From: a virus
Strand: one strand, 5' to 3'
Virus record (IMG/VR): IMGVR_UViG_3300025483_000040
Coordinates: 1 to 34,731 of that record
Length of the DNA: 34,731 bases
In this document: positions 1 through 34,731 of the stretch, in pieces
Position numbering within the stretch: the first letter of the stretch is position 1
How the letters are laid out: the number at the start of each line of letters is the position of its first letter
Made by a program: the position numbers and the translations under genes
The notes under the pieces: generated by a model
Database searches by the model: none
Told to the model about the DNA's origin: nothing
Seen by the model: the letters and a program-made list of their open reading frames with translations, nothing else

Positions 1-1
1 T

Positions 2-3000
2 GCAACAAAAACAGGAACTGAATTTAGTAATTATTACTACTTCGATAGAAATGAAATTTGCGATTCTGAAGGATCTTATCTAACAATTATCAATGATCCC
101 CTATCTGGAAGACAAACTGTAAATTATGTAACTCCAACAAGATTCTGTTATTCACTAAGCAAACTTCCTCAGTGGGATGGTAGTGGAACAATTACATATA
201 CAACAAACTCTACATTTGCTATTGGAGAAATTGCTGATGTTTCCATTACTAATATTGGAGATAATTACCAAAAGACTCCAATTATTTCTGGTGTTTTTCC
301 AACCAGTGCTAACATAGCGGAAGCAATAGTTTTATATGATGATAATATTAAAGCGATTGTTGGTGTTACTGTTACCAACTTTGGTCAAAATTATTCAAAT
401 CCTAAAGTTGTAATTACTGATGGCGATGGACGTGATGCTTCTTTTGCAGTAACTTCTAGTGGTGGTAAAGTCTTAGATATTACAATCAAGAATAGAGGAA
501 AGGGATATACAAAAGCACCAACGATTGCTGTTGTAGAAGGAGATACATTATTGTTTGCAAGAGGAAAAGATATTGGCGTTCCTAAAAATGTCTCTATCAT
601 CAGGAATGGGGGATCTTTCCACAAAGATAAGACTTTATATTCAGATTACAAATCTGCATTTACATTGTCTCTTAAAGGATATTCAACAAATTCCTTTAAA
701 GACGGAGAAGTAATAATTCAAAAAATTAATGGTTATGAAGTAGCAAGAGCTGTTGTTTCTACTAATGGTTGGCGTGAAGGATCGAACTTATTGAAGGTAT
801 CGAGAGTAAAAGGTATTTTCAGAGAAAATTATAATATTACTAGTGTAAGATCTGGAACTACTGCTGAAATTACTGCAATTTTTGTAACAACATTTAATCC
901 CGCAATCACAGCATCATACGATAATCAAGGTTACTATACTTCTGATAGAGGAAGAATTGGAAATTCAAATCAGAGAATTACGGATTCCTTCTTTTATCAA
1001 GATTATTCATATGTAATTAAATCCAGAACTTCTATTAACGTTTGGAGAGATTTAATTAAGAGCACAACTCACCCAGCTGGTATGAAGTTGTTTGGTGAAG
1101 TAATAGTTGACGCAGAGGCAGATACAAGAATGCCTGTAGAGTCTCCAAAAGCAAGTCACTTCACAGTTTTAGAACTTGGTATTAAAAATTCTATTAAATC
1201 AGAAAACACCAGAAGAATTGTAACTCAGACTGTACAAAAAGTTGAGGATTATAAGTGTAAGACAGGCACAGGGTCTGTTGCTGTAAACGAATTTAATTTC
1301 AATGAAACTATCTCCCAAGTTCTTATTTTACAAGAAGCACCAGATGGTGTAAGAGGAACAGAACTCCCACAAGGAACTGGTGAAGTAATTGGTAGAAAGA
1401 CATTTACTTTACAAAATGCAAATACAAATGCGGTTGTAGTTCCTTATAAAGAAGAAAACTTAATCGTAACTGTTGATGGTGTAATTCAAGAACCAAAAGT
1501 ATCTTTTACTGTCAGTGGTAATCAAATTACATTTACAGAATCTCTACTTGGTGCGGCAGTTATAGAAGGTCAGGTAGTCCCTGCACAAAAGATTGTAATT
1601 AGACATATTGAGTTCAAGAAACAATCTTTAAACGACACCCATTTCAAAAAACTCAAGAATTTCTACCAAAGAGGTGGAACATGGATTGATGCTGCAAATC
1701 AAATAAGACTAAACCAAGACTTCATTGTAAATGAAACTATTGGTTGGTTTGAGTCTGCATATGCTTCTGTTATTTCAAATAACACAATTCCCTGGAATAT
1801 TTTAGAACAAAGATTTAAAGATGATATTAGACTAATTCTTCAAGCAATCGAACATGATGTAAGATTTGGTGGAAATATTAAGTCTTTAGATTATTCGCGT
1901 GGATATTCTACTAGTTATGAATTGTATGAAACTTATATTATCGCTGCATTTGATTATGCAATTAGACTGAGTAAGTTAGCAATTAGAAACTGGGACTGGG
2001 TTGGAATTAATGCATCGTTTACGAGCGGTAGTGATGTAATTACTATCGATAGTACAGAAAATGTTGCTATTGGAGCATATGTCAGTGCTGGATCCGCTTT
2101 CCCATCTGCAAATAATATTAAAGTAACTGAGATTATTAATGACACACAAGTCAGGGTTTCTTCTGCTGCATTAGCATCTAGTGGAGTTCCTCCTGCAGGA
2201 TCTGCAGCTCCTGGGATTACTTACCTAGATGGCACACAATCTGGAGATGTTACACTACCAACAGGAACAGGTGCTGTTATTCCTCCTAACACCTATGATA
2301 TACCAGATGGCGATAATCTTATTGCTCCACCAGTCTTTACTGGATTAAATCAGGTTACATTTAGTTTTGCTGGCACCAATAATGGAACTTTTTATGATGC
2401 ATCAACTTCAATTGAATCTAATAAAGATTACATTGTTGATCACTCCGTTAATTGGGCAAAGGCAACATATCCATTGATCAATTGGTCATCGAAAGAAACT
2501 AAGTGTAGAAGAGACGTTGGCATTTTAATTGATAGAGTCGTCCAACATTTGAGGTATGGTGGAAACTATCAAATTGTTGAATATGCAGAACTTTACTTTA
2601 TCGGAAGCAAACTAGCATATGTTAACGATCAACTAACAGAAACTCTAGCAACATATGATAAAGTCTTAAACGAATTGTGTGTTCAAGCAATGAGACAATC
2701 GTTGCCTGGATCAAGTGCATACACAACTATCCAACCAGTTGTTGATTTAGAAATTATTGCTGATCCTAATAGTCCATCTTGTGTTGGTGTTGCATCTGCA
2801 TTGAATACATATTACGATATTATTAGCACAACATTTAATATTGGACCTTCTGTTGTTACAAGCACAAACTTTAACCCAAATAGAAGCGGTAGTTTTACTA
2901 ACTTAACACCAATTACCAACTTAAACATTTTACCTGATGGACAATTACCATCTTCAGAGTGTGCTGATGTTACTTCTGCTATTGATGTACTGAAGAATAT

Positions 3001-5941
3001 TATTAGTCTTGAAATTAATGGAACTCAGCAAACAAAATCACTACCAGATTACATCGACGGAGAAACAACAACTTTCGATCTCTATTACGAAGATGGTAGT
3101 GCTGTAAGTCTTCCTGGACCAGAAGACGATTTGTTTGTTGCACTAAACGGTGTTTTACAGCGTCCTCAGTATGAGTTGGATAAACCAGCATTTGATGCAT
3201 ACTATATTGATAGATCTAAAGTTCCTAACCAAATTGTTTTTGATTCTCCGCCTATCTGGGATCAAGATTTTTCTGCATTAACCATTGGTGAACCAACTTC
3301 AGTAGAAAAAATCTTTGCATACGATGTTGGTTCTTACAGAAGATTTACTACAGATAAATCACGTATCATTGATGATGGTGATTCTTCAGTTGGTCCATTC
3401 TTAATTCTATCGATAAAAGATAGTAAAGTTGTTAATGTTGACGTTGAAGAGTCACTTGTGGTTCTTATTAATGGTGTTATTCAAAATACAAATTCATACA
3501 CTATTTCAGGACCAACAATTACATTCTCACAACCAGTAAAGAAAGAAGATGTCGTTGATATGCGACTTCTTTACGGTAAAGAATACGAAAAAATTGTAAC
3601 TTTCTACGACCACGAACCTGGAAGTTATTATCTTGACAAGACACTAAGTATTTCAGATCCAAATAGGGATGTCCATGAGGCATTTAATCTATGGTGGCAT
3701 ACGCCAAAACCAGTTGTATCTGATTATAGTAACGTTTATCTGTACCAAGAAAGAGGAAATGGAACTGAAAATGCTATCGGTAAATTAACAAATTATTGGT
3801 ATCAGTCTGGTGTTTTATACATTAGTTTAAGATCAAACAACACCGTCTTAGAATCACTAGATATTAAATTCCGTGTTGTCAATGATCCTACTGGTCCAGT
3901 ATACACACTCGACACTAATGCATATACAACAACCTTAACTACAGAGAATGTAGAGTCTGATGGAACTATCAGATTGACTAGAGATTCTCAAAGTTGGTAT
4001 AAGGGAGATGTTGGTAGAACTAACGATGCATTACAAAGAAAAGGATTCTTCAAAATTTCTCCTGGAGACAAAGTAAAAATTGATGGCGAAAGTAATTTTA
4101 GAACTATTAGAAAAGTTCCAGATGCTGTATATTCCAAAGAATATCGACTAAACAACGATGTATCAAGTGATCACTATGGAACTTATACGGTAAGTGCTTA
4201 TAATGGCATTACTCGTGGCGAGGGTCTTAGTGTTGTTGCTAACATTCAAAATGGATCTGTTACTTCCCTGACTTGGAATGAAAAAGTGGTTGATTTTAGT
4301 GATCCCGATAATCCTAGAGTATCACAACCAACAGCATATCAATATTTTACTCCACCAATTTTAGAATTTGTTTCTAGAGATGGTAATGGTGGTGGTGCTA
4401 CAGCAGCTGTTATTGTCAAGAGTGGACAAGTAATTGGTGTTGAGTTATTACATGGCGGAAGTGGATATACACAAAAACCAAAAGTAATTGTATCCAGATC
4501 TTACAAGTTATGCCGCGAAAATGAAATTGCAACTAATGTTGTAAAGGTTGGCGTAAACAAGGTAATCCAACAGGGTATTACTGTAATATCGTTTATCGAT
4601 ACCATCCAACTTCCACCACCAGAACTTGCACTTGTTTCAACTATTGTCTTAAGATCTCCTGCGTTCGTACAGGATGAATTAGAAGAGCACATTTGGCCTG
4701 ATCAAGAACTTGTTGATATGCCATCTGGTGCTAATCAACCAGGAGTCAATCAACTCATCCGAGCAGTTGATAAAGTTACTGAATTTGATGCTAAGGTATC
4801 TGATGTTATTGATGATCAAATTACAACGATTATCCCAACACCTGCAATTAATGTACTGACTACATCCACTCTTGTTACTTCTAGAAATGTTACTACAACA
4901 TTTACTAGAGAACTCGATAATAGTATTCTTGAGTCTAAGACATTCAATGATCCTGGTGCCTTCTTACAAGTTGACTTTAATATTGGTAATAGCATTCTTT
5001 ATATTGCAGATACCTCGCAATTCAGCACAAATGGCAAATTGCTGGTTGGTGATGAAGTTGTTTACTATCCACGCAAGTATGATGATCGTTTCCTCAACTG
5101 TAAGCGTGGTGTTGATGGAACAACAGAACAAAACTGGACTGCAGGAACATTCCTGCGTCAAGTACCAGACTACGTTTCTGTTGCCTTTGGTGGAATCAAT
5201 GTCATTGATAGCAGCAGTTCTATCAATCAACCAACTTCACAAGTTGGATCCGAGTTCTTTACAACGAGAACCTTTGGTAATACTGTAGTTGCGGACAATG
5301 CAATCGTAACTTTAGACGTTGATAATGTAGTCAAAGAGTTCTTAATCTTTACTCCTGACTCAGGATTTATTGATTACTTTGTTGAGTTGGTTGCTTGGGT
5401 CAATCCAATCAGCACAAGAACAGGTGATGTTTTCTTACTAGGAAAAGATATTGCCCAAAGAAATGGTAATATTGTCTATGCTACTAATGAAGACTTTGGA
5501 GCAACAGATTTCCGAGGTGAATATTCAGTTGGTAACCTAGGTTTCAATATTGGTGATTGGAATGGGTCTATTGACGATGGTGCCGCAAATGTTTCTGGAT
5601 GGACAATCCAACATTTTGACAGGTATTTTTCAGATCTTCAAATTCGAGACTTTGAAGATAGAAAAGATACCAACTTTACTAGATCTGGTGTTCGTTGGAA
5701 TTTAGCAAACACTTCATTCCAAAATCCAGTTGCTATTGTTCAGACAACAGTAAATATTGATCCAACTATTACAGTACAGAGTACAACATATTTCCCCGAT
5801 AGTGGACACTTGTTCACATCTGGTGGATCCGTTGTACAATACACAAGTAAAACACAAACTACATTTGAGGGATGTACAGTAGTTAGTGGTGCAACCACTG
5901 TAAATAGCGGTCAAGAAATAGTACCGCATGTAATTTCCTAA
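2..5941 (+). CDS. gp7: gp7-like baseplate wedge protein, 5' partial, greatly extended C-terminus
   Basis: The reading frame is open from the first base, so the start lies upstream; 1979 residues are visible. It lies directly before gp8, the T4 position of gp7, the wedge protein that initiates baseplate wedge assembly. The segment at about residues 325-365 (YQDYSYVIKS, then HPAGMKLFG) resembles the C-terminal part of T4 gp7 (SYYVMKIKS, then HPVGFGF). T4 gp7 is about 1030 aa and ends soon after this point, whereas here about 1600 residues follow. They contain three N-G-V-x-Q beta modules (near residues 486, 1042, 1150), two helical modules (557-667 and 794-901), G-x-G-Y modules (three near 82-176, one near 1485) and two C-terminal modules of the GDEVVYY...CxRG type (about 1682-1710 and, degenerate, 1946-1964). 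No signal peptide or membrane segment is visible. The gp7 assignment rests on position and one motif; a separate cyanophage structural family is the alternative. Confidence 0.7.
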   Translation, partial: ATKTGTEFSNYYYFDRNEICDSEGSYLTIINDPLSGRQTVNYVTPTRFCYSLSKLPQWDGSGTITYTTNSTFAIGEIADVSITNIGDNYQKTPIISGVFPTSANIAEAIVLYDDNIKAIVGVTVTNFGQNYSNPKVVITDGDGRDASFAVTSSGGKVLDITIKNRGKGYTKAPTIAVVEGDTLLFARGKDIGVPKNVSIIRNGGSFHKDKTLYSDYKSAFTLSLKGYSTNSFKDGEVIIQKINGYEVARAVVSTNGWREGSNLLKVSRVKGIFRENYNITSVRSGTTAEITAIFVTTFNPAITASYDNQGYYTSDRGRIGNSNQRITDSFFYQDYSYVIKSRTSINVWRDLIKSTTHPAGMKLFGEVIVDAEADTRMPVESPKASHFTVLELGIKNSIKSENTRRIVTQTVQKVEDYKCKTGTGSVAVNEFNFNETISQVLILQEAPDGVRGTELPQGTGEVIGRKTFTLQNANTNAVVVPYKEENLIVTVDGVIQEPKVSFTVSGNQITFTESLLGAAVIEGQVVPAQKIVIRHIEFKKQSLNDTHFKKLKNFYQRGGTWIDAANQIRLNQDFIVNETIGWFESAYASVISNNTIPWNILEQRFKDDIRLILQAIEHDVRFGGNIKSLDYSRGYSTSYELYETYIIAAFDYAIRLSKLAIRNWDWVGINASFTSGSDVITIDSTENVAIGAYVSAGSAFPSANNIKVTEIINDTQVRVSSAALASSGVPPAGSAAPGITYLDGTQSGDVTLPTGTGAVIPPNTYDIPDGDNLIAPPVFTGLNQVTFSFAGTNNGTFYDASTSIESNKDYIVDHSVNWAKATYPLINWSSKETKCRRDVGILIDRVVQHLRYGGNYQIVEYAELYFIGSKLAYVNDQLTETLATYDKVLNELCVQAMRQSLPGSSAYTTIQPVVDLEIIADPNSPSCVGVASALNTYYDIISTTFNIGPSVVTSTNFNPNRSGSFTNLTPITNLNILPDGQLPSSECADVTSAIDVLKNIISLEINGTQQTKSLPDYIDGETTTFDLYYEDGSAVSLPGPEDDLFVALNGVLQRPQYELDKPAFDAYYIDRSKVPNQIVFDSPPIWDQDFSALTIGEPTSVEKIFAYDVGSYRRFTTDKSRIIDDGDSSVGPFLILSIKDSKVVNVDVEESLVVLINGVIQNTNSYTISGPTITFSQPVKKEDVVDMRLLYGKEYEKIVTFYDHEPGSYYLDKTLSISDPNRDVHEAFNLWWHTPKPVVSDYSNVYLYQERGNGTENAIGKLTNYWYQSGVLYISLRSNNTVLESLDIKFRVVNDPTGPVYTLDTNAYTTTLTTENVESDGTIRLTRDSQSWYKGDVGRTNDALQRKGFFKISPGDKVKIDGESNFRTIRKVPDAVYSKEYRLNNDVSSDHYGTYTVSAYNGITRGEGLSVVANIQNGSVTSLTWNEKVVDFSDPDNPRVSQPTAYQYFTPPILEFVSRDGNGGGATAAVIVKSGQVIGVELLHGGSGYTQKPKVIVSRSYKLCRENEIATNVVKVGVNKVIQQGITVISFIDTIQLPPPELALVSTIVLRSPAFVQDELEEHIWPDQELVDMPSGANQPGVNQLIRAVDKVTEFDAKVSDVIDDQITTIIPTPAINVLTTSTLVTSRNVTTTFTRELDNSILESKTFNDPGAFLQVDFNIGNSILYIADTSQFSTNGKLLVGDEVVYYPRKYDDRFLNCKRGVDGTTEQNWTAGTFLRQVPDYVSVAFGGINVIDSSSSINQPTSQVGSEFFTTRTFGNTVVADNAIVTLDVDNVVKEFLIFTPDSGFIDYFVELVAWVNPISTRTGDVFLLGKDIAQRNGNIVYATNEDFGATDFRGEYSVGNLGFNIGDWNGSIDDGAANVSGWTIQHFDRYFSDLQIRDFEDRKDTNFTRSGVRWNLANTSFQNPVAIVQTTVNIDPTITVQSTTYFPDSGHLFTSGGSVVQYTSKTQTTFEGCTVVSGATTVNSGQEIVPHVIS
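1672..2003 (+). repeat. Helical module, copy A (in gp7-like gene)
   Basis: About 110 residues with the pattern D-A-x-x-x-I-x-x-N-x-D-F-I-V at the front, a central F-K-D-D-I-R-x-I-L segment, then D-V-R-F-G-G-N, and an end in R-N-W-D-W. It matches copies at 2382-2705, 24270-24895 and 25073-25405, but lacks the Cys of the central C-R-R-D motif present in the others. Predicted mostly alpha-helical; function unknown. Confidence 0.7.
2382..2705 (+). repeat. Helical module, copy B (in gp7-like gene)
   Basis: Second copy in the same protein: F-Y-D-A-S-T-S-I-E-S-N-K-D-Y-I-V, then K-C-R-R-D-V-G-I-L-I-D-R, then L-R-Y-G-G-N. It is followed at 2777 and 2957 by two short Cys helices (C-V-G-V-A-S-A-L and C-A-D-V-T-S-A-I). 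The same succession of elements appears in the fibre protein at 24270-25840. Confidence 0.75.
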
Positions 5942-5948
5942 ATATTGC

Positions 5949-5962
5949 TATAAATATAAATA
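5949..5962 (+). promoter_or_regulatory. Two overlapping T4-type late promoters before gp8
   Basis: TATAAATA occurs at 5949-5956 and again at 5955-5962, sharing two bases. This is the exact T4 late promoter octamer, which in T4 is recognised by the gp55 sigma factor and centred about 10 bases before the transcript start. It lies in the 58-base gap between the upstream stop codon and gp8, so gp8 can be expressed independently of the giant gene in front. Confidence 0.8.
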
Positions 5963-5999
5963 ACTCAGGCACAAACCCCTAGATCGGAACAGAAAACCA

Positions 6000-7796
6000 A
6001 TGGCTGCTATTATCTCTGATAAGTTTAGAATTTTTAACGCGAAACAATTTCTTGAGTCGCTATCTGAAACTCCCAGTACGAACATGTACTTCTTTGTGGG
6101 ACGCCCACAACCATGGGCGGGATACCTCGAAACTTTTTCCGTTTCTGGTGGAACGTTAACCGTAGGCAATGAGGTTTATGTCGGCGCTAACTATGGTGCT
6201 GCTACTTTCCGAGCAACAATTTCTGCCGTGTATTCAAGTGCCGTTCTTCTCACAGCAGTCTTTGGTTCATCTGGTGTAAATTCTACTCCTGGTGCTATTG
6301 GATCTACTCTTAAAGAGTATGATGGTTCTGCTGATACTGGGGTTACTGCTAAGTCTGGTGTATATCGCTACGGTACAGAGAACGAGCCACCCCTTCCTTT
6401 AGATAACCAAACAGAAAAATTTGACATCTATGATGATGTCATCGCAGCAAAAAGAATCACCGATGAGTTTGCCCGTGGTGTTATCAGACGCTTCAACTGG
6501 GATCTTTCCGCAAATCCAAAGTTTGATATGTGGAAACCAGATTATTCGGCAACTCCAGTTGGTGGCGGTCAAGTTGGTAAAGCTGGCGCAACAGGTGCAA
6601 CCAGCATTGCTGATGCTAAGTTCTATGTAATGAACTCCAGTTACGAAGTATTCAAGTGCCTCTATAACGGAGAAAATCCAAGCAATCCAGCTGGACAAAA
6701 TGCAACTCAGGAACCACTAACAAGTTCTGGTAACTATAGTGGTGGAATTTTCACTGAGTCTGCTGGTGCTGGATACGTTTGGAAGTACATGTACACGCTC
6801 CCAACTGATGATGTACTACGTTTCCTCTCTTCTGACTTCTTACCAGTTGTTCTTCCAAGCAACTCATCCAGAACCGCAACTGAAGCAGCTGCTGTAGACG
6901 GAGAAATCAACGTTGTAATTACAAAAGATATTGGTGCAAACTTACCTGCAGCACAAACTCTATACACTGCAATTCGTGGTGATGGCACTGGTGGTGTTCT
7001 TCAGTTTACCACTACTGCTGGTGGTGCTGTAGATCCTGCAACAGTAGTTGTTGCTGCAAAGGGATCTGGTTACACTTATGCATCCATCTCTGTTGCAAAC
7101 GGATCTCTCTTTGGAGATCAAGGTTTGACGAGTGCTGTTGCATCTACAAACGCTGTTGCAGCGTTTGATGTTGTCCTACCTCCAAAAGGTGGTCATGGTT
7201 CTGATATGGAACTAGAACTTAACGCTAAGCGCGTTATGACCAACATTCGCCTCACTTATGCTGAAGGTGCTGGAGACTTCCCTGTTGACAACGATTTCCG
7301 TAGAATCGGAATCATGAAAGATCCTATCGATGCTAACACAACAGCAGTTGCTACAGATAGCACACTTTCTGGATTGTATGCTGTTAAGATTACTGGATCA
7401 ACCGCTGACTACATTGCTGATGAAGTAATCCGTCAAGATACTGGTAGTGGTGTCTATGCTTATGGAACAGTTGTTTCTTGGGTACTAGACAGTGGTTCTA
7501 CAACAGACGGTATCCTTAAGTATTATCAGTCTCCTGCACAACACCAGCATACTGATGGTAAGGTTTATGCAATCGTTGCAGATGCTGCAAGAGATGTTGA
7601 GGGCACACAATCTGGAGCAGATGGAAACCCAAATACAACCATCAATGGTTCAGTTGAAGGTACAACTCTTACAAATGGTCTATCGTCACCAGAAATTGCC
7701 AATAACTCTGGTGATATCATCTACATTGAGAACAGAAGACTAATCACTCGTGCTCCTGACCAAATTGAAGATATTAAACTAGTTATTGAATTCTGA
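6000..7796 (+). CDS. gp8: Baseplate wedge protein gp8
   Basis: 598 aa. T4 gp8 forms a dimer in the baseplate wedge and binds gp7, gp6 and gp10. The N-terminus (AAIISDKFRIFNAKQFLESL, then FFVGRPQPW) follows T4 gp8 (RAIVTSKFR, then FGRSEPW). The middle has YEVFKCLYN and GAGYVWKYMYTLP, corresponding to VYRCLD and GDGYVWEYLFEIP. The C-terminus SGDIIYIENR...APDQIEDIKLVIEF matches SGEMIYMENR...AMDQTEEINILFTF. The family is 334 aa in T4; the extra length lies in an insert near residues 45-125, a G-S-G-Y segment near residue 355, and a second insert near 440-560. The start is the first ATG after the late promoters, with only a weak purine-rich site (GGAAC) before it. A terminator follows 20 bases after the stop. 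The assignment is firm because all conserved blocks occur in order. Confidence 0.95.
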   Translation: MAAIISDKFRIFNAKQFLESLSETPSTNMYFFVGRPQPWAGYLETFSVSGGTLTVGNEVYVGANYGAATFRATISAVYSSAVLLTAVFGSSGVNSTPGAIGSTLKEYDGSADTGVTAKSGVYRYGTENEPPLPLDNQTEKFDIYDDVIAAKRITDEFARGVIRRFNWDLSANPKFDMWKPDYSATPVGGGQVGKAGATGATSIADAKFYVMNSSYEVFKCLYNGENPSNPAGQNATQEPLTSSGNYSGGIFTESAGAGYVWKYMYTLPTDDVLRFLSSDFLPVVLPSNSSRTATEAAAVDGEINVVITKDIGANLPAAQTLYTAIRGDGTGGVLQFTTTAGGAVDPATVVVAAKGSGYTYASISVANGSLFGDQGLTSAVASTNAVAAFDVVLPPKGGHGSDMELELNAKRVMTNIRLTYAEGAGDFPVDNDFRRIGIMKDPIDANTTAVATDSTLSGLYAVKITGSTADYIADEVIRQDTGSGVYAYGTVVSWVLDSGSTTDGILKYYQSPAQHQHTDGKVYAIVADAARDVEGTQSGADGNPNTTINGSVEGTTLTNGLSSPEIANNSGDIIYIENRRLITRAPDQIEDIKLVIEF

Positions 7797-7816
7797 TTAA
7801 ATTTGATACAACTAAG

Positions 7817-7844
7817 TCCCCCGAGAGATCGGGGGATTTTTTTT
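7817..7844 (+). terminator. Rho-independent terminator after gp8
   Basis: TCCCCCGA (7817-7824) pairs perfectly with TCGGGGGA (7829-7836) around a GAGA tetraloop, followed at once by eight T (7837-7844). This is the strongest terminator in the window and separates gp8 from the next late promoter six bases further on. Confidence 0.95.
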
Positions 7845-7849
7845 ATCTC

Positions 7850-7857
7850 TATAAATA
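7850..7857 (+). promoter_or_regulatory. T4-type late promoter for the DUF4815-like gene
   Basis: Exact TATAAATA octamer directly after the gp8 terminator and 34 bases before the ATG at 7892. A purine-rich ribosome site, GGCGGAG (7881-7887), lies five bases before that ATG. The leader contains ACTAG three times at exact 7-base spacing (7857, 7864, 7871). Confidence 0.85.
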
Positions 7858-7891
7858 CTAGAGACTAGATACTAGTATTTGGCGGAGTACG

Positions 7892-10800
7892 ATGCCACAG
7901 AAGACTAACCTTAATGTAAATCCTTATTACGAGGACTTTGACGCGAATAAGAATTTCTACAAAGTTTTATTCCGTCCTGGATACTCGATTCAAGGTAGAG
8001 AACTAACACAACTCCAATCGATTCTACAGAATCAGATTGAAAGCTTTGGTAAGTATTCTTTCAAGCAGGGAGAATTAGTAATTCCTGGTGAGGTTGGACT
8101 CAATAATAAACTAGACTTCGTAAAGTTATCTTCTGTTTCAGAAGTAGCGGTAAACGATGGATTCGACAATATCGTATATAAAAAGTATGATATTACACAA
8201 CTAGACGGAAGACAGATTCGTGGTCTGACATCTGGCGTTATTGCTAATGTTGCATCTACAAAATCAGCGACAGAAACAAACTCTGACACACTATTTGTTG
8301 TATACACAACTAGTGGTGATGCAAACAATGAAACTACTTTTAGACAAGGAGAAACTCTAGAAGTTGTAAATGGTGTTAACACGCCACTGATGGTTGTTGG
8401 AACTGATGGATCTGTTCTACCAACTGCTATCACTGTAACTGATCCAGATACTCTGGATGAATCTTCTTTGGTAAGTCCAGCAATGGGTTTTGCTTCTGCT
8501 GTTAAAGTAGAAGAAGGAATTTATTTTGCTAATGGATATTTTGTGCGTAATAGTGAGCAACTATTAGTTATTGATCCATATTACAATTTACCAAGTGCAA
8601 AAGTTGGATTCTTAGTTACTGAAGATATCGTAACTCCAGAAGAAGATGTATCATTGTATGACAATGCAATTGGATCATCAAACTTTTCTGCTCCTGGAGC
8701 ACATAGATTAAAAATCGATCTTTCTTTAAAGCAGTATAGTCTTTCCACATCAACGGATAAAAACTTTATTCAATTGCTCCGTGTAAAACGAGGAGTCATT
8801 GAAAAGAAAGTCGTACAAGCAGATTATTCACTCTTAGAGCAAACACTTGCTAGGAGAACTTATGATGAATCTGGTGATTATGTCGTTGACAACTTCTCTG
8901 TAGATATTAGAGAGTACGCACAGAAAGAAGGAAACAATGGTGTGTATGCAGCGGATGCAGATGGCAATTATAACGGATTGTCTGAACAGGATGCATCCGA
9001 AAAAATGATCATCAATGTTGGTGCTGGTAAAGCATACATTAGAGGATATGAAATTGTAAACAAAGAAACTAAAGAATTAGAAGTAAGTAAAGCAAGAGAA
9101 ACTCTAGACACAGATAATGTTGTAATCAAGACCAGAGGTCTTCCAACGTATTCTGTAACTAATGTTTCTGGATCTGTACCTCTAAATGCAGAAGGATCTG
9201 ATCTAACTGCATATCCTGATGTAGAGATGTATAATCTTTATAATGATGCTTTGCTTGGTCAAAACTTAGAGTTTACTACTAGTCAAAGATTTTCTGAAGA
9301 TGCAGATGAAAGAGTAAACAGTATCAATCGTAGGGGATCTCTATTTACAGATTCTGATGCTACCAAAACTTTTACTATTGAAGTTAGCCAGCAAAATCTT
9401 ACACTAAAGATTAATCCTGCAAATAATGCAACCCCAACAATTCTATTTACAGATATTTGTGATGGAAATGGAAAACTTCATTCAGTATCTACTAGGGCAT
9501 CTGGATTACCAGAAGCATACAATACATATGATGTAATTGGATTCAGCATTGTAACCCGACCAGACGTAGCACCTGCTGATCCAGCAAAAAGATTTGCAGA
9601 AATTACTTTGCTTGGAAATAAAGCAGAGTTAGATGCACTGACTGAGTATGATGCAGAAGACGATGGTAGTAGAAGATTCTTGTACTTGGGAACAACAACA
9701 GGTGCAGGTCAAGGACCTGTCGCTACATTTACTAATACCAATGGAACTGCTCTAGTAGGAGAAGCCAGTGCATCATATACTGGTGTAACTGGCACTGCTT
9801 CTGCAAATGGTGTAAATGCGACTTTTGATGTTACAAGAGATTCTAATGGAATTGTTGATCAAATTGTAAGTTCTGATGCTGGCAGTGGTTATACACCCAC
9901 AGAAACAATCACAATTCTCGGTAGTTCTATTGGTGGAGTTGATACTACAGATGATATTACAATTACAGTAGCAACTATTGTTCCCATAGAAAAATTGGGA
10001 TATGTTGTTGATTACAATGCTCCTGTAACACCCTTAATCGGAACAACAAAACCAAGCAACTTTACTCTTAAGAAGAAAGGTTTTGGTTTTAATCCAGACA
10101 CAGATATTGTTGTATCTAAGGGCACATTGTCTAATGGACAGAAAGCATACAACAGTATCTTTGGATTATCATATTTTGGACCAAGTTTCTTTACTAAACT
10201 AACTTTAGAAGAGCAACCAGCATCTGGGTTTGGTCCTGGTGACTACATTGTTGGTTCTGCTAGTGGTGCTTATGGTATTGTAGAAGGAACGAGTGACTCT
10301 GCATTTAGCAGTTCTGGAATCTTAATGGTTCGCACACTTTCTGGCAAATTTAAGTCTGGAGAAGTTCTTGTTGACGAATCCAACAACTCAGCAAAAATTG
10401 CTACTGACAATACAATTTCCCACTTCGTAACAAAATATAGAAGCACGGGTGGTTATCCACAAGAAACTGATATTTCTATCAACGGACAAAAATTTGATAC
10501 TTCTAAAGTAACTGTTACTGTTGCAAATGCTTTTGTGCAATATGTTGCAATTAGAGATAGAGCTGCGTTTACTCAAACTTATTCACAACCACCACTTGTC
10601 ACAGTAACTCCTGGAACTAGTAGTATTGCACTTGCTGCTAGAGTAGATGCAATTTTGTTTAGAGATACTGTCGTTACATATAGTCCTGCTGACGTAAAAT
10701 CTTTTGGTGCAGCATTTGGTTCTCTTGGTGTTAACAAGTTTACCGCAGACGTTGAAAGCGGCGACACAAATTATGTGTCATTGACTTCTATTACAGAATT

Positions 10801-13800
10801 CACATTCTCTGGAAAGAAAGGATACAAGTTTTTTGAGTGTAATGGGTTTGGTGGAGATGCCACCCAATTCGTTAAGCAGGGAGATTATGTCCAGTACACT
10901 GGCACAGATGGACTCTCTGTAAGATCTTTAGTTCAATATGCGACACAACCAGAGGGAACTATCAAGTCAAGAATTTATCTTGATAAAGCACTTCCTGATG
11001 ATGTTGTAAATGGTAACGTAGTAAAGATTGTTTCTAATATTGACAATTTTGCACAAGGAACCCTAATTTATCCAACTGGTAGCGGTCAAATTTCTTCTAT
11101 CTCAAGAGGATCTGAAGATTCTAAGATCCAATATTATTATAGAAGAGACTTTATCACCACTTCTACTACAAGTGGTAGTTCAATTACATTTACAGCACAA
11201 CTCCCATTCGGAACACAGAGGTTTGTTACTTTCGACGAATCCAATTTCATCATGACCGTGATTGATCCAGGAGATGCAACTAATGTAAAAACTGGTGATA
11301 TTGTCTATTTGACAGCAGAAAATATTGCTGCATCAAATACTACAGATCAAGCTAGTGGATTGAATGCTGGTTCTGTTATTATTACATTGCCACAGAGTGT
11401 TTTTGATGCAACAAGTAACTTCCCCAGATTAAAATTATCAGCAACTCTGGAGTTAACAAAAGCACGTCCAAGAATTAAAACTGCTATTAAGAACAAGAGA
11501 ATTCGTATTAAGTCTGTTGGAGATAGAGTCGTTCCTATTCGTGGAGAAGATTACGACACTGAATCAACAACAATCGCATCGTATGCAGATGCTTTCCGTC
11601 TGAGATATGTTTATGAGGGAAGTTCTACTGCTGCTCCTGATATTGACACAGCAGGAAACTTAGTTGCTAATGGAACAGATGTTACTGAGAGATTTACGTT
11701 TGATGATGGACAGAGAGATACGTTCTATGACATTTCAAGACTGGTTCTAAAACCAGGATATCCAGCTCCAACTGGTCAATTGGTTGTTGCTTTCGATTAT
11801 TTTGAGCATTCACAAGGTGATTTCTGTACAGTTGATAGTTACTCTCACGAAGCTGGTGTAACTTTAGAAGAGATCCCCAATTTTAACTCTTCAGTTCATG
11901 GTATTGTTTCTCTGAAGAATGTTCTTGACTTTAGACCAAGAGTAGATGCTACATCTTATATTTCTGGTTTTGCGAATGTTTCATCTAGACAAGAACCCAC
12001 TACAAACTTTATTGGTGAAAGTGGTGTTGTTTCTGTAACTCCAGCTCCAGATACAAATTTAGAGTATACCTTTAGTTTTAGTCAGTCAGAATTCCTCAAT
12101 AGAATTGATGGAATTTTCTTGAACAAGAGAGGTCAATTTGTTCTAAAAGAAGGTAATTCTTCTAAGAACCCAACACGTCCAGAAGCTCTAGATGATGCGG
12201 TAGCACTATATTACTTGAATATCCCTGCATTCACTACGACAAGCAAGGACGTTAGAATCACTCCTGTCGATAATCGTAGATATACGATGAAAGACATTGG
12301 TAAACTAGAGAAGCGCATTGAACGTCTTGAGTATTACACAACATTAAGTATTTTAGAGCAGCAAGCACTAGGAATGCAAATTCGTGATGATATTGGATTT
12401 GATAGATTCAAAACTGGATTTATCGTTGATAATTTTGAAACCCACAGAGTCGGTGACATTTCTTCAGCAGATTATATCTGTGCTATCGATACACAACAAT
12501 CAGTTCTCAGAGCACAAACAAACGAAGATTCACTCACTCTAAAAGAAGTTAACACCAGAAATGATCAGAGAATCATTGATGGGTATACGAAAACGGGAAA
12601 TATTGTAACTTTACCATACAGCACTCTATCATTGGTTAGCAACGAGTTTGCTACCAAGACGATCAACCCCAATCCATTTGTAGCATTACAGTATGTTGGC
12701 GAAGGTCAATTATCACCAACAATTGATCCTTGGTATGATAGAACACAAGAACCATTGATTGTAGACAATAACACTCAATTGTATTCTATTTTCATCTCAA
12801 AAAATGAAGTTAGAGATTCTTTCTCTAGTATTTTTAATTCTTTCATTATTAACTGGATTGGTTCAAAAGATTCTTCTGGAGAAATTACTTCTTTTGGATC
12901 TATCAATTCCGATTCTGCAAATGCTAAAGTTCAGGCAGCATCAGTTGCAAGTTCTTCTAATGTAAGTCCTCAAAATAATGAAATTGGTAAGGGACTATCA
13001 ACTGATTCAAATGACAAAGGAACTGTAGCCACATCATTAAAATTCTATGCTAGAAGTATTGCTGTTAAGTATGTTCTGAAAAGACTAAAACCATCTACAA
13101 AATTGTATCCTTTCCTGGAAGGTAAGGATGTATCTAGATGGATTAATCCAGATAATAACTTCACTGGAATTGCTGGAAATTCTCTAGGAGGATTCAATAG
13201 TCCTATTACTACAGATGAAAATGGAAATGCTAGTGGACTTATTTTAATTCCTGGTGGATATGCTCCTATTCAAAGTGCTACTTGGACTGGTAGTCCAGAA
13301 ACAGTTGAATATGATACAAAATCTGAGCAAGTAAGAGTTACCACTGGCATCAAAACATTTAAGTTTACTTCTAGTTCAGAAAATGCTGCAAAAGAATCTC
13401 TTGATACTTATGCAGAAGTAAAATACTATGCTTTGGGAAGACTTCCCGAAAACCCAGCGACAATTAATTCAACATCTCCTGCTATTTTTAAAGCAAATGA
13501 AGGTGTGCAAATTATTGACAGTGTTACTGACGTTGAAGCAAGACCAAATCCACTTGCACAAACTTTCAAAATTGAAAACTACGAAGGAGGATGTTTTGCT
13601 ACTAGTGTAGATCTATTCTTTAACAAAAAGAGTAACAATATTCCAGTCAGAGTTTATCTAACAAATACAGAAAGTGACAAACCAGGAAAATATATTGTTC
13701 CTGGAACAGAGGTTGCATTATCACCAAATACTAGAATTCGCGTGTTTACTAGCGGAACTCTGACAGTAAACATCAACGAAACAATTACTGGTTCCAAATC

Positions 13801-16339
13801 AAATTGTAGTGGTCCTCTAGCAAAAGTCTTAGACCGCAATAGTAATGAGTTGACACCTTCTAGTTCTGGTGTGGTTACACTTACAAATGAACAGGTCTAC
13901 ACACTTGTCTTAGATAACCACAATGGCAAATCATTCGTTCAGAATGAGTCTCTAATTATTGGATCACTAACGACATTTAATGCTACCAACAATACAGATC
14001 TTACTGCAACTATTGCAAAAGATTCTGGTAAAGTTTCTGAATTAGTTGTAAAAGAAACTGGTGGTAACTATGATTCCGCAATTCTTTCTGTAGAGAGTCC
14101 ACAACTTCCTGGTGGTAGTGTTGCTAACGGCAGTGTTAGCATTTCTGCAGGCAAAATTTATAATTCTGATGTGACATTATTTGGATCAGAATATACCTCT
14201 CCACCATCAATTGTTGTCAAAGGCGTTGGTAATGGCGCTGCAGGCGCTATAATCGAAGCAAAGATAACTATTGATACTCCTGCTGTTAGAATGGGCGTTG
14301 CAGTCGATCCTAGCAACGGTACAAACTCCATCACCCCAACATCATTTGTATTTGACTATCCAGTATATTTACAAAACAATTCAAAGTATGCACTTGTAAT
14401 TGAGACAGATTCTACTGAATATGCACTATGGACATCTCGCTTAGGAGAAATTGAGATTGCTACGAGCACACCAGTTAATACACAACCTCTGCTTGGTTCA
14501 GTGTTCAGATCACAGAATGTAGATTCCTGGACTGAAGATCTCTTTGAAGACATTAAGTTTACTATCAAGAGAGCTGAATTTGATATTAGTAGAGTTGGTA
14601 GTCTTAAGGTTGAAAATGAGTCTTTAGGATATGAAATGCTAGGAGTCAATCCAATTCAGACTGATGGCACTTCAAACTCTGGTGCTACATCTGACTTGTT
14701 TAGAAACAACAATAAGATTATTAGAATTGATCATCCAAATCATGGATTTGAAGATCGCGGCGATTCTTTTGTATTCTTTAGAGGAGCGCAAAGTGTTGCT
14801 GGTGTAACTAACACCCAACTCAATACAACTCTATTTGAAGTCATGAGTGCTGGTGTTGATTACTACCACATCGAAAATGCTACTGTTGCTGCTAACACTA
14901 TTAGAGGTGGTGGATCTGCAATTCTTGCTTCTAACAACAAGAAGTACGAGCGCATGTACCCACAAGTAAATTATTTGACTTTTAGTGCAACTAGTGTTAA
15001 GACAACAGTTAAATCAACAAACATCATTGCGGTTGATTCTACAACAACTAACTATACTTCATATTCTCAGACAGATTATGAAAAGACTTTCTTGAATGAA
15101 ATTCACTACTTTAATAATCAGAAAGTTCTTTGTTCCAAAATTAATCAAACTGTCAACAATCTTGATAGATCTTTTGAATTGAAAATTGATCTCTCGTCTA
15201 CGGTTTCATATCTGTCTCCAGTAATTGATCTTTCTTCTGCATCTGTAAAAATTGCTTCCAATAGAATTGAAAAATCTGAGGGACAAGAAGATAGATTTGG
15301 AAGAAGGGATCAAGTCCTTAAATTTAAGGATGTCTACTATTTCGCTCTTGCTGGACTACCTGTTGGTAATAGTATTGATGCTGCCAGTAATCAAGCAGTC
15401 GAAGGTCAAACAAGTAAAGCAAAAGGAACCATTATCAAAAAGACAGAAGTTAGTGGCAATACAAACATTTGGGTTAAAGTTTCCACAACAAATGGATTCC
15501 AGAAGAATGAAGGTTTGACTTTTGGTGGCGCAAATGCGTCAGATTCTTATGATGCAAATACACAAGCAGGTGTATCAGTTGGTAGTGATCCAACTAGAGA
15601 AATTCTATCTGTCAACACTGCCGATTCTATTGTTGCAAGAAATCCAAGTGTTCTTACTTCTATCTTTGATAATAAGATCGATGGTAAAGTACAATTCTTT
15701 GATTCCCAGAATCAAATTATTACATTAAAGAATGACAAAATCCCATATGGAAACTTGGGATACACCGAGTCTTTGATTCAATCTTCTGCTTCTGGAAATG
15801 CTAGATCAGGAGAAGGCGTACAAGATGTCTTTAGGGTAGGTGACATTATCTCATATCCTGACCAACCAGCAGATACTGCTGGATATTGGGAAGTGAAAGA
15901 AGTTGGATATACCAATGGTATTGAACACCGTTCTGAAAATACATTCAGCAATAGTTCTTCAATTGCTAAGTATGTAAGTAAAGAAATTTCTATTGGCAAC
16001 CCAGGCACTACAATTGACGTAAGACTAACTGTTAATGTGAAGAACATTAACGATGTATTGATACTATATCGATTCAAGAAATCTTCTAGTCAAGAATCTT
16101 TTGAAAATATTGAATGGGAATACTTTAATGAAACTGGATTGCCAGATACACAACAATTCCCAACTAGTGAAAATAACATTTCTGGCGTTGTAGAGAAACA
16201 GAGTTCATATCAAGAACTCAAGTACAGTGTTTCTAACTTACCTGAGTTTTCATCTTTTGGAATTAAAATTGTAATGAGATCCACGGATCCAGTGTTTGTT
16301 CCTAAAGTTCAAGATCTTCGCGCTGTTGCTTCATACTAA
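7892..16339 (+). CDS. Giant DUF4815-like virion structural protein
   Basis: 2815 aa. The N-terminus (NPYYEDFDANKNFYKVLFRP, then RELTQLQSILQNQIESFG) is the hallmark of the DUF4815 family (PF16075), found in phage tail-associated proteins; the biochemical role is unknown. Around residues 1730-1860 are LKPSTKLYPF, then DVSRWINP, then TDENGNASGLILIPGGY, a TD-x-NG-x-x-G arrangement typical of long cyanophage virion proteins. Near 1880-1925 comes NPLAQTFKIE, then TSVDLFFNKK. G-x-G-Y-like beta modules sit near residues 660 and 2100. The C-terminus ends VPKVQDLRAVASY, a common ending in these proteins. No signal peptide, membrane segment or catalytic motif is seen. Placed after gp8 with its own late promoter, it is likely a baseplate-peripheral or fibre-like protein; whether it replaces T4 gp9-gp12 functions is inference. 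Confidence 0.85.
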   Translation: MPQKTNLNVNPYYEDFDANKNFYKVLFRPGYSIQGRELTQLQSILQNQIESFGKYSFKQGELVIPGEVGLNNKLDFVKLSSVSEVAVNDGFDNIVYKKYDITQLDGRQIRGLTSGVIANVASTKSATETNSDTLFVVYTTSGDANNETTFRQGETLEVVNGVNTPLMVVGTDGSVLPTAITVTDPDTLDESSLVSPAMGFASAVKVEEGIYFANGYFVRNSEQLLVIDPYYNLPSAKVGFLVTEDIVTPEEDVSLYDNAIGSSNFSAPGAHRLKIDLSLKQYSLSTSTDKNFIQLLRVKRGVIEKKVVQADYSLLEQTLARRTYDESGDYVVDNFSVDIREYAQKEGNNGVYAADADGNYNGLSEQDASEKMIINVGAGKAYIRGYEIVNKETKELEVSKARETLDTDNVVIKTRGLPTYSVTNVSGSVPLNAEGSDLTAYPDVEMYNLYNDALLGQNLEFTTSQRFSEDADERVNSINRRGSLFTDSDATKTFTIEVSQQNLTLKINPANNATPTILFTDICDGNGKLHSVSTRASGLPEAYNTYDVIGFSIVTRPDVAPADPAKRFAEITLLGNKAELDALTEYDAEDDGSRRFLYLGTTTGAGQGPVATFTNTNGTALVGEASASYTGVTGTASANGVNATFDVTRDSNGIVDQIVSSDAGSGYTPTETITILGSSIGGVDTTDDITITVATIVPIEKLGYVVDYNAPVTPLIGTTKPSNFTLKKKGFGFNPDTDIVVSKGTLSNGQKAYNSIFGLSYFGPSFFTKLTLEEQPASGFGPGDYIVGSASGAYGIVEGTSDSAFSSSGILMVRTLSGKFKSGEVLVDESNNSAKIATDNTISHFVTKYRSTGGYPQETDISINGQKFDTSKVTVTVANAFVQYVAIRDRAAFTQTYSQPPLVTVTPGTSSIALAARVDAILFRDTVVTYSPADVKSFGAAFGSLGVNKFTADVESGDTNYVSLTSITEFTFSGKKGYKFFECNGFGGDATQFVKQGDYVQYTGTDGLSVRSLVQYATQPEGTIKSRIYLDKALPDDVVNGNVVKIVSNIDNFAQGTLIYPTGSGQISSISRGSEDSKIQYYYRRDFITTSTTSGSSITFTAQLPFGTQRFVTFDESNFIMTVIDPGDATNVKTGDIVYLTAENIAASNTTDQASGLNAGSVIITLPQSVFDATSNFPRLKLSATLELTKARPRIKTAIKNKRIRIKSVGDRVVPIRGEDYDTESTTIASYADAFRLRYVYEGSSTAAPDIDTAGNLVANGTDVTERFTFDDGQRDTFYDISRLVLKPGYPAPTGQLVVAFDYFEHSQGDFCTVDSYSHEAGVTLEEIPNFNSSVHGIVSLKNVLDFRPRVDATSYISGFANVSSRQEPTTNFIGESGVVSVTPAPDTNLEYTFSFSQSEFLNRIDGIFLNKRGQFVLKEGNSSKNPTRPEALDDAVALYYLNIPAFTTTSKDVRITPVDNRRYTMKDIGKLEKRIERLEYYTTLSILEQQALGMQIRDDIGFDRFKTGFIVDNFETHRVGDISSADYICAIDTQQSVLRAQTNEDSLTLKEVNTRNDQRIIDGYTKTGNIVTLPYSTLSLVSNEFATKTINPNPFVALQYVGEGQLSPTIDPWYDRTQEPLIVDNNTQLYSIFISKNEVRDSFSSIFNSFIINWIGSKDSSGEITSFGSINSDSANAKVQAASVASSSNVSPQNNEIGKGLSTDSNDKGTVATSLKFYARSIAVKYVLKRLKPSTKLYPFLEGKDVSRWINPDNNFTGIAGNSLGGFNSPITTDENGNASGLILIPGGYAPIQSATWTGSPETVEYDTKSEQVRVTTGIKTFKFTSSSENAAKESLDTYAEVKYYALGRLPENPATINSTSPAIFKANEGVQIIDSVTDVEARPNPLAQTFKIENYEGGCFATSVDLFFNKKSNNIPVRVYLTNTESDKPGKYIVPGTEVALSPNTRIRVFTSGTLTVNINETITGSKSNCSGPLAKVLDRNSNELTPSSSGVVTLTNEQVYTLVLDNHNGKSFVQNESLIIGSLTTFNATNNTDLTATIAKDSGKVSELVVKETGGNYDSAILSVESPQLPGGSVANGSVSISAGKIYNSDVTLFGSEYTSPPSIVVKGVGNGAAGAIIEAKITIDTPAVRMGVAVDPSNGTNSITPTSFVFDYPVYLQNNSKYALVIETDSTEYALWTSRLGEIEIATSTPVNTQPLLGSVFRSQNVDSWTEDLFEDIKFTIKRAEFDISRVGSLKVENESLGYEMLGVNPIQTDGTSNSGATSDLFRNNNKIIRIDHPNHGFEDRGDSFVFFRGAQSVAGVTNTQLNTTLFEVMSAGVDYYHIENATVAANTIRGGGSAILASNNKKYERMYPQVNYLTFSATSVKTTVKSTNIIAVDSTTTNYTSYSQTDYEKTFLNEIHYFNNQKVLCSKINQTVNNLDRSFELKIDLSSTVSYLSPVIDLSSASVKIASNRIEKSEGQEDRFGRRDQVLKFKDVYYFALAGLPVGNSIDAASNQAVEGQTSKAKGTIIKKTEVSGNTNIWVKVSTTNGFQKNEGLTFGGANASDSYDANTQAGVSVGSDPTREILSVNTADSIVARNPSVLTSIFDNKIDGKVQFFDSQNQIITLKNDKIPYGNLGYTESLIQSSASGNARSGEGVQDVFRVGDIISYPDQPADTAGYWEVKEVGYTNGIEHRSENTFSNSSSIAKYVSKEISIGNPGTTIDVRLTVNVKNINDVLILYRFKKSSSQESFENIEWEYFNETGLPDTQQFPTSENNISGVVEKQSSYQELKYSVSNLPEFSSFGIKIVMRSTDPVFVPKVQDLRAVASY

Positions 16340-16348
16340 TTTCCGCGT

Positions 16349-16555
16349 ATGTCATACATCAAAGTTTCTGGGCATGATGGTCTCGTAAGGGACGAAAACA
16401 CAGGTGCCATCATTAATGTGGACAGCTCTGCTATTGAAGCAAGGCGCAAATCTAAACAATTGAATTCCGCGTTGCGGGACATAAATACGTTGAAGGATGA
16501 AGTATCTGAACTTAAAACCTTACTGCGAGAGTTAATCAAAAATGCCAGCAATTAA
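16349..16555 (+). CDS. Small coiled-coil protein of the cyanophage structural cluster
   Basis: 68 aa. The N-terminal part has GHDGLVRDENTGAIINVDS, a pattern (L-V-R-D-x-x-T/S-G-A-I-I-N) I recognise from small proteins in T4-like marine phage structural clusters. From about residue 30 to 65 it is a charged helix with heptad-like Leu/Ile spacing (LNSALRDINTLKDEVSELKT), so a coiled coil is likely. It begins nine bases after the preceding stop, without a clear ribosome site, and its last 14 bases overlap the next gene, suggesting translational coupling. Its function is unknown; a small chaperone or linker for the adjacent giant proteins is possible but inferred. Confidence 0.85.
   Translation: MSYIKVSGHDGLVRDENTGAIINVDSSAIEARRKSKQLNSALRDINTLKDEVSELKTLLRELIKNASN
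16480..16487 (+). promoter_or_regulatory. Possible internal late promoter before the 1625-aa gene
   Basis: CATAAATA fits the NATAAATA consensus and lies inside the 68-aa gene, 54 bases before the ATG at 16542. It also encodes part of the coiled-coil protein, so a chance match is quite possible. Confidence 0.35.
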
Positions 16556-19500
16556 TGTCGCTAGAACCGACACCTTTGAGATTCAAAGACAAAAAATTAA
16601 TGATATTGGATCTCAAATATTTGGTCTTACACAAGGTGGTAGCGACCTTGCTACAGGCAATTTAAGATTAGGAGATGGGGGTAGAGCAGCTCCATCTTTA
16701 TCTTTCATTAATGACCCAACTTTGGGATTATATAGATCGGGAACCTCTGAATTTGAATACGTTACTTCTGGAAAAAGAATCATCAAATACGGTGGTTTTG
16801 AGAATGTTTCATATAGAAACCTCATTTTCCAAAAAAACTTATTAATTGATAGTGGAGTAACAGTCACTAACGGCGGACAAAATTATGATGTCGGTACATT
16901 TAGTGATGTAATTTTAACAGGTGGTTCTGGCGTAAATTCACGAGCATCTTTAAATGTTGAAGAATTTGTAGGAACTGTTACCAACCAAGGAGCAAATTAC
17001 ACTAACGGTCAATTTTTAGGAGTTCCTGTTACTGGTGGTAATGGCACTGGAGGAATTCTTACTGTCCAGGTTGATGGTATTACTGGTACTATTTCTAACG
17101 CTGGCAGTGGATATGTTCCTGGAACATACACTTCTGTCCCACTCACAGGTGGAACGGGAACTAGTGCTGAAGCAACTGTAACAGTTACTGGAACTGTTAC
17201 TACAACTGGTACTATTTCTAACGCTGGATCTGGGTATGCAGTTAATTCATACACTGGTATTGAACTTTTAAATACACCAACAACCACGTATGCAGTAACA
17301 GCAAATGGCACACCTGCGTTTGTTATTGATAGTTCTACAGCTCCAACATTATCGTTAATTCCTGGAAACACATACAGATTTGATCTTTCTGATGCATCTG
17401 TAGCAGCATACACATTTGCTGTATTTGATGAGTTTGGATTACCTTTAGACAGCAACTACGTATCTTTTGCTAAGGGAACTCAGGGTCAAGCAGGAGCATT
17501 TTTTGATCTAATTGTCAAACCTTCAGCACCAGTAGGAACTTCTATTCAATATAGAGCCAGCAATGCTGCTGATATGGGTGCGCCTATTAATATTGTTTCT
17601 GGTTCTGCTGGAGACTATGGATCTGGCATGGTCGTATCTATTACTGCCGATCCAAACGAAGTTGTTACAAATGTTACAATCACAGATCCTGGTGATGGAT
17701 ATGTTGCTGGTGATGTTCTTACTGTATTTGCTGCAGATTTAAGTTCTCCCACTGCAACTGGTTTTGAATATACAGTTTCTACTGTAACATATGCAGGTAC
17801 GGTAACCGATGTAACAGTTACTGATATTGGACAAAATTATGTAAATGGGGATCCACTATCTGCTTCTAATACAAATCTATGTCCATATGGTGAAAATGTA
17901 GGATCTGGATTTGCGTTTGATGTAACATCAAACCCAGGAAAAGTAATTCTTTCTACATTTTCTAGCAAAGGAACTGATTATACGGTAAATGATGTATTGG
18001 GTATTCCAGGTAGAACTTCTGGTTTAACATCTACTCTAGCAACAGACAATACTACAATTACAGTAACTAGCACTGCTGGTATTGTTCCTGGATCAACACT
18101 AGATAATGTCAGTGGAGCAGGTACTTTTGCTGCTGGAACAACTGTTGTTTCTGTTACTGATGAAACTAATTTTGTAATTTCGACACTTCCAACTGGAGCA
18201 GGTGCAGTAACATTTGATTTAGTCCCGCCATATGGAGAAGGAACTACTGCATATCAATTTACAGTTTCTCGTACTGGTGTTGTAACTGGAGTCACCATTG
18301 AAAGTGGGGGAAATGGATATGAAGTTGGTGACACTTTAAGCGTATTTGCTCCAGATTTAACAACACCCATCACATATACTGTAAAAACTGGCAGTGTATC
18401 TAAGGTTGATTTTACATCAACATATCCTGTAGCGCAGTTTACTGCTGGCGATCAAGTAAAGAAAAAAGATGGTACTATCGTTACAACAACCACAACTAGT
18501 GCTACTACAACATCTCAGGGGATATATGGTCCAGGACTAGCAACCACAACCAGTGGAAACGGTACTGGAGCAACAGTTTCAATTGAGAGAGATAGTAGCG
18601 GTGCTATTATATCAATTGCTTTCATCAATTCAGGATTTTATTATGCTGTTAACGATACTGTCACGATTGCTGGCAACTTAGTAGGTGGTGCTACTCCAGC
18701 TGATGATGTTGTACTTACAATTACTGATGCTACTGTAGAAACTCCAAGAGAAGTTGCAGAGGTAGTATCTGCAGGAGGAACAAACATTGACTATTTGGTT
18801 CTAGATTCAACTGGATATTCTGCTGCAGATATCTTGGTTAAATCTGGTACTACTTCGCCAGAATATACAATCAACACAATTACAGAAACCTCTGACAGAT
18901 TTTCTATTAATACTGGTAGTGGTGATAGTTTTGCTCCAAACTTAACTCTATATTCTGGAAATACTTACACCTTTGATTTCTCTGATGTCTCTAATTCTAA
19001 TGGTGGTCATGTTTTCGCGTTATCTAAATTCAGAGATGGTGCATTTGAACCAAGTAGAATCACTGGTGTAACAACACAACTTGTCACAGCAAATGCTCAA
19101 ATTACAGTAGCAAGCACTGCAGGAATTCTTCCTGACATGACTGTTATTGTTGCTTCTGGAACAGGAACTCTACCAGATGGAACCCGTGTTTTATCCGTCG
19201 ATGATGCCACAACTCTAACACTTGACGAAGTGCCAGCATCACCAGGCGCAGCAACGCTCCAGTTTAATGGAAATGAGTTTACAGATGGTGTATTCAGAGA
19301 TAGCACTGTTACAACAATTCAGGTATCTGACGCAACACCAACTACCTTATACTATTATTGTACTGTACACCCAAATATGGGTGGTTATGATAATACAGAA
19401 ATTGCAATTACCACAGATCCAAATAATCCAAAAACTTTTGGATCTGATTTAGAAATCACAATATCTTCTATTCAATCAGAATCATCTATATCTTTAGATA

Positions 19501-21419
19501 TTGTCAATGGTGCTGTCACTGCATCTGATGTAACAGCAGATGGTTTAACTGCTGGAACAGCAGAAGTTAGTAACACATTAACAGCGCCAAATATCGCAGG
19601 TGTTCTGATTTCAGCAACTAACATTAACTCAACTACAACTTTCAATATAACGTCACCGCAAATTACGGCAGATGGTAATTTTTCTGTTGGTGCTACATTG
19701 CAAGTTGCATCAGTAAGTGGTAATCTTTCTACACCAGGCGAAATTAAAACCACCACCGTCTTTAATTGCAATGATAGATTAACTATCACGAATAATCAAA
19801 TTGCTACTCTTGGAACTGATGATCTTATCCTTGATCCACCAGCAAATAGAGTAGCAAAAGTACAAGCAGACACTGCTTTAATTATTCCAGCAGGTGACAC
19901 TAGTGCTCGTCCCGCTGCTGGTATAGTTGCTGATGGTGCTATTAGATACAATACAGAAACTAACCAGTATGAAGGTTATAGTTCTGGCACTAGCACTTGG
20001 TCTTCTTTAGGTGGCGTAAGAGATCTGGATGGAAATACTTACATTGCTGCAGAAGAAACGGTTGGTGCAAATGATAATACATTGTGGTTCTACAATGACA
20101 ACATCAATACGATTAGGGTTACACCAAATCACCTAGAGTTTGTTAACGTAAAGAAAATACGTTCTATCAACACTTCTGCTCCAGCATATACAGAATGGGC
20201 AGCACAAACTGCAGTTACACAAGGATCATATGTAAAATACGGAAACAATTTATATGAGGTCACAGTTGCTGGTACTACAGGAACTACTGGAACAGAACCA
20301 ACACATGTAACAGGTGCTGCAGTAAATGGTACTGCAACACTTACTTGGAATTCTTTAGCGGTTTCTTCATTAACGTTTGAAGATATCGAAGAGGTCAAAA
20401 TTGGACCCATTACAGATACCCCACTTACTATTTCTGGTGATCTTAGATTAGTAAGCAATGTAATTTCTACCGATGTTAGTGATCTCCTCTTAAGACCAAA
20501 TGCTGGTAAGAAAATAGTAGTTGACTCACTTACCACTTTTACTTTACCTGTAGGAACTGAAACTCAAAGAGGCATTCCTGCACAGGGTGGTGTTAGATTT
20601 AACACAACTTCTAGTCAGTTTGAAGGTTATGATGGATCTAACTGGGGTTCTCTTGGTGGTGTTAAAGACGTTGACCAAAACACATACATTATTCCAGAAA
20701 CTTCCCCTGGTGCTAATGAGAATACATTATACTTCTATAATGACAATAACAAAACTCTAGAGTTGACTACAACTGCATTAGATTTTTACGCAGTTGATAC
20801 GATTAGATCACAGACCAGTGATGAGCTTGAAATCACTGCTTCGTTAATTACTTTTGACAGTGCCGCTACAACTATTGATAATACGGCTACGACAAGAACA
20901 TTCTTACATTCGAGTAAACAATATTTTGATATTGGACTATCTGGTGGTGTAAATGTTGATCCTGTCTTAAGACTTGATGATCAAGGTGATGTGTATTTCA
21001 ACACTGGATTTGGAACTGGCACTTTTAGTGGAGTCAAAGTTTTTGATGGAGATTTAAAAGAATTTGAACTCTCTGATGCTAGAATTTTAACAGACAAACT
21101 CACTTTGATTAAGGGAACAATTGATGTTGTTAATAGCACGATTTACAATGCCTTAACAGAAAGAGGAGCAAAAACAACTGTTATTGCTGAGAACACTACT
21201 ACAGGAGAAAAGGAGTTCTTTGAATTTGGAATTCTAGATGATGGTGCGGATATATACCATACAGAGTATGGAAATGTTAGAACAGGAAATCAACTGATCA
21301 CTCCAACGTTTGAGTATACGTCCAATAATACAGCAAGACTCAATATTGATATTGCAACATCTGTTCTCAATACGCACACTATTAATATTACCGTCGTTTC
21401 AAACATTAGCAAGAAATAA
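16542..21419 (+). CDS. 1625-aa modular virion protein with cupredoxin-like domains
   Basis: Not assignable to a T4 gene with confidence. The N-terminus (DTFEIQRQKINDIGSQIFGL) resembles the short helical start of T4 gp9/gp10-type proteins (K-I-N-x-x-F/I). Next come four tandem G-x-x-Y modules of about 40 residues (104-235) and further such modules near 375-720. A cupredoxin-like domain without copper ligands lies at about 248-356, and one with His823, Cys940, His943 and Met946 at about 784-955, interrupted by a V-A-S-T-A-G-I-L-P beta module. Two knob-like repeats (I-R-Y-N-T ... L-G-G-V-R-D ... N-T-L-W-F-Y-N-D-N) follow near 1110-1200 and 1330-1415, with a carbohydrate-binding-like segment (about 1214-1273) between them. 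The last 80 residues loosely resemble the T4 gp9 C-terminus. The start overlaps the previous gene by 14 bases. A baseplate or fibre role is inferred from context. Confidence 0.8.
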   Translation: MPAINVARTDTFEIQRQKINDIGSQIFGLTQGGSDLATGNLRLGDGGRAAPSLSFINDPTLGLYRSGTSEFEYVTSGKRIIKYGGFENVSYRNLIFQKNLLIDSGVTVTNGGQNYDVGTFSDVILTGGSGVNSRASLNVEEFVGTVTNQGANYTNGQFLGVPVTGGNGTGGILTVQVDGITGTISNAGSGYVPGTYTSVPLTGGTGTSAEATVTVTGTVTTTGTISNAGSGYAVNSYTGIELLNTPTTTYAVTANGTPAFVIDSSTAPTLSLIPGNTYRFDLSDASVAAYTFAVFDEFGLPLDSNYVSFAKGTQGQAGAFFDLIVKPSAPVGTSIQYRASNAADMGAPINIVSGSAGDYGSGMVVSITADPNEVVTNVTITDPGDGYVAGDVLTVFAADLSSPTATGFEYTVSTVTYAGTVTDVTVTDIGQNYVNGDPLSASNTNLCPYGENVGSGFAFDVTSNPGKVILSTFSSKGTDYTVNDVLGIPGRTSGLTSTLATDNTTITVTSTAGIVPGSTLDNVSGAGTFAAGTTVVSVTDETNFVISTLPTGAGAVTFDLVPPYGEGTTAYQFTVSRTGVVTGVTIESGGNGYEVGDTLSVFAPDLTTPITYTVKTGSVSKVDFTSTYPVAQFTAGDQVKKKDGTIVTTTTTSATTTSQGIYGPGLATTTSGNGTGATVSIERDSSGAIISIAFINSGFYYAVNDTVTIAGNLVGGATPADDVVLTITDATVETPREVAEVVSAGGTNIDYLVLDSTGYSAADILVKSGTTSPEYTINTITETSDRFSINTGSGDSFAPNLTLYSGNTYTFDFSDVSNSNGGHVFALSKFRDGAFEPSRITGVTTQLVTANAQITVASTAGILPDMTVIVASGTGTLPDGTRVLSVDDATTLTLDEVPASPGAATLQFNGNEFTDGVFRDSTVTTIQVSDATPTTLYYYCTVHPNMGGYDNTEIAITTDPNNPKTFGSDLEITISSIQSESSISLDIVNGAVTASDVTADGLTAGTAEVSNTLTAPNIAGVLISATNINSTTTFNITSPQITADGNFSVGATLQVASVSGNLSTPGEIKTTTVFNCNDRLTITNNQIATLGTDDLILDPPANRVAKVQADTALIIPAGDTSARPAAGIVADGAIRYNTETNQYEGYSSGTSTWSSLGGVRDLDGNTYIAAEETVGANDNTLWFYNDNINTIRVTPNHLEFVNVKKIRSINTSAPAYTEWAAQTAVTQGSYVKYGNNLYEVTVAGTTGTTGTEPTHVTGAAVNGTATLTWNSLAVSSLTFEDIEEVKIGPITDTPLTISGDLRLVSNVISTDVSDLLLRPNAGKKIVVDSLTTFTLPVGTETQRGIPAQGGVRFNTTSSQFEGYDGSNWGSLGGVKDVDQNTYIIPETSPGANENTLYFYNDNNKTLELTTTALDFYAVDTIRSQTSDELEITASLITFDSAATTIDNTATTRTFLHSSKQYFDIGLSGGVNVDPVLRLDDQGDVYFNTGFGTGTFSGVKVFDGDLKEFELSDARILTDKLTLIKGTIDVVNSTIYNALTERGAKTTVIAENTTTGEKEFFEFGILDDGADIYHTEYGNVRTGNQLITPTFEYTSNNTARLNIDIATSVLNTHTINITVVSNISKK
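16853..17240 (+). repeat. Four tandem G-x-x-Y beta modules of about 40 residues
   Basis: Successive units begin VTNGGQNY, VTNQGANY, ISNAGSGY and ISNAGSGY, and the first three continue through a L/V-T-G-G-x-G stretch. Units three and four are so alike that a perfect 23-base direct repeat remains at 17082-17104 and 17205-17227, exactly 123 bases (41 codons) apart, so frame is preserved. Confidence 0.85.
18892..19407 (+). other. Cupredoxin-like domain with a complete copper ligand set, split by an insert
   Basis: Residues about 784-955 of the 1625-aa protein. LTLYSGNTYTFDFSD precedes GGHVFALS, which supplies His823. The C-terminal strand reads YYYCTVHPNMGG, supplying Cys940, His943 and Met946 in the C-x2-H-x2-M spacing of some type-1 copper sites. 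Between the two halves, about 70 residues (from TANAQITVASTAGILP to LQFNG, roughly 19087-19269) form a separate beta module that is also found near 18040-18220. Copper binding is inferred from motif only. Confidence 0.6.
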
Positions 21420-21421
21420 AA

Positions 21422-21922
21422 ATGGCAACTACCGTAGATAAATTTGATTCAAAAGGTGGATTTTCTGTAGAGAAAACAATTCATATTGATGAACTGCATA
21501 ATGCAAAAGAATTTAATTCACTAGAAATTAAAAATTCCTTTTACTCGGATAGCACAACTACTAACTATATTTTGCGTGGTTTGAACACTGCTATCCTTCA
21601 ATTGGATGATATTGGAACTCAGATTTCTATTACAAATAATACAATCAATTTTATAACTGGACACATTGTTGGAGTGAATGCACAAGCAGTTGTCAAAACT
21701 TTAAAAATTGAAAGTGCTGTGTCTTGTGATGGTTCGGGAAATGTTACTATTCTTTCTAATATGGTAACAACTATCAAAGATGATGTACCATCTGGACAAA
21801 CCTGGAATGTTGCTCCAATTGGATCTTCAAACAGATTTAGTTACACAACCACCAGAGCTGGCACAACAAATACAATTAAATGGATTGCATCAACTCAGGT
21901 TATCAGTATTGATTGGGTCTGA
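21422..21922 (+). CDS. 166-aa virion structural protein of the cyanophage cluster
   Basis: The gene starts two bases after the preceding stop and is probably translated from the same message; the site before the ATG is only AAGAAAT. The protein has no signal peptide or membrane segment. Its N-terminal half (FSVEKTIHIDELHNAKEFNS, then IKNSFYSDSTTTNYILRGLN) and its C-terminal half (VSCDGSGNV, then TTIKDDVPSGQTWNV, then NRFSYTTTRAGTTNTIKW) look like beta-rich structural segments. I recognise the C-terminal pattern as recurring in T4-like cyanophage structural clusters, but know of no assigned function. It is flanked by the two giant modular proteins, so it could be a connector or fibre-base protein; that is inference. 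Confidence 0.8.
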   Translation: MATTVDKFDSKGGFSVEKTIHIDELHNAKEFNSLEIKNSFYSDSTTTNYILRGLNTAILQLDDIGTQISITNNTINFITGHIVGVNAQAVVKTLKIESAVSCDGSGNVTILSNMVTTIKDDVPSGQTWNVAPIGSSNRFSYTTTRAGTTNTIKWIASTQVISIDWV

Positions 21923-21923
21923 T

Positions 21924-21931
21924 GCTAAATA
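21924..21931 (+). promoter_or_regulatory. Variant late-promoter-like octamer before the 3011-aa gene
   Basis: GCTAAATA differs from NATAAATA at one position and starts two bases after the stop codon of the 166-aa gene, 37 bases before the ATG at 21969. The leader also holds GGGAG (21953-21957), a possible ribosome site, though 11 bases from the start. The same NCTAAATA variant appears before gp13. Confidence 0.45.
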
Positions 21932-21968
21932 TAAAAGAGGATAAACGGGACGGGAGCTAGTTGGCACC

Positions 21969-24900
21969 ATGAGTTTTAATATCAATTCCGATAAAGAGCA
22001 ATTTAGAGGTTCAAAACCTCAACTTATCGGTGATAATGAACTAACAATCAGGGGTGGTACAGGGTCTCTGGAAAGAGAAATTGTAAGAACCCAGCTAGAT
22101 GCTGCAACGGGTTTACCTCGTGTTGGTATCAATAGAACTGGAGAAAGAGTAAATAACATCGTTATTACTTCTGGTGGTTCTGGATACACGACTGCTCCAT
22201 CAGTTGCTGTTGATGGACCAGCAACTGCAACTGCATTTGTCTTCAACGGAGAAGTTACTAGCATTGCTGTCAATGATCCTGGCAGTGGATACACTACTGC
22301 ACCAACTGTAACTATTACTGGTGGCGGTGGTCTAGGTGCTACTGCTACTGCTGTTCTTGACACTGTTGATTTTGAACTTGATATCAACGGTGCTATCAGA
22401 ACATCTACGTCAATCATTTCTGATACTGCTAGAGTTTTAAATCTAGATATTGATAATTTTGTTACCCCCGACCTAAATTTAAGAGGTCCAAACCTCAAAA
22501 ATTACGCTAATAATTCTGGAACTCCTTGGTCAGCTGGCGTTATTGTTCAAAAAGACAGTTACAGATGGTTTGGTCAAAACATTTATCAATGTGTACAGAC
22601 TGGTGAAACTGGATCATCAGCTCCAGTTCACTTAGACGGAACTGAAGATAACGGAACAGCACAGTTTAAGCATATTGGATTTAGAGTAGATGACTCTAAT
22701 GCATTCCAATTTGGAGAGACAGGAGACGCTGGTGTATTTCCAAGATCAATCACTCCGCTCCTAGGTGATAGATCTGACAAGATTGCTACCACAGAATACG
22801 TCCTCAACCTAGCAACAAATGATGTTGGTGGTCGTATTTACGTTTCACAGCAGATTGGTTCTGACCTAAACGACGGTCGTTCTGCTGTAAACCCAGTTAG
22901 AACAATTAAAAAGGCAGCACAGGAAGCATGGAAAACTCCTGGCGTCAAAGAAACTATTATCGTTTCTGGTGGAGATTATGTAGAAGATAACCCAATCTCT
23001 CTACCACCAGATTGCTCGGTTGTTGGTGATAACTTGCGTCTGGTACTCATCAGACCTGCCAATCCTGGCAAACACATGATGAAGTTTGGTGATAAAAACT
23101 ATGTAATTGGTGTTACTTATCGCGATCAAATTGATTCCAATGGAGACCCAGTTGCTACTTGGGACTTTGCTATGGTCTTTGACGATAAGCAAAGAATCAT
23201 CATGGACAAAGAAGTCAATGGAGACTTCGGTGTTAACTTCCCCGTTGGACATCAAATTTTTGGACCAGATGAATTTAGAGTTGGATTTCAACAAAACACT
23301 GGATTATCACAACTAGCATCTGGATTAGAAGTAGTTGGTGTTAACACTGGTGCTAGAGCAAAAATTACAGGTGTAAGTTTTACACAAACCACAGGAGCAA
23401 ATGCATATACTACTGGTAGTGTTGATGTTAGATTAACCAGTGGTTCCTTTGTTGAGGGTGAGAGATTTACATATATTTTATCAGCAAGTGCGGGAAGTGC
23501 TCTCAGTGCTCTAACTATTAGTCAGACTGCTGGAGCAAATAAACTTAGATTTACAACCGATCCAACTTCAACTATTCCCCCAGGAACATACGTTTTCCTC
23601 GATGATGTAGACAATAGTAGTTTTGCTTCGGGGTATTATGAAGTTGCAAACATCGATGATGACAACGCGCCAACATATTGGGAGGTCACATTTGTTCCCA
23701 TTCTAAATTCTCCAACTTGGGAAACATCACAAACAGAATCAGTATCTATTTTTGCTGCTAACGTAGTAACTCAAACGTTCGACAGCGTTTCACTTGAATC
23801 AATTAGAGCTGAAGGTGAGGTCGTTTCTATAGACGAAGATTTCATTACAACACTTCCTATCTCAAGAATTGACTTCTCCTTGCAAGGGGATCCAAGTATT
23901 GCAACTGGTGGTTTTCAACAGGAACAATTTGGTAATGCAGAAGACTTAGGTGGTATTGTATTTTACACTAATGCACTAGTTGGTAGATCTAACATCCACG
24001 AGTTCAAAGAAGGACAAGAAATTTTAATTGAAGGACTACCAACAACATCTCCAGACCTCTCTTTGCTGAATGGAAAGCAAAGAATTTACAAAGTTCTAGA
24101 AGATGCTGATGGTCGTGCTAGAAGATTTGTTATTCCTAAGAAGATTCCATCAATTGTAGATGCTAATTTTGATCCAGGAACAAGTGCGATTGTAAAGAAT
24201 TTTTCTAGAGTTGTTACTCTTACTTTACTCAACTCACCAAACTCTTTCCCACTAGCAACTCCTGTCGAAAGAAGATATCAGGATGCTTGTAATCTTATCA
24301 GAAATAATAGAGAATTTATTGCTGATGAAGTAGTTGGTCGCGTTAATGATGAGTTTAAACATGATCACTATGCAGTATACAATGTTGGAACTGATGGTAA
24401 TGGAGACCAAACGTTTGATATTTACTTAGGTCCAACTCAAGATGTCCACACATATGTGAGTGGTGGTACAGTAACATATCTTGGTGTATCCAGAAACATT
24501 AGTGCTTTTACATATGATAACGCTATTACTGGTGTAGCAACCATTACGCTTGCAACTGGATTCAGTACCTTACCAGAAGATTCTATTGTAAAACTAGCAG
24601 ATATTCTGTTGTCTTGTGATGCTGGACAAAAAGTATATCCCTCATATAGTTCACCAACTTCTGGAAGTAATACTGGAAGTAATGGTGACGAGCAATGCCG
24701 TCAAGATGTCGTACACTTCCTGAATGCTCTAGTAAGAGATTTAGAATTTGGTTCTAACCACAACATTATTGATTCTGCCAAGAAATATATTATTGGCGGT
24801 AAAATCACTTACATTGAAGATGAGATCATCCAGAATGTTCGTGCTATCGAATATGCCAGAGAACTTGCAACTTATGCAATGTGTAACTGGAGAACTGGAA

Positions 24901-27900
24901 ATAGAACTACAGCAGATCCAAATTACATTCCACAATATTCTTCTGTAACCAGATACTTTGATGATAGTATTATCACAGCGACTGCTGGCAATCCTGCATG
25001 TGATGATGTAAGATCTGCTATTGATACACTATCATATCTTTGGGTAGATGTTATTTCAAATAACGCTACTGGAACATATCTAGACGCAGCATATTTGATT
25101 GCACGAAATAGAGACTTGATTGCAGATCAAGCTTTAGCCGACACCGAATCGACATATCCATCATTAGGTCTTTCTGATGTCAACCAAAGAAAATGTCGTA
25201 GGGACATCAATATTGTTCTTGGTGGACTAATTAAAGACCTCGTGCTTGGCGGAAACACTGGCATTGTATCCAGCGCAGAATCCTACTTTGAAGGCGCTGC
25301 TCTTTCTGGAATTCCAGAAGCACAAAGACCAGCAACTGTTTATGCATTCCAAAGAGTAACGCAATATGCACAAGATGCAATGCGTAACTGGACTAGTGGA
25401 ACTGCTATTGGAACTACACCAGTAAGTGCTCAATATAATTCTTCTACTGGTCAGGTAAGTGTTACAATCAATGGTCTATCAACTTTACCATCAACTAACG
25501 ATAGAATTGCTTTTGCTGAAGATGCATTAGTCTTTAGTTGTGATATGGGCAGTGGTGCAGCAAACCATGCAAGTCCAGATCGCTTTGACTCCAATTACGG
25601 ACAAAGTTATGCAGTCACTGCCGTAACTGGAACTGTCGGTAACCCAATTACTATTACATGTACTGTACCAAATGCAGGAAGTGCTGCAGGAGTAGCACAC
25701 ACATTTGTCTCTGCTAAAACAGATGCTACGGTTGTCATTTACGATCCAGTAACAGTAGCATCACCAATTCCCAAATTTGAAGATTGGAACATTGGTTTGT
25801 ATTCATCAACACCACTTTGCAGTAATGTTGCTTCTACTATTACTACAGCAATGGGTCTGTTTGAGGACATCCTAGATGGAACTATTGTTCCAGGAGCAAC
25901 TACTCAAACTTATGGAACTTTATATGATACTGCAGAAATTTACACGTATCCAGATTCGTACATCTACGATCAAAACAATGTAAGAATGGCAGTACGTGGC
26001 GATTTTGATGAATTCCCAATCATTGAAGCATCGCCATATACCCAGAATGCTTCGGTTATTTCCTTCTTAGGTGGCGGTGGTGCTCTAGTTGATGGTTCTA
26101 AAGTCAAGCAACCTAACTGTCCTTTCCCTGGTCTAGAACTAGACGGCAGTGCATCTTTCCCAAATCAGGGTAAGTCGATGGTTGCTGCGGCATTTACGAT
26201 CGTCTCCTTTGGTGGTACAGGTTATAAAGTTATCAATGATGGTTATACACAGTTAGTTTCCGTATTTGTTATTTTCTGTACTGATGGTGTGCTTGCAGAA
26301 TCTGGTGGTTATTGCTCTATAACCAACTCCGCTACTAACTTTGGTCAGTATGCATTAAGAGGAACTGGTTTCCGTGAAGAAGCATATTCATTTGACGTTG
26401 GTACTGTAACTAATGTCTCCGCAACTCCAACTGGAAGAACTATCTTAACCCTAAATGGATTGGGCAGAGAACCACTAGAGCATTACATTGTTAAAGTCGA
26501 TGGACATACGAACACCAACACAGAAATTGAATACTTTGTAGATGCTGTTGGTGCTGTAACTGTTGGTCCTCCTTTCTCTGCACAGTTAACCATTGATGAT
26601 GGTACTGGTGGTGGAATGGATCTCACCAACACTGCATCAGGTCAAGCAGTTTCTACTGGTACACTATCAGGACTAACAGTAAGATTACATAGACCATCTA
26701 TTGTCAACTCTTCTTCACACACTTGGGAATTTGCGGGTTCTGGTACTAACTACCTAGCACTACCAGAGAACGGTGGTACTAAGATTGAGGCAAATGAGCA
26801 AGTTTCTCAAGACTACGGTAGAGTTTATTGTTCTGGTACTGATGAACTTGGTGACTTTAAGGTTGGTACATTTGCTAAGATTGAAAACAGAACTGGTGCT
26901 ATTACCTTCACTGGTACAGTTACCATCTCTGAAGTTGAATTCCTGAAACTAAAAGGTGGCGACGTTGTTGTTACTGGTTTCGATGCATCAAATACTCTTG
27001 GTGGAGCTAATGCTTCTGACAGCAAAATTCCAACTCAAAAAGCAGTTAGAGATTACATCACTAACAACCTTGGACCTTTCATCAACAAACCATACTCCAC
27101 AAACGCTGTTCCTAGAGCACTGGTTGAACTTACCGACTCTGGTAAGATCTCTGTTGATCAGATCCCAGCACTTAGACCATTTGAAGTCTTTACTGTTGCT
27201 GATACAGCGGCAAGACTTGCTCTTGAAGGAGCACTTGCTGGAGACATTGCAATCCAACAAGATACCCAAACTTCATACATTCTAAACAATGATCTGGATA
27301 GTTTGTTTGCTGGATTTAATGTTGACTCAACATTACAATTTACAAATGGAGACATTTTTATTGGTAGTGTAACTGGTGGTCGTCTACAAGCAACAGAGTA
27401 TAGACAAGGTGTTGTTTACCAGATTAACATTACAGATGGTGGTTCTGGATATGTAGTTCCGCCAACTATTACTATTTCTGGAGGAAATCCTGGTCTTGGT
27501 GCTATTTCTGCATCAGCATCTTGTACCATCGCAAATGGTGAAGTTGTTACTGTAACAATCAATCTATTCAATGGTTATACAGGTGGTAAAGGATATACCA
27601 CTGCTCCAGAAATTAATTTCTCTTCTCCTCCAGGAGCAGGAACACAAGCAACTGGTAACTGTTTAATTGAAAGTAGACTGTATGGTGATATTGTAAACCA
27701 AATTGCTATTACTGATACAGATACTATTGAGAGTAGTGATACTCCAGCAGTAACAGTCAATCTAACTAGGGTAGTAAATACATCAGCATCTGATGCTAAT
27801 AATTGGGTATCTCTATCATCTAATCAAATTGCTGCCACAGACATCACATCTGGTGTTATTGAATCGGATAGATTAGCAAGTGGTGGCGCTGCAAACTCAT

Positions 27901-30900
27901 TCACATTCTTACGTGGTGACCAAAACTTTGCTTTAGCAGTACAATCACTCAAGGGTGCAGAAACAAGATACTTTGCATTATTGTACAGCACTGCTGCTAA
28001 TGGATCCAGTCAACTTGTCTTCCAAACAAACTCAGATGTTCTAATTGGACATGAAGTTTCAAACAATGTAACAGGAATTCAGGCAAATACAAACGTAACT
28101 GGAGTATTGACCACAGGAGGACTTACTACAGTTTCTCTCAACAATCCACTTAACTCCGCAATTAATGCTGGAACACTAATAGAATTTGAACGTGGAACTT
28201 CACCAATGCTCTTTGAGTCATCATACACTCAAGGAAACTTTATCGATAGTGTAATTATTGTAAATGGCGGTACAGGATTTACTGATGGTCAATTCTTTGA
28301 TGTTGGATTGACTGGTGGAAATGGAACAGGATTGAGATGTAATATAACAGTTTCTGGAAATACTATCACAGAAATTACAGTTACTGACAGTGGAACTGGT
28401 TATAGTTCAGGCGACTTCTCTATTACCTTAGCACCAGCTGTAATTGGTTCTGGATCATCTATGGTTCTAGAAGCAAAAGTTTCCACAGTTAATAGACAGT
28501 ATGCAAACGTTGGTATTGATGTACTTAGAGTAACTGATTTAACCATTTCTTCTGATGAATATGGAACTATTGGTGTTTCTAGATTCAGAAAAGATCAATT
28601 TAATATTGGTCAAGCTGGTAATGGTTCAGTTCAACTAAAAACTGGAGCAGATAGTGGATTAGATGCCGACCTTCTTGATGGCGCACAAGGTGCATTCTAC
28701 TTAAACTCTGGTAATCAAAATGCTGGTACTTTACCGACAGATCGCCTTTCTGGTACATACAACATTAGTATTTCTAACCAGTCTGGTAGTACACTGAGAT
28801 TGATTACTGGTGTTAACAACCCAACATCAAACCCAACTCCAAACAACTTTGTTACTGGTGTTGTTGCTAATACAATCAACAACAATGCTAACTCATTATC
28901 TGATGGTGGCACCAAAAACTTAGTTCTAACTCTAAGACCAGGCGGCAGTGGATTTACTGTTGATGGTGGTGTTAAGCAACTAGCATTCACAGATAACGAT
29001 AACATGTATCTCCGTGGGTCTGGAACGGGAGTTACAACTTTTGGATCTTGGGCTAAGATCTGGTCATCTCTAAATGACGGCATCGGTTCTGGAATGGATG
29101 CCGATAGATTGGATAACAAACAAGGAATCTGGTATCAGAATGCATATAATGTAAACAAAGGCGTATTGGCGGAGCAAATGCTCCCAAGATTTATTGACGC
29201 AACTACATTTAGAGATAGTCTAACACTTAAATCTTATAATGGAGATCTGAGTTTACGAGTTTATGTCAGTGGACAAGTATTAAACGTGTCCCCATTTACT
29301 CCTGGTAGTGCAATCAAGTTCTACGATAGTAGTTCTCAAGCTGCTGGTGATTTTACTGTTGATAATCTCATTATTAATAATGAATCTGATGACACTAATG
29401 ACTATACTATTCTAATTGGTCGCTTGACATCTGGTACTATTGCTACCGTTGCAACCGCAACACAAATTGGAACAGCAAGTAATAGAGTCAATTTTGATTC
29501 ATACAGTTTAGATACTGGAAATTCAATTGATATTGCTAAGTTCCAATCCAATTCTGGAACAGCTGAATTGCTACTTGGTAGAAAAGATGGTAGTTCATCA
29601 TCTCCTGCAATTTACTTCAATTCTTCTACGCAACCAGCAAACTTTAATGTTTCTCTTGTCGCTAGTGGTGGTAACGCTACCGATGGTTCTGGTACTCTGA
29701 ATACTAGTGTTGCTAATGCTGATGGATTTACTATCAATGGACAGAAGATTTGGAACGCGGGAAACATCACATTCCAATCTTCTAATATTGTAAGCACTGC
29801 TGTTCTACGTGATGCTTCTGGTAATTTCTCTGCTAATCAAATTACCGCAAATATAACTGGTTCTTCATCACTTAACGTATTGAAGACTGGTGATACAATG
29901 ACTGGTGGTCTGACGATTACTGGTAATGGATCAAACTTTAGCGTCAGTGGAGTAGCGAATCTACTATCTAATGCTACTGTTGCTGGAGACCTTGCGGTTG
30001 ATACTGACACATTGTTCGTCGATGTATCCACTGATCGTGTTGGTATCAACGCTGGCACTAATCCATTATCTACTTTAGATGTTGTTGGCGATGGTGGAAT
30101 CTATGTTCGCACATTAACTAATGCCGTTGGAGCAAAAATTAGATTCAGTGATCAAATTTCTACTTTAGCTCAAATTGGCACACTGAGATACAATCATTCT
30201 GATAGTAATTCACCAAACTCTGAGTACAGTGAAGGATTCACTATGGAAGGCACAGAGACAGAACTGTTCTTCCGTGTTGTTGGTGATGTTATCGCATCTA
30301 GAAAAATGGGTGTCAACATCAACCGTGAACCAGATTATACATTAGAAGTTGATGGCAGTGCAAGGATTTCGTCCGAACTTAGAATTAGTAATACTTCTAA
30401 TGGTCAAATCAATTTCTACAACAATTCTTCCACTAGATATTGGAGAGTTGGTAGCAATACGCAGTCATCTCAGTTCTTCACATTTGAAGCATCGGATTCT
30501 AACGGTTCAACAACATTCAGTGGAAGTCCTGCTCTTGCAATTAGTGGTGTTAATAACGCCGTTACTATCAACACAACTGCTACCTCTGGCACTGATCCTA
30601 CTAACAATACTGTTAGAAATTACAAGTTCAATGTCAATGGAGACATGAACATTGATGGTCAGTTCTTCCAGAACAACCAAGAGTTTGTAACATCTAGATG
30701 GACACAAGCTCCAAACAACTCTGATATCTACAGAACATCTAAAATTGGTGTTGGTTTTAGTTCTTCTAGGAACCCAGCCTATGCTCTCGATGTTGAGGGT
30801 GAAGCAAACTTAACACAATCTCTACGTGCAAATGGAGATGCTCTTTGGTTGGATACTTACGGTGTAGTTGGAACGACAAGATCAACTCTTGCTCAATCAC

Positions 30901-31004
30901 TATCAATTCCATCTGGAACTAATGCAAGAAGTAATGGTCCATTGACAATTTCTTCAGGAAATACAATTACCGTTGCTAGTGGTGCTTCCTGGACCATTGA
31001 CTGA
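21969..31004 (+). CDS. 3011-aa tail-fibre-like protein with beta-helix and fibre repeats
   Basis: The largest gene. Two G-S-G-Y beta modules (about 65-120) are followed by a carbohydrate-binding-like segment (about 183-235: PWSAG, then NIYQCVQTGETG). A right-handed beta-helix of pectate-lyase type seems to begin near 287 (GGRIYVSQQIGSDLNDGRS) and to resume near 1335-1480 (KQPNCPFPGLELDG, then FPNQGKSMVAAAFTIVSFGG). Between them lie about 900 residues with two helical C-R-x-D modules. After 1660 come fibre-type elements: SKIPTQKAVRDYI, AARLALEGALAGDIAIQQDT, more G-x-G-Y modules, two D-A-D-x-L-D repeats (about 2228 and 2377), and three L-D-V-x-G repeats (about 2690-2955). There is no S74 self-cleaving domain. 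A host-recognition fibre or baseplate-spike role is likely. It may correspond to T4 gp10 or a fibre gene, which I cannot decide. Confidence 0.85.
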   Translation: MSFNINSDKEQFRGSKPQLIGDNELTIRGGTGSLEREIVRTQLDAATGLPRVGINRTGERVNNIVITSGGSGYTTAPSVAVDGPATATAFVFNGEVTSIAVNDPGSGYTTAPTVTITGGGGLGATATAVLDTVDFELDINGAIRTSTSIISDTARVLNLDIDNFVTPDLNLRGPNLKNYANNSGTPWSAGVIVQKDSYRWFGQNIYQCVQTGETGSSAPVHLDGTEDNGTAQFKHIGFRVDDSNAFQFGETGDAGVFPRSITPLLGDRSDKIATTEYVLNLATNDVGGRIYVSQQIGSDLNDGRSAVNPVRTIKKAAQEAWKTPGVKETIIVSGGDYVEDNPISLPPDCSVVGDNLRLVLIRPANPGKHMMKFGDKNYVIGVTYRDQIDSNGDPVATWDFAMVFDDKQRIIMDKEVNGDFGVNFPVGHQIFGPDEFRVGFQQNTGLSQLASGLEVVGVNTGARAKITGVSFTQTTGANAYTTGSVDVRLTSGSFVEGERFTYILSASAGSALSALTISQTAGANKLRFTTDPTSTIPPGTYVFLDDVDNSSFASGYYEVANIDDDNAPTYWEVTFVPILNSPTWETSQTESVSIFAANVVTQTFDSVSLESIRAEGEVVSIDEDFITTLPISRIDFSLQGDPSIATGGFQQEQFGNAEDLGGIVFYTNALVGRSNIHEFKEGQEILIEGLPTTSPDLSLLNGKQRIYKVLEDADGRARRFVIPKKIPSIVDANFDPGTSAIVKNFSRVVTLTLLNSPNSFPLATPVERRYQDACNLIRNNREFIADEVVGRVNDEFKHDHYAVYNVGTDGNGDQTFDIYLGPTQDVHTYVSGGTVTYLGVSRNISAFTYDNAITGVATITLATGFSTLPEDSIVKLADILLSCDAGQKVYPSYSSPTSGSNTGSNGDEQCRQDVVHFLNALVRDLEFGSNHNIIDSAKKYIIGGKITYIEDEIIQNVRAIEYARELATYAMCNWRTGNRTTADPNYIPQYSSVTRYFDDSIITATAGNPACDDVRSAIDTLSYLWVDVISNNATGTYLDAAYLIARNRDLIADQALADTESTYPSLGLSDVNQRKCRRDINIVLGGLIKDLVLGGNTGIVSSAESYFEGAALSGIPEAQRPATVYAFQRVTQYAQDAMRNWTSGTAIGTTPVSAQYNSSTGQVSVTINGLSTLPSTNDRIAFAEDALVFSCDMGSGAANHASPDRFDSNYGQSYAVTAVTGTVGNPITITCTVPNAGSAAGVAHTFVSAKTDATVVIYDPVTVASPIPKFEDWNIGLYSSTPLCSNVASTITTAMGLFEDILDGTIVPGATTQTYGTLYDTAEIYTYPDSYIYDQNNVRMAVRGDFDEFPIIEASPYTQNASVISFLGGGGALVDGSKVKQPNCPFPGLELDGSASFPNQGKSMVAAAFTIVSFGGTGYKVINDGYTQLVSVFVIFCTDGVLAESGGYCSITNSATNFGQYALRGTGFREEAYSFDVGTVTNVSATPTGRTILTLNGLGREPLEHYIVKVDGHTNTNTEIEYFVDAVGAVTVGPPFSAQLTIDDGTGGGMDLTNTASGQAVSTGTLSGLTVRLHRPSIVNSSSHTWEFAGSGTNYLALPENGGTKIEANEQVSQDYGRVYCSGTDELGDFKVGTFAKIENRTGAITFTGTVTISEVEFLKLKGGDVVVTGFDASNTLGGANASDSKIPTQKAVRDYITNNLGPFINKPYSTNAVPRALVELTDSGKISVDQIPALRPFEVFTVADTAARLALEGALAGDIAIQQDTQTSYILNNDLDSLFAGFNVDSTLQFTNGDIFIGSVTGGRLQATEYRQGVVYQINITDGGSGYVVPPTITISGGNPGLGAISASASCTIANGEVVTVTINLFNGYTGGKGYTTAPEINFSSPPGAGTQATGNCLIESRLYGDIVNQIAITDTDTIESSDTPAVTVNLTRVVNTSASDANNWVSLSSNQIAATDITSGVIESDRLASGGAANSFTFLRGDQNFALAVQSLKGAETRYFALLYSTAANGSSQLVFQTNSDVLIGHEVSNNVTGIQANTNVTGVLTTGGLTTVSLNNPLNSAINAGTLIEFERGTSPMLFESSYTQGNFIDSVIIVNGGTGFTDGQFFDVGLTGGNGTGLRCNITVSGNTITEITVTDSGTGYSSGDFSITLAPAVIGSGSSMVLEAKVSTVNRQYANVGIDVLRVTDLTISSDEYGTIGVSRFRKDQFNIGQAGNGSVQLKTGADSGLDADLLDGAQGAFYLNSGNQNAGTLPTDRLSGTYNISISNQSGSTLRLITGVNNPTSNPTPNNFVTGVVANTINNNANSLSDGGTKNLVLTLRPGGSGFTVDGGVKQLAFTDNDNMYLRGSGTGVTTFGSWAKIWSSLNDGIGSGMDADRLDNKQGIWYQNAYNVNKGVLAEQMLPRFIDATTFRDSLTLKSYNGDLSLRVYVSGQVLNVSPFTPGSAIKFYDSSSQAAGDFTVDNLIINNESDDTNDYTILIGRLTSGTIATVATATQIGTASNRVNFDSYSLDTGNSIDIAKFQSNSGTAELLLGRKDGSSSSPAIYFNSSTQPANFNVSLVASGGNATDGSGTLNTSVANADGFTINGQKIWNAGNITFQSSNIVSTAVLRDASGNFSANQITANITGSSSLNVLKTGDTMTGGLTITGNGSNFSVSGVANLLSNATVAGDLAVDTDTLFVDVSTDRVGINAGTNPLSTLDVVGDGGIYVRTLTNAVGAKIRFSDQISTLAQIGTLRYNHSDSNSPNSEYSEGFTMEGTETELFFRVVGDVIASRKMGVNINREPDYTLEVDGSARISSELRISNTSNGQINFYNNSSTRYWRVGSNTQSSQFFTFEASDSNGSTTFSGSPALAISGVNNAVTINTTATSGTDPTNNTVRNYKFNVNGDMNIDGQFFQNNQEFVTSRWTQAPNNSDIYRTSKIGVGFSSSRNPAYALDVEGEANLTQSLRANGDALWLDTYGVVGTTRSTLAQSLSIPSGTNARSNGPLTISSGNTITVASGASWTID
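24270..24895 (+). repeat. Helical module, copy C, interrupted by a beta domain
   Basis: The front part (Y-Q-D-A-C-N-L-I-R-N-N-R-E-F-I-A) ends near 24345. A beta-rich segment of about 115 residues intervenes. The rear part (Q-C-R-Q-D-V-V-H-F-L-N-A-L, then D-L-E-F-G-S-N) starts at about 24690 and ends in C-N-W. A Cys helix, C-D-D-V-R-S-A-I, follows near 24999. Confidence 0.75.
25073..25405 (+). repeat. Helical module, copy D (in fibre protein)
   Basis: Uninterrupted copy: Y-L-D-A-A-Y-L-I-A-R-N-R-D-L-I-A, then K-C-R-R-D-I-N-I-V-L, then D-L-V-L-G-G-N, ending R-N-W. The Cys helix C-S-N-V-A-S-T-I follows near 25817. It is close in pattern to copy B in the gp7-like protein. Confidence 0.75.
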
Positions 31005-31010
31005 TAAATA
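31003..31010 (+). promoter_or_regulatory. T4-type late promoter overlapping the fibre gene's stop codon
   Basis: GATAAATA fits NATAAATA, and its first two bases are the last two of the TGA stop (31002-31004). It lies 22 bases before the ATG of the 54-aa gene, giving a predicted leader of fewer than 20 bases. Confidence 0.75.
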
Positions 31011-31032
31011 TATTTGACCACGATTTTCTATT

Positions 31033-31197
31033 ATGTCTACTTTAGTATCAAATACAGTAAATATTAAAGCTTTGAAGTTGCCAGTATTGACTACATCCCA
31101 AAGAAATAGTATTTCCAAAACTAGCGGTATGGTGATTTACAATTCTAGTGAGAACCAACCTCAGATTTGGGATGGATCTGATTGGTTGGGTTTGTAA
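31033..31197 (+). CDS. 54-aa single-module protein, paralogue of the next two genes
   Basis: A short gene supported by its own late promoter and by clear similarity to its neighbours. Residues about 20-53 (TTSQRNSISKTSGMVIYNSS, then IWDGSDWLGL) align with residues 22-58 of the protein at 31426 (TTSQRNSLPYQTGSMIYNTS, then VFDGSSWVNLG) and with the whole of the 60-aa neighbour. The pattern R-N-x-x-x-x-x-x-G-x-x-I-Y-N and D/N-G-S-x-W is seen in knob or trimerisation modules of phage fibres. No Shine-Dalgarno-like site precedes the ATG. It is probably a minor virion or fibre-tip protein; the exact function is unknown. Confidence 0.75.
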   Translation: MSTLVSNTVNIKALKLPVLTTSQRNSISKTSGMVIYNSSENQPQIWDGSDWLGL

Positions 31198-31199
31198 TA

Positions 31200-31207
31200 G
31201 ATAAATA
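31200..31207 (+). promoter_or_regulatory. T4-type late promoter before the 60-aa gene
   Basis: GATAAATA lies three bases after the stop of the 54-aa gene and 24 bases before the next ATG. Octamer and spacing are nearly the same as at 31003, as if gene and promoter had been duplicated together. Confidence 0.75.
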
Positions 31208-31231
31208 CATAAGATTGTATCACTTTTAGAT

Positions 31232-31414
31232 ATGTCCACTTCTTCAGAATTATCGGTCTCTAACGCCAACGTTGCAGATCTGGTGAACTTGCTGCCAATC
31301 AGCACAGCAGAAAGAAATAACTTGCCACTAGTGCAAGGAACTTTAATTTACAATCAAGACAGCAATGTTCTCCAGTATTATAATGGAAGCAGCTGGGAAG
31401 ATGTTAACATGTAA
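31232..31414 (+). CDS. 60-aa single-module protein, paralogue of flanking genes
   Basis: MSTSSELSVSNANV is followed by a single copy of the module shared with both neighbours: STAERNNLPLVQGTLIYNQD, then YYNGSSWEDV (about residues 24-58). The protein is small, acidic and without a membrane segment. It has its own late promoter; the ATG is preceded by only a weak site (TTTTAGAT). It could be a cap or tip protein of a fibre, or a remnant of a longer adhesin gene that has lost its distal domain. The reading frame is intact and the product ends cleanly after the module, so I call it a gene rather than a fragment. Confidence 0.75.
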   Translation: MSTSSELSVSNANVADLVNLLPISTAERNNLPLVQGTLIYNQDSNVLQYYNGSSWEDVNM

Positions 31415-31425
31415 TTGCAGAGATT

Positions 31426-32391
31426 ATGTCAACTTTTAATGCCAATAAATTAACCATTACAGGAACTGGAAATGCTTTCCAGTTTCCAAGAAAAACTACT
31501 TCGCAAAGAAATAGTCTTCCTTACCAAACGGGGTCAATGATTTACAATACTTCTGATAATAAACTCCAAGTTTTTGATGGTTCTTCTTGGGTTAATTTGG
31601 GAGCTCCTGCAACTTTGCAAGCAAGTGGAGGTTCTGTAACTACTTATACTTCTGGTGGAGTAACATATCAAGCCCATACATTTACATCAACAGGAACTTT
31701 CAGTGTTACGTCTTCCCCGCCAGGATCATCTGTTGAATTCTTACTCGTAGCAGGAGGAGGTGGTGGCGGATCCGATAGCAGAACTGGTGCTCACTATCAC
31801 GGTGGTGGTGGTGGAGCTGGTGGTGTGTTAACAGGTAATACTGGTGTTAGTGCTACTAACTATAGTATTTCTATTGGAAACGGTGGATCTGGTAGCACTA
31901 ACACCAGAGGAAATAGTGGCAACTCTACTAATTTCAACGGTCAATCTGCTGTTGGTGGTGGTTGGGGAGGACGCTATGGTCAAGGCGGATCTAGTGGAGG
32001 TTCTGGCGGAGGTGCTGGTAGAGATGCTGGTGGTGCTGGAAATGGTACTCCTGGTCAAGGAAACAACGGTGGAAACTCTGGAGGCGGAGGCGGTGGTGCT
32101 GGCAGCAACGCTGGATATCCTGGTGGAAATGGAAGAAGTGTTAATTACAGAAATGGAGGCGGCGTTACCTATGGTGGTGGTGGCGGCGGAGCTCCTCTAG
32201 GCTGGGGATCTAGTGGAGTTTGGCCAGGTGGTTCTGGTGGAGGTGGATATGGTAGAAGTTCTCATGATAGTGGCGGGAACGGACAAAATGGATCTAATGG
32301 TCTAGGTGGTGGCGGCGGTGCTGCTGGTGTTAGATATAGAAGTGGTAATGGTGGCACTGGTATTGCTGTCATTAGATATGCTATTGGTTAA
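31426..32391 (+). CDS. Glycine-rich adhesin-like protein
   Basis: 321 aa in three parts. Residues 22-58 carry the module shared with the two preceding genes. Residues about 60-105 form a beta segment ending VEFLLVAGGGGGG. The rest is about 40% glycine by my count, with runs of four to six Gly separated by Ser, Asn or aromatic residues, and it ends GNGGTGIAVIRYAIG. This matches the widespread glycine-rich domain of phage and bacterial surface proteins (L-V-A-G-G-G-G-G at the start, G-G-x-G-x-x-x-I-R-Y at the end; PF21722 is a likely match). Glycine-rich runs also form the receptor-binding polyglycine-II sandwich of gp38 adhesins in some T4-like phages, so a host-recognition tip is plausible but not shown. 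No late promoter lies in the 11-base gap upstream, so it is probably co-transcribed with the 60-aa gene. Confidence 0.85.
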   Translation: MSTFNANKLTITGTGNAFQFPRKTTSQRNSLPYQTGSMIYNTSDNKLQVFDGSSWVNLGAPATLQASGGSVTTYTSGGVTYQAHTFTSTGTFSVTSSPPGSSVEFLLVAGGGGGGSDSRTGAHYHGGGGGAGGVLTGNTGVSATNYSISIGNGGSGSTNTRGNSGNSTNFNGQSAVGGGWGGRYGQGGSSGGSGGGAGRDAGGAGNGTPGQGNNGGNSGGGGGGAGSNAGYPGGNGRSVNYRNGGGVTYGGGGGGAPLGWGSSGVWPGGSGGGGYGRSSHDSGGNGQNGSNGLGGGGGAAGVRYRSGNGGTGIAVIRYAIG

Positions 32392-32392
32392 T

Positions 32393-32397
32393 AGGAG
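32393..32397 (+). promoter_or_regulatory. Strong ribosome binding site for the 175-aa gene
   Basis: AGGAG lies nine bases before the ATG at 32407. It is one of the few strong Shine-Dalgarno sites in the window and supports that start. It also suggests this protein is made in larger amounts than its neighbours. Confidence 0.7.
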
Positions 32398-32406
32398 ATA
32401 ATAAAA

Positions 32407-32934
32407 ATGAGTTACATTGTTTGCAAACAAGACTTTAGAACAAACGAGTGGGACATCAAGTCTATCGATCTAGACACTGGATATGCAGAAGTATTTTTTC
32501 AATTTGTAGATGGTACTGATTGCGTCCAGTTTAAAGATTTGCATTTTGGATACACCTTTTATAAAGATGGGCAAGAGATTCTAAGCGAAGAATGGCCAAT
32601 GGGTCCAAATTCTAAGTATATTTCTTCAGATCAAAAACATTTAGAAACCATAATGCTTCAATTTGAAGCTGAAGAAAATTATAAGTTGCAGGTCTGGTCA
32701 ATAAATGACAAAAAGACCAGCAAAGCATCTTTCCATTTTACTACTGGTAGACCCGACCAACCATTTCCATCTTGGAAATGGAATGCAGAAGCAAAACTTT
32801 GGGATCCACCAAAACCACATCCAGAAAATTTTGATTACTCATTCTATGAATGGGATGAAGTAAAGCAAGAATGGTTCCAGGTAGATACTATGAATTATAT
32901 GATTGATAAATCTGCCGTAGTAGAAGGAGAATAA
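32407..32934 (+). CDS. 175-aa Trp/Pro-rich cyanophage structural-cluster protein
   Basis: The N-terminal 115 residues look like a beta domain (TNEWDIKSIDLDTGYAEVFF, then FHFTTGRP). The C-terminal third has a pattern I recognise in several cyanophage proteins, P-F-P-S-W-K-W-N-A-E...L-W-D-P-P-K-P-H-P...F-Y-E-W-D-E...W, that is, two W-centred turns joined by a proline-rich linker. No catalytic motif, signal peptide or membrane segment is seen. It sits directly after the glycine-rich adhesin-like gene, with 15 bases between them and a strong ribosome site, the position where T4-like phages often encode fibre adhesins or fibre-assembly chaperones. An accessory fibre protein or chaperone is therefore a reasonable inference; direct evidence is lacking. 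Confidence 0.75.
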   Translation: MSYIVCKQDFRTNEWDIKSIDLDTGYAEVFFQFVDGTDCVQFKDLHFGYTFYKDGQEILSEEWPMGPNSKYISSDQKHLETIMLQFEAEENYKLQVWSINDKKTSKASFHFTTGRPDQPFPSWKWNAEAKLWDPPKPHPENFDYSFYEWDEVKQEWFQVDTMNYMIDKSAVVEGE

Positions 32935-32937
32935 ATA
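32930..32937 (+). promoter_or_regulatory. T4-type late promoter overlapping the 175-aa gene's stop codon
   Basis: AATAAATA fits NATAAATA and includes the TAA stop (32932-32934). It lies 27 bases before the ATG at 32965. Confidence 0.7.
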
Positions 32938-32964
32938 ATACACACACCATTTCATGTGATAACT

Positions 32965-33162
32965 ATGGACCCCGCACAACTCAAAGCAAATTTTGAAGAG
33001 CAGATTGCTTCCACAGAAAAGCAAATTGCTGAACTAGAAGAAAACCTTGTAAAAGCAAAAGAATATAAACTGAAGTTGGTTGGAGGACTGGAAACTCTAG
33101 GTCTTCTAGAAGATAAACCTGAAGAAGCAGCAGCACCTGCGGCAGAAACAACAGAAGAATAA
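32965..33162 (+). CDS. 65-aa coiled-coil protein with acidic tail
   Basis: The chosen start is ATG 32965 (MDPAQLKANF); the frame also offers a GTG nine bases earlier, which has no better ribosome site. Residues about 5-40 form a strongly charged helix with Leu/Ile/Ala heptad spacing (FEEQIASTEKQIAELEENL), predicting a coiled coil. The last 20 residues are Ala/Glu-rich (KPEEAAAPAAETTEE) and probably disordered. It has its own late promoter and is closed by a hairpin terminator, so it forms a one-gene unit just before the neck genes. Function unknown; the position suggests a minor virion or assembly protein. Confidence 0.8.
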   Translation: MDPAQLKANFEEQIASTEKQIAELEENLVKAKEYKLKLVGGLETLGLLEDKPEEAAAPAAETTEE

Positions 33163-33169
33163 CTCCCAG

Positions 33170-33204
33170 ATCCCTTCTTCCTAAATAGGTAAGAAGGGAT
33201 TTTT
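33170..33204 (+). terminator. Hairpin terminator between the coiled-coil gene and gp13
   Basis: ATCCCTTCTT (33170-33179) pairs perfectly with AAGAAGGGAT (33191-33200), followed by TTTT. The 11-base loop can extend the stem with CCT/AGG. It ends only seven bases before the gp13 ATG, so its right arm also lies in the gp13 leader, where AAGGG is the only ribosome-site-like stretch. Confidence 0.85.
33180..33187 (+). promoter_or_regulatory. Variant late-promoter-like octamer in the terminator loop, before gp13
   Basis: CCTAAATA, one mismatch from NATAAATA, lies wholly in the loop of the hairpin at 33170-33200. With T4 late-promoter spacing, transcription would start near 33194, inside the right arm, leaving a gp13 leader of about 18 bases that cannot form the hairpin. 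Confidence 0.45.
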
Positions 33205-33211
33205 GTGTGTA

Positions 33212-34012
33212 ATGGCGTCTCCAAACTCTAGATCTGATCTTATCACTTATTGTAAGAGACAGTTGGGTGAGCCTGTCTTACAAGTAAACATTGATGATGA
33301 ACAGGTAAATAACGTTATTGATGATACATTCCAGTTCTTTCAAGAGAACTGCTACAATGGCATGGAGCGTGCTTACTTATATCATGAAATTACCGCTGAT
33401 GATAAAACAAGATTTGCTGACAGCATAACTACCACAGAAGGATCAACAAACTGGAAAGAAGCAACCAACTATATTCCTATTCCAGATCATGTAGTTGGTA
33501 TTACTAGAGTCTTTGGTCTTGTTAGCAATTCAATCCGTTCCAATCTTTTTGGTGTTGAGTACCAATTGTTTTTGAATGATCTTTATGCATTCGGATCACT
33601 TGATATTCTGAATTATTATATGAACAAACAATATCTAGAAACTCTCGATATGGTCCTAAACAATGGATCATTTCAACAGTTCAGATTTACAGCACGCCGC
33701 GATCGTTTGTACTTAGATATTGCTAAAGACTTCCTCAAGGAAGGAACTAATGTTCTTATTGAGTGCCACCGTCTCAATGATCCCACAGACGCCACAGAGA
33801 TGAACAATGATATGTTTGTCAAGAAGTATGCAACTGCTTTAATGAAGAGGCAGTGGGGACAAAACTTAATTAAATATAACAACGTTCAACTTCCTGGCGG
33901 TATTACTCTCAATGGTAGAGAACTTTATACAGACGCACTAGCAGAAATTGAGAAAATCGAAAGCGAAGTTCTCAGTAAGTATGCAATCCCACCCATGGAC
34001 ATGATCGGATAA
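33212..34012 (+). CDS. gp13: Neck protein gp13
   Basis: 266 aa from ATG 33212 (MASPNSRSDLITYCKRQLGE). An in-frame TTG at 33203 lies in the T-run of the terminator and is an unlikely start. In T4, gp13 with gp14 forms the neck that closes the filled head and accepts the tail. The N-terminal pattern, CKRQLGEPVLQVNIDDEQVN with IDDTFQFF, and the C-terminal KRQWGQNLIKYNNVQLPGGI with LNGREL are hallmarks of T4-like gp13 (W-G-x-N-L-x-K-x-x-x-x-Q-L-P-G-G-x-x-x-N-G). Length is somewhat under the T4 protein's roughly 309 aa, as usual in cyanophages. gp14 follows one base after the stop, so the two are probably translated together. Confidence 0.93.
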   Translation: MASPNSRSDLITYCKRQLGEPVLQVNIDDEQVNNVIDDTFQFFQENCYNGMERAYLYHEITADDKTRFADSITTTEGSTNWKEATNYIPIPDHVVGITRVFGLVSNSIRSNLFGVEYQLFLNDLYAFGSLDILNYYMNKQYLETLDMVLNNGSFQQFRFTARRDRLYLDIAKDFLKEGTNVLIECHRLNDPTDATEMNNDMFVKKYATALMKRQWGQNLIKYNNVQLPGGITLNGRELYTDALAEIEKIESEVLSKYAIPPMDMIG

Positions 34013-34013
34013 A

Positions 34014-34731
34014 ATGCCTACTAGTTCCTATTTCCCAACTTACTATCAAGGTGATTCTGGTGAGCAAAACCTCTACCAGGATCTTGTAGACGAACAAGTT
34101 AAATTGTTTGGAACAGATATCTATTATCTACCAAGAACTATTCTGCAAGATAACACACTAGAAGAAGTTAGATATTCTAAGTATCAAGAGCAATTCCAAG
34201 TTGAAATGCTTTTACAGAATGTAACTGGATTTGCTGATGGCACAGAGTTTGTCAGTAAATTTGGTCTACGTATTACAGATGAAGTATTATTTCGTATTTC
34301 TACCAGAAGATGGGATGAAGTTGTTGCAGCAAACAATCCAACTTTAACGTATGATGGAAGACCTAATGAAGGAGACCTTTTATATTTTTCATTAACAAAA
34401 GACATCTACGAAATTAAATATGTAGAAAAAGAATCTCCGTTCTACCAGTTTGGCAAAATTCAATTTTACACACTAACTGCAGAACTTTACGAACTTGGCA
34501 GCGATTCCTTCGATACTGGCGTTGATGAGATTGATGATATCGAATTGGAATTTGCACCTGCAATTAAACTTGTCATGGATCCTGGTGGTTCTGGTGACTT
34601 TACTGTTGGTGAAGAAGTTGTTGGTGATGAGTTCCTTGCTAAAGCAACAGCAACAACAGACGGTGATGCTGTAGATAGCATTACGATTACTGATAGTGGA
34701 TTGCATTACAATTCCTCGTTACCACCTACAG
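34014..34731 (+). CDS. gp14: Neck protein gp14, 3' partial
   Basis: 239 residues are visible from ATG 34014, one base after gp13. [18 protein letters not shown] matches T4 gp14 (LVAESIQMRGVECYYVPR). [14 protein letters not shown] matches FGMQVQDEVTLSIN, and [20 protein letters not shown] matches [29 protein letters not shown] and LTAELYELG also follow. T4 gp14 is 256 aa. Here, after the conserved part (about residue 180), a G-x-x-Y beta module begins ([13 protein letters not shown], then [17 protein letters not shown]) of the same type as in the giant fibre genes, and the window ends inside it. The complete protein must therefore be longer or rearranged compared with T4. Confidence 0.95.
   Translation, partial: [239 protein letters not shown]

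Follow-up and report, generated by a model that had tools for sequence, protein, structure and literature searches.

Does a structural protein of an ocean phage carry a type-1 copper site, and is that site housed in a cupredoxin domain that has been split by another module? The question is raised by a protein of 1625 amino acids encoded in an uncultivated virus, IMG/VR record IMGVR_UViG_3300025483_000040; the window analyzed here is the 34,731-nt stretch of that record. A reading of the sequence alone (the sequence-only reading) had picked out four residues of this protein as the ligand set of a blue-copper-like site. The cupredoxin fold and the type-1 site are already known. What is new is a cupredoxin module in the tail proteins of marine phages, and the open-access literature searched contained no description of a phage tail with a copper-type domain.

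Genomic setting of the carrier protein

The gene order in the window is T4-like and runs from baseplate to neck. The series opens with a large structural protein (phrog_4406), gp8 (PF09215), a 2815-aa protein, and the 1625-aa protein; it continues with a 166-aa protein (phrog_5449) and a 3011-aa protein whose orthologues are annotated as tail fibre-like, and it finishes with a glycine-rich tip-like protein (PF21722), a 175-aa protein, a gp13-like adaptor, and a gp14-like neck protein. Because the closest DNA relatives of the window are Synechococcus phages, at ~75% identity, the virus can be assigned from its sequence to the T4-like, Kyanoviridae-type cyanophages. The host is probably a phototroph.

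The 1625-aa protein (16542..21419, + strand) matches phrog_6005, "virion structural protein," over its entire length (residues 1–1625 against 1–1512 of 1512, 1857 bits), and its syntenic orthologues in Kyanoviridae are annotated as virion structural or structural proteins. Its membership in the virion is inferred from this annotation and from the family, and not from proteomics; PMC3037559 reports proteomics. The gene sits between gp8 and the gp13/14-like genes, an interval that in T4 contains gp9 to gp12 and wac. By inference from this position in the T4 gene order, the product probably belongs to the periphery of the baseplate or to the short fibres. It is long and beta-rich and probably trimeric, although the trimer is inferred.

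Two other features of the region can be mentioned. The glycine-rich protein (31426–32391) adjoins the fibre genes in the position of a possible receptor-binding tip and has one HxH motif. A Phycobilisome Pfam match in the gene upstream of the 1625-aa gene (E 0.002) fell under the cut-off and was judged to be chance.

Fold and split of the C-terminal copy

The 1625-aa protein contains two cupredoxin-like copies. The C-terminal copy (C-copy), modelled with its insert as aa 776–960 (18867..19421, + strand), holds the residues noticed in the sequence-only reading, and they are present in type-1 copper order. The predicted copper ligands are His823 (19008..19010), Cys940 (19359..19361), and His943 (19368..19370), with Met946 (19377..19379) as the predicted axial ligand, all on the + strand. 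The last strand of the C-copy is TLYYYCTVHPNMGGYDN. In the whole protein, His is found at 823, 943, 1197, 1255, 1456, 1573, and 1612, and Cys at 447, 940, and 1076. Up to residue 1,196 there are thus no His other than the two of the ligand set. There is no HxH motif in the protein.

The interruption of the domain was examined with a profile made from 12 unsplit relatives, with no window sequence among them. The first half of the C-copy, aa 777–845 (18870..19076, + strand), matches model positions 6–71 of this profile; the second half, aa 909–951 (19266..19394, + strand), which includes the C-x2-H-x2-M loop, matches positions 72–110. The inserted module suspected in the sequence-only reading is confirmed in this way, but its limits, put there at residues 850–910, had to be moved: since the two halves meet at the consecutive positions 71 and 72, the insert is assigned to aa 844–909 (19071..19268, + strand; insert profile E 7.9e-25), a beta-barrel module of ~65 residues.

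The same unsplit-relative profile finds an N-terminal copy (N-copy) at aa 247–351 (17280..17594, + strand; E 1.5e-24) that the sequence-only reading had not mentioned. This copy is unsplit and ligand-less. Its ligand positions read Y, A, A, and M, with the first His replaced by Tyr, the Cys and the second His by Ala, and only the Met kept.

Sequence comparison with known families supports the ligand pattern and little beyond it. In a profile–profile comparison with 32 plastocyanin-type proteins, from cyanobacterial genomes nearly throughout, the family scores 38.4 with all four ligands aligned, against a maximum of 17.6 in 40 column-shuffled controls. Masking the four ligand columns lowers the score to 17.2, the level of the shuffles. 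Because masking abolishes the match, no sequence homology is claimed beyond the ligand pattern. Plastocyanin and amicyanin (PF00127) share the ligand set and its order with the phage domain, and the C-x2-H-x2-M spacing is also found in amicyanin. Plastocyanin differs in having a His-Asn second-sphere pair, whereas the phage domain, as part of a virion protein, has His-Pro or His-Val; the first His is followed by Val in the C-copy of the window and by Pro in most relatives. PF00127 itself has no match at E<=1 in the window protein or in 12 relatives, and the domain is matched by nothing in Pfam or NCBIfam. A search of PDB sequences with profiles returned plastocyanins only at E 0.4–0.7, among antibody chains, and nothing significant, which made a comparison at the level of fold necessary.

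AlphaFold2 models were made from natural sequences in both cases, an unsplit natural relative standing in for the window halves without the insert. The split window domain (aa 776–960, 53 aligned sequences) reached a pLDDT of 93.4 and a pTM of 0.86, and the unsplit relative, the N-copy of locus L018 (48 aligned sequences), a pLDDT of 97.4 and a pTM of 0.88. A Foldseek search of the PDB with the unsplit model placed Hyphomicrobium nitrite reductase first (5.8e-4), followed by rusticyanin (9.0e-4 and 1.3e-3), all three with a probability of 1.00. A second look with VIA gave cupredoxin folds in 50 of the 50 rows listed, at Z 7.0–8.4 over the entire domain. These rows include laccases, nitrite reductase, rusticyanin, other copper oxidases, and coagulation factors V and VIII, copper proteins nearly throughout. 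With the split model, rusticyanin is matched at Z 7.1 over 93 residues spanning the insert; the rows that span the full length are rusticyanin, laccases including small laccases, and nitrite reductase at Z 5–7, and the insert has matches of its own. VIA values of Z 7–8 are moderate, and the weight comes from the uniformity of the list.

The predicted positions of the ligands fit this picture. Cys940 is the final residue of a predicted strand (160–165 of the model) and His823 immediately precedes another, as in cupredoxins. The fold anticipated in the sequence-only reading is thus the one indicated by Foldseek and VIA for the unsplit model and by VIA for the split model. Judged by these models, the C-copy is a genuine cupredoxin domain with a Greek-key beta-sandwich; the ligand–ligand distances remain unmeasured. 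Rusticyanin and the N-terminal cupredoxin domain of the Hyphomicrobium nitrite reductase resemble the phage domain in its predicted fold over the whole domain and in the order His…Cys…His…Met. They differ in being soluble or enzyme-borne redox proteins without an inserted domain, at ~20% identity to the phage domain, and their ligand loop is of a different length.

A free second copy of the insert is found in the same protein at aa 496–559 (18027..18218, + strand; insert profile E 1e-12), outside any cupredoxin domain, and across the loci collected there are 187 copies outside and 103 inside a cupredoxin-like domain. The module (ITVxSTxGILxGMxV) occurs as one to four repeats per orthologue and grafts into other domains. 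No match to the insert was found in the PDB by sequence. By fold, the corresponding model residues 64–135 match an Arthrobacter phage Bridgette chain (8eci_1; Z 8.3, 1.7 Å, 66 aa), and the fold also matches a tail-tube protein (9n71), the P22 coat protein in its insertion region, and ubiquitin-activating enzyme in its corresponding domain. Since free copies exist and the fold matches small beta-barrels of other proteins, the insert is a promiscuous module that landed in a cupredoxin loop.

Occurrence of the domain and fate of its ligands

The domain is observed widely in marine viruses. At least 581 IMG/VR stretches encode a relative when one conserved pattern alone is counted, and cultured carriers include phages of Synechococcus, Prochlorococcus, Pelagibacter (SAR11), and Methylophilales. 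In the cultured phages, the carrier proteins are mostly annotated as tail fibre, baseplate, or virion structural, and the carrier of Pelagibacter phage Mosig has a T4 gp9/gp10-type domain at its N terminus. PHROGs 6005, 30742, 693, 708, 677, and 32294, which are baseplate or tail fibre proteins of cyanophages and other marine phages, share the domain; in no case does the annotation mention metal binding or a cupredoxin.

In most of the best 80 IMG/VR loci, the domain forms the end of a protein of ~245 residues. This marine virus protein, of unknown role, is very common in IMG/VR and has a phrog_28581 N terminus with the cupredoxin domain exactly at its end (for example, L057:2161-2889, L093:689-1405, L075:5455-6288, and most of L041–L120). 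Some members have four Cys resembling a zinc ribbon.

A further 16 relatives are found on bacterial genome contigs. The bacterial carriers (L125, L129–L131, L134, and L135) are giant, secreted-looking repeat proteins in Prochlorococcus, proteins of Bacteroidetes, and one SAR86 protein whose N-terminal stretch is rich in Gly/Ser and Pro. An exchange of the cupredoxin domain between phage fibres and host surface proteins is possible. In Prochlorococcus phage P-HM1, the domain (L039:3001-3207) lies within a protein annotated as gp7, the baseplate wedge initiator. Immediately downstream is T4-GC 512, the same small structural gene as in the relatives of the window. The gp7 annotation could be mistaken, or a gene fusion could be involved.

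Ligand conservation, which the sequence-only reading had named as a check, holds for the family at large and only in part for the orthologues of the window's C-copy. The set H, C, H, and M is complete in 44 of 48 domains below 80% identity, which came from phages and a small number of marine bacterial contigs; the four exceptions are the N-copy of the window itself and rows that are partial or misaligned. PHROG 6005 orthologues carry one or two cupredoxin-like copies, and only 28 of their 77 distinct C-copies are canonical. A further 23 have a long loop, C-x4 to x10-H; in 17 of these Glu follows two residues later, and in the other 6 Met. The Cys/His loop has been lost in 26. The first His is kept in all 28 canonical and all 23 long-loop copies (51/51) and is gone in 18 of the 26 loop-less ones. 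From these alignments it appears that the ligands, when lost, tend to disappear together.

The state of one copy is linked to that of the other. A canonical N-copy accompanies 2 of the 28 canonical C-copies as against 43 of the 49 lost or changed ones, and only 2 of 74 orthologues have a canonical site in both. The window protein has a dead N-copy and a living C-copy, and L189 and the group L142/L143/L170 are separate cases of the same kind. The Fisher p of 1.4e-11 for this trade-off is uncorrected for descent and is no proof. On a tree of the part downstream of the C-copy, 10 supported independent pairs are available, of which 7 are opposite, none is the same, and 3 are neutral (sign test, median p 0.016). 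When the tree is instead based on the N-terminal 235 residues, only 1 supported independent pair remains, because the N-terminal block and the state of the C-copy travel together, and the two-copy proteins alone give too few pairs for the analysis of independence. The trade-off is a strong association in the sequences; selection that keeps a single canonical site in each chain would fit it, but this is unproven.

These losses bear on whether the ligands matter at all. They could be a fossil in a fold that persists as a sandwich for structure or binding, with a metal site that is no longer relevant: the set is missing from 26 of the 77 C-copies and from the N-copy of the window, and the domains have nonetheless been retained in the protein. 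That explanation seems improbable, as it does not fit the retention of all four ligands in 44 of 48 diverse domains, or the fact that ligand-less copies mostly share a protein with another copy that bears them.

Metal binding and its possible role

The ligand set, its conservation, its loss as a unit, and the fold are together best explained by metal binding. It seems likely that the C-copy binds a metal, with copper as the best candidate, and serves as a structural or receptor-contact module of the virion, although there are no data on bound metal or on expression. The identity of the metal and the occupancy of the site are inferred, as is the exposure of the module; a structural or host-contact role in the tail is likewise an inference, made from the carrier proteins.

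A different metal could occupy the same fold, for example zinc acquired in the cytoplasm during virion assembly, or there could be a mixture of metals; the role would then be purely structural. Free copper is kept very low in that compartment, and the long-loop His/Cys/His/Glu arrangement seen in 17 of 77 C-copies need not be blue copper. A site for another metal is nevertheless the rather unlikely reading, given that the C-x2-H-x2-M loop with its upstream His is the type-1 copper arrangement and that the fold neighbours are overwhelmingly copper proteins. If copper is the metal, the low level of free copper in the cytoplasm suggests that loading probably takes place after release from the cell, which is an inference.

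An electron-transfer module resembling plastocyanin, acting on the host surface or on the photosynthetic chain, would make use of the same ligands. The set is that of plastocyanin and rusticyanin and the host is probably a phototroph, but the domain forms part of a virion protein that is fibre-like, no redox gene that could act as a partner lies nearby in the window, and phages of nonphototrophs (SAR11 and Methylophilales) carry the domain as well. Such a module is highly improbable as an account of the locus. More generally, electron transfer by the domain finds no support in this analysis and is unlikely, because the domain occurs in phages of nonphototrophs and inside long fibre-like proteins.

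Under the copper-binding reading, a working model can be outlined. The ~65-residue beta-barrel has been placed between two strands of the cupredoxin, and the two halves could still close into one site because the insert is remote from the ligand residues in the sequence. The canonical copy would take up one metal ion per chain, most likely copper, and the bound metal would pin the ligand loop and stabilize an exposed tail module. The stabilized module may then have a structural role or one in contact with the host surface. In the window virus, the N-copy has lost its ligands and the C-copy holds the predicted site.

A broader proposal can be made only tentatively. It is possible, though doubtful on present evidence, that ocean tailed phages carry widespread and unrecognized copper-binding cupredoxin modules in their tails; that selection maintains about one canonical site per chain in the PHROG 6005 proteins, with the site switching between copies and the other copy decaying or taking on the long-loop His/Cys/His/Glu form; and that virions act as copper carriers for tail stability or host contact. 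Judging by the distribution, copper may be carried by many virus particles in the ocean, again without binding data.

The nearest concept is that of the iron sites in the long tail fibre gp37 of T4 and the "Ferrojan horse" idea (PMC11705849 and references there), which also places metal ions in phage tail proteins. The T4 sites are His-x-His iron sites, whereas the 1625-aa protein has a cupredoxin site and no such motif. Cyanophages are also known for petE (plastocyanin), an auxiliary metabolic gene listed in PMC3037559. It shares the logic of the copper site and the virus group with the domain described here, but its product is a separate small soluble protein and not a virion module.

If copper is bound, metalloproteins would make up a large fraction of the phage particles in the sea. 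This would have a bearing on the speciation of copper in seawater, on its use as an adsorption cue or co-factor, and on the response of phage infectivity to metals. A module placed inside a split metal site, together with the trade-off between two copies, makes for a clear natural example of domain grafting.

The Glu variant of the C-copy is a separate observation. In it, C-x4 to x6-H-x-x-Glu replaces C-x2-H-x-x-Met, so that the axial position of Met946 is taken by Glu, and the first His is always kept. This long-loop form is possibly a different metal site. Nitrosocyanin is a red copper protein, and the variant is similar to it in ligand type, which is a lead only. Examples are the C-copies of L001, L007, L011, L018, L022, L148, L152, L164, L166, L169, L171, L175, L177, L197, and L212.

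Follow-up and report, generated by a model that had tools for sequence, protein, structure and literature searches.

In T-even phages, the gene for the adhesin gp38 follows the gene for the distal tail fibre. As described for S16 and PP01 in the accessible sections of the papers cited here, gp38 is a separate, glycine-rich protein at the tip of the long tail fibre, and in this it resembles the 321-residue protein discussed below (PMC12892980, PMC9608196). Another close system is Mtd of Bordetella phage BPP-1, which has been described as a trimer on the fibre tip (PMC3567102) and is presumed to be fixed to the fibre through its beta-prism (PMC10743442). At its N-terminus Mtd has a beta-prism-like dock, which is followed by a variable receptor-binding part, and mtd lies directly behind the tail-fibre gene. 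At a larger scale, the host recognition clusters and metaviromic islands of marine phages are variable regions in which tail fibres and recognition proteins lie between conserved structural genes (PMC7029224, PMC3909814), and in hafunaviruses a hypervariable tail-fibre region that has been connected with host range contains a glycine-rich adhesin and, beside it, a small gene (PMC8651126). Published work already covers both variable regions for host recognition at this place (PMC7029224) and glycine-rich tip adhesins (PMC12892980).

Here we describe a related locus in a 34,731-nt stretch of viral DNA (IMG/VR record IMGVR_UViG_3300025483_000040, positions 1 to 34,731; hereafter the window), which spans the tail and neck genes of a T4-like cyanophage and whose gp13 has Synechococcus phage neck proteins as relatives. 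Behind a fibre gene of 3011 residues lie genes of 54, 60, 321 and 175 residues, then phrog_580 and gp13. The 54-, 60- and 321-residue proteins share one small module, and the first two consist of little else. We consider it reasonably probable that this locus is a receptor-binding cassette whose proteins have a dock in common, and in which the bare-module proteins serve as a small connector or cap at the fibre tip. The features on which the argument draws are as follows.

16542–21419, + strand: 1625-residue structural protein with two internal module copies (module profile)
19863–19985, + strand: first module copy in the 1625-residue protein (E 2e-7)
20532–20648, + strand: second module copy in the 1625-residue protein (E 3e-7)
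21969–31004, + strand: giant distal tail-fibre gene, 3011 residues (counterpart in relatives annotated tail fiber or tail fiber-like protein)
31003–31010, + strand: late-promoter-like box GATAAATA, 30 nt ahead of gene 1 (sequence scan)
31033–31197, + strand: bare-module gene 1, 54 residues (open reading frame and module HMM)
31066–31188, + strand: module copy in gene 1 (E 8e-20)
31200–31207, + strand: late-promoter-like box GATAAATA, 32 nt ahead of gene 2 (sequence scan)
31232–31414, + strand: bare-module gene 2, 60 residues (open reading frame and module HMM)
31268–31399, + strand: module copy in gene 2 (E 3e-16)
31426–32391, + strand: putative adhesin gene, 321 residues, module plus glycine-rich receptor-binding domain (Gly_rich_2, phrog_2295 and fold matches)
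31468–31593, + strand: module copy in the 321-residue gene (E 3e-18)
31660–32388, + strand: distal domain, residues 79–321, with the predicted fold of the Pam3 fibre and the Bxb1 tail-tip chain
32407–32934, + strand: 175-residue gene, possible partner (full-length homologues in relatives' islands)
32965–33162, + strand: conserved flank gene, phrog_580 (E 1e-20)
33203–34012, + strand: gp13 neck protein, conserved flank (phrog_211, E 1.5e-45)

A profile HMM of the module, built from relatives' sequences with all rows from the window removed, matches five copies: one each in the 54-, 60- and 321-residue proteins (57.9, 44.1 and 51.8 bits) and two within the 1625-residue protein (25.4 and 24.5 bits). 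No further copy was found at E 0.1 or better among 493 six-frame window segments of at least 30 residues. When the sequences of the three genes were shuffled 5000 times each, with only the N-terminal part used for the 321-residue gene, the best scores were 13.6, 11.0 and 11.6 bits, far below the real 58.5, 44.9 and 57.2 bits. The original prediction that three tandem genes carry the same module is therefore borne out, as is its view that two of them contain little more, since the 54- and 60-residue proteins end 3 and 5 residues past the conserved tryptophan. The conserved unit spans about 41–46 residues, rather than the 35 then proposed. Related units had also been proposed for the 1625-residue protein, and both exist, although at corrected coordinates (19863–19985 and 20532–20648). 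The same pair, about 660 nt apart, is present in S-RSM4, Sf-CH1b, S-H9-1, ACG-2014e and ACG-2014i; in several of the five remaining phage loci, the counterpart gene is truncated where the stretch ends. The two copies look like an old fixed pair and, given their recurrence at this spacing in other phages, are not part of the exchanging array.

Profile matches and structure models make the 321-residue protein look like a fibre adhesin. It matches Gly_rich_2 (PF21722) at 59.9 bits, above the curated cut-off of 24.3, and phrog_2295 at E 5e-48, a family in which the module and the glycine-rich part are fused at positions 514–848 of 1183; phrog_30742, named tail fiber protein, has the module at 969–1014 of 1029. 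In the AlphaFold2 model (mean pLDDT 77, pTM 0.75), residues 79–321 match two structures best in VIA-align: a Bxb1 tail-tip chain (9d93_Qb; Z 17.4) and the Pam3 fibre with its TNF-like plus glycine-rich distal part (7ypx; Z 16.2, with an rmsd of 2.4 over 178 residues). The glycine-rich domains of ALK and LTK come next at Z 7–8. Pfam gave no GP38 match, Gly_rich_2 being the only family at E 1 or better, and S16 gp38 (6F45) was absent among the fold matches listed, which does not exclude likeness. Sequence searches of solved structures returned the designed repeat protein 7ong, whose single matches were insignificant, and a weak match to Gp49 (9d83; E 0.38).

For the module itself, the model resembles Mtd residues 5–49 at a middling Z of 4.9 (rmsd 2.1–2.2 over 41–43 residues), and the model of the whole 54-residue protein (mean pLDDT 78, pTM 0.51) gives the same middling value against Mtd. 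Tailspike TSP3 of CBA120 matches with a C-terminal stretch (Z 4.7), and weaker matches go to trimerising units, for example the trimerisation domain of collagen XV (Z 3.9–4.0). The Mtd_N profile of Pfam (PF18454) matched none of 11 records up to E 10, and hhalign of the module against Mtd gave a non-significant probability of 3%, in the same register as the fold match. Since the Z score is middling and the profile finds no match, we suggest that the module may work like the Mtd dock, rather than that it is Mtd_N.

In relatives, the locus is the island of variable content that T4-like cyanophages have between the gene for the giant distal tail fibre and phrog_580/gp13; the annotated gp13 genes begin 9 nt further in than the window's open reading frame. 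The fibre C-terminus was located in 74 fetched loci, which supports the identity of the counterpart of the 3011-residue gene, and 62 loci reach gp13 and form complete islands; some loci are the same contig taken twice, and the gene-length patterns number 44. These 62 islands measure 1,396 to 9,822 nt between the flanks and hold no module gene in 26 cases, one in 12, two in 18, three in five and four in one. At least one module gene occurs in 36 of the 62 islands and in 31 of the 44 distinct patterns; with 26 islands lacking it, the dock is not obligatory. The C-termini of 63 longer module proteins form 25 BLAST groups, an over-count because low-complexity masking splits the glycine-rich ones. 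Pfam domains behind the module include Gly_rich_2, Laminin_G_3 and Fibrinogen_C, and half of the module proteins scanned (10 of 20) had no Pfam match at E 0.1. Some pairs of phages, such as those of loci L012 and L092, have alignable fibre ends and gp13 and share almost nothing of the island. The flanks are thus fixed, and the module genes vary both in number and in the domain that follows the module, as the original prediction had led us to expect.

The islands also hold other genes. In phage S-CAM4 (L091, 12169–13071), a module protein carries a fibrinogen-C domain that scores 28.3 bits against a cut-off of 22. In S-RSM4 (L086, 15001–24035), two module adhesins are separated by a series of genes, of which three carry the annotation 2OG-Fe(II) oxygenase-like, and other long islands are filled by genes of similar sizes. 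Islands without module genes (L015, L044, L097 and kin) often begin with a conserved gene of 377–381 residues, behind which lie genes of about 250, 568 and 213 residues, and are another type of tip cassette at the same place. The 175-residue gene of the window, for which close relatives were sought and none confirmed, has distant homologues over its full length in the islands of L035/L038, L049/L051 and L078 (22–31% identity, E 6e-16 to 6e-9) and partial matches in L006, L016/L108 and L062. The islands with the full-length homologues also hold module genes, in a different gene order, and its product may be a partner of the adhesin or a chaperone for it.

Three further lineages also have bare-module genes, always first after the fibre: in ACG-2014e/i and L023 (61 residues), in S-RSM4 and 16 contig loci (63–65 residues), and in L078/L049 and kin (71–76 residues). 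The gene of S-RSM4 scores only 3 bits with the module profile and was assigned by pattern and position. Among the 30 loci examined, a few of which are contigs already counted under another locus id, the fibre end ahead of the bare-module gene was seen by pattern in 27, by annotation in two (L090, L093) and by tblastn of the fibre end in one (L023). The relatives' genes are under purifying selection, with dN/dS of 0.17 (11 unique sequences, 55 pairs) and 0.20 (4 unique sequences, 6 pairs); single pairs give 0.27, 0.32 and 0.51, looser than their long neighbours at 0.08, 0.17 and 0.23. A distinct dock family for first genes was considered and dropped: a profile of four divergent first-gene N-termini missed the bare-module genes, for which the ordinary module profile gives better scores; the gene of S-RSM4 matched neither.

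Every lineage with a bare-module gene has a full module gene behind it. In the S-RSM4 type, a 350-residue adhesin comes next in 9 of 17 loci, and in the other 8 a 339-residue module gene comes first, one of these contigs ending there. This 339-residue gene is confined to one clade of its lineage and therefore counts as a single gain or loss. The small gene stays and one or two adhesin genes follow, so that it is constant there while an adhesin was gained or lost. The window's own 54- and 60-residue genes, which have no close relative among viral contigs, presumably behave like their counterparts.

Late-promoter-like boxes were called with the T4 late-promoter consensus, which we take to be TATAAATA. 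A NATAAATA box occurs at −29 to −33 of the bare-module gene in all 30 of the relatives' loci examined. In the window, GATAAATA lies 30 nt upstream of gene 1 and 32 nt upstream of gene 2, which upholds the claim that the two genes have nearly the same late promoter at the same distance; a box of this type was sought in the 75 nt ahead of the 321-residue gene and not found. Across the whole window, NATAAATA boxes number seven on the + strand and none on the − strand, each at most about 65 nt before a gene start. We infer late expression and a role in the virion for the bare-module proteins.

In the reading that we favour, the shared module would be a small N-terminal dock, rich in beta structure and of the Mtd beta-prism type, which probably trimerises each protein and seats it on the fibre tip. 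The 321-residue adhesin would join this dock to a glycine-rich distal domain that contacts the host. The two bare-module proteins would be real late proteins of small size, and their most likely role is that of a connector or cap at the tip, next to the end of the fibre. Beside them, adhesins that carry other distal domains would be gained, lost and replaced over evolution. More tentatively, and with some doubt on our part, the bare-module protein might be a universal connector: a free-standing trimeric dock of 54–76 residues, made first behind the fibre gene, by which the fibre end becomes a socket for one or several unrelated heads. If so, heads could be replaced without changing the fibre.

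The original prediction went further in proposing that the array would allow a distal domain to be swapped by recombination at the module, and that the single-module proteins could be caps or parked acceptors. As parked acceptors or remnants, they would be former adhesins without a distal domain, awaiting a new one. The variation in gene number and distal domain would fit such acceptors. The best hint comes from neighbouring 339- and 350-residue genes in four genomes, which share 80–93% of nucleotides over the first 20 codons (60 nt), 60–72% over the remaining module and 43–53% beyond it; this gradient, in one lineage, fits a duplication of old date or the replacement of a head after a start held in common. 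However, between most genes the module DNA has diverged too far: in a chimera search of 1293 pairs with module DNA lengths within 30 nt of each other, unrelated distal domains occurred in none of the 32 protein pairs that reached 70% identity in their module DNA; at 65–70% identity, one of four pairs combined alike modules with unrelated heads. In the window, the DNA of genes 1 and 3 shows a modest similarity of 71% over 68 nt ungapped. What stands of the predicted swap is the variation between fixed flanks; a crossover exactly at the module is weakly supported by the sequences, and whole-gene gain and loss between these flanks accounts for the data as well. Recurrence, near-constant length, first position, the promoter box and a dN/dS of 0.17–0.20 in two lineages argue against inert acceptors, as do the gaps of only 34 nt between genes 1 and 2 and 11 nt between gene 2 and the 321-residue gene, which hold no remnant of a lost domain. 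We regard parked acceptors as improbable.

Two further roles can be imagined for the bare-module proteins. They might be assembly chaperones of the fibre tip or adhesin, made late for trimer folding and absent from the finished virion, which we judge unlikely. A small separate gene beside the fibre and under purifying selection would suit a chaperone, T4 gp38 and gp57A are chaperones that do not become part of the particles, and Pam3 virions contain gp24 and not its chaperone gp25 (accessible sections of PMC9608196). Nevertheless, the occurrence of the module in adhesins and in the 1625-residue structural protein fits a structural part better, and Pfam and PHROG profile searches found no known chaperone family. 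In the accessible parts of two published virion proteomes (PMC10665884, PMC9146016), a counterpart of the small proteins was not found, short of a gene-by-gene comparison. The bare-module chains might instead join adhesin trimers as heterotrimer partners and so set the number of adhesin arms per tip. The module models do resemble trimerising units, and a full module gene always accompanies the bare one, but the codon-aligned modules of the window are only 32–48% identical in protein (43–65% in DNA), so that mixing is not obvious, and we consider this very improbable.

The finding indicates which proteins are likely to contact the host in a large group of ocean phages, most of them labelled hypothetical in the records examined here, and offers a simple rule by which to search for them: module first, head behind. 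Bare-module connectors, if real, would help to answer an open question about phage host range: how fibre tips that are alike can serve heads that differ widely. Against the reading that we favour, one experimental-evolution study found that cyanophage adaptation to hosts was not concentrated in hypervariable regions, according to the accessible text of PMC6224464. The literature searched, mostly without subscription papers, yielded neither a common dock across unrelated heads nor bare-dock genes at this locus.

The accessible accounts of host recognition clusters and metaviromic islands describe no common module and no bare-module genes, unlike the window (PMC7029224, PMC3909814). Hafunaviruses, as presented in the accessible text of PMC8651126, differ in being archaeal viruses and in having the adhesin before the small protein. 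The BPP-1 gene list shows no bare-module genes beside mtd, and the distal domain of Mtd is a C-type lectin, whereas that of the 321-residue protein is glycine-rich and its module escapes the Mtd_N profile. With T-even gp38, the 321-residue gene shares a position near the distal fibre gene, two small genes intervening, and a glycine-rich distal part; it differs in falling outside the GP38 Pfam family and in carrying a beta module, whereas S16 gp38 attaches through short helices (accessible sections of PMC9608196). The distal domain comes close in fold to gp24, the fibre of cyanophage Pam3, over the 178 residues matched at Z 16.2. The Pam3 fibre docks on the baseplate by an alpha-helical N-terminus (accessible sections of PMC9608196), and in its place the adhesin of the window has the module.
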